A stretch of DNA of 64,000 nt. It comes from Burkholderia metallica. GTDB lineage: Bacteria > Pseudomonadota > Gammaproteobacteria > Burkholderiales > Burkholderiaceae. Of the stretch, positions 1 to 64,000 are shown in pieces. The stretch is taken from positions 62,001 to 126,000 of the forward strand of contig NZ_CADFDB010000007.1 in the NCBI RefSeq assembly GCF_902832845.1. Direction: 5' to 3'. Numbering within the stretch: position 1 is the first letter of the stretch; every line of letters begins with the position of its first letter. The position numbers were made by a program, and so were the translations under genes. The notes under the pieces are model-generated. The model was not told the origin of the DNA. It searched no databases and saw only the letters and a list, made by a program, of their open reading frames with translations.

Positions 1-1
1 C

Positions 2-133
2 CATCGCGTGGTCAGCATCGGCTTCAGCCTGCCATATGTGGTCGCGCTGTTCACCGCGGCTTGCATTGCGGTCATCGCGCACATCCTCCGGCAGGCGAGC
101 GAGCTCGATGCCGAACATCGACAGTTCGTCTGA
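2..133 (+). CDS. C-terminal end of a DUF2975-type membrane protein (5' truncated by window edge)
   Basis: Only the last 43 codons are in the window; the reading frame is open to the left edge. What is visible is one hydrophobic helix (PYVVALFTAACIAVIAH) followed by a charged tail ending ELDAEHRQFV and a TGA. A final membrane helix with this kind of acidic/basic tail, placed 8 bp before a small Cro/XRE regulator, is the usual arrangement of DUF2975 membrane proteins with their YozG-like partner. The pairing supports the call; the fragment alone is too short to prove it. Function of the family is not established; a membrane-sensor role with the neighbouring repressor is only an inference. Confidence 0.6.
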   Translation, partial: HRVVSIGFSLPYVVALFTAACIAVIAHILRQASELDAEHRQFV

Positions 134-141
134 GGCGCGCG

Positions 142-366
142 ATGACGATCGTGGTCAAGCTCGATGTGATGCTCGCGACGCGCAAGGTCCGCTCGAAGGA
201 TCTCGCGGCAGCCGTCGGCATCACCGAACAGAATCTGTCGCTGCTCAAGCAAGGGAAGGTCAAGGGCATCCGTTTCGCGACGCTCGACGCGATCTGCCGC
301 TATCTCGACTGCCAGCCCGGCGACCTGCTCGCGTTCAGCGATGACGGCGGCGGCGAGCCGGACTGA
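142..366 (+). CDS. Small XRE/Cro-type helix-turn-helix regulator (YozG-like)
   Basis: A 74-residue protein that is almost entirely one HTH domain. The recognition region reads SKDLAAAVGITEQNLSLLKQG, broken here as SKDLAAAVGI then TEQNLSLLKQG (about residues 19-39), and the C-terminal half has the typical TLDAICRYLDCQPGDLL helix of this family. The start at ATG 142 gives the normal family length (about 70 aa); the frame is open upstream but that extension has no family character. It lies 8 bp after the DUF2975-like gene and overlaps the next gene by 26 bp, so the three are probably co-transcribed. Members are DNA-binding cytoplasmic proteins, usually paired with a DUF2975 protein. Target unknown. 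Confidence 0.88.
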   Translation: MTIVVKLDVMLATRKVRSKDLAAAVGITEQNLSLLKQGKVKGIRFATLDAICRYLDCQPGDLLAFSDDGGGEPD

Positions 367-1054
367 CCCGTCGCAGCCGAGAAGTGCCGACGTGGCGGGG
401 CGGCGTCGGTGGCGCATGGTCCCGGCGGCCGTCGCCGTTGCCGTCTCCGTGTCGATTCACCTGCTTGGATGGTTCGTGCTGCAACGGACACCGACGGCGG
501 CCGGCCCGGCAGCCGGCGTGTCGCGCCGCGTCGCGCTGCGTGTCGAGCTGATTCCGGCGCGGCCTGCGCCCGTGGCGAGCGTGCGTGACACCACGCGAAC
601 CGGCCCAGGGTCGGGTGGGCGCGGTGTCGGGCGCGCCGCGCCTTCGACGAAACGGCTTGCCGCGGTTGCAGCGTCGCGCATGGCGACGCGGACGTCTGCG
701 GATGCGGCGGGCGTTTCGCATCGGCAGCGCGAGGCGCTTGCCGGCGCAATCGCGGACCGACGCGAATCTCGTCCCGGCATCGCGTCGGGGCTCGATTTCG
801 ACTGGCGCCGCGATCTCGACGCGATCGGCTCTCGGCATGCGGCAGCGCGTAGCCCGGCGCAGGCGGCGGTGGGCGCGCTGGGCGCGTCGTCGGGCGGCGC
901 GGCTGCGCGCCGTGAGACGGTCGATGCGAGGCTGGCGGACGGCATGACGCATGCCCGTCGCGCCGACTGTCGGCGTGCGTATTCGGGTGCGGGCCTGCTG
1001 GCATTGCCGATGCTCGCACTGGATGCGGTTCGCGATACCGGCTGCAAATGGTGA
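341..1054 (+). CDS. Hypothetical single-pass membrane protein with a TonB-like N-terminus
   Basis: 237 residues. After a basic start there is one membrane helix at about residues 28-49 (AAVAVAVSVSIHLLGWFVLQ), followed by VALRVELIPARP, a pattern seen just after the anchor of TonB proteins. The remainder is Ala/Arg-rich and low in complexity, and the protein ends in a Cys-containing tail (ADCRRAY...DTGCKW). The C-terminal TonB fold that contacts outer-membrane receptors is not recognisable, so it is not a complete energy transducer. It overlaps the HTH gene by 26 bp in another frame, suggesting translational coupling. An alternative is a lineage-specific periplasm-facing anchor. Coding status is supported by codon bias and a clean start/stop; the function is unknown. 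Confidence 0.6.
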   Translation: MTAAASRTDPSQPRSADVAGRRRWRMVPAAVAVAVSVSIHLLGWFVLQRTPTAAGPAAGVSRRVALRVELIPARPAPVASVRDTTRTGPGSGGRGVGRAAPSTKRLAAVAASRMATRTSADAAGVSHRQREALAGAIADRRESRPGIASGLDFDWRRDLDAIGSRHAAARSPAQAAVGALGASSGGAAARRETVDARLADGMTHARRADCRRAYSGAGLLALPMLALDAVRDTGCKW

Positions 1055-1100
1055 AACGGGCGGCACGCGGGAAGCCCGCTTGCCGCCCGCAACGTCATGC

Positions 1101-1154
1101 ACTCAACGCACTCAACGCACTCAACGCACTCAACGCACTCAACGCACTCAACGC
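1101..1154. repeat. Six tandem copies of a 9-bp unit (ACTCAACGC)
   Basis: Six perfect head-to-tail copies of ACTCAACGC. The last copy contains the stop codon of the leftward MerR gene (TGA at 1148-1150), so every other copy is a further in-frame TGA downstream of that stop. The unit length is a multiple of three, so copy-number change would not alter the regulator. This is a microsatellite-type tract prone to slippage. Confidence 0.97.
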
Positions 1155-2176
1155 GCCGGCGCAAGCTGCGCCATCGCCTCCCGCACGAAGCCGATCAGCG
1201 TGTCGTCGGCCCACGAATCCTTCGTCAGCGCCGGCTCGCTCATCATCGCGTGACGAAATTTCGCGTGCGTGGCCGGATCGTGGCCCGCGTAGCTGCAGAA
1301 CAGCTCGAGCCAGCGCTGCGCGAGCGCGCGGCCTTCCGGCGAAGCGGGCGTCGCGCCCGCGTCGATCGCGTCGCGCACGTCGGCCATCAGTTGCGGCCAT
1401 TCCATCGCACGGTCGGCGTAGTGCGCGCGCATGAAGCGGATCTCGTCCTGTGCGAGATACTTCTCGAAGATCCGCATCTTCGTTTCCGCCGACGCGCGCA
1501 GCACGTAGTCGCGCAGCGCGGTCGAAATGCCGATTTTCGACTGCATTGCCGGCTCCTGCTCGTGCATCAGGTTCAGCTTCGTCAGCAGCCGCGGATCGTT
1601 GTTCGTGTCGCGCACGAGCAGCGCCATCCAGCGGCCGGCGAGCGCACGCACGCGCTCGTCCTCGGCGGGCACGCCCGCGTCGTACAGCGCGCGGACGTCG
1701 TCGATGAGGGCGATCCATTCGGCGTCGCCAGCCTGGCTTTTCTGGTACATCGGCAGGCGCGCGAGTTCTTCCTCGGAAAAATATTTGTCGTACACGGTCA
1801 TCAACTCCAGTGTGGTGAGCCAGTCGGCCAGCTCCGGCTCCGTGCCCGCGGCGAGCTGCGCATGCAGGCTCACGAGCCGCTCGCGCAGCTGCGTGGTCTG
1901 CGCGAGCTGACGGTCGAGCAGTGCGATCTGCTTCGCGACGATATCGACGAGCGGGGTGTCGGGCTGGTTCAGGTGGTCGCCGATTTCGGCGAGCGACAGG
2001 CCGAAGCGACGCAGCGCCTGGATCTGGTGGAGCCGGGCGATGTCGTGGCGGTCGTACAGCCGGTAGCCGTTGTCGGCGCGCGCCGAAGGCGTCAGCAGAC
2101 CGATCGCGTGATAGTGATGAAGCGTGCGGACGGTCAGCCCGCTGCGTTTCGCCAGTTCTCCCACTTTCAGTCGCAT
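1148..2176 (-). CDS. MerR-family transcriptional regulator with C-terminal TipAS-like ligand domains
   Basis: 342 residues from the ATG at 2176, chosen because GGAGGAA lies at the right distance upstream; an in-frame ATG 12 bp earlier lacks a good ribosome site. Residues 1-70 are a MerR winged helix (VGELAKRSGLTVRTLHHYHA then GYRLYDRHDIARLHQIQALR), followed by a coiled-coil dimerisation helix to about residue 120. The remaining 220 residues hold repeated all-alpha segments resembling the TipA effector-binding domain. Such regulators bind drug-like or peptide ligands and activate promoters with an over-long spacer; a candidate autoregulatory promoter of that kind is just upstream. The gene is downstream of and co-directional with the RND operon but 129 bp away, so a link to efflux is only a suggestion from position. 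Confidence 0.9.
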   Translation of the reverse strand: MRLKVGELAKRSGLTVRTLHHYHAIGLLTPSARADNGYRLYDRHDIARLHQIQALRRFGLSLAEIGDHLNQPDTPLVDIVAKQIALLDRQLAQTTQLRERLVSLHAQLAAGTEPELADWLTTLELMTVYDKYFSEEELARLPMYQKSQAGDAEWIALIDDVRALYDAGVPAEDERVRALAGRWMALLVRDTNNDPRLLTKLNLMHEQEPAMQSKIGISTALRDYVLRASAETKMRIFEKYLAQDEIRFMRAHYADRAMEWPQLMADVRDAIDAGATPASPEGRALAQRWLELFCSYAGHDPATHAKFRHAMMSEPALTKDSWADDTLIGFVREAMAQLAPAR

Positions 2177-2204
2177 TCGTTCCTCCATTCGGTACGCACA
2201 CTGG

Positions 2205-2235
2205 AGTCTCGAACGTTACGCTACGTGAGGGTCAA
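2205..2235 (-). promoter_or_regulatory. Candidate MerR-type promoter of the merR/tipAS-like gene
   Basis: On the minus strand, TTGACC (2230-2235) is followed after 19 bp by GAGACT (2205-2210). A 19-bp spacer is characteristic of MerR-activated promoters, and the spacer begins with CTCACGT and contains ACGTTCGAG, an imperfect dyad like those of TipA/SkgA-type operators. The start codon lies 29 bp further on. Confidence 0.4.
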
Positions 2236-2305
2236 GCGGAAGATCGGAAATCGGCGACCGGACGCGCGCGGGGTCGCCGCACGCGCGTCCGGTCGGAGGG
2301 GCGGG

Positions 2306-3856
2306 TCATTGCGCCGAGGGCGTGGCGTCGGGCGCGGCGGCGTGTGCGTGCCGGCCGGTTGCGTCGTCGGCTGCGCGGCCGGCGTTGCCGGACTTGTCGC
2401 CGGTGTCCACCGGCGGTGTGCCCATCGCCTGATAAAGCCGCGCGGTGTCCGCGAACCGCGCGCCGGTCGCGCGGATCTCGTCGAGCCGCGCATTGCGGTA
2501 CTGCAGCTCGCTGGCGCGCGCAGCCGACGGCGGCAGCGCGCCGAGCCGCACGCGGGCCGCCGCGTCGTCATAGGCGCCGCGCGCGGACAGCGCGGCGCGC
2601 GACGACGCATCGAGCGCTTCCGCATCGTGCTCGAGCGCCGCGAGCGAATCGGCGACGTTCTGGAACGCGCCGAGCACGGCCTGCCTGTACTGGTCGACGG
2701 CGGCCTCGTAGGTCGCCTTCGCCGCGCGGCGCTGCGCGAGCAGCGCGCCGCCGTGGAAGATCGGCTGGCTCAGCGACGCGCCGACGTTCCAGATCGCGCC
2801 GGCGCCCGACAGCATCGTCGGCCAGCTGAAGCCGCCTTTGCCCATCGCGGCCGACAGCGACAACTGCGGGAACAGCTGCGCGGTCGCGAGGCCCACTTCG
2901 GCCGCGGCCGCCTTCAGCCCCGCGTCGGCCGCCTGGATGTCCGGGCGGCTTCGCAGCAGGTCCGACGGCACGACGACCGGCACCTGTTCGGGCAGGTGCA
3001 GATCGGTAAGCGCCAGGTCGGCCGGCGGCCGGTCGGGCGTGCGGCCGACCAGGACCGCGAGAGCATGACGCGCCGAGTCGCGTTGCTGGCGCAGCGCGGG
3101 CAGGCTGGCCGCGAACGTGTCGGCGCTTTGCCGCGCATTCAGCGCGTCGCTGCGCGATGCCGAGCCGAGCGCGTAGCGGCGTTCGGCATCGTGCGCCTGG
3201 GCGTTGGCGAGCGCGACGAGCCGCTCGGTCGTCTCGATCTGCGCATTGAGCACCGACACGGTGATCGACGCGGTGACGATGTTCGCGGCCAGCGCGCGCC
3301 GCGCGGATTCGAGCTGGAACGCGCTGACGTCGACGCGTCGCGCCAGCGCGCGGTTCGCGAAACGCGACGCGCCGAACAGGTCGATCGTGTAGCTCGCCTG
3401 CAGCTGGCCGACGAACGTGTCGTACAGCAGCGTCGGTGCGCCGAGCGCGGGAATCGGCACGCCGAGCGCGCGCTGGCGCGCGGCCTGGCCGCCCGCGTCG
3501 ATCGACGGCAGCAGCGAGCTGCCGATCTGCCCGCGCAACTGTTCGCGCGCGGCATCGAGCGAGTGGGATGCCGCGCTCAACGTCGGGCTGTTGCGCAGCC
3601 CTTCGTCGACGAGCGCGTTCAGCGCGTCGGAGCGGTACTGCTTCCACCAGTCGGGCACCGGCTGCGCGCCCACTTCGAACTGTTGCGCGACGCCTTGCGC
3701 GGACACGGTCTGCTGCACTTGCGGCGTGGCGCCGTAGTGCGCGGGCGACGGCATCGCGGGCGGCTCGCCGCTCGGCGCGAACCACGCGCAGCCCGCGAGC
3801 GGGCCGGCGAGACTCGCCGCCGCGAGCGCCCGGACGGCTTGGGTTTTCAGGTTCAT
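2306..3856 (-). CDS. RND efflux outer-membrane lipoprotein (OprM/NodT family)
   Basis: 516 residues. A lipoprotein signal ends in LAGC with the acylated Cys at position 23. The mature protein opens with DWWKQYRSDALNALVDEGLRNSPTL and shows the two internally duplicated alpha-hairpin halves of outer-membrane efflux factors, with the typical VVPSDLLRSRPDIQAADAGL junction and the ASLSQPIFHGGALLAQRRAA repeat-2 motif. It forms a trimeric channel across the outer membrane and periplasm, docking on the pump and adaptor encoded just upstream. The ATG at 3856 was preferred over one at 3868, which would lie 3 bp from the pump stop; either is possible. The C-terminal 40 residues are low-complexity and His/Ala-rich. 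Third gene of the efflux operon. Confidence 0.94.
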   Translation of the reverse strand: MNLKTQAVRALAAASLAGPLAGCAWFAPSGEPPAMPSPAHYGATPQVQQTVSAQGVAQQFEVGAQPVPDWWKQYRSDALNALVDEGLRNSPTLSAASHSLDAAREQLRGQIGSSLLPSIDAGGQAARQRALGVPIPALGAPTLLYDTFVGQLQASYTIDLFGASRFANRALARRVDVSAFQLESARRALAANIVTASITVSVLNAQIETTERLVALANAQAHDAERRYALGSASRSDALNARQSADTFAASLPALRQQRDSARHALAVLVGRTPDRPPADLALTDLHLPEQVPVVVPSDLLRSRPDIQAADAGLKAAAAEVGLATAQLFPQLSLSAAMGKGGFSWPTMLSGAGAIWNVGASLSQPIFHGGALLAQRRAAKATYEAAVDQYRQAVLGAFQNVADSLAALEHDAEALDASSRAALSARGAYDDAAARVRLGALPPSAARASELQYRNARLDEIRATGARFADTARLYQAMGTPPVDTGDKSGNAGRAADDATGRHAHAAAPDATPSAQ

Positions 3857-3870
3857 CGATCGATCCATGG

Positions 3871-6800
3871 TCAGGCTCCCGACGGCGCGGCCGGCGTGCC
3901 GCCGGGCGGCGGGCCGTCGTGCGGGTCGCGCTCGTCGCGCTTCACGCGGAACCACGTCGCATACAGCGCGGGCAGGTAGAACAGCGTCAGCACGGTCGCG
4001 CTCGTGATGCCGCCCATCAGCGCGGTCGCCATCGGCCCGAAGAAGTTCGAGCGCAGCAGCGGGATCAGCGCGAGCACGGCGGCCGCGGCCGTCAGCGTGA
4101 TCGGGCGGAAGCGCCGCACGGTCGCGCCGATGATCGCGTCGACGCGGCCGTGGCCGATCGCGATGTCCTGCTCGATCTGGTCGACGAGGATCACCGAGTT
4201 GCGCATGATGATCCCGAACATCGCGATCACGCCGAGCATCGCGACGAAGCCGAACGGCTGGCCGAACAGCAGCAGCGTCGCGACCACGCCGATCAGCCCG
4301 AGCGGCGCGGTCAGCACGACCATCAGCACGCGCGAGAAGCTCTGCAACTGGATCATCAGCAGCGTGAACACCGCGATCGCCATCAGCGGCATCTGCGCAT
4401 TGATCGACTTCTGCGCCTTGGCGCTTTCCTCGACCGAGCCGCCGATGTTGATCTGATAGCCGACCGGCAACTGCGCGCGCAGCGCGTTCAGCTTCGCGTC
4501 GACCGCATGCGTGACGTCGATGCCCTGCGCGCCGGCGCGCACGTCCGACTGCACGGTGATGGTCGGCTGGCGGTCGCGCTCCCACACGACGCCGTATTCG
4601 AGCGTCGGCTCGAAGCGGCCGAGCGAGCCGAGCGGCACCGGGCCGTTCGGCGTCGGCAGCGCGAGGCCGGCGAGCTTCGCCGGATCGACGCGATCGGCCC
4701 GCGGCGCGCGCAGATCGACCGCGATCAGCTTGTCGCGCTCGCGGTACTGCGTGACGGTCGTGCCGGACAGCGTCATCGCGAGGAAGCTCGACACGTCCTG
4801 CGACGTGACGTTCAGCTCGCGCGCCTTCTTCTGGTCGATCTCGAAGCGCACCGAGCGCTCGGCCGGCTCGTCCCAGTCGAACTGCACGTTCACCGTACGC
4901 GTATCGCCGCGCATCGTCGCCGCGACCTTCTCGGCGATCGAGCGCACCGTCGCGATGCTGTCGCCGCTCACGCGGAACTGCACCGGATAGCCGACGGGCG
5001 GCCCGTTCTCGAGCCGCGACAGCCGCCAGCGCACGGCCGGGAACTGCTCGCGCAACGTGGTTTCGAGCCAGGTCGCGAGCTTCTCGCGATCTTTCACCGA
5101 CTTCGCGGTGATCACGAACTGCGCGAAGTTCGGCAACTGAAGCTGCTGGTCGAGCGGCAGGTAGAAGCGCGGCGCGCCGCTGCCGACGAAGTTCACCGAA
5201 TGATCGATCTCGGGGCGCTTGTCGATCACTTTCTCCAGGCGCTCGGTTTCGCGCAGCGTCGCCGCGAACGACGCGCCTTCGGGCAGCCGCAGGTCGACGA
5301 GCAGCTCGGGGCGGTCGGAGCTCGGGAAGAACTGCTGCGGCACCAGCGAGAAACCCATCAGCGCGACGACGAACAGCGCGCCGGTGATCAGCAGTACGAC
5401 GAAGCGCCGCTCGATGCACCAGTCGACCCAGCCGCGCAGCCGCCGGTAGAAGCGCGTGTCGTAGATGTCGTGCTCGTGGTCGTCCGGCAGGTGCGCTTCG
5501 TGCGCGTGACGCTTGCGCTCGGGCAGCAGGTGGTAGCCGAGCAGCGGGATCAGCACGACGGCCGCGAACCACGACGCGATCAGCGCGATCGCCGACACCT
5601 CGAAGATCGAGCGCGTGTATTCGCCGGTGCTCGATTTCGCGAGCGCGATCGGCAGGAAGCCCGATACCGTGACGAGCGTGCCCGTCAGCATCGGGAACGC
5701 GGTGCTCGTGTACGCGAACGCGGCCGCGCGTGCGCGGGTGTAACCCTGTTCGAGCTTCACGGCCATCATTTCGACCGCGATGATCGCGTCGTCGACGAGC
5801 AGCCCGAGCGCGAGCACGAGCGTGCCGAGCGACACCTTGTGCAGCCCGATGTCGAACAGATACATGAAGAGCGCGGTGACCGCGAGTACGACCGGGATCG
5901 AGATCACGACCACCATCCCGGTGCGCAGCCCGAGCGACACGAGGCTCACGACCAGCACGATTGCGACGGCTTCGGCGACGGCTTCGAGGAAGTCGTCGAC
6001 CGAATGCGCGACCGCGTGCGGCATGCTCGATACCAGCGTCAGCTTGAGGCCGGCCGGCAGTTGCGCCTGCAGGTCCTTCGATTCGGCGTCGAGCGCGTTG
6101 CCGAGCCGGATCACGTCGCCGCCCGGCTGCATCGTGATGCCGATGCCGAGCACCGCGTGGCCGTTCGCGCGCATCTGCGTGACGGCCGGATCGTCGTAGC
6201 CGCGCCTGACCGTCGCGAGATCGCCGAGGCGGAACGTGCGGCCGTTGATGCGGATCAGCGTATCGGCGATCGCATCGACGTTGTCGAACTGGCCGCTCGG
6301 CCGCACGAACACGCGATCGTCGGCGCTCGTCAGCACGCCGGCCGACGAGATGTCGTTCTGCGCGTTGATCGCCTGCCCGAGCTGCTGCGGCGAGATGCCC
6401 AGGCGCGTGAGTTGCGCGTTGTTCACCTCGATGAAGATCCGCTGGTCGGGGTCGCCGAAATAGTCGACCTTGCCGACGCCCGGCACGCGCAGCAGCACGG
6501 TGCGCAACTGGTCGGCGTAGTCGTGCAGCTGCGCGGGCGTGAAGCCGTCGCCCTCGAGCGTCCAGATGTTGGTGTAGACGTCGCCGAATTCGTCGTTGAA
6601 GAACGGACCCTGCACGCCGGGCGGCAGCGTATAGCCGATGTCGCCCACTTTCTTGCGGATCTGGTACCAGGTCTCGGGCACGTCCTTCACGGGCGCCGAA
6701 TCCTTCATCGTGAAGAAGATCAGCGATTCGCCGGGGCGCGAATAGCTGCGCAGGAAGTCGATGGCCGGCGTTTCCTGCAGCTTGCGGCCGATCCGGTCGG

Positions 6801-7017
6801 TCACCTGTTCCTGTACCTGGCGCGCGCTCGCGCCCGGCCAGAACGTCCGGACCACCATCACGCGGAACGTGAACGGCGGGTCTTCGGACTGGGCGAGGCG
6901 CGTGTACGCGAGGATGCCCGCGAGCGTCGCGAGCGCGATCAGGTAGACGACCAGCGCCTGGTGGCGCAGCGCCCATGCAGACAGGTTGAAGCGGCCTTCT
7001 TCGTAGGAAACGCTCAC
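3871..7017 (-). CDS. RND-family efflux pump, inner-membrane proton antiporter
   Basis: 1048 residues from a GTG at 7017 that overlaps the adaptor stop by 4 bp (GTGA). The protein begins FNLSAWALRHQALVVYLIAL and has the two-fold repeat of RND pumps: 12 predicted membrane helices with large periplasmic loops after helices 1 and 7. The proton-relay pair of acidic residues in helix 4 is present (LGLLVDDAIIAVEM), and the C-terminal FRPITLTAAAAVLALIPL motif is intact. The early segment with AQSEDPPFTFRVMVV and WPGASARQVQEQVTDRI resembles the TriC/HAE-1-like branch rather than heavy-metal CzcA pumps. It probably exports hydrophobic drugs, detergents or biocides out of the periplasm and inner membrane. 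The substrate cannot be read from sequence. Confidence 0.95.
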   Translation of the reverse strand: MSVSYEEGRFNLSAWALRHQALVVYLIALATLAGILAYTRLAQSEDPPFTFRVMVVRTFWPGASARQVQEQVTDRIGRKLQETPAIDFLRSYSRPGESLIFFTMKDSAPVKDVPETWYQIRKKVGDIGYTLPPGVQGPFFNDEFGDVYTNIWTLEGDGFTPAQLHDYADQLRTVLLRVPGVGKVDYFGDPDQRIFIEVNNAQLTRLGISPQQLGQAINAQNDISSAGVLTSADDRVFVRPSGQFDNVDAIADTLIRINGRTFRLGDLATVRRGYDDPAVTQMRANGHAVLGIGITMQPGGDVIRLGNALDAESKDLQAQLPAGLKLTLVSSMPHAVAHSVDDFLEAVAEAVAIVLVVSLVSLGLRTGMVVVISIPVVLAVTALFMYLFDIGLHKVSLGTLVLALGLLVDDAIIAVEMMAVKLEQGYTRARAAAFAYTSTAFPMLTGTLVTVSGFLPIALAKSSTGEYTRSIFEVSAIALIASWFAAVVLIPLLGYHLLPERKRHAHEAHLPDDHEHDIYDTRFYRRLRGWVDWCIERRFVVLLITGALFVVALMGFSLVPQQFFPSSDRPELLVDLRLPEGASFAATLRETERLEKVIDKRPEIDHSVNFVGSGAPRFYLPLDQQLQLPNFAQFVITAKSVKDREKLATWLETTLREQFPAVRWRLSRLENGPPVGYPVQFRVSGDSIATVRSIAEKVAATMRGDTRTVNVQFDWDEPAERSVRFEIDQKKARELNVTSQDVSSFLAMTLSGTTVTQYRERDKLIAVDLRAPRADRVDPAKLAGLALPTPNGPVPLGSLGRFEPTLEYGVVWERDRQPTITVQSDVRAGAQGIDVTHAVDAKLNALRAQLPVGYQINIGGSVEESAKAQKSINAQMPLMAIAVFTLLMIQLQSFSRVLMVVLTAPLGLIGVVATLLLFGQPFGFVAMLGVIAMFGIIMRNSVILVDQIEQDIAIGHGRVDAIIGATVRRFRPITLTAAAAVLALIPLLRSNFFGPMATALMGGITSATVLTLFYLPALYATWFRVKRDERDPHDGPPPGGTPAAPSGA

Positions 7018-8123
7018 GATGCGAAGTCCTCCGGATGCAACGGCGCGATCGCGCGTACCTTCTCGCCCGCGCTGACCGTGTGCACGCCCTGCAGCACGAC
7101 GCGCTCGCCGGGCTGCAGCCCGTGCGACACGGTGACCGTGCGCTCGTTGAAGCGGGCGACGTCGACGCGGCGCAACTCGAGCGTGTCGTCCTTCGTGCGC
7201 ACGACCCACACGGCCGGATGCGCGCCGTCGTGGAACAGCGCGGTGGCGGGCAGCGTGATCGGCGATGCATCGCCGGCGGCCGGCGCGCCGGCGAATGCGA
7301 CGTCGGCGGTCATCCCGAGCCGGATCGACGGATCGGGCGCGGCGAGCGTGAGCTTCACGCGGTAGGTGCGGCTTTGCGGATCGGCGGCCGGCGCGATCTC
7401 GCGCACCTTCGCCGCGAACCGGCGGCCCGGCAGCGACGGCAGCGTGACGGTAGCCGCGTGGCCGGGCGCGAGCGATGCGAGCGCGGCCTCGGGCACGTCG
7501 CTGACGACGTCGACGTCGCCCGACCACGCGAGCTGGTAGACGGGCTGGCCGGCCGACACGTTCTGGCCGGTATCGGCCTGTTCCGCGGTGATGGTGCCCG
7601 CATGATCGGCGACGAGCGTCGCGTAGCGAAGCTGGTTCTTCGCGAGCGCGAGCTGCTGCTGCGCCTGGTTGTGCTGGGCCAACGCCGACGTGTAGCTGTT
7701 CTCGGTCTGTTCGAGCTGCGCGGTCGCGATCAGGTTTTCGCGGGCCTGCGCGCGATCGCGGTCGAGCTGCTGCTTCGCGAACGCGAGGCTGTGGGTCGCG
7801 GCATCGAGTTGCGCCTGCGCGCTCGCGGCGTTCTTCTCGACGTCGGACGGATCGAGCAACGCGACGACCTGGCCGACCTTGACCGTATCGCCGAGGCGCA
7901 CCTTGCGCTCGATGATCTTGCCGGCGATGCGGAACGACAGCGGCGTGGCATAGCGCGGCTGGATCTCGCCGGGCAGCGTGCTGGCGACGGCGGCGCCGTC
8001 GGCATGAGCGGGCAGCGCGACGACGGGGCGCGGGGCGGGCGGCGCGGCTTCTTTCGGATGACAGGCGGCGAGGACGAGCGCAGCGCCGACCAGCAGCGCG
8101 GCGCGGGAACCGGAGCGATTCAC
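7014..8123 (-). CDS. RND efflux periplasmic adaptor (membrane fusion protein), lipoprotein
   Basis: 369 residues. A GTG at 8123 follows a GGGGG run and gives a clean lipoprotein signal (LLVGAALVLAAC, acyl Cys at 21); a longer open frame to 8204 lacks this and is rejected. Domains in order: first barrel/lipoyl half (GKIIERKVRLGDTVKVGQVVALLD), an alpha-helical hairpin rich in Ala and Gln (about residues 80-170), the second lipoyl half (AGTITAEQADTGQNVSAGQPV) and the beta-barrel and proximal domains. It bridges the pump and outer-membrane factor in the periplasm. First gene of the leftward operon, divergent from the TetR regulator with 186 bp between the start codons. Confidence 0.94.
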   Translation of the reverse strand: MNRSGSRAALLVGAALVLAACHPKEAAPPAPRPVVALPAHADGAAVASTLPGEIQPRYATPLSFRIAGKIIERKVRLGDTVKVGQVVALLDPSDVEKNAASAQAQLDAATHSLAFAKQQLDRDRAQARENLIATAQLEQTENSYTSALAQHNQAQQQLALAKNQLRYATLVADHAGTITAEQADTGQNVSAGQPVYQLAWSGDVDVVSDVPEAALASLAPGHAATVTLPSLPGRRFAAKVREIAPAADPQSRTYRVKLTLAAPDPSIRLGMTADVAFAGAPAAGDASPITLPATALFHDGAHPAVWVVRTKDDTLELRRVDVARFNERTVTVSHGLQPGERVVLQGVHTVSAGEKVRAIAPLHPEDFAS

Positions 8124-8246
8124 GAAACCCCCAGATGAGGTGAGAGCGAGAGCGTAACGAGGCCGGCAAGCGCGGCGCGCGCTTGCCCCGAGCGGCGCCG
8201 GCACGGACGCGCGGACACCTTCTTTCAGAAACTGTGGCGAATTCTA

Positions 8247-8260
8247 ATACACACCTGTAT
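8247..8260. promoter_or_regulatory. Candidate TetR operator between the regulator and the RND operon
   Basis: A perfect inverted repeat, ATACA-CACC-TGTAT, in the AT-richest part of the divergent intergenic region, 49 bp upstream of tetR and 123 bp upstream of the efflux adaptor. AcrR-like TetR proteins bind sites with similar TACA/TGTA arms. The location suits repression of both directions. Confidence 0.45.
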
Positions 8261-8309
8261 CTGAATGCAAAGATGAATCCGAAAGGTAAAGGGTGCTAGA
8301 CTGCGCCGC

Positions 8310-8930
8310 ATGAAACCACAGCGCTTAACCCGCGAGCAGAGCAGGGACCAGACGCGCGAACGTCTGCTGAATGCCGCGCATCGTATTTTTCTGAAGAAAG
8401 GCTATGTCGCCGCGAGCGTCGAGGACATCGCGGCGGCGGCCGGCTATACGCGCGGCGCGTTCTATTCGAATTTCCGCAGCAAGTCGGAACTGCTGCTGGA
8501 GTTGCTGGAGCGCGATCACGCGGAGGTGCAGGCCGACTTCCAGGCGATCTTCGACGGGGGCGGGTCGCGCGAGCAGATGGAGTCGATGGCGCTCGCGTAT
8601 TACCGGACGCTGTTCCAGGACGACGAATATTCGCTGCTGTGGGGCGAGGCGAAGCTGCAGGCGGCGCGCGACGCGAAGTTTCGCGTGCGCTTCAATCAGT
8701 TCCTGCACGGCAAGCGGCTGCAGATGGCCGAATTCATCCGGCGCTTTTCCGAACGCGCGGGCACGCCGCTGCTGTTGCCGGCGGAGACGCTCGCGTTCGG
8801 GCTGATGTGCCTGTGCGACGGTGTGCAGTCGTATTACACGGCCGATCCGCAGCACGTATCGGCCGAGGTGGCCGAGTCGGTGCTCGCCGGGTTCTTCGCG
8901 CGGGTCGTGCTCGGGCGCGCGCCGGACTGA
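8310..8930 (+). CDS. TetR-family repressor, probable regulator of the adjacent RND pump
   Basis: 206 residues. The N-terminal DNA-binding domain is textbook: ERLLNAAHRIFLKKGYVAASVEDIAAAAGYTRGAFYSNFRSKSELL (written here as ERLLNAAHRIF, GYVAASVEDIAAAAGYTRG and AFYSNFRSKSELL), about residues 17-62. The C-terminal helical ligand domain continues to residue 206 and resembles the AcrR/TtgR group. Cytoplasmic dimer; ligand binding would release it from DNA. Its divergent placement next to an RND operon, with a palindrome between, supports local control, as in acrR-acrAB and bpeR-bpeAB. The inducer is unknown. Confidence 0.93.
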   Translation: MKPQRLTREQSRDQTRERLLNAAHRIFLKKGYVAASVEDIAAAAGYTRGAFYSNFRSKSELLLELLERDHAEVQADFQAIFDGGGSREQMESMALAYYRTLFQDDEYSLLWGEAKLQAARDAKFRVRFNQFLHGKRLQMAEFIRRFSERAGTPLLLPAETLAFGLMCLCDGVQSYYTADPQHVSAEVAESVLAGFFARVVLGRAPD

Positions 8931-8981
8931 GGCGGCCTTCGGCTTGAGCCGCGCTCGCGCGGCCGGCGGCGTGCCGCCCGG

Positions 8982-10751
8982 TCAGCGCTCGCCCGTCATG
9001 CGCCGGTACGCGTCGAGCAGCGACGTCTTGTAGACGACGCCCGCGAGCGTCGGCTCGGCTTCGCTTTCGATCACCGGCAGGCGTTCGCCCTGGAACGCCA
9101 TGAAGCGTTCGAGCGCAGTCGCGAGCGGCATGTCGGGCGTGAGGAGGGGAAACGGCGTGTGCGCGTAGTGCGCGGCCGTCTTGTCGGTGGTGTCGCGCTT
9201 GTCGAGCAGGTCGGACGTGATGTCCTTCAGCGCGACCGCGCCGCGAAAGCGCCCGGCGTCGTCGGTCACGTACAGGTACTTCACCGGATATTCGAGAAAC
9301 ACGCGCGTCATGTCGGCGACGCTCGCGGTGAGCGGCACGACCGTCTGCGCGGGCTGGATCAGCTCGCGCATCTGCGTGGTGCGCAGCCGCAGTCGCTCCT
9401 GCGCGTCCTGGTAGTGGTGCAGCGTGATTTCGTACATCGACGTCGTGCCCGTCGCCCGCGCGACGAAATACGCGAACACGCACGACACCAGCAGCGGCAG
9501 CACGACCTGGTAGCTCAGCGTCATCTCGAAGATCATCAGGATCGCCATCAGCGGCGCCTGCGTGGCGCCCGCCATGAACGCGCCCATCCCGACGATCGCA
9601 TACGCGAAGTACGCGGACGTATGGCCCGGCCACAGCGCTTGCATCGCGAGCCCGAACAGCGAACCGAACACCGCGCCGACGAACAGCGTCGGCGTGAACA
9701 CGCCGCCGATCGCGCCCGAGCCGGCGGTCGCGGCGGTTGCGATCACCTTGAACACGAGCACCGCGATGAGCGCCTGCCAGGTCCACGGCGAATGCAGGAT
9801 GTGGTTCACGACGCTGTAGCCGTTGCCCCATACGTCAGGAATCCAGATCGAGATCACGCCGACGACGAGGCCGCCGAGCGCGAGCCGCACGGGCAGCGGC
9901 AAGGGCAGCCGCTTGAACTGGTTCTTCGACGCATCGAGCAGGTGCAGGAACTGCGGCGCGAGCACGCCGCACAGCGCGCCGAGCACGACGAACAGCAGCA
10001 CCTCGGGGCCGGTCACGGCCGGAAACACCGGCATCTCGTACGGCGGCCGGTAGCCGGCGAATTCGCGCATCACGATGTTCGCGACGACCGACGCGACGAC
10101 CATCGGCCCGAAGCTCTCCATCGCGATCGTGCCGAGCACGATTTCCGACACGAAGAACGCGCCGGCGATCGGCGCGTTGTACGCGGACGTGATGCCGGCC
10201 GCCGCCCCGCACGCGACCAAGAGGCGCAGGCGCGGCGGGTCGAAGTGCGCGAAGCGGCCGACGAGCGACGCGGCGAGCGCCGCGAGCTGCACCATCGGGC
10301 CTTCGCGGCCGATCGAGCCGCCGCTGCCGATCGTCAGCAGCGACGACACGCTGCGCCACAGGCTCTGGCGTACCGGCACGACGCCGTTGCCGAGCGCGAC
10401 CGATTCCATGTAGTCGGTCTTGGCGGCCTGCCTGTCGCCGCGCGTCGCGAGCAGCAGCACGCAGCCGGCGAGGAAGCCGCCCGCGGCCGGCATCCAGAAG
10501 CGCACGTACCACGGCAGGCGCCTGGCCATCTGCACGAAGCTGCCGCTTTGCCCGGAGATCAGGTGCTGCATCAGGTCGATGCCTTCGCGGAACGCCATCG
10601 TGGCAAAGGCGCCGCCGACGCCGACGATGGCCGACCAGATCAGCATCGTATGGGCGTCCGACAGGCGGAACAGCGTCTTGGCGCGAGTGCGCAGCTTCAG
10701 CAGGAACGAGAGCACGGCTGAAAGAGGGCGATGGAAAACGACGCGAAGCAT
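8982..10751 (-). CDS. ClC-type chloride channel/antiporter with C-terminal CBS pair
   Basis: 589 residues from the ATG at 10751; the frame is open 75 bp further but the extension is basic and overlaps the YeiH gene. The filter motifs of the family are present: GSGGSIGREGP at about residues 142-152, with the gating glutamate at E150, and later AYNAPIAGAFF and GSGAIGGVFTPTLF. About ten hydrophobic segments precede a cytoplasmic tail with two CBS-like modules (VADMTRVFLEYPVKYLYVTD and ATALERFMAFQGERLPVIE). The protein sits in the inner membrane as a dimer and moves Cl-, in many bacteria coupled to protons for acid resistance. CBS pairs often bind adenine nucleotides. Whether it is a channel or exchanger cannot be settled by reading alone. 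Confidence 0.93.
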   Translation of the reverse strand: MLRVVFHRPLSAVLSFLLKLRTRAKTLFRLSDAHTMLIWSAIVGVGGAFATMAFREGIDLMQHLISGQSGSFVQMARRLPWYVRFWMPAAGGFLAGCVLLLATRGDRQAAKTDYMESVALGNGVVPVRQSLWRSVSSLLTIGSGGSIGREGPMVQLAALAASLVGRFAHFDPPRLRLLVACGAAAGITSAYNAPIAGAFFVSEIVLGTIAMESFGPMVVASVVANIVMREFAGYRPPYEMPVFPAVTGPEVLLFVVLGALCGVLAPQFLHLLDASKNQFKRLPLPLPVRLALGGLVVGVISIWIPDVWGNGYSVVNHILHSPWTWQALIAVLVFKVIATAATAGSGAIGGVFTPTLFVGAVFGSLFGLAMQALWPGHTSAYFAYAIVGMGAFMAGATQAPLMAILMIFEMTLSYQVVLPLLVSCVFAYFVARATGTTSMYEITLHHYQDAQERLRLRTTQMRELIQPAQTVVPLTASVADMTRVFLEYPVKYLYVTDDAGRFRGAVALKDITSDLLDKRDTTDKTAAHYAHTPFPLLTPDMPLATALERFMAFQGERLPVIESEAEPTLAGVVYKTSLLDAYRRMTGER

Positions 10752-10818
10752 AGCACTGCGCCGCGCCCGCGGGATCGTCCCGTCGGGCGCGGCGCGCGAA
10801 GTGTCACGGGCGGGCAAT

Positions 10819-11886
10819 TCAGCCAAGCCAGTGCTGCACGGCCCAGGTGATCCCGTAGCCGCCGGCGATCAGCCACACGTACAGGATCAGGCCGGTCATC
10901 AATGCGCGGGGGCCGGCGGCGCGGATCTGCGCGACGCGGGTTTCGATGCCGAGCGCCGTCATCGCCATCGTCAGCGCGAAGGTGTCGAGCACGTTCAGCG
11001 TGTGCGTGACGTCGGCGGGCAGCACGTTCAGCGAGTTGACGATCACGAAGCCGAGGAAACCGAGCGCGAACCACGGCACGGCCACCTTGCGCTTGCCTTG
11101 CGCGCCGCCGGCGGTGGCGCGCGCCGAGCGGGCGAGCCACCAGCCGAGCACCAGCAGCACCGGAACCAGCAGCATCACGCGCGTCATCTTGACGATCGTC
11201 GCGACGTGCGCGACCTGCGGGCTGATGTCGCTCGCCGCGCCGACCACCTGCGCGACCTCGTGGATCGTGCCGCCGAAGAACAGGCCGAGGCCGGCCGGAT
11301 CGAGGTTCAGCAGCCCGGCGTGATACGCGATCGGGTACAGGAACATCGACAGCGTGCCGAACAGCACGACGCTGCCCACGGCCATCGCGCTCTGGTGCGG
11401 CTTCGACTGCAGCGTCGACTCGAACGCGAGCACGGCGGCCGCGCCGCAGATCGCGCTGCCTGCGGCGGTCAGCAAGGCGGAGTCGCGGTCGAGCTTCATG
11501 ATCTTCATGCCGGCCCAGGTGCCGATCACGAGCGTGCTGACGACCACCAGCACCGACACCGTCAGGCCCGGCAGCCCGACCTGCGCGATTTCCTGCAGGC
11601 TCACGCGCAACCCGAAGAACGCGACCGCGATGCGCAGCAGCTTGCGCGCGGAGAAATTGACGCCGGCCGCCCAGCTGGCCGGCATGCCGTCGCGCAGCGC
11701 GTTGCCGTACAGCGCACCGGCGACGATGCCGACGATCAGCGGCGACAGGCCGAGCCCCGCGATTGCGGGAAGCTGGGACAGGCTCGTGACGGCGGCGGCG
11801 AACAGCGCGACGAACAGCACGCCGTTCAACTGGCCGCGCATCGACGGCGCGGCGGGGCTGAGATGGGGAGTCGGGGCAGTGGACAT
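10819..11886 (-). CDS. YeiH/UPF0324-family membrane protein (putative sulfate exporter family)
   Basis: 355 residues, about ten hydrophobic helices. Family markers include LSPLIVGIVAGALYGN, FSARKLLRIAVAFFGLRVSLQEI, and FFGGTIHEVAQVVGAA. It shares an intergenic region of 112 bp with a divergent LysR regulator that has the look of YeiE, the usual neighbour of yeiH in enterobacteria. The family has been annotated as sulfate exporters largely by similarity; the substrate here is unproven. The 3' end lies 67 bp from the ClC gene start on the same strand, so the two could share a transcript. Confidence 0.9.
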   Translation of the reverse strand: MSTAPTPHLSPAAPSMRGQLNGVLFVALFAAAVTSLSQLPAIAGLGLSPLIVGIVAGALYGNALRDGMPASWAAGVNFSARKLLRIAVAFFGLRVSLQEIAQVGLPGLTVSVLVVVSTLVIGTWAGMKIMKLDRDSALLTAAGSAICGAAAVLAFESTLQSKPHQSAMAVGSVVLFGTLSMFLYPIAYHAGLLNLDPAGLGLFFGGTIHEVAQVVGAASDISPQVAHVATIVKMTRVMLLVPVLLVLGWWLARSARATAGGAQGKRKVAVPWFALGFLGFVIVNSLNVLPADVTHTLNVLDTFALTMAMTALGIETRVAQIRAAGPRALMTGLILYVWLIAGGYGITWAVQHWLG

Positions 11887-11998
11887 GGAAGTACCGTGAT
11901 GGAGCGTGTTGCGATGCTGTAATCCTAATTTCGTTATATCGATATGAAAAATTGTGATTTGTGACGTAAACTATCCGGAAAGCCGATAATTTATCCCC
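11887..11998. promoter_or_regulatory. Divergent promoter region of yeiH-like and lysR genes
   Basis: This 112-bp stretch is notably AT-rich against its surroundings. It contains the perfect palindrome ATATCGATAT at 11936-11945 within TTATATCGATATGA, a plausible centre for LysR binding that would serve both genes. No clear sigma-70 boxes could be fixed with confidence. Confidence 0.4.
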
Positions 11999-12892
11999 AT
12001 GACCCCGGATCAACTGATAACGTTCGCGGCCGTCGCCGAGCACCTGAACATCAGCCGCGCCGCAGTGGCGCTGCATCTGTCGCAGCCGGCCGTGTCGGGC
12101 CAGTTGCGGCTGCTCCAGGACGAATTCGGCGAGCCGCTGTACCAGCGCGAAGGCCGCGGCATCCGCCTGACCCCGGTCGGCGAACAGCTCGCGCAGTACG
12201 CGAAGGCGCAGCGCGAGCTGTTCGCGCAGGCCCGTGCGTTTCGCGACGCGGTGCGCGGCCTCGAGGCCGGCACGCTGCGCATCGGTGCGAGCACGACGCC
12301 CGCGAGCTACCTGTTGCCGTACCTGATCGCGGCGTTCCAGCCGCGCGCGCCGCGCGTGGCGATCCAGACGATGAGCGGCAACACGGCCGACGTGGTCGCG
12401 GCGCTGCCGTCGCTCGACATCGCGATGATCGAGGGGCCGCCCGGCGAGGCGCTGCCCCCGGGCACGGCCGTGCACCCATGGCGCGAGGACGAAATCGTGG
12501 CGATCGTGCCGTGCGGCCACCCGCTGGCCGCGCCCGAGTATGCGTCGGGGGTCACGCTCGACGCGCTGGCGACCCATCCGCTCGTGCTGCGCGAGGCGGG
12601 CTCCGCCGTGCGGCAACTCGTCGAGCGCGCGTTCGCGCAGGGCGCCGCACCGATGCGCGTCGCGTTCGAGATCGCCGGCGTCGAGGCCGTGAAGGAAGCG
12701 GTGCGCGCCGGGATGGGCGTCGGGTTCGTGTCCGCGATGTCGCTGCGTCACGACGATGCCGCGCTCGTCCTGCGCTCGCTCGCGCCCGCGCCGCTCGCAC
12801 GTCACTTCTCGATCCTCGTGCCGCACGGCGGCGCGCCGTCGCGGGTCGCCGCGCAATTTCTCGAAATGAGCCTCGCGCACGACGTCGCGTGA
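11999..12892 (+). CDS. LysR-family regulator, YeiE-like
   Basis: 297 residues. The winged HTH is at residues 1-60 (QLITFAAVAEHLNISRAAVALHLSQPAVSGQLRLLQDEFG, given here only by its ends QLITFAAVAEH and PAVSGQLRLLQ), followed by LTPVGEQLAQYAK and a periplasmic-binding-like effector domain (LRIGASTTPASYLLPYL to VGFVSAM). Position directly divergent from a YeiH-type permease matches the conserved yeiE-yeiH pair and suggests it controls that gene and itself. The effector is not deducible; YeiE proteins have been linked to sulfite/oxidative responses in enterobacteria. Confidence 0.92.
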   Translation: MTPDQLITFAAVAEHLNISRAAVALHLSQPAVSGQLRLLQDEFGEPLYQREGRGIRLTPVGEQLAQYAKAQRELFAQARAFRDAVRGLEAGTLRIGASTTPASYLLPYLIAAFQPRAPRVAIQTMSGNTADVVAALPSLDIAMIEGPPGEALPPGTAVHPWREDEIVAIVPCGHPLAAPEYASGVTLDALATHPLVLREAGSAVRQLVERAFAQGAAPMRVAFEIAGVEAVKEAVRAGMGVGFVSAMSLRHDDAALVLRSLAPAPLARHFSILVPHGGAPSRVAAQFLEMSLAHDVA

Positions 12893-13019
12893 GCGGCCGC
12901 AGCCGGGCCCGGGCACGCGCGATGCGCGCCATTTCGGTGCACATTCGCGTCGTTGCCCCGTCTTAGGGATTTCCTCTATGGCGTGGGCCCGACGCGAGGC
13001 GCACCATCCGTCTCAAGCA

Positions 13020-13037
13020 AATGGAACCGGTTCCATT
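13020..13037. promoter_or_regulatory. Probable PtxS operator upstream of kguE
   Basis: AATGGAACCGGTTCCATT is an 18-bp perfect palindrome with the central CG of LacI/GalR operators. It resembles the known Pseudomonas PtxS box (TGAAACCGGTTTCA). It lies 18 bp before the kguE ATG, so bound repressor would block transcription start or early elongation. The cognate LacI-type PtxS is encoded at the far end of the same locus. Confidence 0.8.
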
Positions 13038-13055
13038 CCGGTGAAAAAGGGCAAA

Positions 13056-13820
13056 ATGGCAGACATCGTGATCGTGGCGAGCGCATTCGGGATGGACCGC
13101 GTGCGTCAGGAGGGCCACAGTGCATTCGTCGCGACCGCGGCGGCATCCGGCGCAACGGGTTTCGAGGTGCGGCGCGAGCTGTTCGCATCGGAAGATGCGG
13201 CGGCGCCCGGCGCGCTGGCCGCGCTCGGTGCGCAACTGGCCGGCCACGGGCTGTGGTCGGTCTATTCGACGCCGGCCAACCTGTACACGGAAACGGGCGC
13301 GCTCGATGCGGATGCATTGCGCGGCGCGCTCGCGGAAGCCGACGCGCTCGGCGCGCGTTTCGTGAAATTCCAGCTCGGCGGCTTCGCCGGCGACGCGCAC
13401 GCGGCCGACATCGTCGCGCTGTCGCGCGGCGCGCGGGCCCGCGTGGTGGTCGAGAACGGGCAACTGCCGGTGGGCGGGTCGCTGGCGCAGTTCCGCGGGC
13501 TGTTCGATGCGCTGGCCGCGGCGGGCACGCCCGATGCGCTCGGGATGACCTTCGACATCGGCAACTGGCAGTGGCCGGGCGAAGCGCCGCTCGATTGCGC
13601 GCAGGTGCTCGCGCCGCATGTGGAATACATTCATTGCAAGGCCGTCGAGGGGGAGGGCGCGCGCCGTTTCGCCGTCGCGCCGGCCCCGAACGACCCGCTC
13701 GTGACCGGCGTGCTCGCGGTGCTGCCGCGGCATGCGCCGCGCGGCATCGAGTTTCCGTTCGATGCGGCCGATCTGGCGGGCGACGCGTGCCGGCGGGTCG
13801 CGTGGCTCGCCGCCGCGTGA
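13056..13820 (+). CDS. kguE: KguE-like TIM-barrel epimerase/isomerase of 2-ketogluconate use
   Basis: 254 residues from ATG 13056. An open frame reaches further back but would run through the operator palindrome, so it is not the start. It has the sugar-phosphate isomerase/epimerase (AP endonuclease-2 type) barrel: HSAFVATAAASGATGFEVRRELF near the N-terminus, the acidic strand end VVVENGQLPV, then MTFDIGNWQW and VEYIHCKAVEGEG, which carry the metal-ligand-type Glu, Asp and His. First gene of kguEKTD. In Pseudomonas this operon takes up 2-ketogluconate, phosphorylates it and reduces it to 6-phosphogluconate; the precise reaction of KguE is not firmly known. Confidence 0.85.
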   Translation: MADIVIVASAFGMDRVRQEGHSAFVATAAASGATGFEVRRELFASEDAAAPGALAALGAQLAGHGLWSVYSTPANLYTETGALDADALRGALAEADALGARFVKFQLGGFAGDAHAADIVALSRGARARVVVENGQLPVGGSLAQFRGLFDALAAAGTPDALGMTFDIGNWQWPGEAPLDCAQVLAPHVEYIHCKAVEGEGARRFAVAPAPNDPLVTGVLAVLPRHAPRGIEFPFDAADLAGDACRRVAWLAAA

Positions 13821-13848
13821 CGGCAGAACGATCCTGGAGAATGCATTC

Positions 13849-14841
13849 ATGAAAGCAGCACTCGATGTCGTGACCTACGGTGAAGCGATGGCGATGTTCG
13901 TCGCGAACGATCCCGGCCATCTCGCGCATGCGGGGCAATTCACGAAGCGGATCGCGGGCGCCGACCTGAACGTCGCGATCGGCCTGTCGCGGCTCGGCTT
14001 CCGGGTGGGCTGGATGAGCCGTGTCGGCCGCGATTCGTTCGGCAGCTACGTGCTCGACACGCTGGCGCGCGAAGGGATCGACGCGTCGTGCGTGAGCGTC
14101 GACCCGCGTTACCCGACCGGCTTTCAGCTGAAGTCGCGCAACGACGACGGCAGCGACCCGACCGTCGAATATTTCCGCAAGGGCTCGGCCGCGAGCCACC
14201 TGTCGTGCGACGACTACGTGGCGGACTACGTGCTCGGCGCGCGCCACCTGCACCTGACGGGCGTCGCGCCGGCGATCTCCGCGACGTCGTGCGAGCTCGC
14301 ATTCAAGCTGGCGCGCGAAATACGCGCGGCGGGCAGGACGATCTCGTTCGACCCGAACCTGCGCCCGACGCTGTGGCCGTCCGCCGACGTGATGGCGAAG
14401 ACGCTGAACGCGCTCGCGTCGCTCGCGGACTGGGTGCTGCCGGGCATCGCCGAAGGGCGGCAACTGACCGGGCACGACACGCCGGCCGACATCGCGGGCT
14501 TCTATCTTGCACAAGGGGCGCGCGGCGTCGTGATCAAGCTCGGCGCCGAAGGCGCGTACTACCGGACGGCCGACGGCCGCGACGGCACGGTGGCGGGCGA
14601 GCGCGTGCAGAACGTCGTCGACACCGTCGGCGCGGGCGACGGCTTCGCGGTTGGCGTGGTCAGCGCGCTGCTGGAGGGCAAGACGATCGAACAGGCGGTG
14701 GCGCGCGGCAACCGGATCGGCGCGCTGGCGATCCAGGTGATCGGCGACTCGGAAGGGCTGCCGACTCGCGCGGCGCTCGACCGACTCGAAAACGTCAGCA
14801 ATCGCGCCGATCGCTTAGAGGAAACCTTCGCCGCGCAATGA
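13849..14841 (+). CDS. kguK: 2-ketogluconate kinase (PfkB family)
   Basis: 330 residues, starting 28 bp after kguE with GGAGA before the ATG. PfkB fold: VVTYGEAMAMFV at the N-terminus, substrate motif GADLNVAIGLSRLGFRVGWMSRVG, and the ATP/anion-hole signature DTVGAGDGFAVGVVSALLEG near residues 260-280, with the catalytic Asp in GAGD. This cytosolic enzyme phosphorylates 2-keto-D-gluconate at C6 using ATP. The family also contains 2-keto-3-deoxygluconate kinases, which are hard to tell apart by sequence; the neighbours kguE, kguT, kguD and ptxS decide the assignment. Confidence 0.88.
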   Translation: MKAALDVVTYGEAMAMFVANDPGHLAHAGQFTKRIAGADLNVAIGLSRLGFRVGWMSRVGRDSFGSYVLDTLAREGIDASCVSVDPRYPTGFQLKSRNDDGSDPTVEYFRKGSAASHLSCDDYVADYVLGARHLHLTGVAPAISATSCELAFKLAREIRAAGRTISFDPNLRPTLWPSADVMAKTLNALASLADWVLPGIAEGRQLTGHDTPADIAGFYLAQGARGVVIKLGAEGAYYRTADGRDGTVAGERVQNVVDTVGAGDGFAVGVVSALLEGKTIEQAVARGNRIGALAIQVIGDSEGLPTRAALDRLENVSNRADRLEETFAAQ

Positions 14842-14892
14842 GAGGCCGGACACGGCACAATCCGCGGACTCATTTCGTCGTGCATGCGCACG

Positions 14893-15086
14893 GCAAGGTA
14901 CGGGGCCGGGGCGGGCGCTGACGCGTTCGTTCGGGTCGATTGCGAAGCATGGGGTCCAGGCAGGGGCTGAGGCACTGAACTGGATGAATCGCGAAGCATG
15001 GGGTCCAGGCAAGTGCTGAAGCACCAACCTGGATCGACCGCGAAGCATGGGTCCAGGCAAGTGCTAAAGCACCAACCTGGATCGAC
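14893..15086 (+). repeat. Tandem ~49-bp structured repeats in the kguK-kguT leader
   Basis: Three clear copies (14941-14989, 14990-15038, 15039-15086) follow a decayed fourth (14893-14940). Copies 2 and 3 fold into a long hairpin: outer arms GGTCCAGG and CCTGGATC, unpaired CAA on both sides, inner stem GTGC/GCAC with a four-base loop (TGAA or TAAA). The last copy ends directly against the kguT ribosome site (AAGGAG). Copy 1 keeps the outer stem but has a mismatch in the inner one. A single element with the same layout but different stem bases precedes ptxS. Confidence 0.85.
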
Positions 15087-15100
15087 AAGGAGACATTCTG

Positions 15101-16381
15101 ATGGCCAATACACTCGCTGCCCGCCGCTGGTGGACGATCATGCCGATCGTCTTCATCACGTACAGCCTCGCCTACCTCGACCGCGCGAACTACGGGTTCG
15201 CGGCCGCGGCCGGCATCAACCAGGACCTCGGGATCGGCAAGGGCCTGTCGTCGCTCATCGGCGCGCTGTTCTTCCTCGGCTACTTCTTCTTCCAGATTCC
15301 CGGCGCGATCTACGCGGAACGCCGCAGCGTGAAGAAGCTCGTGTTCGTCAGCCTCATCCTGTGGGGCGCTTGCGCGGCGCTCACGGGCGTGGTCAGCAAC
15401 ATCCCGTCGCTGATGGTGATCCGCTTCGTGCTCGGTGTCGTCGAAGCAGCGGTGATGCCGGCGATGCTGATCTACATCAGCAACTGGTTCACGAAGAACG
15501 AGCGCTCGCGCGCGAACACGTTCCTGATCCTCGGCAACCCGGTCACCGTGCTGTGGATGTCGATCGTGTCGGGCTATCTCGTGCACGAATTCGGCTGGCG
15601 CCACATGTTCATCGCCGAAGGCGTGCCGGCCGTCATCTGGGCTGTGTGCTGGTGGTTTCTCGTGCAGGACAAGCCGGCCGATTCGCCGTGGCTCACCGCG
15701 CAGGAAAAGCGCGACCTCGACGCCGCGCTCGCGGCCGAGCAGGCCGCGATCAAGCCGGTGCGCAACTACGGCGAGGCGTTCCGCTCGCCGGCCGTGATCA
15801 AGCTGTGCGCACAGTATTTCTGCTGGAGCATCGGCGTGTACGGCTTCGTGCTGTGGCTGCCGTCGATCGTCAAGAACGGCTCCGCCCTCGGGATGGTCGC
15901 GACCGGCTGGCTGTCCGCGCTGCCGTATCTTGCCGCGACGATCGCGATGCTCGCCGCGTCGTGGGCATCCGACAAGGTCGGTTCGCGCCGGGGCTTCGTG
16001 TGGCCGTTCCTGCTGATCGGCGCGGCCGCGTTCGCCGCGTCGTACGCACTCGGTTCGTCGCACTTCTGGATCTCGTACGCGCTGCTGGTCGTGGCCGGCG
16101 CCGCGATGTACGCGCCGTACGGCCCGTTCTTCGCGATCGTGCCGGAACTGCTGCCGAAGAACGTCGCCGGCGGCGCGATGGCGCTGATCAACAGCATGGG
16201 CGCGCTCGGCTCGTTCGTCGGCTCGTACTTCGTCGGCTACCTGAACGGCGCGACCGGCTCGCCCGTCGCGTCGTATGCCTTCATGAGCGCCGCGCTCGTC
16301 GCCGCGGTGATCCTCACGCTGTCCGTCAAACCCCAGCCGCGCGACACGCATTCGCTCGCGGCGCCGCTGCAAGGAAAATGA
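15101..16381 (+). CDS. kguT: 2-ketogluconate transporter (MFS, anion:cation symporter family)
   Basis: 426 residues and 12 predicted membrane helices. It starts [25 protein letters not shown], the standard N-terminus of the ACS (GudP/ExuT/KguT) branch, and has [30 protein letters not shown] (helix 2-3 loop) and the helix-4/5 motif [15 protein letters not shown]. Inner-membrane symporter that imports 2-ketogluconate with protons. AAGGAG lies 9 bp before the ATG. A 259-bp gap with structured repeats separates it from kguK, unusual inside a compact operon, and suggests separate control of translation or read-through. It is followed after 4 bp by kguD. Confidence 0.9.
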
Positions 16382-16385
16382 AACG

Positions 16386-17351
16386 ATGAAGCCCCGTATC
16401 GTCGCGTACAAGCCGCTGCCCGATGACGTCCTCGCGTACCTGCGCGAGCATGCGGACGTCGTGCAGGCCGATGGCGCCGCCGCCCTCGCCGATGCGCTCG
16501 GCGACGCGGACGGCGCGATCGGCGCGAGCCTGAAGGTCACGCCGCAGATGCTCGACCGCGCACCGCGGCTGAAGGCGTGGTCGACGATCTCGGTCGGCTA
16601 CGACAACTTCGACGTCGCGGATCTCACGCGGCGCGGAATCGTGCTCGCGCATACACCGGACGTGCTGACCGAGTCGACCGCCGATACGGTGTTCTCGCTG
16701 ATCCTCGCGTGCGCGCGGCGCGTGGTCGAGCTGGCCGAGTGGGTGAAGGCCGGCCACTGGCATCACAGCATCGGCCCCGACCTGTACGGCACCGACGTGC
16801 AGGGCAAGACGCTCGGCATCGTCGGGCTGGGGCGGATCGGCGGCGCGGTCGCGCGCCGCGCGGCGCTCGGCTTCCGGATGCAGGTGCTGTACGCGAACCG
16901 CTCCGCCCATGCCGAAGCCGAGACGCAATACGGCGCACGGCGCGTCACGCTCGACGAGCTGCTCGCGCAGTCGGATTTCGTGTGCCTGCAGGTGCCGCTG
17001 TCGCCGGAAACGCGCCACCTGATCGGCGCGGCCGAATTCGCGAAGATGAAGCGCGGCGCAATCCTGATCAACGCATCGCGCGGGCCGGTGGTCGACGAAG
17101 CCGCGCTGGTCGACGCGCTGCGTGCGGGCACTATCCGCGGCGCGGGGCTCGACGTGTTCGAGCAAGAGCCGCTGGCGGCGGACTCGCCGCTGCTGCAGAT
17201 GAAGAACGTCGTCGCGCTGCCGCATATCGGCTCGGCGACGCACGAGACGCGTCACGCGATGGCGCGCTGCGCCGCGGAAAACCTGGTCGGCGCGCTGGCC
17301 GGCACGCTGCGCACGAATCTCGTCAATCCGGACGCGCTCGCGCGCGCCTGA
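16386..17351 (+). CDS. kguD: 2-ketogluconate-6-phosphate reductase (D-2-hydroxyacid dehydrogenase family)
   Basis: 321 residues. NAD(P)-binding Rossmann motif [10 protein letters not shown] near residues 145-154; catalytic Arg in [10 protein letters not shown], Glu in FEQEPL and His in LPHIGSAT, all in the family order. Reduces 2-keto-6-phosphogluconate to 6-phosphogluconate, which then enters the Entner-Doudoroff pathway. Family relatives include GhrB-type glyoxylate/hydroxypyruvate reductases; the position right after kguT gives the specific function. Last gene of the operon; a GC-rich hairpin follows its stop. Confidence 0.9.
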
Positions 17352-17352
17352 G

Positions 17353-17375
17353 CGTCGGCCGGCGGCGGGCCGACG
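17353..17375 (+). terminator. Stem-loop after kguD
   Basis: An 8-bp perfect stem, CGTCGGCC with GGCCGACG, around a 7-nt loop, beginning 2 nt after the kguD stop. There is no U-tract (GGGTAG follows), so it is a weak or Rho-assisted terminator, or an mRNA 3'-end stabiliser. Confidence 0.45.
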
Positions 17376-17439
17376 GGGTAGCCTGACCACCGGTCGGCGC
17401 CCGGCCGGCGGCGGCCCGGCTTCGTTAGAGTCGACGGTC

Positions 17440-17469
17440 TTGGTGCCGGAGGGCCGGCTGCGTTATGAT
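17440..17469 (+). promoter_or_regulatory. Candidate sigma-70 promoter of ptxS
   Basis: TTGGTG (17440-17445), an 18-bp spacer, then TATGAT (17464-17469) preceded by an extended -10 TG. Start of transcription near 17476 would give a leader of about 265 nt that contains the structured element and a small open frame before ptxS. Confidence 0.5.
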
Positions 17470-17597
17470 CCCCGCGCGTCGCATCGACGCGCCGGGCAAC
17501 GCGGCCGGCGGCGTCCCGCGGCGGGTATCCGCGCCAGATCCGGTGCGGCCGATTGCTTTTGCACGCGACCGGGGCGGGTGCCGACGCACCGGCGCGG

Positions 17598-17652
17598 GTC
17601 GATCGCGAAGCAGGGGATCGGCGCAAGCGCTGAGGCGCCAACGCCGATCGAC
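17598..17652 (+). other. Structured leader element upstream of ptxS, related to the kguT repeats
   Basis: Outer arms GATCGGCG (17616-17623) and CGCCGATC (17642-17649), CAA on both sides, inner stem GCGC/GCGC with loop TGAG. Every stem position that differs from the kguT copies differs on both strands, while CAA, TG and the preceding CGCGAAGCA are kept. In addition, GTCGATC (17598-17604) can pair with GATCGAC (17646-17652), competing with the outer stem. AGGAG follows at once (17653-17657), so alternative folding could affect translation. Confidence 0.7.
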
Positions 17653-17667
17653 AGGAGATTCCACCGG

Positions 17668-17745
17668 GTGGCTTACGTTTCCAACAACAAAGGTCCGTCT
17701 GCTCACGAAGCGGCGCGGATCGTACGTCGCGAGGCACGACAGTGA
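17668..17745 (+). CDS. Possible 25-residue leader peptide overlapping ptxS
   Basis: GTG at 17668 lies 10 nt after AGGAG and opens a 25-codon frame (VAYVSNNKGPSAHEAARIVRREARQ in one-letter code, split here as VAYVSNNKGPSAHEA + ARIVRREARQ). Its TGA overlaps the ptxS GTG by 4 bp (GTGA), the normal arrangement for translational coupling. ptxS itself has no strong ribosome site of its own, which makes coupling attractive. No known protein is recognised and the frame is short enough to be chance; it may also be that the frame simply delivers ribosomes to ptxS. Confidence 0.4.
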   Translation: MAYVSNNKGPSAHEAARIVRREARQ

Positions 17746-18785
17746 CCGATTCGCAACCAACCACGACGCGTCCGGCGACGATCAGCGATGTCGCCCGCGA
17801 AGCCGGCACCGGCAAAACCAGCGTGTCGCGCTACCTGAACGGCGAGACGCACGTGCTGTCCGCCGATCTGCGTCAGCGGATCGAAGCGGCGATCGCCCGG
17901 CTCAACTACCGGCCGAACCAGATGGCGCGCGGCCTCAAACGCGGCCGCAACCGGCTGCTCGGCATGCTCGCGGCCGACCTGACCAATCCCTATACCGTCG
18001 AAGTGCTGCAGGGTGTCGAGGCCGCGTGCCATGCGCTCGGCTACATGCCGCTGATCTGTCACGCGGCCAACGAAGTCGAGATGGAGCGCCGCTTCCTGCA
18101 ACTGCTCACGACCTACCGCGTCGAAGGGCTGATCGTCAACGCGCTCGGCGCCGACGAGGACGTGCTGCGCCCGCTGCGAGGCGCCGGCATCCCGGCCGTG
18201 CTCGTCGACCGGACCGTCGAGGGCTTCGAGGCCGACCTGATCGGCCTCGACAACGCCGATGCGATCGAGACGGCGCTCGCGCACCTCATCGAACACGGCT
18301 TCGATTCGATCCATTTCGTCGTGCAGCCGTTCGAGCGCGTCAGCTCGCGGCGTCTGCGCGAAGCCGCGTTCCGCGCAGCGCTCGGCGCGCACGGGCTGAC
18401 GGTGCCGTCGACGGTCGTGCTCGACCTGAACGAGCCCGATGCGGCCGCGGCGGCGCTCGCTGACGTCGACGTCCGCATCGACGACGCGGCGCGGCGCGGC
18501 GTGCGTGCGGCGCTGTTCGCCGCGAACGCGCCGGTCGCACTCGCGATCGCGCGGCACCTGCGCGCGCGTTTCGGCGCCGCATGGCAGCAGAAGGTGGCAC
18601 TGCTGTCGATCGACGATCCGGAATGGGCCGAGCTGATCGGCATCACGACGATCCGCCAGCCGACCTACGAAATCGGCTACAAGGCCGTCGAATTCGTGCA
18701 CGAGCGGATCGACGGCGCGGCGGGCGACGTACGCGCGTCGCTGCTGCCGGGCGAGCTGGTTGTGCGCGCGTCGACCGCAAGCTGA
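17742..18785 (+). CDS. ptxS: PtxS, LacI-family repressor of 2-ketogluconate genes
   Basis: 347 residues from a GTG. N-terminal LacI HTH (ATISDVAREAGTGKTSVSRY, about residues 13-32) and hinge helix (RPNQMARGLKRGRNRLLGM), then a periplasmic-binding-protein fold: LAADLTNPYTVEVLQGVEAA and RVEGLIVNALG, ending with TTIRQPTYEIGYKAVEFV. In Pseudomonas PtxS binds 2-ketogluconate and leaves its operators at kgu promoters. Here the gene is downstream of kguD on the same strand but 390 bp away, with its own promoter candidate, structured leader and coupled small frame. The operator at 13020-13037 is the likely target. Confidence 0.9.
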   Translation: MTDSQPTTTRPATISDVAREAGTGKTSVSRYLNGETHVLSADLRQRIEAAIARLNYRPNQMARGLKRGRNRLLGMLAADLTNPYTVEVLQGVEAACHALGYMPLICHAANEVEMERRFLQLLTTYRVEGLIVNALGADEDVLRPLRGAGIPAVLVDRTVEGFEADLIGLDNADAIETALAHLIEHGFDSIHFVVQPFERVSSRRLREAAFRAALGAHGLTVPSTVVLDLNEPDAAAAALADVDVRIDDAARRGVRAALFAANAPVALAIARHLRARFGAAWQQKVALLSIDDPEWAELIGITTIRQPTYEIGYKAVEFVHERIDGAAGDVRASLLPGELVVRASTAS

Positions 18786-18839
18786 GTATCATGCGGGGCA
18801 CGCAGCGCGCCGGGTGCGCTGCCCCGAACAAGGAAATAC

Positions 18840-19628
18840 ATGACTGTCGCTCCCGTCACGCTGGCGGTGCTGATCGCCGCCACGCTGATCATCGCGCTCC
18901 TGCCGCTCGTCCTCTACCGATTCCTGCGCAAGCCGCTCGCGCTGAACCGCCGCGACACGATCGTCGGCGTGGCCGTCTTCACGCTGTTTGCGATGATCGC
19001 CGAACGTGCGTTCCACGGGCTCGTGCTGAGCCGGACGCCGCCGGACGGCTGGCTGACGCAGCCGCTCGCGTTTGTCGCGTACAGCGCGCTCGCGACCGCG
19101 GTGTTCGAGGAAGTCGGCCGCTATCTCGGGATGCGTTTCCTGAGCCGCCGCTACGGCCCGTCGGCCGGCGACAGCCGCGGAATCGGCTACGGGATCGGTC
19201 ACGGCGGCGCCGAAGCGTGGTTCATCGGCGTGCTCGTGTGGGGCCAGTGGTCGTATCTCGCGTGGCTCGCGAGCCGCGGCCAGCTCGAAACGCAACTCGC
19301 CGACCTGCCGGGCGATACCGTCGTGCGGCTGCACGTGATGCTCGCGACGCTGTCCGCGCAGTCGGTCCTGCTGTTGCTGCTCGAACGCTGCGCGGCGTTC
19401 GTGCTGCAGCTTGCGCTGTCGGTGCTGGTCTGGCGCGGCGTGCGCGCCGGCCGCGCGGGCGTGTTGCCGCTCGCGATCGTGCTGCATGCGCTCGCGGCCG
19501 TTCCGGCGCTGCTGTACCAGTTGCGCGTGCTGCCGGCCGGCTGGGTCGAGGCCGCGTATTTCATGCTGGCCGCGATCCTGGTCGTCGTGCTGGTGAAGAC
19601 GTGCCGGCCGTCGCAATCGGCAGCCTGA
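18840..19628 (+). CDS. YhfC-family glutamic-type intramembrane protease-like protein
   Basis: 262 residues with about seven hydrophobic helices. The active-site-like motifs of the CPBP/YhfC fold are present: FEEVGRYLGMRFL in one helix and GIGHGGAEAWFIG in the next. These Glu/Arg and His residues form the supposed glutamic-protease centre. Inner membrane. The start ATG follows AAGGAAAT; 54 bp after ptxS and 13 bp before the next gene, so it may be transcribed with either. Substrate unknown; family members in Gram-positives are linked to bacteriocin-type peptide processing or immunity, an extrapolation here. Confidence 0.85.
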   Translation: MTVAPVTLAVLIAATLIIALLPLVLYRFLRKPLALNRRDTIVGVAVFTLFAMIAERAFHGLVLSRTPPDGWLTQPLAFVAYSALATAVFEEVGRYLGMRFLSRRYGPSAGDSRGIGYGIGHGGAEAWFIGVLVWGQWSYLAWLASRGQLETQLADLPGDTVVRLHVMLATLSAQSVLLLLLERCAAFVLQLALSVLVWRGVRAGRAGVLPLAIVLHALAAVPALLYQLRVLPAGWVEAAYFMLAAILVVVLVKTCRPSQSAA

Positions 19629-19641
19629 CGGGAGACACGCG

Positions 19642-20004
19642 ATGGACGACTACCTGATCGAATGCCAGAGCGCGGAATTCGACGCGCTCGCACGGGTGAT
19701 CTGCGATCTCTTTCCGGAGCAGACGCGTTTCACCGAGAGCAGCGACGCGCGCGGGCGGTTCCTGTCCGTGCAGTGGCTCGCGATGCGTTTCGGCTCGACG
19801 CCGAAGCGCATGACGCTCGATATCCGCATCGTGCCGGCCGCGCTCGCGCGCTATCTGGCGCTCAAGCCGATGCAGCGCGCCCGCAGCCATGCGGTGCTGC
19901 ATGCTTATACGGAAGCGATGCTCGGATCGCTCGAGGAGCGGCACGCGGCGGGCGAGGCCGTCGAGCGCGACGCTGAACTCGAACTCGACGAAGACTTCGC
20001 GTGA
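19642..20004 (+). CDS. Hypothetical protein, DUF3022-like
   Basis: 120 residues, soluble, with no signal peptide. It contains a central basic stretch (RFGSTPKRMTLDIRIV) and a very acidic tail (ERDAELELDEDFA). The layout is that of a small Burkholderiales family I associate with DUF3022; that match is from memory and not certain. GGGAG precedes the ATG. It follows the YhfC-like gene by 13 bp, so the two are probably one transcript. Function unknown. Confidence 0.7.
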   Translation: MDDYLIECQSAEFDALARVICDLFPEQTRFTESSDARGRFLSVQWLAMRFGSTPKRMTLDIRIVPAALARYLALKPMQRARSHAVLHAYTEAMLGSLEERHAAGEAVERDAELELDEDFA

Positions 20005-20046
20005 CCGTGCGCGCCGGCGCAATGCCGGCGCGCTGCCGCGCTTGCC

Positions 20047-20478
20047 TTACGCGTCGCGGTAGACCTGCGCGAAGCGCTGCGCCTGCACGACGCCGTAGTC
20101 GCCGGGCGCGTACTGCATCACCCAGTCGCCGGCGACGCCGCGCAGCGTGTCGCCGTTTTCCGAGCGGGCGATCGTGAACGGCTCGTCCATCCGGCGGGCG
20201 AGCACGACGGCCGGCCGGTTCCGGTAGGCGCCCGGCGTGCCGTGCGCGAGTGCCGGATCGGCGGGCAGGTATTTGGCGTCGAAGCGTGCGCGGGACACGA
20301 CCCAGCGGTCGCCGGTCGAACCGGTGATCAGCGCATCGCCCGCCACGTAGCGGTTCGGGCCTTCGAGGCTCATCAGTTCGCCGTCGGCTTGCGCGAACGC
20401 AACGGTGACGGTTTCGTCCTTGACGACGCGACGGGCCTGCGGATCGGATTGCAGGTCGATGTGCTTGAGTTCGAGCAT
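20047..20478 (-). CDS. PGDYG-domain protein
   Basis: 143 residues, soluble. It contains the family name motif near the C-terminus (MQYAPGDYGVVQAQRF) and the preceding blocks FDAKYLPADPALAHG and RPAVVLARRMDEPFTIARS. The fold is predicted small and beta-rich; members are widespread in proteobacteria with no known activity. It is convergent with the DUF3022-like gene (42 bp apart) and 134 bp after the Spy-like gene on the same strand. No operon role is evident. Confidence 0.82.
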   Translation of the reverse strand: MLELKHIDLQSDPQARRVVKDETVTVAFAQADGELMSLEGPNRYVAGDALITGSTGDRWVVSRARFDAKYLPADPALAHGTPGAYRNRPAVVLARRMDEPFTIARSENGDTLRGVAGDWVMQYAPGDYGVVQAQRFAQVYRDA

Positions 20479-20612
20479 GGCGGGGAGGGCGGGAAAGCGG
20501 GAAAAGCCGGGAGCTTATCTCGAATCCGGCGCGCCGTGTGACGCGCCGGCCGCCGGAAGGGGCGCGGCGCCGGCCGGCCCGGACGGGCGGCACGGCGCCG
20601 GCGGGGCGGACG

Positions 20613-21155
20613 TCAGGGCTGCGCGGGTGCGCTCGCGGCCGGCGCGGCTGCCGCCTTGCCTTCCTTGCCCTTCATCTTGCCCTTGCCGCGGTGTTCGCCG
20701 CCGTGGTGCAGCCAACTGCGGAACGTCGTGTCGGCCAGGGCCTTCTGGTCGGCCGGGAAGCTCTCGTAGAGCGGCGCGAATGCGTCGGCGAGCTTCTTCG
20801 CGCCGTCGGCGTTGGCCTGCGACAGTTCCGCATACTGCTTCATGTCGTCGATCGCCGAGACGTCGTGCTTGGCCATCCGTTCGCGATACAGGCGGCCCAT
20901 CGTGTCGCCGTTCTCGCGCATCGTGTCGGCGAACGTCTTCCACTGCGGTTCCTGCGCCGACGTGATCTTCAACTGGTCGTGCAGGTACTTGATGCGCTGC
21001 TCGATACGCGCTTCATGCCGCGCCGCGCGCTGCTCGGCGCTCGGGGCCGACGCGGCGGCCGTCGCGGCCGGGGCGGACGCCTGCGGCGCCGGGGTTTGCG
21101 CGAACGCGCTGGCTGCAACGGCGAGCGTAGCGAGGGTGAGCGAGATTTTCTTCAT
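20613..21155 (-). CDS. Periplasmic Spy/CpxP-like (LTXXQ-motif) protein
   Basis: 180 residues from ATG 21155, which follows GGAGAG and gives a proper signal peptide (MKKISLTLATLAVAASAFA, cleavage after residue 19). The mature part is helical and charged, with two relatives of the LTxxQ repeat: KITSAQEPQWKTFADTM and the later FPADQKALADTTF. Family members are ATP-independent periplasmic chaperones or two-component system modulators (Spy, CpxP). Alanine- and lysine-rich ends are typical of Burkholderia copies. Stands alone; no histidine kinase pair is nearby. Confidence 0.85.
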   Translation of the reverse strand: MKKISLTLATLAVAASAFAQTPAPQASAPAATAAASAPSAEQRAARHEARIEQRIKYLHDQLKITSAQEPQWKTFADTMRENGDTMGRLYRERMAKHDVSAIDDMKQYAELSQANADGAKKLADAFAPLYESFPADQKALADTTFRSWLHHGGEHRGKGKMKGKEGKAAAAPAASAPAQP

Positions 21156-21393
21156 GATTGGCTCTCCGGGGTGGTGTCGTGCGAGCGGGCGCGGCGGCCA
21201 TCGCCGCTGGGCGCGCTTCTCGCGTCGCCCGCTATTAGTAGCACGTTGCGTGCGGCGCGACAGTGAATGCGACACTTGCTTACATCCGATACGAATCGAA
21301 ATTGAAAGGTTCGTGTCGGCGTCCGGCGATGCGGTTTGGGCGGCCCGGCGTTCGGCGCTATCATCGCGTCACCTTCCACTCAGCCGGTACGTC

Positions 21394-21876
21394 ATGCTCC
21401 GGCCCAGGCTCATGCGTCCACCCCGCCTCGACCAACTCGACGATCTCGACCGGCAACTCGTCGCGCTGCTGCAGGCCGATGCACGGGCCAGCGTTGCGGA
21501 TCTCGCGCGCCAGCTCGACGTTGCGCGCACGACGGTCGTCGCCCGCATCGCGCGGCTCGAACGCACCAACGTGATCGCCGGGTACAGCGTGCGGCTCGGG
21601 CAGGACGTGCTCGACGCGAGCATCTACGCGTATGTCGGCATCATCCTCACGCCGAAGTTCGGCAAGGACGTCTTGCGCAAGCTCGACCGGATGCCGGAAG
21701 TCCAGCTGCTGTGCGCGGTGAGCGGCGAGTACGACTACGTCGCGTGGCTGCGTGCCGATTCGCCCGAACGGCTCAACGACCTCCTCGACCAGATCGGCAC
21801 GCTCGAAGGCGTCGAGCGCACGACGACGTCGATCATCCTGTCGCGCAAGATCGATCGCGGGACGATCGGCGGCTGA
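21394..21876 (+). CDS. Lrp/AsnC-family transcriptional regulator
   Basis: 160 residues. The N-terminal HTH reads LDDLDRQLVALLQADARASVADLARQL then ARTTVVARIARLE (about residues 13-55). The C-terminal RAM/Lrp domain (GIILTPKFGKDVLRKLDRMPEVQLLCAVSGEYDYVAWL) binds amino-acid effectors and forms octamers. The ATG at 21394 was taken; an in-frame ATG at 21412 would remove six residues outside the HTH. The next gene on the strand encodes an amino-acid-type dehydrogenase 503 bp downstream, a plausible but unproven target. Confidence 0.9.
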   Translation: MLRPRLMRPPRLDQLDDLDRQLVALLQADARASVADLARQLDVARTTVVARIARLERTNVIAGYSVRLGQDVLDASIYAYVGIILTPKFGKDVLRKLDRMPEVQLLCAVSGEYDYVAWLRADSPERLNDLLDQIGTLEGVERTTTSIILSRKIDRGTIGG

Positions 21877-22379
21877 GCCGTTGCATGCGGCACTGCGCAT
21901 GACGGACGGCGCAAGCGCATGTGCGGTACCGGCTTCGTTGCGTTACGGGTGTCTGGATCAACGGCGGGTAGACGCCCGCACGCATTCGTTTCGGCATTCG
22001 CTGTACCTCATGATCGGCATGAGTGCCCGTCGCCATCCTTCCGCGCACTTCGCTCGTCACTCTCCCGACTCTCCTTTCCGTATTCGGCTTCGACCGGCGT
22101 GTAGCACGTGACGCATGTGCAGTTCGTGTGTCGGGAGCCATGCCGTGCGTCCCCGTCTTCGTCGTAGCAACGCGCCACCGCCAACGGCCGGTTTGCGACA
22201 GCGCTTTTACGCGATTTTTGGATGAAATTGTCGTTTCGACCAAATGTATCGTCATAACGTCGAATTTATCGGTCGTTTCGCATCATTCTTCGTCTTGGAA
22301 CTGATTTTGCGCGTCCCTAAACTGTGTTCATGGCTCAACGCCGTCCACAACATCGAACCCATCATCAGGAGATAAGCGC
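21877..22379 (+). promoter_or_regulatory. Leader/promoter region of the saccharopine dehydrogenase-like gene
   Basis: No convincing gene in these 503 bp. The last 200 bp are AT-rich for this genome. A good sigma-70 promoter is visible: TTGGAA (22295-22300), 17-bp spacer, TAAACT (22318-22323), giving a short leader with AGGAG before the ATG at 22380. The Lrp regulator just upstream could act here. Confidence 0.6.
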
Positions 22380-23480
22380 ATGAAAATCGCCATCGTCGGC
22401 GCAGGTCTGATCGGCCACACCATTGCTCACATGCTGCGTGAAACGGGCGACTACGAAGTCGTCGCGTTCGACCGCGATGCCGATGCGCTCGCGAAGCTGT
22501 CGCGCGAAGGCATCGCGACGCAGCGGGTCGATTCGGCCGACGCCAACGCGATTCGCGAAGCAGTGAAGGGCTTCGATGCGCTTGTCAACGCGCTGCCTTA
22601 CTACCTCGCCGTGAACGTCGCCGCCGCCGCGAAGGCTGCCGGCGTTCACTACTTCGACCTGACCGAAGACGTGCGCGCGACCCATGCGATCCGCGAACTG
22701 GCCGAAGGCTCCGACCGTGCGTTCATGCCGCAGTGCGGCCTCGCGCCGGGCTTCATCGGTCTCGCCGCGCACGAACTGGTGAACGGCTTCAGCGAAGTGC
22801 GCGACGTGAAGATGCGCGTCGGCGCGCTGCCCGAGTATCCGACCAACGCGCTGAAGTACAACTTGACGTGGAGCGTCGACGGCCTGATCAACGAATACTG
22901 CCAGCCGTGCGAAGCGATCCGCGACGGCCGCAAGCAGTGGGTGCAGCCGCTCGAGGGCCTCGAGCACTTCTCGCTCGACGGCACCGAATACGAAGCGTTC
23001 AACACGTCGGGCGGCCTCGGCACGCTGTGCGAGACGCTGTCGGGCAAGGTCGAGACGCTCGACTACAAGTCGGTGCGCTATCCGGGCCACCGCGATCTCG
23101 TGCAGTTCCTGCTCGAAGACCTGCGCCTGTCGACCGACCGCGATACGCTGAAATCGATCATGCGCCGCGCGGTGCCGTCGACGAAGCAGGACGTCGTGCT
23201 GGTGTTCATCACGGTGACGGGCGTGAAGGACGGCCAGCTCGTGCAGGACGTGTTCACGCGCAAGATCTTCGCGAAGGACGTGTGCGGGATGCACATGAGC
23301 GCGATCCAGATCACGACGGCCGGCGCGATGTGCGCGGTGCTGGATCTGTTCCGCGAAAAGAAGCTGCCGCAGAGCGGTTTCATCCCGCAGGAAAAGGTGT
23401 CGCTGAAGGCGTTCCTGTCGAACCGCTTCGGCAAGCTGTACGAAGGCGGCACGATGGAGCGCATGCACGCGGTGGCCTGA
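22380..23480 (+). CDS. Saccharopine dehydrogenase family protein
   Basis: 366 residues. N-terminal Rossmann motif GAGLIGHTIAHML (residues 7-19) with AFDRDADALAKL for cofactor ribose binding, then ALPYYLAVNVAAAAKAAGVHYFDLTED, typical of the saccharopine dehydrogenase-like/lysine dehydrogenase fold; the C-terminal part has GLAPGFIGLAAHELV and AGAMCAVLDLF. These enzymes oxidise or reduce amino-acid secondary amines with NAD(P). Similar single-domain proteins are called L-lysine 6-dehydrogenase or saccharopine reductase; reading alone cannot choose. Third-codon positions are almost all G/C, as in highly expressed genes here, and a strong promoter precedes it. Confidence 0.88.
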   Translation: MKIAIVGAGLIGHTIAHMLRETGDYEVVAFDRDADALAKLSREGIATQRVDSADANAIREAVKGFDALVNALPYYLAVNVAAAAKAAGVHYFDLTEDVRATHAIRELAEGSDRAFMPQCGLAPGFIGLAAHELVNGFSEVRDVKMRVGALPEYPTNALKYNLTWSVDGLINEYCQPCEAIRDGRKQWVQPLEGLEHFSLDGTEYEAFNTSGGLGTLCETLSGKVETLDYKSVRYPGHRDLVQFLLEDLRLSTDRDTLKSIMRRAVPSTKQDVVLVFITVTGVKDGQLVQDVFTRKIFAKDVCGMHMSAIQITTAGAMCAVLDLFREKKLPQSGFIPQEKVSLKAFLSNRFGKLYEGGTMERMHAVA

Positions 23481-23576
23481 CCACCCGCCGGTTTCAGGCA
23501 CGAGGGCCGTACGACGCCGGGAGCGCAGCAGCGCTTCCGGCGTTGTTTTTTGTGCGAGGCGGAGAAGCGGGGGCGG

Positions 23577-24200
23577 TCAGGCCGGCAGCGGCGGGACGAG
23601 CGTCGTCGCCGGCGGAGGCGGAGGCGGCGCGATGCGGTGCAGCAGCGCATCGACGTCGGCGTCGGACGGCGCGGTGTTGTCGAACATCACGATGCCTTCG
23701 CATTCGTGGCCGGTCGGCACGAAGCGGCGCTGCCGGTATTCGTCCCAGTGCGTGAGCTTGTATGCATCGTTCGGGTTGCCGCGCGCGACGATGCGCTGGT
23801 GCGCGACGTCTTCCGACGTATGGACCCAGACGACCGTCAGCGTGACGTCGGGTGCGATGCCGAGCCACGCGCGGTCGAGAATGCGGCGATCGCGCACTTC
23901 GCGCGACAGCGGTCCGACGACGAGCGCGCCGATGCCGAGCGCGAGATTTTCACGGGCCGTGTCGAGCAGGCCCTGGTATTCCGGATCGCGCAGGTGCTTC
24001 AGGTAGAGCGGGCTGTCGCGGTCGTTCGGATCCTCGGTGAGCGCGCCCATCGCGGCCGAGCTGTAGCGGCCGTACAGCGTGTCCTTGTCGAGCAGGCAGA
24101 AGGCTTCGCCGGTCGCGCGCATCAGTGGCCCGATGAGCCGCTTCGCGAGGGTGGTCTTGCCGGTGCCGGCGTGACCGCAGAAGAACACCAGGTGCGTCAC
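23577..24200 (-). CDS. P-loop AAA-type kinase/ATPase
   Basis: 207 residues from GTG 24200, chosen because GGGAGG lies 9 bp upstream and the start overlaps the cydX stop (GTGA). Walker A is at the extreme N-terminus: FFCGHAGTGKTTLAKR (residues 6-21). A lid-type region and VVWVHTSEDVAHQRIVARGNPNDAYKL resemble the sugar/shikimate kinase-like 'AAA_33' group that phosphorylates small molecules. The tail is proline-rich (RIAPPPPPPAT). Substrate unknown. Coupling to a CydX-type peptide is peculiar, and no other partner is nearby. Confidence 0.85.
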   Translation of the reverse strand: MTHLVFFCGHAGTGKTTLAKRLIGPLMRATGEAFCLLDKDTLYGRYSSAAMGALTEDPNDRDSPLYLKHLRDPEYQGLLDTARENLALGIGALVVGPLSREVRDRRILDRAWLGIAPDVTLTVVWVHTSEDVAHQRIVARGNPNDAYKLTHWDEYRQRRFVPTGHECEGIVMFDNTAPSDADVDALLHRIAPPPPPPATTLVPPLPA

Positions 24201-24343
24201 GAAACCTTGCCTCCCGGCCGCGGGGGCGACGCGCCGTTGCGCTTGTCGCCGCGCGAGAAGACTTCCGCTTCCAGCCACATCGCGTTGATGATGCCGAAGC
24301 CGAGCGCCACGCCGATGCCGAGTATCCACGAGAAATACCACAT
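24197..24343 (-). CDS. cydX: CydX-like small subunit of cytochrome bd oxidase (isolated)
   Basis: 48 residues. The N-terminus MWYFSWILGIGVALGFGIIN is nearly a CydX/YbgT signature (E. coli CydX starts MWYFAWILG), one membrane helix followed by the conserved Leu-Glu after it (MWLEAEVF). AAGGAG precedes the ATG. CydX normally sits at the end of cydAB and stabilises the haem-bearing CydAB quinol oxidase. Here cydA and cydB are not in the window: upstream is the divergent corA and downstream, with a 4-bp overlap, a P-loop kinase. The C-terminal 20 residues (RGDKRNGASPPRPGG) are basic and longer than in E. coli. Confidence 0.82.
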   Translation of the reverse strand: MWYFSWILGIGVALGFGIINAMWLEAEVFSRGDKRNGASPPRPGGKVS

Positions 24344-24493
24344 GGGTCTGTCTCCTTGACGGTTGGGCCGCACGGCCGTGCGGCGTGTGTACCGAAGTGC
24401 CCGGTGCGCATGCTGCGGCGCACGCAGCCCGATCATGACCAATATCGCCGTGCCACGCAAGCCGGGCCGCCTGCGCAGCAAACCGGTAAACTG

Positions 24494-25504
24494 ATGCGAA
24501 AACCGCAACGTCAAGTCACTGACAACATGCTGATCAACTGTGCTGCATACCAGGACGGCCGCAAGCTGGCCGACATCGAAATCGACGCCATCAGCGAGTA
24601 CGTGTCGAAGCCCGAATGCTTCGTGTGGGTCGCGCTGAAGGATCCGACACCCGAGGAAATCGACCTGATGGGCGAGGAGTTCGGGCTGCACGAGCTGGCG
24701 CTCGAAGATGCCCGCAAGGGGCACCAGCGGCCGAAGATCGAGGAGTACGGCGATTCGCTGTTCGCGGTGCTGCATACGGTCGAGCTCGACGACGACGGCG
24801 AATTCAAGGTGGGCGAGCTGAACGTGTTCGTCGGCCCGAACTACGTGCTGTCGATCCGCAACCATACCGAGCAGGATTTCCGCGAAGTGCGCAAGCGCTG
24901 CGAGCGCGAGCCCCATCTGTTGCAGGAAGGTTCGGCGTTCGTGTTCTACGCGCTGATGGACCAGGTCGTCGACCGCTATTTCCCGATTCTCGAAACGCTC
25001 GGCACCGAGCTCGAGGAGCTCGAGGATCGCATCTTCGCGAAGGCCACGCCCGCGTCGTCGCGCGTGATCATCGAGGATCTCTATTCGCTGAAGCGCCGGC
25101 TCGTGCTGCTGTACCAGCATACGGCGCCGCTGATCGAGCCGCTCGCGAAGCTCACCGGCGGACGCATCCCGCAGATATGCAGCGGGATGGAGCATTACTT
25201 CCGCGACGTGTACGACCATCTGCAGCGGATCGTGAAGACGATCGAAGGGCGGCGCGAGATGGTCGTGACGGCGATCCAGGTCAACCTCGGGATGATCTCG
25301 CTCGCCGAGAACGAGGTGACCAAGCGGCTCGGCTCGTTTGCCGCGTTGTTCGCGATTCCGACGATGATCGCCGGCATCTACGGGATGAACTTCGCGAACA
25401 TGCCCGAGCTGCACCTGAAATACGGTTTCTACGGCTGCATCGCCGTGATGCTCGCGGCCGATCTCGGGCTGTGGTGGCGCTTCAAGCGGGCAGGGTGGCT
25501 GTAG
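24494..25504 (+). CDS. corA: CorA-family magnesium/cobalt transport protein
   Basis: 336 residues from ATG 24494; an alternative ATG at 24527 (MLINCAAYQDGRKLAD) is equally plausible and neither has a strong ribosome site. Large soluble N-terminal domain, long stalk helix (YDHLQRIVKTIEGRREMVVT), then two C-terminal membrane helices joined by the selectivity loop YGMNFANMPEL with the GMN signature. Homopentameric channel in the inner membrane for Mg2+ and often Co2+/Ni2+. Ends with a basic RFKRAGW tail. Divergent from cydX with 150 bp between. Confidence 0.95.
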   Translation: MRKPQRQVTDNMLINCAAYQDGRKLADIEIDAISEYVSKPECFVWVALKDPTPEEIDLMGEEFGLHELALEDARKGHQRPKIEEYGDSLFAVLHTVELDDDGEFKVGELNVFVGPNYVLSIRNHTEQDFREVRKRCEREPHLLQEGSAFVFYALMDQVVDRYFPILETLGTELEELEDRIFAKATPASSRVIIEDLYSLKRRLVLLYQHTAPLIEPLAKLTGGRIPQICSGMEHYFRDVYDHLQRIVKTIEGRREMVVTAIQVNLGMISLAENEVTKRLGSFAALFAIPTMIAGIYGMNFANMPELHLKYGFYGCIAVMLAADLGLWWRFKRAGWL

Positions 25505-25544
25505 CCGCCGTCCGCGGCAAGCGGGCGAGCGGCGAGTCGGGCCG

Positions 25545-25832
25545 CTAGCGCGGTGCGTGCTTGCCGATCACGACGCGCCACGGCCGCACGCGCCATGATT
25601 TCACGAGGCCGTTCTGGACGTACGGATCGGCACGCGCGAACGATTCGGCGGCCTCCGGCGAATCGCCTTCGAACACGAGCACGGCCTGGTCGGCGGGGTC
25701 CGACAGCGCACCCGCGAGCACGAGTTCGCCGCGCTCCGTCGCGGCCTGTGCCAGTGCGAGATGCTGGGCGCGAAACGGTTCGCGACGGGTCAGGTAGTCG
25801 TCGACGAGTTCGTAGATCAACTGGTAATGCAT
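25545..25832 (-). CDS. YciI-like (YCII-domain) protein
   Basis: 95 residues, one domain of the dimeric alpha+beta ferredoxin-like YCII fold: YELVDDYLTRREPFRAQHLALAQAA, then GELVLAGALSDPADQAVLVFE, and DPYVQNGLVKSWRVRPW. The His in RAQHLAL and Asp in ADPYV correspond to the conserved pair proposed as catalytic. The family includes small dehydrochlorinase-like and muconolactone isomerase-like enzymes; activity here unknown. Convergent with corA (40 bp). Confidence 0.88.
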   Translation of the reverse strand: MHYQLIYELVDDYLTRREPFRAQHLALAQAATERGELVLAGALSDPADQAVLVFEGDSPEAAESFARADPYVQNGLVKSWRVRPWRVVIGKHAPR

Positions 25833-26268
25833 GGTGGCTCCAGGCGTCGGTTGCGGCCGCCGAATGGCAGGCGGCCGGCTCAGTATAGGTCACCCGGTGG
25901 CCGTTGGCAGCGCGGTTTGCGTGGCACGCCGACGGGCCGCCGAGTGTTGCCGCGGATCGAAAATGTATGGCCTGGTTTCGCCGGTTCCTATCGGGAAAAT
26001 GCAACTAACGGTCTAGTGCTTCAACGTCGTCGCGTTGATCCGCGCATTCGCGCCGGTGAACACATTGCTTCGATCGGTCTATAGAAAAAGGGGCTGCCAC
26101 GTGCGTTCCGGATCCGGATTTCTGCGGCGGCGATGGCCATTCGACTGGACAGAAAGGGGGCGACACCGGCCGCCTCGCGAGGGCGTTTCCATTGGCCGGA
26201 AATGCGACCTATGCTGAACGAATCCGGAGCGAACTCCGTTCGCCCGATTCGCCCAGACGAGGTGTGCC
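25833..26268. other. Intergenic region without a recognisable gene
   Basis: 436 bp between the divergent YciI-like and YbaK-like genes. Base composition falls in the middle (around 25970-26110). Nothing with coding character or a confident promoter was found; GAGGTGTGCC provides the ribosome site of the downstream gene. Confidence 0.5.
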
Positions 26269-26754
26269 ATGCCAGTGTCAGCCACCCTGCAGGATTGCCT
26301 GCGCCAGAAGTCATCGCGGTACGAAGTGGTGTACCACCCCTATAGTCATACGAGCATGGAGACGGCCGCCGCCGCGCACATTCCCGGCGATCGGCTCGCG
26401 AAAACCGTGCTCCTCGAAGACGGCGAAGGCTATGTCGCCGCCGTATTGCCGAGCACGTATGCCGTGCGCCTGTCGGATCTCTGGGTGAAGACGGGGCGCC
26501 ATCTCGTGCTCGCCCGGGAGGTCGAACTGCGCGAACTGTTCAAGGATTGCGACATGGGCGCGTTGCCGCCGGTCTGCATGGCGTACGGGATGAAGACTTT
26601 TCTCGAGGAGCGCCTCGCGCAGCAGCCGGAAGTGTATTTCGAGGCAGGCGACCACGAAGCGCTGATTCACATGATGCAGGATGAATTCCTGGCGTTGATG
26701 GAGGCCGCCGAACGCGCGCATTTCTCGCACAAGATGCAGGGCATGCATTCCTGA
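26269..26754 (+). CDS. YbaK/EbsC-family aminoacyl-tRNA deacylase
   Basis: 161 residues. The first 150 residues form one YbaK domain: YEVVYHPYSHTSMETAAAAHIPGDRLAKTVLLEDGEGYVAAVLP (here broken as YEVVYHPYSHTSMETAAAA + HIPGDRLAKTVLLED), with the conserved Lys of AKTVLL that aligns with catalytic Lys46 of YbaK. These stand-alone proteins hydrolyse mischarged Cys-tRNA(Pro) or Ala-tRNA(Pro). The C-terminal extension DEFLALMEAAERAHFSHKM is amphipathic. No neighbours suggest a more specific role. Confidence 0.9.
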   Translation: MPVSATLQDCLRQKSSRYEVVYHPYSHTSMETAAAAHIPGDRLAKTVLLEDGEGYVAAVLPSTYAVRLSDLWVKTGRHLVLAREVELRELFKDCDMGALPPVCMAYGMKTFLEERLAQQPEVYFEAGDHEALIHMMQDEFLALMEAAERAHFSHKMQGMHS

Positions 26755-27086
26755 GTGACGCGCTTGATACTTGGAGCCGGTGCTGCCGAGGTCGCGGCGT
26801 TCGGGCGCGCACGCCGGCGACAAGCTAGCCATTTTGAATCGGGCTGTGGCGACGGTCGCGCCGCAAGTCGTGCGCGGACGGACGGGGTTGTCGACGATGG
26901 CGAAGAGGTTGCGGCAGGACTTGGGGCTGTCTGGAATGGCAAATATCTAATTTTACATAATCAACATTATCAGTTATTTGTGTTGTAGTGGCTAGATTGA
27001 AATGTCCGCTTTTGGCTACATAGAAATGTCCGCTAACGGGCCACGGAAGCTGTCCGGCCACCGGGTGTCCGGCGCCGGAGGCTGCG
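26755..27086. other. Intergenic region ending in the left end of an insertion sequence
   Basis: 332 bp. The part 26941-26990 is strikingly AT-rich, unlike the surrounding DNA. From about 26985 the sequence has insertion-sequence end character. No gene is seen before the transposase remnant. Confidence 0.55.
26999..27034 (+). mobile_element. Left end of an ISNCY/IS1202-like element with repeated terminal motif
   Basis: GAAATGTCCGCT occurs twice (26999-27010 and 27023-27034), 24 bp apart, followed by CGGGCCACGG. Repeats of this GAAATGTCCGC type are transposase-binding sites at the ends of ISNCY elements and lie just upstream of the transposase frame. No matching right end was found in the window. 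Confidence 0.65.
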
Positions 27087-27599
27087 ATGGCTGCTACGGA
27101 GCGGATCACGATGACGATGCGCGAGCTGGACAGGTTCAAGGTCATTCAGGACGTAGCCGACGGGAAGCTCAAGCCGTGGCGTGCGGCCGAACGGCTGGAG
27201 TTGACGACACGGCAGATCCGGCGGCTGGTCGCCCGGCTGCGTGAGCACGGCCCGGCGGGATTGGTGTCGGGACATCGAGCGAAGCCCGGCAACCGTCGTC
27301 TGGATCCAGGAGCCGCCGACCGGGCCCTGTCGATCATCCGAGATCGCTACGCCGATTTCGGACCGACACTGGCCTGCGAGAAGCTCTGGGAGTGTCACGG
27401 CATTCGGCTGGCCAAGGAAACGGTCAGGAAGCTGATGACGGACGCCGGGCTCTGGATTCCGCGCCGGCAACGACCGCCGAAGATCTACCAACCGCGAGCG
27501 CGCCGGGCATGCCTGGGTGAACTGATCCAGATCGACGGCAGCGATCATCGATGGTTCGAGGAGCGGGCGCCATTCGACATCGTCCGCAACACAGGATGA
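27087..27599 (+). pseudogene. Truncated ISNCY-family transposase
   Basis: 170 codons remain of an expected 400-plus. The N-terminal DNA-binding part is intact: RELDRFKVIQDVADGKLKPW and AAERLELTTRQIRRLVARL, then LVSGHRAKPGNRRLDP and the start of the catalytic core with its first acidic residue in LIQIDGSDHRWFEERAP. The frame then leaves the family pattern (expected: GRACTLLVYIDDATS or similar) and stops at FDIVRNTG. The DDE core is therefore lost and the gene must be inactive. The break at about 27575 marks a deletion or a second rearrangement. Confidence 0.85.
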
Positions 27600-27923
27600 A
27601 ATGCGATGCCGAGGTCGAGCATATGCCGCTGTACCGAAGCGCGACCCCGGCGAGACGTCACGAACGATTTGCCTCGATGACGCGCATCCCGCACGACCTG
27701 CCGATTCGCCACGAACGTCGCCTCCAGTTCCCTTGACTGCCTGAATGCGTGCACCCGTCCGCACGCCGCGACGATCCGCCATCACCCCACCCGCCCTCGC
27801 CTCGCCGCCTCACGCGGCAACTACCACTACTGCCAGTACCTCCGCCGTTCGTGCGCCCGTACTCTTGTCGGCATCGCTGGCGCGCCGTTCGAGGCTGCGC
27901 CGCTTCGACCGGAGACACGACAG
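27600..27923. other. Junction region after the broken transposase
   Basis: 324 bp without a supported gene. Short open frames on both strands (27545-27754 minus, 27749-28036 plus) lack any recognised motif. The start region of the acyl-CoA dehydrogenase is preceded only by GGAGACACGACAG at 27910-27922, which serves as ribosome site. Confidence 0.5.
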
Positions 27924-29063
27924 ATGCCATTCGACTGGACGCAGGAACAGCATGCGACGCTCGCGCGCTTTCGCGACATCGGCGCGGAGATCGCCGCCGC
28001 GCAGCGCGACGCGCGCGCGCCTGCAGGATTCGATGAAGCCGGCTGGGCCCGGCTCGGCCAGGAAGGACTGTGGGACATGATCGTCCCGGAAACATACGGC
28101 GGCGACGGTTACGGCTGGTGGCACTTTTCCGCGGCGCTCGAAGGGCTCGCATCGTCGATCCGCCGCCCGGCGCTGTTGCTGTCGGTGATCGCGCAGGCCG
28201 GCATGGTGCGCGCGCTCGAACGCTACGGCACGCCGATGCAGCAGGATCGCTACTTCGGCGCGATCCTGCGCGGCGAGCTGAGCGCGACGGCGATCGCCGA
28301 GCCGGGCACCGGCACCGACGTGCGCAGCATCGCGACGAAGCTGGTCGCACATGACGACGGCTACCGGCTGACCGGCAGCAAATTCAACATCGCGCACGCG
28401 CCGCTTGCGCGCTTCATCCTCGTCGTCACGCGCATCGAAACGCCCGGCCGGCGCAACACCGCGCTCGTGATCGTCGATCGCGACCAGCCGGGCATGACCG
28501 TCGCCGAACCCGACCGCAAGCTCGGCCTCGACGATCTGCCCACCGGCGCACTGCATTTCGACGACTGCCCGATCGCGCGTGGCCAGTTGCTGGGCGAACC
28601 GGGCGCCGGGCTCGGCAACCTGATCGACATCATTTCTCTCGGCCGCCTCTACTACGGGCTCGTCGCCGCGCAGGTGACGGCGCCGTATCTGCGCGACGCG
28701 ATCGGCTACTGCCGCGAGCGGCGCAGCTTCGACAGCACGATCGACGCGCACCAGTACGTGCAGCGCCGCCTGGTCGACCTGCAGATCGGCATCGAGCGCG
28801 GCACGTGGCTCGCGCGCGGCGCGCTCGCGCAGTTGCTGACGGACCACCCGCAAGCGCTGATGACCTGCTCGATCGCGAAACTGGTCGGCGCGCAGGATCT
28901 CGTCGACAGCGCGCTCGGCCTCGTGCGGCTGTACGGCAGCCTCGGCTACCAGGCCGGCCCGGTGGCCGCGTTCGCGTCGGACGCGCTGGGCTTCATGAGC
29001 GTCGGCGGCACCGAGGAAATGCATCGCAAGAACATCTTCAACCAGATGATGCGCGCCGGCTGA
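27924..29063 (+). CDS. Acyl-CoA dehydrogenase-like flavoprotein
   Basis: 379 residues, normal family length. N-terminal helical domain (WTQEQHATLARFRDIGAEI), FAD-contact motif TAIAEPGTGTDVRSIATKL near residues 117-135, middle beta domain, and C-terminal helices with the conserved YGSLGYQAGPVAAFASDAL and GGTEEMHRKNIF. Oxidises acyl-CoA or a related thioester at C2-C3 with FAD, passing electrons to ETF. The catalytic Glu position is not certain from reading. First gene of a co-directional run of six genes up to 33394 and the first gene after the broken IS, so its original upstream DNA may have been lost. Confidence 0.9.
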   Translation: MPFDWTQEQHATLARFRDIGAEIAAAQRDARAPAGFDEAGWARLGQEGLWDMIVPETYGGDGYGWWHFSAALEGLASSIRRPALLLSVIAQAGMVRALERYGTPMQQDRYFGAILRGELSATAIAEPGTGTDVRSIATKLVAHDDGYRLTGSKFNIAHAPLARFILVVTRIETPGRRNTALVIVDRDQPGMTVAEPDRKLGLDDLPTGALHFDDCPIARGQLLGEPGAGLGNLIDIISLGRLYYGLVAAQVTAPYLRDAIGYCRERRSFDSTIDAHQYVQRRLVDLQIGIERGTWLARGALAQLLTDHPQALMTCSIAKLVGAQDLVDSALGLVRLYGSLGYQAGPVAAFASDALGFMSVGGTEEMHRKNIFNQMMRAG

Positions 29064-29112
29064 GCGCGTGCGCCATCGATATGCGTATCACACGCCCTAC
29101 AGGAAACCACGC

Positions 29113-30015
29113 ATGACAACGACCCACCGACGTCCTTCCCGCCTGCGCCGCTCCTGGCTGTTTCTCGCCGGCGCCGATCACGATGCACTCGTCGCCGGCG
29201 CCGCGAGCGGCGCGGACGTACTGATCCAGGAACTCGAAACCTTCACGCCGCCCGACCGGCGCCCCGCCGCGCGCGAACTCAGCGAGCGCGTGCTCGCGGG
29301 CTGGCGCGATGCCGGCATCCTCGCGTCGGTGCGCGTGAATCCGCTCGATGCGGGCGGCATCGACGACCTGCGCGCCGCGATGCGCGGCCGGCCGGACATC
29401 GTGATGATGTCGTACGTGGCGACGCCCGAGCAGGTCGTCGCGCTCGACGAAGCCGTCACGCGTTTTGAGCGTGAATACGATATCGCCCCCGGCTCGACGG
29501 AACTGGTGCCGAACATCGAGACGACGCTCGGGCTCGTGAACACGATGGCGATCGCACGTTCGAGCCCGCGCGTGTCGGCGGTACTCGTCGCGACCGAGGA
29601 CATGGTGGCCGACATGTGCGCGGAGCGCACCCGTGCGGGGCGCGAGCTCGATTATGTGCGCTCGCGCTTTCGTGTCGAATGCGCGGCGGTCGGCGTCACC
29701 GCGATCGATTGCCCGTACAGCTATGCCGACAACGAAGGCGCGGAACTCGACATGCGCGTGTCGCGTGGCCTCGGATATCAGGCCAAGGCGATCGTCAACG
29801 GACAGTTCGTGCCGGTCGTCAATGGCGTGCTCACGCCGACGGCCGACGAAGTCGCCCTCGCCCGCCGCGTGATCGACGCGTTCGACACCGCACGGCGGGA
29901 GTCCGGCGGCCGCCGTGTCGCCGCGGCCGTGGTCGACGGTTTCCTCGCGGAAGTCCCCGATTATCTTGCCGCGCATCGGCTGATCGCCCGCGCGACGCAA
30001 TTCGGCATTGCATGA
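29113..30015 (+). CDS. HpcH/HpaI aldolase / citrate lyase beta (CitE)-like protein
   Basis: 300 residues from ATG 29113 after AGGAAAC. TIM-barrel CitE-like features: RRSWLFLAGADHDALVAGAASGADVLIQELE (family pattern: RSxLFVPG...ADAVIxDLED), RVNPLD, LVPNIETTLGLVNT with the metal-binding Glu, and VATEDMVADM with the Asp. The usual DLED is QELE here, a noticeable change at the substrate Asp. CitE-like enzymes cleave or form C-C bonds of CoA thioesters such as malyl-, citramalyl- or beta-methylmalyl-CoA. It lies 49 bp after the acyl-CoA dehydrogenase, and its stop overlaps an ATG of the next gene. Confidence 0.85.
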   Translation: MTTTHRRPSRLRRSWLFLAGADHDALVAGAASGADVLIQELETFTPPDRRPAARELSERVLAGWRDAGILASVRVNPLDAGGIDDLRAAMRGRPDIVMMSYVATPEQVVALDEAVTRFEREYDIAPGSTELVPNIETTLGLVNTMAIARSSPRVSAVLVATEDMVADMCAERTRAGRELDYVRSRFRVECAAVGVTAIDCPYSYADNEGAELDMRVSRGLGYQAKAIVNGQFVPVVNGVLTPTADEVALARRVIDAFDTARRESGGRRVAAAVVDGFLAEVPDYLAAHRLIARATQFGIA

Positions 30016-30023
30016 GGCCCGCC

Positions 30024-30677
30024 ATGGATACGATCGCCACGCGCCTGAAGGCGCTGAAAACCCTCGCGCATGCGGCGCCGCACGTTCAGGCCGGTAACTG
30101 GCCCGACACGCCGCAAGCGCAGTTCGAACACTGGTTCGACGAGGCCGTTGCCGCGGGCGCCGTCGAACCGCAGGTGATGACGCTGTCGACGGTCCGCCCG
30201 GACGGACGGCCCGATGCGCGCTCCGTCGTACTGCTGAACGTCGACGCGCGCGGCTGGCATTTTGCGGCGAGCACGCGCAGCCCCAAGGGACGTCAGATCG
30301 ACAACCGGCCGTTCGCCGCGCTGACGTTCTATTGGCCGGCGATCGCGAGTCAGGTGCGCTTGAGCGGCCCGGTCGAACGGCTGCCGGCCGCCGAAGGCCG
30401 CGCCGATTTTGCGGGTCGTCCCGAGCGTTCGCGCGCGAGCATCCTGGCCGGACGGCAAAGCGAACGGCTCGACGATCCCGACGACCTGACGCGTGCGATC
30501 GACGCACAGCTCGAGCGGCTGGCGGCCGATCCCGCGCTTGTGTCGGACGACTGGCACCTGTACGCGCTCGCGCCGGACGAAGTCGAATTCTGGCGCGCCG
30601 ACAGCGCGCGCCGCTTCGCGCGGCAGGCGTACCGCCGTGCCGGTCAGCACTGGGAGAGGTGCGCGCTATGGCCTTGA
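30024..30677 (+). CDS. PdxH-like FMN-dependent pyridoxamine phosphate oxidase family protein
   Basis: 217 residues from ATG 30024, which has GAGG 6 nt upstream; an earlier ATG at 30012 overlaps the preceding stop (ATGA) and may be used instead. Split-barrel flavin fold: MTLSTVRPDGRPDARSVVLLNVD, FAASTRSPKGRQIDNRPFAALTFYWP (given in two parts, FAASTRSPKGRQI and DNRPFAALTFYWP), and a C-terminal dimerisation block DDWHLYALAPDEVEFWRAD. Classic PdxH ends with a GWxxxRLxP-type motif; here it ends GQHWERCALWP, so the final substrate loop differs. May not be a housekeeping PdxH but a paralogue acting with the PLP enzyme that follows. Confidence 0.85.
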   Translation: MDTIATRLKALKTLAHAAPHVQAGNWPDTPQAQFEHWFDEAVAAGAVEPQVMTLSTVRPDGRPDARSVVLLNVDARGWHFAASTRSPKGRQIDNRPFAALTFYWPAIASQVRLSGPVERLPAAEGRADFAGRPERSRASILAGRQSERLDDPDDLTRAIDAQLERLAADPALVSDDWHLYALAPDEVEFWRADSARRFARQAYRRAGQHWERCALWP

Positions 30678-31918
30678 AGTTCGACGCACCCCCGTCGCAA
30701 CCGGGCGGCACGCCGCATGACCGAATCCACGACCGGATGCACGAAGACACGCTGCTCATGCACGCGGGCCGCGACAGCGCGTCCTGGTACGGTTTCGTCA
30801 ATCCGCCCGTCTACCACGCGTCGACCGTGCTCAGTCCGACCGTATACGATCTGCTGAACCGCACGCAGCCGTATATCTACGGCCGCCGCGGCACGCCGAC
30901 GAGCGAGGCGCTCGAGCGCGCGGTGACGAGCCTCGAAGGCGGCGCCGGTACGGTGCTGTGTCCATCGGGTCTGTCCGCGTGCACGCTCGCGCTGCTGTCG
31001 TGCCTGAAGCCGGGAGATCACCTGCTGATGACCGCATCGGTGTACGGCCCGGCGCGCCATGCGTGCGAAGGCGTGCTCGCGCGGCTCGGCGTCGAGACGA
31101 CCTGGTACGACGACATCACGTCGGTCGCGACCGCGTTCCGTCCGAACACGCGCGCGCTGTACATCGAAGTGCCGGGTTCCTATACGTTCGAGATGCACGA
31201 TATCCCGGCGCTCGTCCAGCTCGCCCACGCGCACGGTGCGCTCGTCATTGCCGACAACAGCTGGGCTTCGCCGCTTTTCTTTCAGCCGCATGCGTTCGGC
31301 ATCGACCTGTCGATCCAGTCCGGCACCAAGTATCTGGTCGGGCATGCCGACGCGATGCTCGGCACCGTGTCGGGCAACGAACGCGCATGGCCTGCGTTGA
31401 AGCAGCTTCATGGCGATCTCGGACTGTGCGCCGGCCCCGACGACGTCTATCTCGCGCTGCGCGGGTTGCGCACGCTCGGCGTGCGGCTGCGTCAGCACCA
31501 GCGCAATGCGCTAGCGGTCGCGACCTGGCTCGCGACGCGCGCCGAAGTGCAGCGCGTGCTGTACCCGGCCCTGCCCGGCGACGACGGACACGCGTTGTGG
31601 CGCCGCGATTTTCGTGGCGCGTCGGGGCTGTTCTCGATCGTGCTACAGCCGGCGCCGTCGCATGCGATCGAAGCGTTTCTCGACCACCTCGCGCTGTTCG
31701 GGCTCGGCTATTCATGGGGCGGCTACGAGAGCCTCGCACTGCCGTTCGAGCTGGATGAGCATGGCCTCGCAGCGCGCTGGCCGGCCGGCAGCCGTGGCGT
31801 GCGCCTGCACATCGGCCTCGAGGACCCGGACGACCTGATCGCCGATCTCGCGGCCGGTCTCGATCGCTACGCGGCGTGCGCACGGCAGGCCGCCTGCGAG
31901 GATGCCGCGCGATGCTGA
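30668..31918 (+). CDS. Cystathionine beta-lyase-like PLP enzyme (Cys/Met metabolism family)
   Basis: 416 residues. PLP is bound by the Lys in SGTKYLVGHADAM (K221); other family marks are YIYGRRGTPTSEALE, GTVLCPSGLSACTLALL, IADNSWASPLFF and YSWGGYESLALP. It resembles MetC (C-S lyase that releases homocysteine, pyruvate and ammonia) and also methionine gamma-lyases. Its start overlaps the flavin oxidase end by 10 bp and its end overlaps the GST start by 7 bp, so translation is coupled. The neighbours (GST, acyl-CoA enzymes) make a dedicated sulfur-compound pathway more likely than methionine synthesis. Confidence 0.9.
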   Translation: MALKFDAPPSQPGGTPHDRIHDRMHEDTLLMHAGRDSASWYGFVNPPVYHASTVLSPTVYDLLNRTQPYIYGRRGTPTSEALERAVTSLEGGAGTVLCPSGLSACTLALLSCLKPGDHLLMTASVYGPARHACEGVLARLGVETTWYDDITSVATAFRPNTRALYIEVPGSYTFEMHDIPALVQLAHAHGALVIADNSWASPLFFQPHAFGIDLSIQSGTKYLVGHADAMLGTVSGNERAWPALKQLHGDLGLCAGPDDVYLALRGLRTLGVRLRQHQRNALAVATWLATRAEVQRVLYPALPGDDGHALWRRDFRGASGLFSIVLQPAPSHAIEAFLDHLALFGLGYSWGGYESLALPFELDEHGLAARWPAGSRGVRLHIGLEDPDDLIADLAAGLDRYAACARQAACEDAARC

Positions 31919-32556
31919 CCGTCTGGGGCCGTCGCACGTCGTTCAACGTGCAGAAGGTGCTATGGCTGATCGGCGAGCTGGGCGTGCCTTACCGGCACAT
32001 CGCGGCAGGCGGTGAACACGGCTCGCTGCAGACGCCCGCGTTCGCGGCGCTGAATCCGACCTGCCGGATTCCGGTGATCGACTGGGATGGCGACGTCGTG
32101 TGGGAGTCGCACACGATCCTGCGCTATCTGGCCGCACGCGTACCGAACAATCCGTTCTGGTGCCGCGACGCATTCGCCCGTTCGCGCGCGGAGCGCTGGA
32201 TGGACTGGTCGCAGACCGCGCTCGAACCCGACGTGATGACCGGGCTGTTCTGGGCGCTCGTGCGAACGCCGCCCGAGCGGCGCGACGATGCGCTCGTGCG
32301 CGACAAGGCCGCGCGCAGCGCGACGCATTTCAAGCTGCTCGACCGCTTGCTGTCGACCCAGCCGTTCCTTGGCGGTGCGACGCCGGGCCTGGCCGACATC
32401 CCGGCCGGCGCGACGCTGTTCCGCTATTTCTCGCTCGACGTCGAGCGGCCGCCGTTGCCGCACGTCGAGGCCTGGTACGCCCGTCTGTGCCGACGGCCCG
32501 CCTATCGCGAACAGGTGATGGTGTCGTTCGACGCGTTGCGCGGCCAGCCGGGCTGA
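31912..32556 (+). CDS. Glutathione S-transferase family protein
   Basis: 214 residues from ATG 31912. Thioredoxin-like N-terminal domain (VWGRRTSFNVQKVLWLIGEL and NPTCRIPVIDWDGDVVWESHTILRYLA, with the cis-Pro and the Glu-Ser glutathione-gamma-Glu site), and all-helical C-terminal domain with LADIPAGATLFRY. The catalytic Ser/Cys lies probably in RRTSFN. Soluble, probably dimeric. It may conjugate or remove glutathione in the pathway of the cluster. Confidence 0.92.
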   Translation: MLTVWGRRTSFNVQKVLWLIGELGVPYRHIAAGGEHGSLQTPAFAALNPTCRIPVIDWDGDVVWESHTILRYLAARVPNNPFWCRDAFARSRAERWMDWSQTALEPDVMTGLFWALVRTPPERRDDALVRDKAARSATHFKLLDRLLSTQPFLGGATPGLADIPAGATLFRYFSLDVERPPLPHVEAWYARLCRRPAYREQVMVSFDALRGQPG

Positions 32557-32611
32557 CTGCCCGCGTGACGGCTTTCCCGACCTCACGCACTCACGACCCT
32601 CTCGACACGTC

Positions 32612-33394
32612 ATGACGCACACTGCCCTTCGTCCGATCCTGATCGTCCTGCATCGCGAACAATCGAGCCCCGGCCGGATCGGCCGGCTGCTTGCCGCCCG
32701 CGGCCATCCGCTCGACATTCGCCGCCCGCCGCTCGGCGATCCGCTGCCGGCGACACTGGCCGACCATGCGGGCGCCGTGGTGTTCGGCGGCCCGATGAGC
32801 GCGAACGACGGCGATCGCTGGATTCAGGATGAAATCGACTGGATCGGCGTGCCGCTGCGCGAGGCCGTGCCTTTTCTCGGCGTGTGTCTCGGTGCGCAGA
32901 TGATGATCCGCCACCTGGGCGGCCGCGTGAACACGCATCGGGACGGGCGCGCGGAAATCGGCTATTGGCCGATCGCCGCGACGCCCGCCGGCCGGCGGCT
33001 CGGATCGTGGCCGTCGCACGTGTACCAGTGGCATCGCGAGGGCTTCGAGCGCGTTGCCGGGCTCGAGATTCTCGCGACCGGCGAGCACTTCGAGAACCAG
33101 GCCGTGCGCTACGGGCCGCACGCGTACGGCGTGCAATTCCATCCGGAAGTGAGCTATCCGATGATGCGGCGCTGGAGCACGGCCGCCGCGCACAAGCTGT
33201 CGGCTCCCGGTGCGCAGGATCTCGCGACGCAGGCAAGCGAAGGCCGGCGGCACGACCGCGCGACGGCCGCGTGGCTCAGCGCGTTTCTCGACCGCTGGCT
33301 CGCCGATGCGCCGGCGTCAGTTGAGCACGGTCACGTCGGAGATGCTGATCAGCCCCCACTCGACCGCCCGCAGCACGGCCTCATGCCGACGTGA
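32612..33394 (+). CDS. Class I glutamine amidotransferase-like protein
   Basis: 260 residues. The triad is complete: nucleophile C92 in LGVCLGAQMM, H177 and E179 in VQFHPEVSY, with the oxyanion strand GAVVFGGPMSAND. It lacks a synthase domain, so it is a stand-alone GATase1 like GuaA-type paralogues or gamma-glutamyl hydrolases acting on glutamine, glutathione or gamma-glutamyl amides. The last 78 bp overlap the 3' end of the convergent LuxR gene on the other strand; the residues encoded there (after WLADAPAS) are outside the family fold. Last gene of the six-gene run. Confidence 0.88.
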   Translation: MTHTALRPILIVLHREQSSPGRIGRLLAARGHPLDIRRPPLGDPLPATLADHAGAVVFGGPMSANDGDRWIQDEIDWIGVPLREAVPFLGVCLGAQMMIRHLGGRVNTHRDGRAEIGYWPIAATPAGRRLGSWPSHVYQWHREGFERVAGLEILATGEHFENQAVRYGPHAYGVQFHPEVSYPMMRRWSTAAAHKLSAPGAQDLATQASEGRRHDRATAAWLSAFLDRWLADAPASVEHGHVGDADQPPLDRPQHGLMPT

Positions 33395-34051
33395 CACGTT
33401 GAACTTGCGGCGGATGTTCATGAAGTGGAAATTGATGCACGACTCGGTCACGTTCAGGATGTGGCCGATTTCCCACGACGTTTTGCCGGCCGCATGCCAG
33501 CGCAGGCATTCGACTTCCCGCCGGCTGAGCCGCGGCACGCTGTCGGGCGGTGCATGGCAGCGCGTGCCGGCGATCGCTTCGCACGCGACGTCGCGCAGCA
33601 GCGTCAGCGCCGCGAGATGGCGGTCGCAGTGCTCGCGCGTGGCGGCGAGCTCGTCCGTACACGCGCACAACAGCATGCCGACCTCGCCCTTCGCACCGCG
33701 CACCGGCAGCACGACGCCGCTGCGCATGCCGTACGCGGCCGCCGCTTCGTAACACGGCCGCTGCTCCGGCCGCGCGAACAGCGCATCGTCCCAGACGAGC
33801 GGCAGTGCCGAGCGGAAGCAATGCCGCAGCATCGGGTCGACACGGTCGAATTGACGCTGCCGGTAAAGCGCCGTCCAGCCGGGCACGCCGCTGCTCCACT
33901 TGCGCGCGAGATCGAACGACGCACCGGCAAACGGCAACACGATCAGCACGATCTTGTCGAATCCCATTCCGGCGGCGGCGTCGGTCATTCTCTGCCATGA
34001 CGCGTCCGTGTCGCCGGGTACCAACCATTTCAGACAATCCAGTCCATTCAT
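33317..34051 (-). CDS. LuxR-type quorum-sensing regulator without adjacent luxI (LuxR solo)
   Basis: 244 residues from ATG 34051, which has GGGGTGG before it. N-terminal autoinducer domain with all AHL-contact residues of TraR/LuxR kept in spacing: W59 and Y63 (GWTALYRQ), D72-P73 (RVDPML), W87 (LVWDD) and G112 (RSGVVLP). C-terminal GerE/LuxR HTH: LSRREVECLRWHAAGKTSWEIGHILNV (split: LSRREVECLRWHAAGK + TSWEIGHILNV) with the Glu, Leu and Gly hallmarks. It should bind an acyl-homoserine lactone and DNA. No luxI-like synthase occurs in the 64 kb, so it listens to a distant or foreign signal. It converges on the six-gene cluster. Confidence 0.92.
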   Translation of the reverse strand: MNGLDCLKWLVPGDTDASWQRMTDAAAGMGFDKIVLIVLPFAGASFDLARKWSSGVPGWTALYRQRQFDRVDPMLRHCFRSALPLVWDDALFARPEQRPCYEAAAAYGMRSGVVLPVRGAKGEVGMLLCACTDELAATREHCDRHLAALTLLRDVACEAIAGTRCHAPPDSVPRLSRREVECLRWHAAGKTSWEIGHILNVTESCINFHFMNIRRKFNVSRRHEAVLRAVEWGLISISDVTVLN

Positions 34052-34137
34052 ACAAGCCACCCCGTTCGTTTAGTTGGAATCTGCACTCAGGCGGACTTGC
34101 GCAATCGGTTCGAGACGTTGCGCGCGAACGGGCCGCG

Positions 34138-34569
34138 CTAGACCGCCTCGGTCAGACGTCGCCGGCCCGCCTGCTTCGCGTCGTCGAACGAAGCCGTCAC
34201 GTCGAACGGAATGCCGAACGCCTTTTCGATGCCGGACGCGTTCGCGAGGGCTGCTTCGCGCTCGGCCGGGTCCGGTTCGATCGTGATGAGCGCGCGGCAG
34301 ACCGCGGCGAGCGCGGCGCGGTTCCGCTTGAGCCACATGCCGCGCTCCTTGCGGTCGTCGTGCGCTTCGTCCGGGCGGGCCGGCGGAAAGATCATGACAA
34401 ACGGCTCGCCGTGCCGCATCAGCGCGTGCATGTCGTGGAGCCAGCGCTGCGCGTAGCCGGCGGATGCGATCGCGTCGTTGCGCACGACGACGAGCGGAAA
34501 TTCCGTGACGTCGAATACGGCGAGCATGGTCAGGTCGGGCGGCATGGCGCCGGCGTGGTGGATAGGCAT
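34138..34569 (-). CDS. Hypothetical soluble protein downstream of the EmrAB-type operon
   Basis: 143 residues from ATG 34569 with GGAGA 9 nt upstream (in-frame ATGs at 34584 and 34599 lack this). Contains LTMLAVFDVTEFPLVVVRND, a lone beta-rich N-terminus, then a helical, acidic region EPDPAEREAALANASGIEKAFGIPFDVTASFDDAKQ. The alternation suggests a small alpha/beta domain, somewhat like SpoIIAA/STAS-type folds, but no family is recognised. 59 bp after the MFS gene on the same strand, probably the last gene of that operon. Confidence 0.65.
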   Translation of the reverse strand: MPIHHAGAMPPDLTMLAVFDVTEFPLVVVRNDAIASAGYAQRWLHDMHALMRHGEPFVMIFPPARPDEAHDDRKERGMWLKRNRAALAAVCRALITIEPDPAEREAALANASGIEKAFGIPFDVTASFDDAKQAGRRRLTEAV

Positions 34570-34628
34570 CGGGTCAGTCTCCATCGAATTGAACAGCATG
34601 GGTCGGAACGGGCCGCGCAGCGCCCGCT

Positions 34629-36167
34629 TCATCGTTTCGCGGCGGCGCCGGGGCCGAACGGCGGACGGGCGAGCCAGACCACCGCGATCACGGCGAGATA
34701 CACGCAGCCGAGCGCGAACGAAACGTCGTTGAACGAGATCTGGTACGCCTGCGCGTCGACCAGGTTGCCGAGCAGCGTCGCCGCGCGTTGCGGATCGCCG
34801 CCGCCGAGGCGGGCGACTTCGGCCCGCACGGCCGGGTCGAACGCGCTCACGTGCTCGCTCAGCTGTGCGTGGTGCAGGATCGCGCGGCGGTCCCACAGGA
34901 ACGATGTGATCGACACCGCGAAGCTCGCGCCGAGCGTGCGCAGGAACGTCGACAGGCCGGAACCGGCGGCGATCTCGTCCGGCTTCAGGTCGGACAGCAG
35001 GATGCTGTTGATCGGCATGATGAACAGCGCGAGACCGAGGCCCTGCAACAGCTGGATCAGCGCGATGTGCGCGAAGTCGATGTCGGGCACGAAGCCCGCA
35101 CGCAGGAACGACGACGTGCCGAGAATCGCGAACGCGCAGCACACGAGCACGCGCATGTTGAAGCGCGGCGCGTACTTGCCCATGAACGGCGTCATCAGCA
35201 CCGGGATCACGCCCATCGGCGCGACGGCGAGGCCGGCCCAGAACGCCGTGTAGCCGAGAGTGCGCTGCAGCCACTGCGGCACGATCACGTTGACCGCGAA
35301 GAACGCCGAATACGCGAGTACGAGCGTCAGCGTGCCCGCTGCGAAGTTGCGATGCGCGAAGAGCCGCAGGTTCACGATCGGATTGGGCTCGTTGAGCTCC
35401 CAGATCAGGAACAGCGCGATGCCGAACGCGGCGACCACCGACATCACGACGATGAACGTCGAGTTGAACCAGTCGGCCTCGTTGCCCTTGTCGAGCACGA
35501 TCTGCAGCGCGCCGACGCCGACGATCAGCGCGGCGAGGCCGACATAGTCGACGCGCGCGGCCACCGTCGTCTCGACGCGCGCACGCATCTGCGCGAACAC
35601 GCACATCGCCGCGAACACGCCGATCGGCAGGTTGATCAGGAACGCCCAGCGCCACGAGTAATGCTCGGTGACCCAGCCGCCGAACACGGGCCCCGCGATC
35701 GGCGCGACGACGGTGACCATCGCGATCATCGACAACGCAAAGCCGCGCCGCTGCGGCGGGTAGATCGACAGCATCAGCGCCTGCGTGGTCGGGATCATCG
35801 GCCCGGCCACCAGGCCCTGCAGCGCGCGGAACGCGACGAGCTGCGGCAGGTTCTGCGCGAGGCCGCACAACAGCGACGCGAATGTGAACGCGAGCGTCGC
35901 CCAGACGAACAGCCGTACCTGCCCGACGCGCTTGACGAGAAACCCGGTCAGCGGCAACGCGATCGCATTGCTGACCGAGAACGTCGTGACGACCCATGCG
36001 CTTTGCGTCGTGCTCACGCCGAAGTTGCCGGCGATCGTCGGCAGCGATACGTTCGCGACGGTGCCGTCGAGTACCTGCATGAAGACCGCGAGCGCGAGGC
36101 CGAAGGTGGTCAGCCCGACGCTCGACGGACGAAAGCCGCTGTCGGCGGCCGCCATCGGGCCGCTCAT
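34629..36167 (-). CDS. EmrB/QacA-type 14-helix drug efflux transporter (DHA2, MFS)
   Basis: 512 residues. Begins with VGLTTFGLALAVFMQVLDGTVANVSLPTIAG, where the helix-1 Asp-Gly (MQVLDGTVANVSLP) is the DHA2 motif D1; motif C of antiporters is in helix 5 (VVAPIAGPVFGGWVTEHYSWRWAFLINLPIG, seen as PIAGPVFGGWV and SWRWAFLINLPIG). Fourteen helices. Inner-membrane proton antiporter that works with an EmrA adaptor and an outer-membrane factor, both encoded upstream. Its start overlaps the adaptor stop by 4 bp. Substrates probably hydrophobic or aromatic drugs. Confidence 0.94.
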   Translation of the reverse strand: MSGPMAAADSGFRPSSVGLTTFGLALAVFMQVLDGTVANVSLPTIAGNFGVSTTQSAWVVTTFSVSNAIALPLTGFLVKRVGQVRLFVWATLAFTFASLLCGLAQNLPQLVAFRALQGLVAGPMIPTTQALMLSIYPPQRRGFALSMIAMVTVVAPIAGPVFGGWVTEHYSWRWAFLINLPIGVFAAMCVFAQMRARVETTVAARVDYVGLAALIVGVGALQIVLDKGNEADWFNSTFIVVMSVVAAFGIALFLIWELNEPNPIVNLRLFAHRNFAAGTLTLVLAYSAFFAVNVIVPQWLQRTLGYTAFWAGLAVAPMGVIPVLMTPFMGKYAPRFNMRVLVCCAFAILGTSSFLRAGFVPDIDFAHIALIQLLQGLGLALFIMPINSILLSDLKPDEIAAGSGLSTFLRTLGASFAVSITSFLWDRRAILHHAQLSEHVSAFDPAVRAEVARLGGGDPQRAATLLGNLVDAQAYQISFNDVSFALGCVYLAVIAVVWLARPPFGPGAAAKR

Positions 36168-37534
36168 CGCACCGCCTCCGTACGCACCGTCGCCGGCAGG
36201 TTCGCATGGATTACATCGGCGATCAGGCTGTCGGCTCGCGCGAGCTCGTCGCGGTACACGTCGGTGCGAAATACCGGCGCGCGCTGTTCGTGACGCGACA
36301 GCATCGCGCCGCTGCGGTCGTGCTGGTCGACCCGCGCGTGCATCGACAGGCCGATGCGCAGCGGATGCGCATCGAGCTGCGCCGGCTCCGTCAGTTCGAT
36401 GCGGACCGGCAGCCGCTGCACGATCTTGATCCAGTTGCCCGTTGCGTTCTGCGCGGGCAGCAGCGAGAACGCGCTACCGGTGCCGACGCCGAGACTCTGC
36501 ACGCGGCCCGTATAGCGCACGCCGTCACCGTACACGTCGGCGGTCAGTTCGACCGGCTGCCCGATACGCATGTGTTCGAGCTGTTTCTCGGTGAAGTTCG
36601 CATCGACCCACAGCTCGCGCAGCGGCACGACCGCGAGCAGCGGCACGCCGGGCGACACACGTTGCCCGACCTGCACCGTCCGCTTCGCGACGTAGCCGGT
36701 GACGGGCGTGACGACGTCGGTGCGTGCATGCGCGAGGTAGGCGGCCCGCAGTCGCTCGGCCGCGGCCTGCACGTCCGGGTGCGACGCGACCGCGGTGTCG
36801 TCGATCAGCGCCTTGCTCGTCTGGTGCTGTTCGCTGAGGGTCGCGAGCGCGCTCTGCGCGGCGGCGTACGCACTTTGCGCGGATGTCAGCGTGTCGCGTG
36901 CATGCGCGAGTTCTTCACGTGAAATCGCGCCGGAGCGGCCGAGATCCTCGCGTCGGGCGTAGTCGGCTTTCGCCTTGTCGAGTGCGGTGCGGCGTGCGTC
37001 GAGTTCCGCGCGTGCGCCGTCGATGCTGTTCGCCAGCCCGCGTTCGTTGCTGTACAGGCCGCGCACCTTGCGCACCGTTGCCGCGAGATCGGCCTGGGCG
37101 GTCGCGAGCGCGATCTGCGCGTCGCTCGGATCGAGACGGACGAGCGGCGTGCCGGCGCGTACGAGGTCTCCGTCGTCCGCATCGATCGACACGACGGTGC
37201 CCGTCACCTGCGGCGTCAGCTCGACGACGTTGCCTTGTGCGTATGCGTTGTCGGTGGATTCGTACCAGCGTCCGACGAGCACGTACCAGATGCCCCAGCC
37301 GACGATGCCGAACACGAACGCGGCGATGAGCGCGCGCACCAGGTGCTTGCGCCGCGCGGGCGGCGGTGGCGGCGCCGAGGGTGCGACACCGCCCGGCGCT
37401 GGTTGCGTGCGGGCGTCCGCCCCGCTCGGCGCGCGCGGCGCGGCGGTGTGGTCGGCCGCCGGCTGCTGGCGGGCGCTGGCGGGATCGGCGGCGGCCGGCC
37501 GCGCGGGAGTCTGCAAGGAGTTGTCGCTGCTCAT
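36164..37534 (-). CDS. EmrA-type membrane fusion protein (HlyD family)
   Basis: 456 residues. A cytoplasmic Pro/Ala-rich N-terminus of about 65 residues is longer than usual; then a membrane helix (LVRALIAAFVFGIVGWGIWYVLVG), first lipoyl half with RWYESTDNAYAQGNVVELTPQVTGTV (as WYESTDNAYAQGN), the coiled-coil hairpin (about residues 145-250), second half VTPVTGYVAKRTVQVGQRVSPG, and beta barrel LWVDANFTEKQLEHMRIGQPV. The DNAYAQGN motif is specific to EmrA-like adaptors. Links the MFS pump to the outer-membrane channel. 9 bp after the OM-factor gene and overlapping the pump gene. Confidence 0.94.
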   Translation of the reverse strand: MSSDNSLQTPARPAAADPASARQQPAADHTAAPRAPSGADARTQPAPGGVAPSAPPPPPARRKHLVRALIAAFVFGIVGWGIWYVLVGRWYESTDNAYAQGNVVELTPQVTGTVVSIDADDGDLVRAGTPLVRLDPSDAQIALATAQADLAATVRKVRGLYSNERGLANSIDGARAELDARRTALDKAKADYARREDLGRSGAISREELAHARDTLTSAQSAYAAAQSALATLSEQHQTSKALIDDTAVASHPDVQAAAERLRAAYLAHARTDVVTPVTGYVAKRTVQVGQRVSPGVPLLAVVPLRELWVDANFTEKQLEHMRIGQPVELTADVYGDGVRYTGRVQSLGVGTGSAFSLLPAQNATGNWIKIVQRLPVRIELTEPAQLDAHPLRIGLSMHARVDQHDRSGAMLSRHEQRAPVFRTDVYRDELARADSLIADVIHANLPATVRTEAVR

Positions 37535-37543
37535 GGTTCGATG

Positions 37544-39043
37544 TCAAGGATGTTGGGAAGGAGTGGCGGCGAGCGCGACGTCATCCGGCTCGGCGTGAAA
37601 GCCGCCGCCGAGCGCGGCGACGAGCTGCAGCGACTGGTCCGCGCGTTGCGCGCGCAACGCGGCGACCTCGCGGCTCGCGACCAGCAGTTGCTGGCGCACG
37701 ACGAGCGCGTCGAGGTAGCTGCCGACGCCGGCCCGGTAGCGCGCATCCGCGAGCCGCCATGCATCGGTGGCGGAGTCGAACGCGCGCTGCTGCGCGTCCG
37801 TCTGCACGGCGAGCGAATGCAGCCGCTGCAGATCGTCGGCCACTTCGCCGATCGCACCGATCAGCGTCTTGTTGTAGCCGGCGACCGCGAGGTCGTATTG
37901 CGCATCGCGCCTGCGCAGCACGCCGCGCCGCTCGCCGCCGTCGAAGATCGGCAGGCTCACGGCCGGGCTGACGTTGTAGGTGCGCGACGCGGCCTGGAAC
38001 AGCGACGCGCCGCCGCGTGTCGCGAGCCCGATCAGCGCGGTGAGACTGACGTTGGGCAGGAAATCCGCACGGGCGGCCGCGACGTTGCGGCCGGCCGCCT
38101 CGACCCGCCAGCGCGCGGCGACGAGATCGGCGCGCCGGCCGAGCAGCGCGGCCGGCAGGTCGGCCGGCACCGCGAGCGCGGCGGCCGGCAGCGGCGCGGG
38201 CCGCACGAGCGCGAGGCCGCGATCGGGGCCTGCGCCGAGCAGGATCGCGAGCGCGATGCGTGCGCTGTCGATCGCCTGCGCGGCGCGCGCCTGCTCGCGC
38301 GTCGCGGCCGCGACCTCGCTTTCCGCCTGGCGCTGCTGCGCGACGTTGTCGATGCCTTTCGTGACGCGCTGGCGCGTGAGCGTGAGCGCTTCGTCGGCGC
38401 GCGCGTACTCGGCCCGCGCGACGTCCTGCTGATCGAATGCGTACGCGAGATTCACGTAGGCGCGCGCAACGTTGACCGACAGCAGCACGCGGGCGGCCTG
38501 CACATCGATCCGTGCGGCGCGCGCTTCGCCGAGCGCGGCTTCCCACGCGGCACGGCGGCCGCCCCACAGATCGAGGTCCCAGCTCAGGCCAAGATTGATC
38601 TCGCGCGTGTGACTGAAGAAGCCGCCGCCCTCGCCCGACGAAAACTGGGTGCCGGACAGGCGTTCGGCCTTCGCGCCCCCACGGCCGACGAGATGCGGCA
38701 GCCGTGCGGCCTGGGCTTCGATCACCAGCGCCTGCGCTTCGCGGGCGCGTGCATCGGCGGTCGCGAGATCGGGGTTGCCGGCGAGTGCTTCGTCGATCAG
38801 CGCACTCAGTTGCGCATCGTTCAGCGCACGCCACCAGTCGGCGGCCGGCCAGTCGCCGGTCGGCGCATGCGCGAGGCTGCGCGACGCGGCGAGCGTATCG
38901 GCGCCGCGCAGCGTGCCGGCCGGCGCGAGTCCGTCGCGGCTCGCGCACGCGCCGAGCACGACGAGCGCCGCGGCGACGGCGATTCGCGACACGGCGCGCA
39001 GCGCGCCGGTACCGCGTATCCAGGGAGCAAGTGCTGCATGCAT
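37544..39043 (-). CDS. Outer-membrane efflux lipoprotein (NodT family) of the EmrAB-type system
   Basis: 499 residues; ATG 39043 follows AGAGGA. Lipoprotein signal with LGAC, acyl Cys at 33. Two OEP repeats: WWRALNDAQLSALIDEALAGNPDL, LSWDLDLWGGRRAAWEAALGEARAA (given in part), LLGRRADLVAARWRVEAAGRNV and SPAVSLPIFDGGERRGVLRRR. First gene of a three- or four-gene leftward operon, divergent from an AraC regulator with 103 bp between. It is a different paralogue from the OM factor at 2306-3856. Confidence 0.93.
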   Translation of the reverse strand: MHAALAPWIRGTGALRAVSRIAVAAALVVLGACASRDGLAPAGTLRGADTLAASRSLAHAPTGDWPAADWWRALNDAQLSALIDEALAGNPDLATADARAREAQALVIEAQAARLPHLVGRGGAKAERLSGTQFSSGEGGGFFSHTREINLGLSWDLDLWGGRRAAWEAALGEARAARIDVQAARVLLSVNVARAYVNLAYAFDQQDVARAEYARADEALTLTRQRVTKGIDNVAQQRQAESEVAAATREQARAAQAIDSARIALAILLGAGPDRGLALVRPAPLPAAALAVPADLPAALLGRRADLVAARWRVEAAGRNVAAARADFLPNVSLTALIGLATRGGASLFQAASRTYNVSPAVSLPIFDGGERRGVLRRRDAQYDLAVAGYNKTLIGAIGEVADDLQRLHSLAVQTDAQQRAFDSATDAWRLADARYRAGVGSYLDALVVRQQLLVASREVAALRAQRADQSLQLVAALGGGFHAEPDDVALAATPSQHP

Positions 39044-39146
39044 CGCATTCCTCTGCTTCGTATCGGTTTGAACACGACATGCATTGTTGGACGCCCCCGG
39101 ACAAAGCTGATAATGTTGTTTAGACAAAAAATAATGAATTCCGGCC

Positions 39147-39983
39147 ATGCCTATCCGAGACGTTTCTCCCCCGCGCACCGTGCAGCACGCCGACTCCGAT
39201 CCGAGCGAACGTGAGGACGGCCCGTCGCTGATCGCCGTCTGGGGCGAGGACGACGGCAGCAACACGTACCGGCTCGGCACTCGCGAGGTCGACTGGCACA
39301 GCCATCTGCGCGGCCAGGTGTTCTGCGTGGAAAGCGGTTTCGCGCACGTGCGCACGCCGCACGGTTCGTGGCTGCTGCCGCCGCATCGCGCGGGATGGAT
39401 TCCGCCGGGCGAGCAGCACAAGGTCAGCATCAGCGGTGCGTTGAGCGGGTGGAGCGTCGTGATCGCGCCGGCCGCGAGCCGGCGCATGCCGGGCCGGCCG
39501 TGCGTGATCGCGATCACCGAGCTGATGCGCGCGCTCGTGCGGCGCGCGGTGTCGTGGGCCGACCAGGACCGGCTCGACGTCGAGCAGGCGCGTATGGGCC
39601 TCGTGCTGCTCGACGAGATGCGCCGCGCGCCGCACGAGCCGCTGCATTTGCCGATGCCGCGCGACCGGCGGCTGCTTCGGATCGCCAACGCGATCCTCGG
39701 GCAGCCGCACGACGGCCGCACGCTCGAAGCGTGGGCCGAATGGGCAGGACTGTCCGCCCGCACGCTGAGCCGGCTGTTCGTCGCGGAAACGGGCACGAGC
39801 TTCGCGCAATGGCGTCAGCAGGCGCGTCTCACGCATGCGCTCGAACGTCTCGCGAGCGGCGACAGCGTCGCCAACATCGCCGACGCGCTGGGCTATGCGA
39901 CGCCGAGCAACTTCATCGCGATGTTCCGCCGCGCATTCGGCGACTCGCCCGCGCATTACTTCGCGAAGCGCAGGCAGCCGTAG
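39147..39983 (+). CDS. AraC-family regulator with cupin-type sensor, next to efflux operon
   Basis: 278 residues. The N-terminal cupin-like domain (REVDWHSHLRGQVFCVESGFAHVRTPHGSWLLPPHRAGWIP, seen as VDWHSHLRGQVFCVESG and GWIPPGEQH) has the usual HSH pair. C-terminal double HTH: TLEAWAEWAGLSARTLSRLF and SVANIADALGYATPSNFIAMFRRAFG. This resembles the NimR/RclR-like type that senses small molecules. Its divergent position with the EmrAB-type operon suggests control of that efflux system; the shared 103-bp spacer is AT-rich. Confidence 0.92.
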   Translation: MPIRDVSPPRTVQHADSDPSEREDGPSLIAVWGEDDGSNTYRLGTREVDWHSHLRGQVFCVESGFAHVRTPHGSWLLPPHRAGWIPPGEQHKVSISGALSGWSVVIAPAASRRMPGRPCVIAITELMRALVRRAVSWADQDRLDVEQARMGLVLLDEMRRAPHEPLHLPMPRDRRLLRIANAILGQPHDGRTLEAWAEWAGLSARTLSRLFVAETGTSFAQWRQQARLTHALERLASGDSVANIADALGYATPSNFIAMFRRAFGDSPAHYFAKRRQP

Positions 39984-40057
39984 CGCCGCGCGGCTTTACC
40001 CTGCCCCTATCACCCCTGCCAGTACAGCACCGGCATCGACGTCGCTATAGTCGCCGT

Positions 40058-40077
40058 GCGACCGGCCGGTCGGTCGC
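40058..40077. promoter_or_regulatory. Inverted repeat upstream of the glutamate-cysteine ligase gene
   Basis: GCGACCG and CGGTCGC flank GCCGGT. It lies 26 bp before the ATG at 40103 and 7 bp after a possible -10 box (TATAGT, 40046-40051), in position for an operator or a short leader hairpin. No matching -35 was clear. Confidence 0.35.
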
Positions 40078-40102
40078 GCAACGTGACTTGTGGAGGGTGT
40101 CG

Positions 40103-41470
40103 ATGTCGAATGCCGTTGGGTCGGACCACACGCCGATCGTCTCCGAGCAGCAGCTCGCCGATCATCTGGCCGCCGGCTGCAAGCAGGCCGCGCAGTTCCG
40201 GATCGGTACCGAGCACGAGAAGTTCGTCGTCGTGCGTGCGACGCATGCGGCCGCGCCTTACGACGGTCCGTCCGGGATCGCCGCGGTGCTCGCGCGGCTG
40301 CAACGCGACGGCACGCCGATCGTCGATGCCGGACGGATCGTCGGCGTGATCCAGCGGGACGGCGCGGCGATTTCGCTCGAGCCGGCCGGTCAGCTCGAAC
40401 TGTCGGGCGCGCCGCTCGATACGCTGCACGACACGCATGCGGAACTGCATGCGCATCTCGCCGCGGCCAGTGACGCGTGCAATGCGCTCGGCCTGCGCTG
40501 CGCGCCGCTGGGTTTTCATCCTCACCTGGCGCGCGCGGCGCTGCCGTGGATGCCGAAGCAGCGCTACGGGATCATGCAGCGCTACATGCCGCGCGTCGGC
40601 ACGCGCGGGCTCGACATGATGCAGCGCACCTGCACCGTGCAGGTCAACCTCGATTTCGCGTCGGAAAGCGACATGGCGCGCAAGATGCGCGTGTCGCTCG
40701 CGCTGCAGCCGGTCGCCACCGCGCTGTTCGCGAATTCACCGTTTTCCGACGGCCGGCCGAGCGGCCTGCTGTCGACGCGCGCACACACGTGGCTCGACAC
40801 CGACGAGGATCGCTGCGGAGCGCCCGCGCTGTTCCTGTCGCGCAGCTTCGGGTTCGAGCGCTACGTGAGCTGGCTGCTCGACAACGTGCCGATGTATTTC
40901 GTGCGGCGCGGCGACCGCTATGTGGATGCGACCGGCTGGACGTTCCGCGATTTCATGCGACGCCGCATTCCGCATCTCGAAGGCGACACACCGACGCTCG
41001 GCGATTTCGCCGACCATCTGACGACGGTCTTCACCGACGTGCGGCTGAAGCGCTATCTCGAGATGCGCGGCGCCGATGCGGGCTCGCCCGCGATGATGGT
41101 CGCGCTGTCCGCGTTCTGGACCGGCCTGCTGTACGATCCGGCCGCGCTGTCGGAGGCCGAGACGCTGGCCGCCGCGATCGATCGTGGCGCGTTGCTGACG
41201 TTGCGGCGCGACGTGCCGCGTTTCGGGCTCGGCACATCGGTCGACGGCCGTCCGTTGCGCGCGTTGGCGGCCGATGCGCTGGCGATCGCGCATCGAGGCC
41301 TGCGCACGCGGGCGCGCACGGATGCGGCCGGCCGCGATGAATCCGTGTATCTCGCGCCGCTCGACGAGATCGTCGCCGGCGCGCCGACCCAGGCCGAGCA
41401 CTGGCTCGCCCGCTATCGCGACGCGTGGGCCGGCGACGCGACGCGGATCTATGACGAAGCCGAGATCTGA
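40103..41470 (+). CDS. gshA: Glutamate-cysteine ligase (plant/proteobacterial GCS2-like type)
   Basis: 455 residues; GGAGG before ATG 40103. Family blocks: FRIGTEHEKFVVVRA (Glu/metal site), GDGAAISLEPAGQLELSGAP-like segment (IQRDGAAISLEPAGQLELSG), GFHPHLARAALPWMPKQRYGIM, and TCTVQVNLDFASESDMARKMRVSLALQPVATALFANSPFSDG (seen as TCTVQVNLDFASESD and QPVATALFANSPFSDG). First step of glutathione synthesis: ATP-dependent joining of Glu gamma-carboxylate to Cys. A second, dedicated copy would be consistent with the neighbouring GST-containing cluster, but a housekeeping role is equally possible. Confidence 0.92.
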   Translation: MSNAVGSDHTPIVSEQQLADHLAAGCKQAAQFRIGTEHEKFVVVRATHAAAPYDGPSGIAAVLARLQRDGTPIVDAGRIVGVIQRDGAAISLEPAGQLELSGAPLDTLHDTHAELHAHLAAASDACNALGLRCAPLGFHPHLARAALPWMPKQRYGIMQRYMPRVGTRGLDMMQRTCTVQVNLDFASESDMARKMRVSLALQPVATALFANSPFSDGRPSGLLSTRAHTWLDTDEDRCGAPALFLSRSFGFERYVSWLLDNVPMYFVRRGDRYVDATGWTFRDFMRRRIPHLEGDTPTLGDFADHLTTVFTDVRLKRYLEMRGADAGSPAMMVALSAFWTGLLYDPAALSEAETLAAAIDRGALLTLRRDVPRFGLGTSVDGRPLRALAADALAIAHRGLRTRARTDAAGRDESVYLAPLDEIVAGAPTQAEHWLARYRDAWAGDATRIYDEAEI

Positions 41471-41489
41471 GCGGGTCGCGCGGGGCCGC

Positions 41490-42602
41490 TCATGCGCAGC
41501 ATGCGAGCAGCGGCTCGTGCGCGAACTCGGTGCCCGGCACCGGCGCATGGCCCCGCCGCCGCGCCCGCACCGCGTGCGCGAGCGTCTCCAGGAGCTGCGC
41601 GGTATCGGCGAACGACACGCACGCGTCGGTGATGCTCTGCCCGTAGCGCAGCGGCATGCCGGGCACGAGATCCTGGCGCCCTTCGATCAGGTTCGACTCG
41701 ATCAGCACGCCGACGATGCGCGTGTCGCCGGCCGCGACCTGGGCGGCGACGGCCGCGCCGACGCCCAGCTGATTGCGGAACTGGCGGCGGCTGTTGCCGT
41801 GGCTGACGTCGATCATCACGCGCGGTGCCCACTGCGCGGCCGCCATGCGCTCGCATGCGGCATTCACGGCGGCCGCGTCAAAATTCGGTTCGCGCCCGCC
41901 GCGCAGCACGACGTGCGTGTGCGGATTGCCGGGAGACGCCGTCGCGCATAGCCGGCCGCACGCATCGACCGACAGGAAGCGATGTGCGCGCGCGGCCGCG
42001 CACATCGCATCGACGGCCACCTGAACGTTGCCGTCGGTGCCGTTCTTGAAGCCGATCGGGATCGGCAGCCACGACGCCAGCTCGCGATGCACCTGCGATT
42101 CCACCGTGCGTGCGCCGATCGCGCCCCATGCGACCAGATCGGCCAGGTAGCACGGCGACAGCGGATCGAGAAACTCGGTTGCCGCCGGCATCTCCGCTCC
42201 GTTGAGGTCGCACAGCAGCGCGCGCGCCGTATGCAGCCCCGTGTCGATCCGTTCGCTGCCGTCCAGCAGCGGATCGTTGATGAGCCCTTTCCAGCCGACC
42301 GTCGTGCGCGGCTTCTCGAAGTACACGCGCATCACGATTTCCAGCTCGTCCGCGAATCGTGCGCGTTGCAGCGCGAGCCGTGCCGCATAGTCGCGCGCCG
42401 CGGCCGGATCGTGCACCGAGCACGGGCCGGCGATGACCACGAGACGATCGTCCGTGCCGTTCAGCACGTCGACGATCGCCTGGCGAGCCGCATGAACCGT
42501 GCGCGATGCGCGCAGCGTCGGCTGCAGCGCACCGGTCAGTTCCGCGGGGGACGGCAAGTGCAGCACGGTGTCACGGTTCGCCATCCAGGCGTTTGAATGC
42601 AT
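41490..42602 (-). CDS. 3-deoxy-7-phosphoheptulonate (DAHP) synthase, class I
   Basis: 370 residues; AGGAGG precedes the ATG. Class I (AroF/G/H) features: LVVIAGPCSVHDPAAARDYAARL, VMRVYFEKPRTTVGWKGLINDP (PRTxxGWKG is the PEP/E4P site), GRTVESQ-like IGARTVESQVHRE, PIGFKNGTDGNVQVAVDA, and MIDVSHGNSRRQ; the metal ligands Cys (AGPCS), His (DVSHGNS), Glu and Asp are present. Commits PEP and erythrose-4-phosphate to the shikimate pathway. It faces an operon with a shikimate kinase, suggesting a dedicated aromatic-supply set. Which amino acid inhibits it is not evident. Confidence 0.94.
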   Translation of the reverse strand: MHSNAWMANRDTVLHLPSPAELTGALQPTLRASRTVHAARQAIVDVLNGTDDRLVVIAGPCSVHDPAAARDYAARLALQRARFADELEIVMRVYFEKPRTTVGWKGLINDPLLDGSERIDTGLHTARALLCDLNGAEMPAATEFLDPLSPCYLADLVAWGAIGARTVESQVHRELASWLPIPIGFKNGTDGNVQVAVDAMCAAARAHRFLSVDACGRLCATASPGNPHTHVVLRGGREPNFDAAAVNAACERMAAAQWAPRVMIDVSHGNSRRQFRNQLGVGAAVAAQVAAGDTRIVGVLIESNLIEGRQDLVPGMPLRYGQSITDACVSFADTAQLLETLAHAVRARRRGHAPVPGTEFAHEPLLACCA

Positions 42603-42984
42603 GGGGACTGCCCTCCTGTCGATGATTAGGTGGATTTTTCACTACAGCGCGACTTTATTGAGTGGTGCTTTCCACGCGCAACTAACATAGTTGCCAGTTT
42701 TAATTCATAACCTTATGAATGACAGGAATAAGCGAAATTTCACGAAATTTAAGTATTGGGTTCTCGTGTCGTCGAAGTGCGCCGCGGGCCGGGAATTCGA
42801 TTTTTCAATCGCTGAGGCGGAAGCGGCCTTCCAAAGCGCGGGCAACGCCTGATGGATCAGCCGCAGTGGCGCGCTATTCGTTCTGATAGTGGCGTCCCGA
42901 TAGGTGTTCGATTAATTTTCAAATTCCTGACAGGCCGATCAGGTTCGAATATATAAATCAACCCAGTCATTGCGGAGAATCACC
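42603..42984. promoter_or_regulatory. Palindrome-rich divergent control region of the DAHP synthase and thioesterase operons
   Basis: 382 bp, far more AT-rich than the flanks. It holds GCAACTA-ACA-TAGTTGC (42678-42694), ATTCATAA-CC-TTATGAAT (42703-42720) and two CGAAATTT copies one helical turn apart (42733-42740, 42743-42750). Towards the thioesterase is a promoter: CTGACA (42927-42932), 17 bp, TATATA (42950-42955), overlapped by the dyad CCTGA (42926-42930)/TCAGG (42939-42943). Confidence 0.7.
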
Positions 42985-43395
42985 ATGTCGAAGCGTCATT
43001 ATGAAACGCCCATTCACGTCAAGTATCGCGATACGGATTCGATGGGGCATGTGAGCAGTCCCGTCTATTACGACTATCTGCAGCATTCGTACCTCTGCTA
43101 CATGTTCGACCTCCTCGGCTTGCCGCGCAGCGAGAAGCTGCCGCACATCATGGTGAAGACGCAGTGCGAATACCTCGCGCCGGCGCAATTCGGCGACAAC
43201 CTGACGATCCGCTCGAGCATCGTGCGCTTCGGCAGCAAGAGCTTCGATCTCGAACACCTGATGGAGCGCGACGATCAGACCATCGTTGCGCGCGGCATGT
43301 CGACGCACGTGATGTTTGACTACGCGAACAACACGACGCAGACCGTCCCCGACGAGTTCAAGGCACGCGTGCTCGAATTCCAGGGTTCGCTGTGA
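42985..43395 (+). CDS. Hot-dog fold acyl-CoA thioesterase (4-hydroxybenzoyl-CoA thioesterase type)
   Basis: 136 residues from ATG 42985 with GGAG upstream. One hot-dog domain: IHVKYRDTDSMGHVSSPVYYDYLQHSYLCYM contains the YRDTDxxGHV..  motif with the catalytic Asp (residues 15-30), and ERDDQTIVARGMSTHVMFDY the C-terminal strands. Hydrolyses acyl- or aryl-CoA/ACP thioesters in the cytosol. First gene of a three-gene operon with an unknown protein and shikimate kinase; a chorismate-derived aryl thioester would fit, but this is inference. Confidence 0.9.
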   Translation: MSKRHYETPIHVKYRDTDSMGHVSSPVYYDYLQHSYLCYMFDLLGLPRSEKLPHIMVKTQCEYLAPAQFGDNLTIRSSIVRFGSKSFDLEHLMERDDQTIVARGMSTHVMFDYANNTTQTVPDEFKARVLEFQGSL

Positions 43396-43423
43396 CGCGC
43401 GCGTGCCATTCGGGGAGCGACAC

Positions 43424-44071
43424 GTGAGCGCCGTGGTGGCGCGCGCCCGACGCAGGATCGGTGCGATCGTCGAACGGCGCGACGATCGCGCGATCGTGAT
43501 CGTCCGGCATGCCGCGCACGCGTTGCTCGAGCCGGCCGCGCTCGAGCGGCACCGCGCGCTCGTCAGCCGCCACGAGGACGAACTCGAGGTGATGCTGCAG
43601 CCGTGCGGGGGCGCGTACGACGGTGTGCGGCCGCTGCTCGGGCGATTGCGGGATGCCGGCGTGACCGTCGCGCTCGATACGGCGACGCTCGCTCACGACG
43701 CGTCGCTGCTCGAGTTCGCGAGCTGGGTCACGCAGTGCGCGACGCCCGGCGAGACGCAGCCGCCAGGCGAAGACGCAACCGTGCCGCGCGGCGGGCTGTT
43801 CTGCGGCCTGGTCGTGCGCTGGCGCGATTGGCGCAACGGCTGGCGGCGGCCCGGACAGGACAACGCGCCGGAGCGTACGCCGCACGCCATCGCGGCGGAG
43901 GCGGCCGAACACATCGCGGCCGGCGACCCTGACGGGCAGGTGCTCGGCGCGCTGCTCGACGCCGATGACGCGGCCACCGACGCGGCGCTCGATACGCTGT
44001 CGGACGCGGTGCGCGCGCGGCGGATCTGTGCGGCGACGCGAGCCGGCTGGCCGCTCGCACGGCGGTTATGA
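43424..44071 (+). CDS. Unknown protein between thioesterase and shikimate kinase
   Basis: 215 residues from GTG 43424 (GGGGAG 7 nt upstream). Its stop overlaps the shikimate kinase ATG (ATGA), so it is a translated member of the operon. Soluble, Arg/Ala/Asp-rich. Visible blocks: RDDRAIVIVRHAAHALLEPAAL, SRHEDELEVMLQPCGG, RLRDAGVTVALDTATLAHDAS, and a helical acidic C-terminus GALLDADDAATDAALDTLSDAV. The VTVALDTATLAHD segment looks like a beta-alpha strand turn ending in Asp, possibly a small Rossmann-like or barrel fragment. No family is recognised. Codon use matches its neighbours, so it is not a chance frame. Confidence 0.75.
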   Translation: MSAVVARARRRIGAIVERRDDRAIVIVRHAAHALLEPAALERHRALVSRHEDELEVMLQPCGGAYDGVRPLLGRLRDAGVTVALDTATLAHDASLLEFASWVTQCATPGETQPPGEDATVPRGGLFCGLVVRWRDWRNGWRRPGQDNAPERTPHAIAAEAAEHIAAGDPDGQVLGALLDADDAATDAALDTLSDAVRARRICAATRAGWPLARRL

Positions 44072-44631
44072 GCGTCGTGCGAGCGGCGGCCGACGGGCGC
44101 GCCCTGCCCGCGCGTGCGTTTCTGGTTGGCCTGATGGGCGCGGGCAAATCGACGCTCGGCCGTGCGCTCGCGACATCGCTCGGCTGGGCGTTTGCCGATA
44201 GCGACGACGAGATCGAGCGGCGCACCGGCCGTTCGGTCGCCGCGCTGTTCGACAGCGTCGGCGAACGCGGCTTTCGGCTGCTCGAAACGCAAATCGTCGA
44301 CGAACTGACACACCGGCCGAACGTCGTCGTGGCGACCGGCGGAGGCGCGATATTGAATCCGCGCACTCGCTCGCGCCTGAGCGAACGCGGCTGCGTGATC
44401 TACCTGCATGCGGACGCGGATGCGCTTTGGCGCCGTACGCGCGACGGCACGCACCGGCCGCTGCTGCAGGTGTCCGACCCGCGGCACACGCTCGCCGCGT
44501 TGTACCGGCTGCGCGACCCGCTGTATCGCGAATGTGCGCATGCGCTCGTCGATACGACCGCGCAGGGTGTCGCGCGCACGACGGCCGACGTGTTGGCGGT
44601 GCTGCTGGCGCGGGTCAGCGCGCCGGATTGA
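44068..44631 (+). CDS. Shikimate kinase
   Basis: 187 residues. Walker A GLMGAGKST (residues 21-29), shikimate-binding DSDDEIERRTG, VATGGGAILNPRTRSRL, and the lid Arg region RTRDGTHRPLLQ. It phosphorylates shikimate at O3 with ATP. It carries an N-terminal extension of about 15 residues relative to E. coli AroK. The usual proteobacterial aroK sits next to aroB; here it is with a thioesterase and an unknown protein and opposite a DAHP synthase, so it looks like a second, dedicated copy. Confidence 0.93.
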   Translation: MSVVRAAADGRALPARAFLVGLMGAGKSTLGRALATSLGWAFADSDDEIERRTGRSVAALFDSVGERGFRLLETQIVDELTHRPNVVVATGGGAILNPRTRSRLSERGCVIYLHADADALWRRTRDGTHRPLLQVSDPRHTLAALYRLRDPLYRECAHALVDTTAQGVARTTADVLAVLLARVSAPD

Positions 44632-45369
44632 CGGCGCGCGCAATGTGCGGCCGCTGCCCTGCTCTTGAATCGCATGGGCGCAATCCGGATTTTGAGCACC
44701 AGACGCGATTTTGAAATAGCGAGTTTTGTCCGGTAACAATGATGTTGTGATAAGAAAAGTTATCCTGATAACGTTGTTGCTTGATCCAACTCTTGTGTTC
44801 CGCAACCGAATAATCGGCTCGTCGGGCCACGAAAAAAGCGATCCCTTCGCGGTGTAGTCGTGGCTGCCGTGCTCTTCCGTACGCGCGCATCACGTCTCCG
44901 TATCGATCACGTCCGCCGGGAACGACCGATCGCCGGCAGCGAAACTCGCGGACGTCGCCAGAACGACGCGCGCCGTACCACTGCCGCAGCGCGCGTGTGA
45001 ATCGAGGCAAGGCAAACGCGGGATTCCGCGAAGCACTCCGAGTCCGAGTGCATGTCGATACTTCAACGGTGACGGTGAAGGTATGGGGTTACTTGCGTCA
45101 CGCCGCCAGCACGAGGCTGCCGCGCTCGGCGGCCACCCATCCCCGCACGCGTTTTCGCCCACCCTCCCGGTTTCATTGCGTGTCGAATATCAGGGATCGA
45201 TCGCCGCAGAGCCTTGTCCGGCAACGCCGCACACGATCCAGATACATTGAAATACAAAATATCGGATGCGATTTAATCGAATGCGCTTGACGCGAGAGGC
45301 CGGCTCGACGAAACTCCATCGCATCCGATCTAATCGCATCGGAAACAAACCACCCAACCGACGGAGCAA
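44632..45369. other. Long intergenic region with operator-like sites before ohr
   Basis: 738 bp without a supported gene; short frames on either strand have no recognisable motif. Positions 44700-44800 are AT-rich and contain GTTATC-CT-GATAAC (44759-44772). The right end carries the ohr promoter and two copies of a motif also found before ohrR. Confidence 0.6.
45247..45342 (+). promoter_or_regulatory. ohr promoter with two candidate OhrR sites
   Basis: TTGAAA (45247-45252) is followed by an AT-rich -10 zone (ATTTAAT, 45271-45277). CGATTTAATCG (45269-45279), a dyad around T, overlaps this -10. CGATCTAATCG (45326-45336) repeats it 57 bp downstream; both lie in longer matches with GCAT/GATGC flanks. 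The ohrR promoter has CGATCTTATCG. Confidence 0.55.
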
Positions 45370-45372
45370 ATG

Positions 45373-45792
45373 ATGAGCAAGATCGAAAAAGTGCTGTACA
45401 CGGGCAAGACGCATACGACTTCGGGCGGCCGCGACGGCGCGGCGCGCAGTTCCGACGGCCGCCTCGACATCCAGTTGTCGTCGCCCGGCAGCGCCGGCAA
45501 CGGCACCAACCCGGAGCAACTGTTCGCGGCCGGCTGGTCGGCCTGCTTCATCGGCGCGATGCAGCTTGCGGCGCGTGCCGCGAAGGTGACGCTGCCGGCC
45601 GATCTCGCGGTCGACGCCGAAGTGGATCTCGGCACCGCCGGCAACGCGTACTTCCTGCAGGCCCGGCTGAACGTGAGCGTGCCGGGGCTCGACCGTGACG
45701 TCGCGCGGCGCATCGTCGATGCCGCGCACGAGACCTGCCCGTATTCGAAGGCGACGCGCGGCAACATCGACGTCGACATCCGTCTCGCTTGA
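45373..45792 (+). CDS. ohr: Organic hydroperoxide resistance protein Ohr
   Basis: 139 residues from the second of two adjacent ATGs, better spaced (6 nt) from GGAG. Both catalytic Cys of the Ohr branch are present: C58 in FAAGWSACFIGAM and C122 in AAHETCPYSKATRGN. The NPEQLFAAGWSACF block is the Ohr/OsmC signature. A dithiol peroxidase that reduces fatty-acid and other organic hydroperoxides, dependent on lipoylated proteins. The cognate OhrR is 2 kb downstream on the opposite strand, separated by four unrelated genes. Confidence 0.96.
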   Translation: MSKIEKVLYTGKTHTTSGGRDGAARSSDGRLDIQLSSPGSAGNGTNPEQLFAAGWSACFIGAMQLAARAAKVTLPADLAVDAEVDLGTAGNAYFLQARLNVSVPGLDRDVARRIVDAAHETCPYSKATRGNIDVDIRLA

Positions 45793-45862
45793 ACGATGTA
45801 TCGGGCGGCCACGGGCCGCCTGCCGACTCCCCGCTTTCCTTTCTTTCTATTTGAGGTGAATG

Positions 45863-46198
45863 ATGAAAACCCGACTGATCGCCGCCCTTCTCGTCGCTGT
45901 TTCGGCCACGGTGGCCGCCCCGGCATTCTCCAGCGAAGCCGCCGTGACGCGTGCGCAGGTGCGCGCCGAACTCGCGCAATTGCAACAGGCCGGCTACCCG
46001 CTGAATCGCGCAACCGACGCAACCTATCCGGACGATCTGCAGGCCGCGCTCACGCGGATTCATGCGGCCGCGGCGGTCGCTGCGGTCGCCGACAACGAGC
46101 AGGCGTCCGGCTATGGCAGCAACGGCGACGCGGCAACGCAATCGGGCCGCCGGCATGCGCTCAGCGTGGCCGATCGCTCGGTGTATTTCGGTCACTGA
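45863..46198 (+). CDS. DUF4148 periplasmic protein, copy 1
   Basis: 111 residues from ATG 45863, which is 6 nt after GAGG; an ATG 3 bp earlier is also present. Signal peptide MKTRLIAALLVAVSATVAAPAFS, then the DUF4148 core VTRAQVRAELAQLQQAGYPL and the C-terminal SVYFGH ending. A small secreted protein very common in Burkholderiales, of unknown role. Tandem paralogue of the following gene, about 65% alike by eye in signal and core. Confidence 0.93.
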   Translation: MKTRLIAALLVAVSATVAAPAFSSEAAVTRAQVRAELAQLQQAGYPLNRATDATYPDDLQAALTRIHAAAAVAAVADNEQASGYGSNGDAATQSGRRHALSVADRSVYFGH

Positions 46199-46263
46199 GC
46201 GCGGCGCGTCGTCGAGTCGCGCCCCCTGAATTCCCTTCCATCCCTGTTCTGTCGAGGTAAATG

Positions 46264-46590
46264 ATGAAAACCCAATTGATCGCCGCCGTTCTCGTCGCCG
46301 TCTCCGCTTGCGCCGCCGCACCGGCGTTCGCCACCGAAAGCACCGTGACCCGTGCGCAGGTGCGCGCCGAACTCGTGCAACTCGAAAAGGCCGGCTATCA
46401 GCCGGGCCGCGCGAACAATCCGCACTACCCGAATGACCTGCAGGCCGCGCTGACGCGGATTCACGCGAACGACCCCGCGATGGCGGATGCCGCAACGTCC
46501 GGTTACGGCAGCGATGCCGTCGCAGCGACGCAGTCGGGCAGCCGGCCCGCGACGCGGATCGCCGAACGCTCGATCTACTTCGGCCATTGA
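46264..46590 (+). CDS. DUF4148 periplasmic protein, copy 2
   Basis: 108 residues, ATG 46264 with the same GAGG spacing as copy 1. Signal peptide MKTQLIAAVLVAVSACAAAPAFA, core VTRAQVRAELVQLEKAGYQPGRAN, and end RSIYFGH. 65 bp after copy 1. The shared upstream sequence (GAGGTgAATGATGAAAAC-type) and shared ends indicate recent tandem duplication; the middle sections diverge (AANNPHYPNDLQAALTRIHA kept, but a different Ala/Asp stretch). Confidence 0.93.
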   Translation: MKTQLIAAVLVAVSACAAAPAFATESTVTRAQVRAELVQLEKAGYQPGRANNPHYPNDLQAALTRIHANDPAMADAATSGYGSDAVAATQSGSRPATRIAERSIYFGH

Positions 46591-47166
46591 ATGAGACCGC
46601 GAACGACGCCGGTTCCCGTCGCGAATGCAGGTTGCGCGGCGACGACCGGTGCTGCGGTGTGGCCCGGCGCGCCCGGCGGGCGCGTCATCGTCGACGTTTG
46701 CGCACAACACACGTCGAAGGGACATGCCGCACCCATATACGCGCCCATCGCAAGCATGGGCGCAATTCGTTGCTGCGGCGCTCTCAACACGGCGTAAGCG
46801 GGCATGACGATCGGCAGGTCGGGCGCGAGTGCGTGCAGCCCGTCGAAATCAGGCTGATCGCGCAAACCGGCGTCGGCGACATCATGCGGCGACGCGACGA
46901 TCCCGCCGGCATACGAGTCCGGCAACGAAATCCCCACCAGTGCGCGCCCGAGCGCGAGCAGCGTGCCGGTCAGTGCCCGACCGAGCACGACGACACGTTG
47001 CGGTGATCGCGATGACCCGGACGCACGAGGTGCCGGCGTGACGAAACACGACATCGAATCCAGCGCGCGTGAACCGGACGGCGCGACGAACCGGTCGACG
47101 CGGCATCGCGCCCCCGCCCATCCGGTCTATGCTGTGCCACCGATACCTTCAATCGAGGAGCACCCG
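46591..47166. other. Intergenic region, possibly holding a decayed gene
   Basis: 576 bp. A minus-strand open frame (46575-47054, 159 codons) contains GRALVGISLPDSYAGGIVAS and PDLPIVMPAYAVLRAPQQRI, which have some protein-like texture, but it lacks a good start and overlaps copy 2. No family recognised. AGGAG precedes the GNAT start. Confidence 0.4.
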
Positions 47167-47883
47167 ATGTCCGATGCAACGATCGGCAACGCGCGAGGCG
47201 GTGCGCACCCGCTAGACCGTGTGGTATGGAACGCGCTGACGGGCCGGCAGCGCCGCTTTGCGCTCGGCAACGACCGCGCATGGCGGTTTCCGGTCGCGAT
47301 CGCGCCGTTTGCCGCGATCGACGACACGAGCGACGCATCGTTCGACGCGTTGCGCGCGCTGATCGCCGCACACGGGCCGGCGGCGCTGGTCACGCCGGAC
47401 GAGATCGAGCCGCCGCCGGGATTGCACGCGATCCGGCGTGCGAACCTGTTGCAGATGGTGCGGCAGCGGACGCTCGATCCGGCGCCGGCGTCCTCGCATG
47501 TCACGCTCGGCGAAGCCGACGTGCCCGAGATGCTCGCGCTGACCGCGGCCGCGCAGCCGGGCCCGTTCGGCCCGCGCACGTTCGAGCTCGGCCGCTACAT
47601 CGGCATTCGCAACGAAGGCCGGCTCGCCGCGATGGCCGGCGAGCGGATGCAGGTCGACGGGTATACCGAGATCAGCGCCGTGTGCGTGGATGCCGCGTTC
47701 CGGCGGCAAGGGCTTGCCGCGCGTCTGATGCGGTCGTTGATCGCGCAGATCGATGCGCGCGCGGAAACGCCGTTCCTGCACGTCCTCACGTCGAACCAGG
47801 TGGCGATCGAGCGCTATCTCGCACTCGGTTTCGCGGTCCGCCGCGAGATGCACCTGCTGGTGCTCGGCGACGCACACGCCTGA
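47167..47883 (+). CDS. GNAT-family N-acetyltransferase (FR47-like)
   Basis: 238 residues from ATG 47167 (GAGGAG upstream). C-terminal GNAT domain: YTEISAVCVDAAFRRQGLAARLMRSLIAQI, with the acetyl-CoA pyrophosphate loop RRQGLA, then FLHVLTSNQVAIERYLALGFAVRREM. The N-terminal 110 residues (ALTGRQRRFALGNDRAWRFPVAIAPFAAIDD) are a degenerate GNAT half typical of FR47-like proteins. Probably acetylates a small amine or amino acid. Independent of its neighbours. Confidence 0.9.
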   Translation: MSDATIGNARGGAHPLDRVVWNALTGRQRRFALGNDRAWRFPVAIAPFAAIDDTSDASFDALRALIAAHGPAALVTPDEIEPPPGLHAIRRANLLQMVRQRTLDPAPASSHVTLGEADVPEMLALTAAAQPGPFGPRTFELGRYIGIRNEGRLAAMAGERMQVDGYTEISAVCVDAAFRRQGLAARLMRSLIAQIDARAETPFLHVLTSNQVAIERYLALGFAVRREMHLLVLGDAHA

Positions 47884-47935
47884 CGACGCGGCCGGCGCAC
47901 TGCACGCGCCGAGCCGCCGCCGGTGATCCGCGCGC

Positions 47936-48391
47936 TTATTCGTCGGTCGAGCGGATCAGGTTGCCGCGCAGCGTGACGATCGCCTTCTGCATCTTCGCGA
48001 ACTCGTCCGACTTCAGCCCGGTGGCTTCGACGAGGTTCATGTCGAGCCCCTTCTCGCGCACGCGGCGGCCGCTTTTCGTCAGGCTGACGAGCACCTGACG
48101 TTCGTCCGACGGATCGCGGTGCCGCTCCAGATACCCCATTGCCTCGAGCTTCTTCAGGATCGGCGTCAGCGTATTGGATTCGAGGAACAGCTTCTCGCCG
48201 AGCTGGCCGACCGTCTGGTTGTCCTGCTCCCACAGCGCGATGATCGTGATGTACTGCGTGTACGTGAGCCCGAGTTCTTCGAGGATCGGCTTGTACGCCT
48301 TGCCGAACGCGAGGTTCGTCGAGTAGATCGCAAAGCACAGGAACTCGGACAGCTTCGGGGCGGCAGCGGATGGGGTTTCGGTCGGTTTCAT
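47936..48391 (-). CDS. ohrR: OhrR, MarR-family peroxide-sensing repressor
   Basis: 151 residues from ATG 48391; an upstream extension to 48463 would run through the operator and promoter and is rejected. The redox Cys is C19 in SEFLCFAIYSTNLAF. Winged HTH follows: TYTQYITIIALWEQDN, TVGQLGEKLFLESNTLTPILKKLEAMGYLERHRDPSDERQV (seen as LFLESNTLTPILKKLE and RDPSDERQVLVSLT). Oxidation of the Cys by organic hydroperoxides releases DNA. It is likely to repress ohr and itself through the shared motif. Unlike the usual ohr-ohrR adjacency, the pair is separated by about 2 kb. Confidence 0.95.
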   Translation of the reverse strand: MKPTETPSAAAPKLSEFLCFAIYSTNLAFGKAYKPILEELGLTYTQYITIIALWEQDNQTVGQLGEKLFLESNTLTPILKKLEAMGYLERHRDPSDERQVLVSLTKSGRRVREKGLDMNLVEATGLKSDEFAKMQKAIVTLRGNLIRSTDE

Positions 48392-48430
48392 GAACGTCCT
48401 CCAGCGACGCGAACGGCCGCAGATGGACGC

Positions 48431-48461
48431 ATTATATATCGCATACGATCTTATCGGTAGC
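48431..48461 (-). promoter_or_regulatory. ohrR promoter with candidate OhrR site
   Basis: TATAAT on the minus strand (48431-48436) is directly preceded by the motif TATCGCATACGATCTTATCG (48438-48457), which contains CGATCTTATCG. The site sits between -10 and -35, in place for self-repression. Confidence 0.55.
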
Positions 48462-48515
48462 ATGAAAATCGCTCTCGATGAACCGTCGCGGTGGCGCGAT
48501 GCGGCCGGCGCACCG

Positions 48516-48644
48516 TCAGTCCGCCCTGCGGCGTTTGCCGGCCTGCACGCGGCTCGCCGACAGCAGCGTGCATTGCACCGGATGCGCGATTTCGGTCGCG
48601 AGCCCGCCTGCTGCGAACAGCAGGATCATCAGCCAGCGCTTCAT
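48516..48644 (-). CDS. Small signal-bearing peptide after the GFA gene
   Basis: 42 residues, ATG overlapping the preceding stop (ATGA) with GGAGG well placed. MKRWLMILLFAAGGLATEIA is a membrane helix or signal peptide; then HPVQCTLLSASRVQAGKRRRAD with one Cys and a basic end. No family recognised, but the start signals and coupling to the GFA gene make it a real gene. May be an exported peptide or single-pass membrane protein. Confidence 0.65.
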   Translation of the reverse strand: MKRWLMILLFAAGGLATEIAHPVQCTLLSASRVQAGKRRRAD

Positions 48645-49012
48645 GCGTCCTCCACGACCGAGAGGCTCGCGCCGTCGGCGACCGTCGCGTCGAGCGCGTA
48701 CGGATCGACGCCGTCGAGGCAGCCGAGATTGACGCGCCAGCATACGGGGTCCTTGCGCGTCCGATGAAACGGATAGATGCCGCAATGGCGGCAGAAATAG
48801 TGACGGGCCGTGTGCGTGTTGAAGTGGTAGCAGGTCAGCGCGCTCTCGCCTTCGACGATCTTCAGGTCGGCGGCGGCGAACATCGGGCTCATCAGCGCAC
48901 CGCGCCGGCGGCACAGGCTGCAGTTGCAGCGCATCGCCGGCGTAATCGCCGCCCGGACTTCGAACTGGACGGCCCCGCAATGGCAGGACCCTTTGAACCA
49001 GGTTGCAGACAT
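48641..49012 (-). CDS. GFA-family (glutathione-dependent formaldehyde-activating-like) zinc protein
   Basis: 123 residues. The zinc-binding Cys pattern of the Mss4-like fold is complete: GSCHCGAVQFEV (CxC), CNCSLCRRRGAL (CxxC), and HYFCRHCGIYPFHRT (CxxC). Members bind Zn and, in Paracoccus Gfa, combine glutathione and formaldehyde; most homologues have unknown activity. Leftward two-gene unit with the small peptide gene. Confidence 0.92.
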   Translation of the reverse strand: MSATWFKGSCHCGAVQFEVRAAITPAMRCNCSLCRRRGALMSPMFAAADLKIVEGESALTCYHFNTHTARHYFCRHCGIYPFHRTRKDPVCWRVNLGCLDGVDPYALDATVADGASLSVVEDA

Positions 49013-49207
49013 GATGGACTCCCGACGAGGTCATGCCTGCTTTATAGCGGACGCCCGAATCCGCGATGTATCGCGATGTATCAGGGGCGCGCCCGGATAC
49101 AGAACGTTGCAAATCGGCGGCGGACGGTGACGTCTCGGTGCGGCGATCGCGGCGTGTTCACCGGTCGCCGGCCGGTGCGTGCGATCCGCCGCCCGCGCTT
49201 CGGATGA

Positions 49208-50308
49208 TCAAGCCAGCACGTGCCGCACCCGCTCGATCGCCGCCTGCGTTTCGCGTTCGAGCGTGGCGAACAGCTCGGCCGCCGGCAAGGATCGCGCGAG
49301 CGACGCCGCCTGCCCGGCCCACTGCGCGCCGTAGCCGAATTCGCCCTTCGCCTTCGCGGCCGCATGCAGCGCCTTGCCGGCGTCGTATGCGATCGGGTAC
49401 GCGGGCGTGGCCGGCGCGCGCGGATCGTCGCCCAGCGCGGTCAGGCGGTTCGCGATGCCGCGCGCGAGCCGGCCGGAGATCGCGGCCGTGAAGGTCGTGC
49501 GGCGGGCCGCGTCGCCGAGCAGCGCGCGGCGATAACCGTCGTCGATCGACGTCTCCGGGCACGCGACGAATGCGGTGCCGAGCTGCGCGGCCTGCGCGCC
49601 GAGCGCGAGTGCGGCGGCGATGCCCTCGCCGTCCATGATGCCGCCGGCCGCGATCACCGGCACCGCGCATTCGCGCACGATCAGGCGCGTCAGCGCGAAC
49701 GTGCCGAGGCGGTCGTCGTCGGTGGTCGAATCGAATACGCCGCGATGTCCGCCGGCCTCGATGCCCTGCGCGACGATCGCGTCGATGCCGGCGGCGGCGA
49801 TGCAGTGTGCCTCGTCGAGATTCGTCGCGGTCGCGAACAGCGTGATGCCCGCACGCTTCAATGTCGCGATCGCCTCGTCGGACGGCAACCCGAAATGGAA
49901 GCTGACGACGGCGGGTTTCTCGTCGAGCAGCATTGCGAGCATCGCGTCGTCGGCGACGAAGCTCGTGTAGATCTCCGACAGCGATGCGGGCGGCGTCGCG
50001 CCGTATTCGCGGAACGCCGGCGCGAGCCAGTCGAGCCACGCGCGTTCGACGGCGGCGTCGGCTTGCGCCGGGCTGTGGCAGAACACGTTGATGTTGAACG
50101 GCTGGCCGGTGAGCGCGCGCGTGTCGCGGATCATCTTGCGCGCGCCGTCGGCATTCGTCGCGCCGACGCCGAGCGAGCCGAGCCCGCCCGCGTTCGACAC
50201 GGCGGCAGCCAGCGCCGGCGTGCTGACGCCGGCCATCGGCGCCTGGACGATCGGTGCGCGGATGCCGAGCGTGCGCAACAGCGTCCGGTTGTCGGTCGAT
50301 GGATTCAT
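49208..50308 (-). CDS. Nitronate monooxygenase family flavoprotein (NPD-like)
   Basis: 366 residues from ATG 50308 (GGAGG upstream); the frame is open further but without coding character. FMN-binding TIM barrel: [74 protein letters not shown] (given in parts), [32 protein letters not shown]. The AGGHRG motif and catalytic-type His correspond to class I NMOs. Oxidises nitronates such as propionate-3-nitronate. Class II/enoyl reductase relatives cannot be fully excluded. Confidence 0.92.
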
Positions 50309-51040
50309 GTTGCTTGCCTCCTGTTGGCAGCCGAAGCGCGAATGCGCCGCGCTGCGCTGTGTTGGCCTTGCGTATCGGATTGCCGGCTTCACCCGTAGGA
50401 TAGCGGACGGAGAAACCGCATCCAAGGCTGTCGGCGTGCAGCGTTCGCCGAGCACTGCGGCCGACATTCGAGCGGCTCCGCTGTCGAACCAGCGACACCG
50501 TCACAGCACGCGTGACGGATTCATCGGCGTCACACGCGGTGCCGATGCGCGACCGCTGCCGGACTGCGGTGTGCGGTTCGACGCGACGCGCACGCGCGGG
50601 TCGGGCGTCCAGCACGTGAAAAAGACGCGCGCCGCGATGCGTGCGACCCACGTCACGACCGGCCTGTCGGTGCGCCTGTTGTGCCCACGCCGGCGCTCAC
50701 GCCACGGATCTCATGGTTTTCCCGGGATGCCGGTTGCATGGACGCGCAATTGGCTCCGGTGCGCTGCCGTGCGCCGCGCAGGCTGCACGGCCCTGCCGCG
50801 CACCGGCTGGCCGCCGTCTGCTCCGCACCCTTTCTGCGCAGGAAAGGATCCTTGAAGCATCCGCAATTATCACGTGCGGCGGAATTGCCCACCATGTGTC
50901 GGACGATCGGTACGGCCCGCGTGATCGGCTCTTTCACGGGCCTTGCGGCGCCTGCCGCCGCGTCATGCGACCGGATGCATCGCGCCGGTCGCGAAAGGCC
51001 GGGTTCCGCGCCGCGGCATATCGATAAATCAGGAGACACG
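50309..51040. other. Divergent intergenic region, no gene recognised
   Basis: 732 bp between the NMO and MFS genes. Frames through it are arginine/alanine-rich shadows without motifs. GGAAAGGATCCTTG near 50840 and the AGGAG at 51030 (ribosome site of the MFS gene) are the only signals noted; promoters were not located with confidence. Confidence 0.5.
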
Positions 51041-52501
51041 ATGAACAGCCCTTCCCTCGATCTCGGCGGCAACGCGGGCGGCCCCGCGTCCGCGCGACCG
51101 CCGACTGCCGCCGCCGGCAGAGCCGATGCGTCGGCCCTGCCCGCCCGCCGCGTCACGCTCGGCGATTTCATGGACGACCTGCCGGTGAGCGCGTTGCACC
51201 GGTTCGTCGTCTGGGTGATCGGCATCGCGCTGTTTTTCGACATGTACGAGATCTTTCTCGTCAGCACGATCGGCTCCGCGCTGCAGAACGAGTACGGGCT
51301 GAGCCGGCAGAGCACCGATTTCAAGCTGCTGCTGGCCTCGGCGTTCATCGGCATGTTCGTCGGCGCGATGTGCCTCGGCAGCCTCGCGGACCGCATCGGC
51401 CGGCGCAAGGCGTTCCTGCTGACGCTCACGTGGTACAGCGCGTTCTCGCTGGTCGGCGCGTTTTCGGTGAATGCCGACATGCTCGTCGCGTGCCGGTTCC
51501 TGACCGGCATCGGCGTCGGCGCGATCTATCCGGTCGCCGACAGCTTCCTGTCCGAGATCCTGCCGAAAGACAAGCGCGGACGGCTCGCCGCGTGGGCCTA
51601 TACGACCTCGTATGTCGCGGTGCCGCTCGTCGGCTTCCTCGCGCTGTGGCTCAATCCGTTGCACGTGGGCGGCGTGGCCGGCTGGCGCGTCATTCTCGCG
51701 ATCGGCAGCCTCGGCGCCGTCTACGTGCTGCTCGTCCAGCACCGGCTGCCGGAGAGCCCGCGCTGGCTGCTCGCGCAGGGGCGCACCGCCGACGCGCACG
51801 CGGCCGTGCGGCGCTTTGCGCAAGGCACCGGCGTGCGCGTGCCCGATCGGTTCGCGGAACCGGTCGAGCCGCAGCGGCCGCTCGGGCTCGGCGAGCGCAT
51901 CGCGCTGCTGCGGCGTGAGCCGTACGGCGCGCGCTACCTGATGCTCGCGATCTTTCACCTGTTCCAGGGCTTCGGCTATTACGGCTTCGGTACGCTGGCC
52001 GGTACGGTCGTGAAGAGCCGCGGCTTCGACGTGACGGACAGCACGCTGTTCATCGCGCTGTCGTTCATCGGCTATCCGGTCGGCTCGCTGCTGTCGATTC
52101 CGCTGCTCAACTGGATCGAACGCCGTACGCTCGTGATCGCGTCGATCCTGTCGATCGCCGCGTTCGGGCTGTGCTTCGCGTATTCGGGCAATACGGTACT
52201 GATCGTCGGGTTCGGATTCCTGACGACCTGCGCGTCGAACGTATTCAGCAACGCGTATCACGTGTACCAGGCGGAGATTTTCCCGGCGCGCGTGCGCTCG
52301 ACGGCGATCGGTAGTACCTATGCGCTGTCGCGGATCGTCAGCGGCGGGTTGCCGTTTGTGTTGCTGCCGGTGCTCGCGAGTTACGGCGCCGGTGCGATGT
52401 TCGGCGTGATTTCGTTCGCGCTGGGTATCGTCGCCGTCACGCTGCGCATGCTCGGGCCGCTGACGACGCGGCGCAGCCAGGATGAAATCAATCCGGTTTG
52501 A
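51041..52501 (+). CDS. MFS transporter, sugar-porter-like (metabolite:H+ symporter)
   Basis: 486 residues from ATG 51041 with AGGAG upstream; the frame is open to 50681 but the extension is not conserved-looking. A cytoplasmic N-terminus of about 50 residues is followed by 12 helices. Sugar-porter motifs are present: LADRIGRRKAFLLT between helices 2 and 3, RFLTGIGVGAIYPVADSFLSEILPKDKRG (seen as RFLTGIGVGAIYPVADSFLSE), PESPRWLLAQGR before the central loop, and YQAEIFPARVRSTAIG in helices 10-11. It resembles the NiaP/aromatic-acid group; substrate undetermined. Confidence 0.9.
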   Translation: MNSPSLDLGGNAGGPASARPPTAAAGRADASALPARRVTLGDFMDDLPVSALHRFVVWVIGIALFFDMYEIFLVSTIGSALQNEYGLSRQSTDFKLLLASAFIGMFVGAMCLGSLADRIGRRKAFLLTLTWYSAFSLVGAFSVNADMLVACRFLTGIGVGAIYPVADSFLSEILPKDKRGRLAAWAYTTSYVAVPLVGFLALWLNPLHVGGVAGWRVILAIGSLGAVYVLLVQHRLPESPRWLLAQGRTADAHAAVRRFAQGTGVRVPDRFAEPVEPQRPLGLGERIALLRREPYGARYLMLAIFHLFQGFGYYGFGTLAGTVVKSRGFDVTDSTLFIALSFIGYPVGSLLSIPLLNWIERRTLVIASILSIAAFGLCFAYSGNTVLIVGFGFLTTCASNVFSNAYHVYQAEIFPARVRSTAIGSTYALSRIVSGGLPFVLLPVLASYGAGAMFGVISFALGIVAVTLRMLGPLTTRRSQDEINPV

Positions 52502-52606
52502 ACGCCGGTCGATGCGGGGGCGCGGGAACGCGCTCACGCATGCGTGCGCCAGACGACGGAGGGTGAAATCCGCAGCGGGAGGCCCGTCGATCGACGGCTG
52601 CGCTGT

Positions 52607-53368
52607 TCAGTCCGGGGCGCTGTGGCAGGAACGCTGCGACGCCATGCCCGCCTCGGAAACGACGACCGTGAATTCGATCCCCGATTCGAAATCCAGCGTC
52701 GTGGTCGAGAACCGCGGATCGTCATCGAGGTAGCGCTTGTACGGTCGAACGGCATCCTCGGCCGTGTACATGTTGTCGGCCAGGACGACCGATCCCGGGC
52801 GCAGCAGGCGCTCGACGGCCTTGAACACCGTCAGGTAGGTGTCGGCCCAGACGTCGATGAACACCATGTCGAACGCGCCGTCCAGTGCGGCCACGGTCTC
52901 GAATACATCGCCTTCCCGCACGTCGACATACGCGTCCAGGCCCGCCGTTCGGACGTGCTCGCGCAAACGTGCGCACTTGAGCGCATCGCGTTTGGTCGCG
53001 ACGACCGTGCCGCGGCCCAGCGTGCGCAGCGCGTCGGCGAAATACAGCGTGGACACGCCGCACGAACTGCCGAGTTCGAGGATGCGCGCCGGCCGTTGCG
53101 ACAGCACCATGTTGCGCAAGAATCCGCCCGTTTCCGGCGACACGGCCAACGACAGCGGGCTGCCTGCCGGCGACTCGAAATCGTCGGTGAACAATCCGAG
53201 CGTTTCGAGAAACCGCCCGCGCAGACGGGGGGCGATCGCTTCGTATTCGTCGGCCAGCGACAGGAAATCCTCGTTCGATCCCTGGAACTGTGCGCGGGCA
53301 CGGGCGACGATTTCGGTGCGGCTCTCGTCGTGGAGCCGTTGCAGAAGCGCGAGCGTGGGTGAAGCCAT
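52607..53368 (-). CDS. SAM-dependent O-methyltransferase (family 3 type)
   Basis: 253 residues. The Rossmann SAM site is ARILELGSSCGVSTLYFADAL (motif I at about residues 93-104), then VVATKRDALKCARLREHV, DAYVDVREGDVFETVAALDGAFDMVFIDVWADTY (seen as GAFDMVFIDVWADTY) and LLRPGSVVLADNM. These match class I O-methyltransferases acting on catechol- or caffeoyl-like substrates, with a metal-coordinating Asp in FIDVWAD. The start gives normal length. 105 bp after the ferredoxin gene on the same strand. Confidence 0.9.
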   Translation of the reverse strand: MASPTLALLQRLHDESRTEIVARARAQFQGSNEDFLSLADEYEAIAPRLRGRFLETLGLFTDDFESPAGSPLSLAVSPETGGFLRNMVLSQRPARILELGSSCGVSTLYFADALRTLGRGTVVATKRDALKCARLREHVRTAGLDAYVDVREGDVFETVAALDGAFDMVFIDVWADTYLTVFKAVERLLRPGSVVLADNMYTAEDAVRPYKRYLDDDPRFSTTTLDFESGIEFTVVVSEAGMASQRSCHSAPD

Positions 53369-53473
53369 GTGCAGTCCTTGATGAAATGAATCCTGTCGAC
53401 GAGGGTTGGAGCGACCGCCGCTTTCGTCGGCGGCTCCGCGCCGTCGTTCGATATCGACGAACGACGAACGCCG

Positions 53474-53776
53474 CTAGGCGAGCCGCGCGAGCGTGATCGC
53501 ACGTTCGGGACACGCGGTCACACACAGTCCGCATGACCGGCAGGCCTGCGCGTTCGGCGTGTACGCGACTTTCATCCCATGTACGCGCAGTTTCACGCGA
53601 TGCATCAGGCCGAGGCCGGCATAATCGGCGTGGTCGATGCGCCGGATCTCGAACACGTTCTCGGGACACACCGCGACGCAATCGCCCTTGCCTTCGCAAC
53701 GTTTCAGATCGATGACCGGCGCTATCACGCCCGGCGGCTGTTTGCAGTTGCCCGCTGATGGTTCGCGCACGTTCAC
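53474..53776 (-). CDS. Ferredoxin with two Fe-S cluster motifs
   Basis: 100 residues from a GTG that overlaps the previous stop by 4 bp (GTGA). C-terminal motif CRSCGLCVTACPE is a full CxxCxxCxxxCP 4Fe-4S site. The N-terminal motif CEGKGDCVAVCPEN has C-x5-C-x3-CP and so lacks one Cys, suggesting a 3Fe-4S cluster (7Fe ferredoxin) or one ligand from elsewhere. Cytosolic electron carrier. It is the third gene of a sigma factor / membrane protein / ferredoxin operon, an unusual setting. Confidence 0.88.
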   Translation of the reverse strand: MNVREPSAGNCKQPPGVIAPVIDLKRCEGKGDCVAVCPENVFEIRRIDHADYAGLGLMHRVKLRVHGMKVAYTPNAQACRSCGLCVTACPERAITLARLA

Positions 53777-54081
53777 TCTCCCGCGGGCCGGTTGCCGCCG
53801 GAGCGCCACGCGCTGCGAAACTGCTCGCGCTCCTCGGGTGTCATGGATTCCCACTTGCGCCAGTGCCGCCGGCCGCGCCAGCCGTGGTGCCCGCGGAATC
53901 CGCCGAACAGGATGCGGCTCAACACGAGCAGGCCCAGCGCATGGGCGAAGTCGATCGTGCGGGCGCCGACGAACAGCGCCGGAATCACCCAGTTCCACAA
54001 CATCATGACGACCCATCCGAGCACGCCGATGGCGATCACCGCGAGCAGCGCCTTGCCTGCACATCTGATTCGAAACTTCAT
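53773..54081 (-). CDS. Small two-helix membrane protein between ECF sigma and ferredoxin
   Basis: 102 residues. Basic N-terminus, then membrane segments KALLAVIAIGVLGWVVMMLWNWVIPALFV (given here as ALLAVIAIGVLGWVVMMLW) and IDFAHALGLLVLSRILFGGF, followed by a cytoplasmic or periplasmic basic/aromatic tail GHHGWRGRRHWRKWESMTPEEREQF. The tail's TPEEREQF pattern recalls Spy/DUF3106-like repeats. Unrecognised family. Because it immediately follows a sigma factor (12 bp), it is a candidate for an anti-sigma-like or sensor protein, without the usual anti-sigma domain. Confidence 0.7.
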   Translation of the reverse strand: MKFRIRCAGKALLAVIAIGVLGWVVMMLWNWVIPALFVGARTIDFAHALGLLVLSRILFGGFRGHHGWRGRRHWRKWESMTPEEREQFRSAWRSGGNRPAGE

Positions 54082-54093
54082 CTGTCGACTCCT

Positions 54094-54651
54094 CTAGGTA
54101 TTGTCCAGTTCGTCATAAACGGGCTGCAGCCGCGCACGCAGATGCAAGACCGCATAGCGTTTGCGAGCGAGCAGCGTATTGAGCGCGACACCGCTTTGCG
54201 CGGCCATCTCCTTGAAGGAGCGGCCCTCCAGTTCGTGCGCGATGAATACGTCGCGCTGATTCGCCGGCAACTCGTCGAGCGCATCCTGCAACGCGCCGAG
54301 CAACACCGTGCGGGCATAGCGCGCGTCGGGGCCGGTGTCATGCGCCGGCAGCACGAGGTCCAGGCGATATTCGCTGTCCGCGTCGTCGTCGGTGTCGAAC
54401 AGTTCGGCGAGCGGCTGCTCCTTCTTCTTGCGAAAGCGATCGACGATGCGGTTGCGCGCGGCCCGGAACAGCCACGCGCTCGCCTGTTCGATCGGCGCCG
54501 GCAGCCGGTACGCCTGGACGAATTCGTGAAACACGTCCTGAAGGATGTCCTCGGCATCGTCCGGGTCGCGAATCCGACGCCGGATGAAGCTCACGAGCCT
54601 CGTTCGTTCACGCATCACTATCGCGGTGATGTCGCGGTCTGGGTCGGTCAT
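54094..54651 (-). CDS. ECF-type RNA polymerase sigma factor
   Basis: 185 residues from ATG 54651; an in-frame ATG at 54678 would add nine residues and cannot be excluded. Region 2: IRRRIRDPDDAEDILQDVFHEFVQAYRL and ASAWLFRAARNRIVDRFRKKK (-10 recognition). Region 4: ALDELPANQRDVFIAHELEGRSFKEMAAQSGVALNTLLARKRYA (seen as LPANQRDVFIAHELEG and SFKEMAAQSGVALNT), -35 recognition HTH. First gene of a leftward operon with a small membrane protein and ferredoxin. No typical anti-sigma (ZAS, FecR) is adjacent. Confidence 0.93.
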   Translation of the reverse strand: MTDPDRDITAIVMRERTRLVSFIRRRIRDPDDAEDILQDVFHEFVQAYRLPAPIEQASAWLFRAARNRIVDRFRKKKEQPLAELFDTDDDADSEYRLDLVLPAHDTGPDARYARTVLLGALQDALDELPANQRDVFIAHELEGRSFKEMAAQSGVALNTLLARKRYAVLHLRARLQPVYDELDNT

Positions 54652-54678
54652 CGTGCGTGAAGTGAGTGGCGATTCCAT

Positions 54679-55149
54679 GCGCCTGGAGACGTTTCAGGCG
54701 CGCGAATATTGTGTCGAGGGTGAAAATTTACTGCGTGAATGGAGCGGCTGTCTGAGTAGCGTCGTGTGCGCGGCCGAGCCAGCGGGAATACGCGTTTCGT
54801 TCGGCCCGCAAGTCAGCATCGATATAAGGGGGCGCGATGTAAAGATGATGAAAGGTGCGTGTCGGCGGCGGCGGTCGAGCCCACGCGCCTATCGTGTTCC
54901 GATACGCGGTATCCGGCCGGACTGTGGGCAGGTCGGTTTCATGCCCCGGCCCCACCCCTTTGCCGACATGGCGAGTCAAGAATTCAACGCCGCAAAGCTG
55001 ACATGCGAGCACGACGCGCTTCGCCGACTGCCATTCAGGCCGATTCACCCCACCCTCGCGCGCCTCCGACGCCAAGGCGATCGCTTCGAAATGGCCGAGA
55101 CCGAGTGAAAACGTTCAGCGAACTGTTTGTGCGAGCGAGGCTCCGCGTT
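54679..55149. other. Intergenic region upstream of the ECF sigma factor
   Basis: 471 bp between the ECF operon and the small hypothetical gene. The part 54700-54740 is AT-rich and should hold the ECF operon promoter; a clear ECF-type or sigma-70 pair could not be fixed. No gene recognised. Confidence 0.5.
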
Positions 55150-55416
55150 TCACGAAGCCTCGATCCAGATCGGCTCCGCAGGATGGTGCTCTCGCATTGC
55201 GTCGACGGCTTGCGCCATTTCCCGGGCGTCCGCCGCACGCACGTGGCCGGTGAAATCCGTGACAAGCATGCCCATGGAGCGAAGCGCAGCCAACGCTTCG
55301 TCAGACAGGACGCCGGCGTTCACCCACAGCCGGTGCGCAGGGTCATCGCGCCAGAGTCGTTCGAATGCCGCGACTCCGGGCTTGGAGCAGGCAAAAAACA
55401 CCATCTGCATCTCCAT
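55150..55416 (-). CDS. Hypothetical small soluble protein
   Basis: 88 residues from ATG 55416; an in-frame ATG at 55467 (1 bp from the LysR stop) is an alternative. Neither has a strong ribosome site. MEMQMVFFACSKPGVAAFERLWR then RLWVNAGVLSDEALAALRSMGMLVTDFTGHVRAADAREMAQAVDAM, helical with an MLVTDF strand. The codon bias is that of real genes. No family recognised. Last gene after the LysR on the same strand. Confidence 0.55.
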   Translation of the reverse strand: MEMQMVFFACSKPGVAAFERLWRDDPAHRLWVNAGVLSDEALAALRSMGMLVTDFTGHVRAADAREMAQAVDAMREHHPAEPIWIEAS

Positions 55417-55467
55417 CGTTGCGTGCGGCCGGCGTGCCGGGTCGATCCTGTCGCTGACCGACCGCAT

Positions 55468-56361
55468 TCACCGCGCCGACATGAAATCGAACAGCTTCGC
55501 GACATCCGTCGTCAACACGCTGCCGGCCTTCACGCCGACCCACAGCGTTCTCGTCGCCCACGCATCGTCGAGCGTGACGACCCCGAGCCGCGCTGCGCGC
55601 TCGCCGGTCACCGCATCGCGCGGCAGGATGCCGATCCCGAGCCCCGCCTCGATCATCCGGCTCACGCCGTCGAAGTTCGATACCTGGATCCGCAGCTTCA
55701 GCGAACGCTCGGCCGCGAATGCCGCGTCGGTCATCCGTGCGAGCAGCGAGCTGCCGTCGCTGAGCCCAACGTAATCCTCGTCGAGCGTCTCCGCGAAACG
55801 GATGCTGTCGCGCGCGGCGAACCGGTGCGTGCGCGGCACGAGCAGCACGAGTTCGTCGCGCCGGTACAGGCGCCGTTCGATGCCGGGCGCCGGCACGTTG
55901 TCGGCGAACACACCGAGGTCGGCCTTGCCGGATGCGAGCGCGTCGACGATCTCGTGACTCAGCCGCTCCTCGAGGCTCACCTTGATGCCCGGATGGCCGG
56001 TGAGGAACGCGGCGAGATCGGCGGGCAGGAACTGGACGATCGCGGACGTGTTGGTCCACACGTGGATGTGGCCGCGCACGCCGGCGACGTAGTCGCTCAT
56101 CTCGTGCGCCATCCGGTTGACCTGCTCGATCACCTTCGCCGCATGGTCGAGCAGCGCACGGCCCGCGGGTGTCAGCTCGACACCGCGCGCGTGCCGGACG
56201 AACAGCGCACTGCCCGTCACGCTTTCGAGTTCGGCGATCCGCTTGCTGACCGCGGACAGCGTGAGCTGGCCGTGCTCGGCCGCTTTCGTCAGGCTGCCGT
56301 GCTCGGCGACGAGCGCGAACACGCGCAGCGACTGCAGATCGAAATGAAGCGGGTTCACCAT
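55468..56361 (-). CDS. LysR-family regulator of the acyl-CoA operon
   Basis: 297 residues. HTH: DLQSLRVFALVAEHGSLTKAAEHGQLTLSAVSKRIAELESVTG (as LRVFALVAEHGSLTKAAEHG and LSAVSKRIAELE), then LTPAGRALLDHAAKVI and an effector domain IHVWTNTSAIVQFLPADLAAFL, EAGLGIGILPRDAV. It is 98 bp downstream of the hydrolase in the same direction, so unusual in not being divergent; its likely targets are two CTTTCC-N5-GGAAAG boxes 3.8 kb upstream between the operon's first gene and the dehydrogenase. Confidence 0.9.
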   Translation of the reverse strand: MVNPLHFDLQSLRVFALVAEHGSLTKAAEHGQLTLSAVSKRIAELESVTGSALFVRHARGVELTPAGRALLDHAAKVIEQVNRMAHEMSDYVAGVRGHIHVWTNTSAIVQFLPADLAAFLTGHPGIKVSLEERLSHEIVDALASGKADLGVFADNVPAPGIERRLYRRDELVLLVPRTHRFAARDSIRFAETLDEDYVGLSDGSSLLARMTDAAFAAERSLKLRIQVSNFDGVSRMIEAGLGIGILPRDAVTGERAARLGVVTLDDAWATRTLWVGVKAGSVLTTDVAKLFDFMSAR

Positions 56362-56459
56362 GTCGTGGGTCCAGGATGGGCCATGCCGGCGAGTGCATGC
56401 GTCTTGGCGCGGCCTGACACCGGTCATACGCCCGGCCGCGTGAGCGCGGCACGGCGAGG

Positions 56460-57287
56460 CTAGCGCGGCGCGATCGCCTGCAATGCCGTGAGCATCGCAC
56501 CGTCCGGCTTCGCGAGATCGTCGAGCACGTCGAAGTGCTGCATGCCCGGCAATCCGACACAGGCGATCCGTTCGCCGGCCGCTTCGCATGCCGCCGCATA
56601 GTCGCGTGCCTGCCGGACGAGTTCCGGCAACTCGGCATTGCCGACCGCGACGACTGTCGGCGCGCCGGGCCCGACATCGTGCAACGGGCTGTATGCATCG
56701 ATTTCGCGTGCGGTGAGCTGCAGCTTGTCGTTCAGGCAACACAGCGAGATCGGTTCGAGATCGACGAGCGGGCTGATCGCGAGCGCCGCCACGACGGCCG
56801 GATGCGCGCGGTATACGGCCGTCAGGTGACCGCCGGCCGAATGGCCGCTCAGGTGGATCGGCCGCTTCGCGGTGCCGATGCCGTCGGGATCGTTCGCGAG
56901 GTAATCGAGCAGCGCGCCGATCTCGGCGACGATGTCGGTCATCGTCGCGACCGGCGCGAGCGTGTATTCGGCGAGTATCGCGTCGAAACCGCGTGCGAGC
57001 GGCCCGCTCGCCGCATACGCGAAATCCTCTTTCGCGCAGTGCTGCCAGTAGCCGCCGTGGATGAACACGAACAGCGGCGCATCGGGTGCGCCGCACGACA
57101 GCCAGTCGAAACGCTGCGCGGGTCGTGCGCCGTAACGCAGATTGCGCCGGCCGGGCGCGGCTTCGTAAAGCGCCGCGCTGCGCGCCTGCATCGACGCCAG
57201 CAGCGCCGGGAAATCGGGCACCGCTTTCGTGTTCAGATAGGCGGCGTCGAGCGCCGCGCGGTCCATGCCGCGATAGAGGATCGTCAT
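56460..57287 (-). CDS. Alpha/beta hydrolase, kynurenine formamidase/esterase-like
   Basis: 275 residues from ATG 57287 (GGAGA upstream). Oxyanion-loop motif [19 protein letters not shown], nucleophile Ser in [13 protein letters not shown], catalytic Asp and His near [20 protein letters not shown] and GHSAGGH are hallmarks of the arylformamidase/carboxylesterase type of the family. May hydrolyse an amide or ester in the pathway of the operon; alternatives include lactonase or carboxylesterase. 243 bp after the VOC gene, a wider gap than elsewhere in the operon. Confidence 0.9.
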
Positions 57288-57530
57288 CGGGAATCTCCTG
57301 GGTCGGGTTGCGAAAGCGCGCACGCAAGCATCGCGCGCCGTGCGCAGCGGGTCTCGCGTCCGCCGGTGCACGCATTATCCGCGGCGCGGCACGGGCCGGC
57401 TATCCGGAATCGGCGAGCGCGGGAACCGGCTGTCCGTTTTCGGCGGGAGAGCGGCGCGGCATGCGGTCTGGCCTGCGCGACCCGGGCCGCATGCACGGCT
57501 GCACGACAGGCGCCGGCGATGCGCCGCCGG

Positions 57531-57914
57531 TCAGATCGGCTCGGCAATCTCGATCAGGTTCAGGTCGGGATCGCGCACATAGACCGAGCGGATCTTCTGC
57601 GTCGCGCCCGTGCGCTCGACGGGCCCTTCGACGATCGGCCATGCGACGCGCTTCAGGTGCGCGATCACGTCGTCGAGCGGTACCGACGCGATGAAACACA
57701 GGTCGAGCGCGCCGGGCACCGGCACATGGGCCTTCGGTTCGAATTCCGCGCCGCGCACGTGCAGGTTGATCTTCTGGTTGCCGAAGCGGAACGCGATCCG
57801 GCCGGCGCCGAAGGTTTCGAGCCGCATCTGCAGCACTTCGGTGTAGAAATGCGTGGTCCGGTCGGGATCGACGCAGGTCAGCACGAGATGGTCGAGGTGG
57901 TCGATCAGCGCCAT
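57531..57914 (-). CDS. VOC (glyoxalase/bleomycin resistance/dioxygenase) family protein
   Basis: 127 residues, one pair of beta-alpha-beta-beta-beta modules: IDHLDHLVLTCVDPDRTTHFYTEVLQM and SVYVRDPDLNLIEIAEPI. Metal ligands likely include His in DHLDHL, the mid-strand residues around LDLCFIA and Glu in NLIEI. Superfamily members are metal-dependent isomerases, epimerases (for example methylmalonyl-CoA epimerase) and dioxygenases; epimerase-type activity on a CoA thioester would fit the operon. 22 bp downstream of the HMG-CoA lyase-like gene. Confidence 0.9.
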   Translation of the reverse strand: MALIDHLDHLVLTCVDPDRTTHFYTEVLQMRLETFGAGRIAFRFGNQKINLHVRGAEFEPKAHVPVPGALDLCFIASVPLDDVIAHLKRVAWPIVEGPVERTGATQKIRSVYVRDPDLNLIEIAEPI

Positions 57915-57936
57915 GAGGTTCGCTCCAGTGGGTCGT

Positions 57937-58899
57937 TCACGAGAAAGCGCGTTGCGCGGGCATGTCGCCGGCGTCCGCGCGCGGCGACGGATGAAGGTCC
58001 GAGCGGCGCCCGGCCTTCAGGATCTGGCTCGGCACGTCGTGACCGATCAGCGAAGGCAGCCGGGCCGACGCGGCCAGCACGGCCGCGAGATCGACGCCCG
58101 TGTCGTAGCCGTCGAGTTCGAGCATGTGCACGAGTTCCTCGGTGCACGCGTTGCCGGTCGCGCCCGGCGCGTACGGGCAGCCGCCCAGCCCGCCGAGCGA
58201 CGCGTCGAAGCGGTCGATGCCGGCGTCGAGCGCCGCGAGCGTGTTCGCGAGCGCCATCCCGCGCGTGTTGTGGAAGTGCAGCGTGAGCTGCCGCGCGCCG
58301 AAGCGCTCGCGGGCACGTGCGCACAGGTCCCCCACCTGCGACGGAAACGCCATGCCCGTCGTGTCGCACAGCGTGAAGCCGTGCACGCCGAGATCCGCGA
58401 AGCGCTGCATCCATGCGAGCACGCCTTCGGCCGGTACGTCGCCTTCCATCGGGCAGCCCATCGCGGTCGACAGCGACACGTTGATCGCGACACCTGAACC
58501 GCGTACCGCGTCGATCACGTCGCGCAACTGCGCGAACGACTGCTCGCGCGTCATCCTCAGGTTCGCGCGGTTGTGGCTTTCGCTCATCGACATCACGAGG
58601 TTTACTTCGTCGACGCCGCACGACAGCGCGCGCTCGGCGCCGCGCACGTTCGGCACGAGCACCGTATAGACGACACCCGGTGCGCGCGCGATGCCGTGCA
58701 TCACGGCCTCCGCGTCGCGCAGCGCGGGGATCGCCTTCGGCGACGTGAACGACGTGACCTCGATCTTCGCGTAGCCGCAGGCGCTCAGCGCATCGACGAG
58801 CGCGATCTTGTCGTCGGTGTCGACGAACGCCGCTTCATTCTGGAAGCCGTCGCGCGTCGCGACCTCGTGGAGGTAGAGCCGTTTGCGTGGTCCGTTCAT
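57937..58899 (-). CDS. Hydroxymethylglutaryl-CoA lyase-like aldolase
   Basis: 320 residues. All catalytic motifs of the HMGL family are present: EVATRDGFQNEAAFV (Arg/Asp), LHFHNTRGMALANTL (the metal His pair), and GGLGGCPYAPGATGNACTEEL with the catalytic Cys. Cleaves 3-hydroxy-3-methylglutaryl-CoA to acetyl-CoA and acetoacetate, or a related 3-hydroxyacyl-CoA such as citramalyl-CoA. It lies 22 bp after a CoA-transferase gene, a pair also seen in itaconate/citramalate degradation. That pairing makes a citramalyl-CoA-type substrate possible; leucine degradation seems less likely without the usual liuABC genes. Confidence 0.93.
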   Translation of the reverse strand: MNGPRKRLYLHEVATRDGFQNEAAFVDTDDKIALVDALSACGYAKIEVTSFTSPKAIPALRDAEAVMHGIARAPGVVYTVLVPNVRGAERALSCGVDEVNLVMSMSESHNRANLRMTREQSFAQLRDVIDAVRGSGVAINVSLSTAMGCPMEGDVPAEGVLAWMQRFADLGVHGFTLCDTTGMAFPSQVGDLCARARERFGARQLTLHFHNTRGMALANTLAALDAGIDRFDASLGGLGGCPYAPGATGNACTEELVHMLELDGYDTGVDLAAVLAASARLPSLIGHDVPSQILKAGRRSDLHPSPRADAGDMPAQRAFS

Positions 58900-58921
58900 G
58901 TCGTCGTCTCCGGGTTCGGGT

Positions 58922-60112
58922 TCAGATCACGCCGCGCGTGCGCCAGTCGCCGCGCGTCGCCGCATCGATGCCGAGCGATTCGAGTACCGCGTCGGTCTCT
59001 GCGCCGAGGGCGGGCGCCGCGCGTTCGATACGCCCGGGCGTCGCGCCGAGCTTCGGCACGATGCCGGGCACCAGCACCGGCGTGCCGTCGGGCAGCGCGG
59101 CGTCGACGAGCATGTCGCGTGCGCGGTAATGCGGATCGGCCGCGATGTCGGCCACGTCGTAGATGCGCCCGGACGGGATGCGCGCGTCGTTCAGCGCAGC
59201 CAGCACGGCGTCGAGATCGTGCTGTGCGCTCCACGCGCCGATCGCCGCGTCGATGCGCTCGACCTGCGCGACCCGTCCGTCGTTGTGCGCGAGCGCGGGA
59301 TCGCTGCCGAGATCGGGCCGGCCGATCAGCTCCATCAGGCGCCGGAAGATGCTGTCGCCGTTGCCGGCGATCAGCGCGTACTTGCCGTCGCGGCAGCGGT
59401 ACGCGTTGGTCGGCGCGATGCCGGGCAGGCTGCTGCCGGCCGCCTCGCGCACGGCGCCGAACGCCGAGTATTCGGGCAGCAGGCTTTCCATCATGTTGAA
59501 CACCGATTCGTACAGCGCGACGTCGATGACCTGCCCGTTGCCGCCCTGCTGCTCGCGATGCCGCAGCGCGAGCAGGATGCCGATCACGCCGTGCAGCGCC
59601 GACAGCGAATCGCCGAGCGAGATGCCGACGCGCACCGGCGTGCGGCCGGGCTCGCCGGTCAGGTGCCGCAGGCCGCCCATCGCCTCGGCGATCACGCCGA
59701 AGCCGGGGCGGTCGCGGTACGGACCCGTCTGACCGAAACCCGACACGCGCAGCATCACGAGCCCCGGATTGATCGCGGACAGCGCGTCCCAGCCGAGCCC
59801 CCAGCCTTCGAGCGTGCCGGGCCGGAAGTTCTCGATCAGCACGTCGGTTTGCGCGACGAGGCGGCGCACGACGTCCTGCCCTTCGGGCGTGCGCAGGTCG
59901 AGCGTGAGCGAGGTCTTGTTGCGCGACTGCGCGGCCCACCAGACCGACGTGCCGTCGTGCAGCAGCCGCCATTTGCGCAGCGGGTCGCCGAGCCCGGGCG
60001 GCTCGACCTTGAGGACGTCCGCGCCGAATTCGGCGAGCATCCGGCCCGCGAACGGTCCGGCGATCAGTTGGCCGAGTTCCAGCACCCGAATGCCGTCGAG
60101 GGGGCGTGTCAT
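58922..60112 (-). CDS. CaiB/BaiF-type CoA transferase (family III)
   Basis: 396 residues. Family III blocks: LDGIRVLELGQLIAGPFAGRMLAEFGADVLKVEPP (seen as GPFAGRMLAEFGADVLKVE), RNKTSLTLDLRTPEGQ, ENFRPGTLEGWGLG, and the catalytic Asp in VGISLGDSLSALHGVIG. Transfers CoA between carboxylic acids by mixed-anhydride intermediates. The usual ATG at 60112 is preceded by no strong ribosome site but gives the family length. First gene of the leftward operon and divergent from the D-2-hydroxyacid dehydrogenase, with 251 bp of control DNA between. Confidence 0.93.
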   Translation of the reverse strand: MTRPLDGIRVLELGQLIAGPFAGRMLAEFGADVLKVEPPGLGDPLRKWRLLHDGTSVWWAAQSRNKTSLTLDLRTPEGQDVVRRLVAQTDVLIENFRPGTLEGWGLGWDALSAINPGLVMLRVSGFGQTGPYRDRPGFGVIAEAMGGLRHLTGEPGRTPVRVGISLGDSLSALHGVIGILLALRHREQQGGNGQVIDVALYESVFNMMESLLPEYSAFGAVREAAGSSLPGIAPTNAYRCRDGKYALIAGNGDSIFRRLMELIGRPDLGSDPALAHNDGRVAQVERIDAAIGAWSAQHDLDAVLAALNDARIPSGRIYDVADIAADPHYRARDMLVDAALPDGTPVLVPGIVPKLGATPGRIERAAPALGAETDAVLESLGIDAATRGDWRTRGVI

Positions 60113-60196
60113 GGCGGTCTCCGATGCAATCGTGTTGTCGATGACGGCGATCATGACGGCGTTCGCGCCCGGCGAAAATCGATCGATGCTCAACCA

Positions 60197-60270
60197 GCCT
60201 TTCCGAAACGGAAAGGCGTGCGCTGCGTCTCTTCGCATGCGCGGGGTGTCGGCCTTTCCATCCGGGAAAG
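60197..60270. promoter_or_regulatory. Two LysR-type boxes between CoA transferase and dehydrogenase
   Basis: Site 1: CTTTCC (60199-60204) and GGAAAG (60210-60215) within a 21-bp perfect dyad (arms GCCTTTCCG/CGGAAAGGC around AAA, 60197-60217). Site 2: CTTTCC (60254-60259) and GGAAAG (60265-60270). Both have a 5-bp centre, fit T-N11-A, and are 55 bp apart. They are closer to the dehydrogenase (94 bp from its ATG). Confidence 0.7.
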
Positions 60271-60363
60271 CGAGCTCGCGCAACGATCGAACGACGGCCC
60301 GCGCGCCGCCGGCAGAATCGAGCCCGTTGCGCGCCCGCCGGGCGCCCGTCAGCGAGGCCCGCC

Positions 60364-61341
60364 ATGTTTTCCGTTTCCGCTCCCGCGAAGATCGTGTTTC
60401 TCGACCGCGCGACGCTGTCGCCGCGCACGGTGCTGAAGCCGTTCCCGTTCCCGCACCAACTGCACGCGTTCGACCGGACGGCCGCGCACGAAGTCGCCGC
60501 GCGCATTGTCGACGCGGACGTCGTCGTGACCAACAAGGTGCGGCTCGATGCGGCGACGCTCGGCGTCGCGCGGCGCCTGCGGATGATCGCGATCGCCGCG
60601 ACGGGCGCCGACATCGTCGATCTCGACGCCTGCGCGGCACGCGGGATCGTCGTGAGCAACGTTCGCGGCTATGCGGTTCGCACGGTGCCGGAGCACACGT
60701 TCGCGCTGATCTTCGCGCTGCGCCGCAGCCTCGTCGCGTATCGCGACGCGGTGCGCGCCGGGAGATGGCTCGACAGCGGGCAGTTCTGCTTTTTCGATCA
60801 TCCGATTCGCGACCTGGGCGGCTCGACGCTCGGGATCGTCGGCCACGGCGTGCTCGGACGCGCGGTGGCCGCGATCGGGCAGGCGCTCGGCATGCGGGTG
60901 ACGTTTGCCGAGCATGGCGACGGCACCGGTCGTGCCGGCGGCGTCGACACCGTGCCGCTCGACAGGCTGCTGCGCGACAGCGACGTGATCACGCTGCACT
61001 GCCCGCTCACGCCCGCGACGCGCCACCTGATCGACGCGGCCGCATTCGCGCGGATGGCGCGCCGGCCGCTGCTGATCAACACCGCGCGCGGCGGGCTCGT
61101 GGACGAACGCGCGCTCGTCGACGCATTGCGGTCGGGGCAGATCGCGGGCGCCGGGTTCGACGTGGTCACGCAGGAGCCGCTGCCGGCCGCGCATCCGTTC
61201 CACGCGATCCTGTCGCATCCGGCGTTCATCCTGACGCCGCACGTCGCATGGGCGAGCGACGAAGCGATGCAGGCGCTCGCCGATCAGCTCGTCGACAACG
61301 TCGCCGCGTTCGTGGGCGGCATGCCGCGACACGTGGTGTGA
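60364..61341 (+). CDS. D-2-hydroxyacid dehydrogenase (hydroxypyruvate/glyoxylate reductase-like)
   Basis: 325 residues. NAD(P) site GIVGHGVLGRAVAAIG near residues 158-173; catalytic Arg in NTARGGLVDE, Glu in TQEPLP, His in TPHVAWAS. The Rossmann glycine motif is GHGVLG. It reduces 2-ketoacids to D-2-hydroxyacids or the reverse. Divergent from a CoA-transferase operon and sharing its LysR boxes, so it may supply or remove the hydroxy acid whose CoA ester the operon handles. A GC-rich hairpin follows its stop. Confidence 0.92.
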   Translation: MFSVSAPAKIVFLDRATLSPRTVLKPFPFPHQLHAFDRTAAHEVAARIVDADVVVTNKVRLDAATLGVARRLRMIAIAATGADIVDLDACAARGIVVSNVRGYAVRTVPEHTFALIFALRRSLVAYRDAVRAGRWLDSGQFCFFDHPIRDLGGSTLGIVGHGVLGRAVAAIGQALGMRVTFAEHGDGTGRAGGVDTVPLDRLLRDSDVITLHCPLTPATRHLIDAAAFARMARRPLLINTARGGLVDERALVDALRSGQIAGAGFDVVTQEPLPAAHPFHAILSHPAFILTPHVAWASDEAMQALADQLVDNVAAFVGGMPRHVV

Positions 61342-61383
61342 CGTGCGTGGCGCAGCGCGTTCGAATGCACCGCGCAAACGAGA

Positions 61384-61414
61384 CGGCCCCGTTCGATTGC
61401 TCGAAGCGGGGCCG
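61384..61414 (+). terminator. Terminator-like hairpin after the D-2-hydroxyacid dehydrogenase
   Basis: CGGCCCCGTTCGA pairs with TCGAAGCGGGGCCG through a 4-nt loop TTGC, with one bulged G. It is 43 bp after the stop. There is no U-tract (GCTGAATTC follows), so efficiency is uncertain. Confidence 0.6.
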
Positions 61415-61625
61415 GCTGAATTCGGGGGCTGCTTGCGCCAGCGATTCGGCACGTGATGCGCGCGTGCATCCGCGCTGTGCAGCGACTGGTTCCGGGATGC
61501 GTAACGGGCGTTACTTCAGGCAATCCGGACCACCGGCGCTGTCGGGCGAGCCCGACACCGAACGCGACGAATCCGAAAAACGTCCGTGCTGGATCAACGG
61601 CGGCACGCCGCCATCGACGCGAACG

Positions 61626-61838
61626 TCAGTAAGCGGACATCTCGACGCAAGGATCGACCTTGGACGGCGAGCAGATGGCCGAATACCTGGCGCTCTCGCG
61701 CATCAGCGCTTCGCCTTCGTGCAGCGCGATCTTGATCTCGGGGTGACGCTCGTACGCGAGGAATGCCGAGCACACGACCGCGGACATCACGACGAGGGAA
61801 AACACAAATTTTTCAAGGGTTTGGAAACGTTCAGGCAT
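61626..61838 (-). CDS. Small single-pass membrane protein
   Basis: 70 residues. One helix, FVFSLVVMSAVVCSAFLAYE (about residues 11-30), then a soluble tail RHPEIKIALHEGEALMRESARYSAICSPSKVDPCVEMSAY with two Cys. No family recognised. The start has only a weak GATAGG before it. Isolated between a dehydrogenase and a lipoprotein gene. Confidence 0.65.
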   Translation of the reverse strand: MPERFQTLEKFVFSLVVMSAVVCSAFLAYERHPEIKIALHEGEALMRESARYSAICSPSKVDPCVEMSAY

Positions 61839-62091
61839 GGTTCGACCTATCTTTCAGGCCGTGATTATAGCGCGAGATAAGGGTTTTCCCTATACGGAGA
61901 CCCGCATACCGAGGATGTATTCGGTCCCGGGTCGACCGGATGGTCGCGCCCCTTTTCGATTCATTGGTGTCGGAGCGGCGGTCGCGCCGGCATGGTCGCC
62001 CGTCATCGAGGGCTTGAAGAAGCGGGACGATCGCGGCCCGCAGGATTGAACCGTTCGCCCGCGAAAGCTGAACGCGCGTCTGCGCAGCGCG

Positions 62092-62529
62092 TCACTGCGG
62101 CGCCGACGCCCCGCTCGCCGCGTTGCCGGGCCATGCCTTGCCGATCTCGTCGACCAGCGATTTCGCGGTGCCCGTCACGATCGCCGCGTCGACGCCGGAC
62201 GTCTGCCACGAACCGTCGGCGGCCTTCACGAAGGTCAGGTTCGCGCGCGAAGGCTTGTAGTCGGCATTGCGCCACGTGACCACGACGTCGCACGCGTAGG
62301 TGCGGTCTCCTAGCTTCCTGCAGTCGCCGTCGGGCTTCGCCGAGACGACGTCGGCCGACACGGGCAGCGGCTGGCCGAACAGCGCGTTCAGGCCGCCGTG
62401 GTTTTCCGCTTCGAGCGCGCGCCGCACGGCGGCGTCGACGTCGCTCGATCCGGGGCCGTCGTGGAGCAGGTTGCAGGCGGCCAGCAGTGTCGATGCACCG
62501 GCGAGTGTCAGCAGCGTTTGAAACTTCAT
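62092..62529 (-). CDS. Lipoprotein of unknown function
   Basis: 145 residues from ATG 62529. Lipoprotein signal MKFQTLLTLAGASTLLAAC with acyl Cys at 19. The mature protein has a helix-rich start (SSDVDAAVRRALEAENHGGLNALFG) and a beta end (CDVVVTWRNADYKPSRANLTFVKAADGSWQTSGVDAAI) with a single Cys pair (GDCRKLGDRTYACDV) that might form a disulfide. Inner- or outer-membrane-anchored periplasmic protein, unknown role. 112 bp after the ABC permease gene on the same strand. Confidence 0.8.
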   Translation of the reverse strand: MKFQTLLTLAGASTLLAACNLLHDGPGSSDVDAAVRRALEAENHGGLNALFGQPLPVSADVVSAKPDGDCRKLGDRTYACDVVVTWRNADYKPSRANLTFVKAADGSWQTSGVDAAIVTGTAKSLVDEIGKAWPGNAASGASAPQ

Positions 62530-62641
62530 GGATTTCCGTCGATCGGGGGAACGCCGCGTAGTCTGCAACGTCCGCGTGTCGTGCGCGGTATCCATTTGTA
62601 ACCAATTGCACGGCGGCCGTCGGGCGGCTCCTTCCGCGCGG

Positions 62642-63565
62642 CTACTGGCGCTCCTGCTTCACGCGGCTGACGAGCTGCGTCGGGCTCACGAACTGCAGCG
62701 CGATCACCACCCACACGAGCGTGATGGCCATGTAGATCATCGCCATCGCGTCGATCGACTGCGGCGCGCGCACGCCGGTCGAGAACACCGCGTAATACAG
62801 CGCGACGACGAGCGTCTGCGTGCTCGGCCCCGCGGTGAAGAACGTCAGCTCGAACATCCCGATCGTGCGCACCAGCACGAGCAGCCCCGCCGCGAGCATG
62901 CCGGGCACGAGCAGCGGCAGCAGCACGTACCGGAAATAGCGCCACGTGTTCGCGCCGAAGATGCGCGCGGCGGCTTCGAGATTCGGATCGATCTGCTCGA
63001 TGAACGGCGTCATCACGAGAATCACGAACGGCAGCGCCGGCACGAGGTTCGCGAGGATCACGCCGGGCAGCGTGCCCGCGAGCCCGACCTTGTACATCAC
63101 GGTGGCCATCGGAATCCCGTACGTGACGGGCGGCACCATCAGCGGCAGCAGGAACACCAGCAGCGCGAAGCGCTTGCCGCGAAACTGCACGCGCGCGAGC
63201 GCATACGCGGCCGGCACGCCGAGCGCGATCGACAGCAGCACGACCGAGCCGACGACCTCGACGGTCACCCACAGCACGCTCGCGAGCTGGAAGTCCGCCC
63301 ACGCCTTCGCGTACCAGTGCAGCGTGAAGCCTTGCGGCAGCGGCGTGCCGAACCAGCGTGTCGCGATCGAGTTCACCGCGACGGTCGCGATCAGCAGCAT
63401 CACGTTCAGCAGGAAGAACGCCATCAGCCCCCAGACGAACGCCTTCCACGCGCGGCCGGCGAGATTGCCTGTCATTTTCTGCGGTTGCCTCGCGTCGACG
63501 GGCCGCGCATCGGGCGCGTCGGGGCTGGGCGGCCACGATCGCGCGGGATGATTGTCGGTCGCCAT
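62642..63565 (-). CDS. ABC transporter permease, spermidine/putrescine-type (PotC-like)
   Basis: 307 residues from ATG 63565, overlapping the upstream permease's stop by 1 bp (TGATG). A cytoplasmic N-terminus of about 35 residues precedes six predicted helices. The EAA loop facing the ATPase is IDPNLEAAARIFGANTWRYFRYVLLPLLVPGMLA (seen as LEAAARIFGANTWRYF), as in PotC/PotI and FbpB-type permeases. It probably pairs with the permease encoded just upstream and imports a polyamine, iron chelate or similar solute. The binding protein and ATPase must be beyond the right edge. Confidence 0.92.
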   Translation of the reverse strand: MATDNHPARSWPPSPDAPDARPVDARQPQKMTGNLAGRAWKAFVWGLMAFFLLNVMLLIATVAVNSIATRWFGTPLPQGFTLHWYAKAWADFQLASVLWVTVEVVGSVVLLSIALGVPAAYALARVQFRGKRFALLVFLLPLMVPPVTYGIPMATVMYKVGLAGTLPGVILANLVPALPFVILVMTPFIEQIDPNLEAAARIFGANTWRYFRYVLLPLLVPGMLAAGLLVLVRTIGMFELTFFTAGPSTQTLVVALYYAVFSTGVRAPQSIDAMAMIYMAITLVWVVIALQFVSPTQLVSRVKQERQ

Positions 63566-64000
63566 CAGCCCTTGCCTCCCGTCACCGCGCCCGTATAGAA
63601 GAAGCGGCGCGCGCCGAGCATCGACGCGACCACCAGCAGCTGCACGAAACCCATCACGATCGCGATCGCCGACGCGAGCGAATAGTCGTAACTTTCGAAC
63701 GCGGCTTCCGCCGCCGCGATCGAGATCACGCGCGTGGGCCCGGCCGGCGCGCCGAGCAGCACGGCCGACGGGAACACCGAGAACGCCTGCACGAACGACA
63801 GGCACGCGGCCATCGTGAGCCCCGGCACGAGCAGCGGCAGGTAGATCTGCCGGAACTGTTGCCACGGGTTCGCGCCGAGCGTCGCCGCCGCCCGCGCGAG
63901 CGTCGGATCGATGCCGCTGATGTACGACAGCATCAGCAGGAATGCGAACGGAAAGCCCGACACGATCAGCGACAGCAGCACGCCCCAGTAGTTGTGCGTG
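63565..64000 (-). CDS. ABC transporter permease, PotB-like (3' part; 5' end beyond window)
   Basis: The frame runs through the right edge, so only the C-terminal 145 codons are seen. The EAA loop IDPTLARAAATLGANPWQQFRQIYLPLLVPGL (seen as LARAAATLGANPWQQF) and at least three membrane helices (for example LIVSGFPFAFLLMLSYI and YSLASAIAIVMGFVQLLVVASML) are present. Sits in the inner membrane as the partner of the next permease; the TGATG overlap indicates coupled translation. Confidence 0.9.
   Translation of the reverse strand, partial: THNYWGVLLSLIVSGFPFAFLLMLSYISGIDPTLARAAATLGANPWQQFRQIYLPLLVPGLTMAACLSFVQAFSVFPSAVLLGAPAGPTRVISIAAAEAAFESYDYSLASAIAIVMGFVQLLVVASMLGARRFFYTGAVTGGKG

Follow-up and report, generated by a model that had tools for sequence, protein, structure and literature searches.

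Do the tandem hairpins ahead of kguT and the related unit ahead of ptxS in Burkholderia metallica form an RNA that senses a sugar acid, or do they belong to a dispersed repeat that has been recruited to these leaders? The window, i.e., the whole 64,000-nucleotide stretch of DNA analyzed here, is part of contig C7, and a window position equals the C7 position minus 62000. The sequence itself, a repeat finder and covariance-model matches identified four head-to-tail hairpin units in the kguT leader, at positions 14892 to 15086 (Table 1), confirming the two full, one imperfect and one decayed copies of the original prediction. As seen in the third unit, the linker CGCGAAGCATGG is followed by an outer stem (GGTCCAGG/CCTGGATC), a CAA/CAA internal loop, an inner stem (GTGC/GCAC), a TGAA loop and a GAC foot. 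These stems had been quoted correctly, as had the second pair of outer and inner stems, GATCGGCG/CGCCGATC and GCGC/GCGC.

Table 1. Hairpin units and neighboring features of the kguT and ptxS leaders (window coordinates)
Feature	Position	Strand	Basis
Decayed first unit, kguT array	14892..14940	+	R2 match C7:76892-76940, 24.4 bits; fold
Imperfect second unit, kguT array	14941..14988	+	R2 match C7:76941-76988, 24.5 bits
Full third unit, kguT array	14990..15038	+	R2 match, 66.3 bits; sequence
Full fourth unit, kguT array, SD-proximal, then AAGGAG	15039..15086	+	R2 match, 60.5 bits; sequence
kguT ribosome-binding site and spacer AAGGAGACATTCTG, immediately 3' of last hairpin	15087..15100	+	sequence
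Downstream MFS transporter gene (kguT of the original prediction)	15101..16381	+	best NCBIfam matches below curated cut-offs
Diverged hairpin 5' of ptxS unit	17566..17601	+	fold; repeat family D1 (repeat finder); no model match at E<=1
Hairpin unit, ptxS leader, then AGGAG	17604..17652	+	R2 match C7:79604-79652, 63.2 bits
25-codon ORF behind the SD that trails the ptxS unit	17668..17745	+	TGA overlaps ptxS GTG

The kguT leader, ahead of the ATG at position 15101, is predicted to fold with a z score of -4.31, and none of 200 shuffled sequences was equally stable. No Rfam match was obtained for the window at the gathering threshold, nor for positions 14850 to 15110 at E<=5, in agreement with the earlier failure to name a known RNA family. 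The linker has the form GCNNNGC, in which GAA is the commonest triplet (e.g., window positions 14991 to 14997); GCGAAGC is an unusually stable DNA mini-hairpin. A possible short ORF begins at GCATGGG and, judged by eye, reaches a stop after four codons in many copies and continues in the kguT units.

In the ptxS leader, the presence of a related unit was borne out by a match of 63.2 bits, but the unit is not strictly single, given the diverged hairpin on its 5' side (17566 to 17601). A ribosome site does follow the unit, as predicted, but this SD lies 10 nt before a 25-codon ORF (17668 to 17745), whose stop overlaps the ptxS GTG at 17742, and it need not act on ptxS directly. The encoded peptide, VAYVSNNKGPSAHEAARIVRREARQ, has a nearly identical counterpart in two other species (L103 and L139), and translational coupling or a leader peptide are possible roles for the ORF. 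The ptxS leader is predicted to fold with a z score of -2.69, with 2 of 200 shuffles as stable.

Both leaders carry members of a family of palindromic elements of about 49 to 50 nt. The consensus order is a GC-NNN-GCATGGG linker, an 8-bp outer stem, a YAA/YAA internal loop, a 4-bp inner stem, a TRAA loop and a CGAC foot, with the core and linker conserved and the stems variable. A first covariance model was built from six units, and a refined model from 18 units of the same genome. The refined model finds 20 copies in that genome at E<1e-4, most of them training units, and the three good window units have E-values of 2.4e-11 to 7.7e-9 there. Because both models had been trained on these units, among others, independent support comes from the matches in other genomes. 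The 18-unit alignment has 94.4% of its cells paired, compared with 26 to 36% when one strand is slid by 1 to 3 columns.

Elsewhere in the B. metallica genome, the unit precedes nadA, hpaD (3,4-dihydroxyphenylacetate 2,3-dioxygenase), atpG (ATP synthase gamma), the lactate permease gene lctP, prpC (2-methylcitrate synthase), a class III alcohol dehydrogenase gene and a PanE-family reductase gene, all identified above NCBIfam cut-offs, as well as Rid-like, GlcD-like, acyl-CoA-ligase-like and MFS genes, whose matches fall below the cut-offs. An SD and start codon were found no more than 130 nt downstream in 19 of the 21 loci checked in this genome. One copy lies ahead of 23S rRNA (23S start placed by eye; tRNA-Ile and tRNA-Ala lie upstream). 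By eye, many of the downstream genes have a catabolic or central-metabolic look. A reading of the unit as an operator for PtxS was set aside because the unit precedes unrelated genes.

This distribution bears on the possibility of a tandem riboswitch that responds to 2-ketogluconate or some other sugar acid, which the occurrence of two copies in one sugar-acid gene cluster and the tandem layout would favor. The cis-acting sugar-acid sensor of the original prediction found no support; it is unlikely because the element precedes many unrelated genes, with the same sequence and structure, and adjoins rRNA and a tRNA gene. Moreover, Rfam offers no match, and among the 30 best-matching of 60 genomes the number of hairpins at this spot of the kguT leader varies, by eye, between a single degenerate one and five or more units. 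Such a riboswitch was therefore rejected on distribution, the element not being confined to the leaders of one metabolite's genes, and we regard it as very improbable. The nadA leader (L013), searched in Rfam at E<=5, returned 19 matches, all below the gathering score and all but one (mir-143) upstream of the array.

Among the loci compared, stretches of the B. metallica genome and of genome G024 match named Burkholderia contigs at 88 to 94% over 1 to 3 kb, versus about 84% or less for other genera, which places both in Burkholderia (Burkholderiaceae). The element was found in all 25 genomes examined from this genus and in none of 16 genomes representing other families within the order. When the family was sampled evenly, matches at E<=0.001 appeared in 128 of 299 genomes, spanning 8 of 25 genera, and 41 of 41 genomes of the genus were among them; only 20 candidates were scored per genome in this sample, so its per-genome counts are floors. 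With 150 candidates scored, four genomes picked partly for their many matches had 78, 75, 65 and 83 (E<=0.05 or 0.01). None of the 25 same-genus genomes had fewer than 7 matches; in other genera, some had a single one. A pattern scan of named genomes recovered 48 stretches in Paraburkholderia, Trinickia, Caballeronia and Burkholderia. The element also occurs on replicons of a plasmid collection from Burkholderia, Paraburkholderia and Caballeronia; phage records gave no match, and three plasmid regions with the element had no annotated features. Units are mostly spaced by 49 nt, with spacings of 45 to 51 nt also seen, and the longest array read, upstream of a G006 gene recognized by eye as atpC, has 13 hairpins, each of 45 to 49 nt.

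The position of the arrays was scored by a script requiring an SD, a start codon and a long ORF within 90 nt of the array end. It covered 113 arrays from 262 matches, i.e., all 112 of one set and the best 150 of 176 of another. A sense start lay downstream in 83 of the 113 arrays, a median of 12 nt separating the end of the array from the start codon; two arrays had a start on the opposite side. Several of the other 30 arrays have, by eye, an SD and ATG that failed the ORF filter; the rest comprise copies of Trinickia and some of Paraburkholderia and Caballeronia that do not lie before a start (by eye), one copy preceding tRNA-Ser, and one locus whose sequence stops within the array. In the Burkholderia genome G024, 78 matches form 49 arrays, of which 35 are single copies; flanking sequence was available for 44. 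A sense start was found for 37 of these 44 and an antisense start for 5, three arrays counting in both groups. Among the seven that lack a sense start, three look like copies in rRNA operons, and L089 is followed by an SD and an ATG that opens a short ORF. For G241, a genome of another genus, 26 loci were taken from the best 30 matches, leaving out four in the same arrays; a sense start was found at 24, of which 2 also had an antisense start. In the rRNA operon of G006 (L154), copies lie in sense before 23S (1942 to 1989) and in antisense after it (4943 to 4988; 23S by eye). The leader bias that had been proposed as a test was thus evident in each of the samples taken. The element is non-randomly placed, with a strong preference for leaders, in which its copies typically stop a few bases short of the SD.

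Several arrangements bear on mobility. In G024, one unit is interrupted by a complete 50-nt unit, and an uninterrupted copy of the host lies alongside (L100/L101). This nested composite is present at two loci on two contigs, and nested units occur at four loci in all, two of them with other hosts. In G241 and other genomes, the loop region of one unit is occupied by a second unit (GTAAG^...AGCTAAAGC) at 12 loci, a composite that may have had a single origin and then spread. In G241, this nesting of one unit in the loop of another gives composites of about 99 nt (L361, L350, L353 and others). For L361, the sole composite folded, the predicted structure is one long rod in which the inner linker, GCTTTGC, pairs with the outer core. 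A second dispersed repeat, CCCCCACGCTCACT..CGTTCGCTGCCCCC, also hosts units; filled copies were found in G024 (2) and Trinickia mobilis (3) and empty copies in T. mobilis (3), and its other arm likewise has filled and empty copies. The second repeat CCCCCACGCTCACT..CGTTCGCTGCCCCCCGAGGGGG holds hairpin copies at L182, L178, L203, L205, L251 and L249 (T. mobilis and Burkholderia G024).

At the filled and empty copies of the host repeat that were compared, there was no target-site duplication, and the boundaries of some filled sites deviate by a few bases from the empty sequence; this comparison takes gain and loss together. We infer from these arrangements that the element still moves or did so until recently. 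The number of copies, their nesting and the occurrence of both occupied and empty sites support the second option of the original prediction, a dispersed hairpin repeat recruited here. Taken with the leader bias, the signs of mobility make the element look mobile and also non-randomly placed.

The same nested copies and filled and empty sites would be expected of a purely selfish or neutral palindromic repeat, whose placement would simply be target choice by an insertion machinery that prefers DNA immediately 5' of GGAG. Copies that lie outside leaders, in Trinickia and beside rRNA and tRNA genes, fit such a repeat as well. Against a GGAG target, the insertion sites inside other repeats lack GGAG.

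As for a mobilizing enzyme, the sole PF01797 match in the B. metallica genome is a Y1/RAYT-like protein encoded on contig C12 (L094:1459-2172, + strand), which scores 54.2 bits against NCBIfam NF047646, with a cut-off of 80. All 30 orthologues fetched have QVQ at what we take, from knowledge of the family rather than from an alignment, to be the HUH site. The protein is 94 to 100% identical across the genus genomes sampled and looks domesticated. It is present in 283 of 299 family genomes, including element-free genera; 155 of the 171 element-free genomes have it, and none of the 16 genomes without it carries the element. The 9 loci around its gene yielded one weak element match (16.9 bits), and a PDB sequence search with the protein gave no match at E<=1. 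With QVQ in place of HUH, no strong copy adjacent and a presence in element-free genera, the protein found no support as the mobilizer.

Next, the leaders were compared between species. Array length differs between close species. The kguT leaders of several species are left with a single degenerate hairpin, and several species without the core consensus at kguT still have, by eye, a paired hairpin before the SD, a persistence that argues against a purely selfish repeat. At nadA, inspection by eye of the 30 best-matching of 61 genomes showed a hairpin flush with the SD, ending at AGGAGAT, in 29 species. In the remaining one (L333), nadA and its SD are kept and the hairpin is absent; judged from this comparison, the species appears to have lost it, and a missing copy is again what a selfish repeat would allow. 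Within arrays, the 3'-most unit scores above the first in 54 of 65 cases, below it in 3 and equal in 8, by a simple score of pairing and consensus match (arrays with at least two matches, in leaders and elsewhere). This polarity may reflect either selection on the SD-adjacent hairpin or entry of new units there; the better-kept 3' unit therefore speaks against a selfish repeat only in part, as directional insertion would give the same.

The nadA site was also used to follow compensatory changes. The alignment comprises 27 of the 30 rows (26 distinct), one hairpin-less row and two with indels being left out, and has 97.8% of its cells paired. Seven of 12 pairs changed on both sides, with 40 double-sided changes versus 10.1 in shuffles and a covariation of 0.392 versus 0.160 when shuffled. 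The search for further compensatory changes in homologues, the other test proposed at the outset, was thus positive, and at nadA these changes occur at one orthologous site, as expected of a cis-acting RNA. The original observation that pairing is kept while the stems differ on both sides holds. Calling it the signature of a selected RNA structure was too strong, because a DNA palindrome, or the repair of an imperfect one, gives the same signal.

A strand-specific signal was sought in the mismatches of the transcript strand. G-U exceeded A-C by 127 to 59 in 196 unique hairpins, a set picked with a model that possibly favors G-U. In 160 unique hairpins selected by the core, after dropping 13 with fewer than five Watson-Crick outer pairs, the outer stem gave 68 to 28, falling to 37 to 25 once its outermost pair was excluded. 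With that pair left out, the signal is not clear; a DNA palindrome would give such a result, which also fits a selfish repeat. The predicted unpaired probability of the SD was 0.530 with the native array and 0.459 with a shuffled array, and was higher in 50 of 72 leaders; the effect is small, the 72 leaders are not independent, and the fit to an insulating role is weak. On this balance, a purely selfish or neutral repeat seems to us a real possibility, though not a likely one.

The conservation of core and linker while the stems vary might instead indicate that the hairpin is the target of a trans-acting regulator, an RNA-binding protein or an sRNA, for a carbon-catabolism regulon. Such a regulator would suit the look, by eye, of the many catabolic or central-metabolic genes among those named downstream, and the Burkholderia double-hairpin sRNAs described in PMC5688073 and PMC6321483, which are predicted to act on ribosome-binding-site regions of metabolic genes. 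The variation of array length between close species and the copies at rRNA and tRNA genes speak against it, and we consider it unlikely. Equally doubtful, in our judgment, is a portable translation-control module, i.e., a mobile 49-nt hairpin that would insert in sense 5' of SDs, grow SD-proximally and be recognized, in RNA or DNA form, by a factor dedicated to it, perhaps the HUH-less Y1/RAYT-like protein, thereby linking scattered metabolic genes into one post-transcriptional regulon.

The hairpin family is apparently unannotated. Literature searches, whose scope excluded most subscription papers, returned no paper about the element, and a search by the core string had a sole match, PMC5968390. 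In Table 4 of that paper, the core appears as an "orphan CRISPR" repeat, without identified cas genes, of Paraburkholderia terrae, and a related repeat, carrying the core or part of it, is given for P. oxyphila. This entry in Paraburkholderia is what would speak for orphan CRISPR arrays as the nature of the element; in the arrays read, whole units repeat back to back with no unique spacers, and single copies are common, making up 35 of the 49 arrays of G024. We give this reading practically no weight. Since the units repeat whole and without spacers, the published "orphan CRISPR" entries are probably the hairpin element. An Rfam or repeat-database entry for the element would be useful and would end such calls.

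In comparison with known systems, the element is of the REP/MITE kind rather than a riboswitch. Like REP and BIME sequences, it is a short extragenic imperfect palindrome with a central mismatch and a conserved foot, present in tens of copies, in arrays and clusters, and its dispersal outside genes was confirmed. It differs in its foot, mostly CGAC (GTCG on the complement) in place of GTAG/GGAG, and in that REP/BIME sequences lie 3' of genes, whereas most examined copies of the element lie in sense 5' leaders near the SD. REP/BIME sequences of enterobacteria and Pseudomonas are associated with RAYT transposases, whereas the sole PF01797 protein here has QVQ at the expected HUH site and no strong element copy next to its gene. 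Leader hairpins that stabilize mRNA or open the SD, such as that of ompA, share the stable hairpin just upstream of the SD, whereas the element is one dispersed, tandemly multiplied family before dozens of genes. The tandem riboswitches for glycine and guanidine-II also combine tandem leader hairpins with covariation, but the element has neither a gene-specific distribution nor an Rfam match. ERIC sequences are, like the element, noncoding, intergenic and hairpin forming, and they are mobile, as the element probably is. The MITE-like RU-1 to RU-3 (PMC2759123) share these features; compared with MITE-like sequences, the element is only about 49 nt long and showed no target duplication at the sites compared.

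Overall, the kguT and ptxS units belong to a dispersed, mobile-looking family of elements of about 49 to 50 nt and probably act there as a general leader element that senses no ligand and has a possible role in cis. Such a role in the mRNA is plausible, although the unclear G-U signal, the nadA leader devoid of a hairpin and the single degenerate hairpins at kguT in several species count against it; where the element is active, its most likely form would be that of a local hairpin in the mRNA, adjacent to the SD. Transcribed leaders would then carry a row of stable local hairpins that stops just short of the SD; these would keep upstream sequence off the SD and may block decay from the 5' side. 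Because of this shielding and possible block to decay, a copy landing before an SD could be tolerated or favored, and it might then multiply by slippage and by further insertion at the SD-proximal end. No ligand would be sensed, and at kguT and ptxS the element would not be a 2-ketogluconate switch.

Close species differ in whether a given leader has no hairpin, one or many, a natural series in which the tuning of translation or of mRNA decay could be tested. Every one of the 41 genomes sampled from the genus carries the element, many of them with tens of copies, at an expression-sensitive site of metabolic operons that include ATP synthase.
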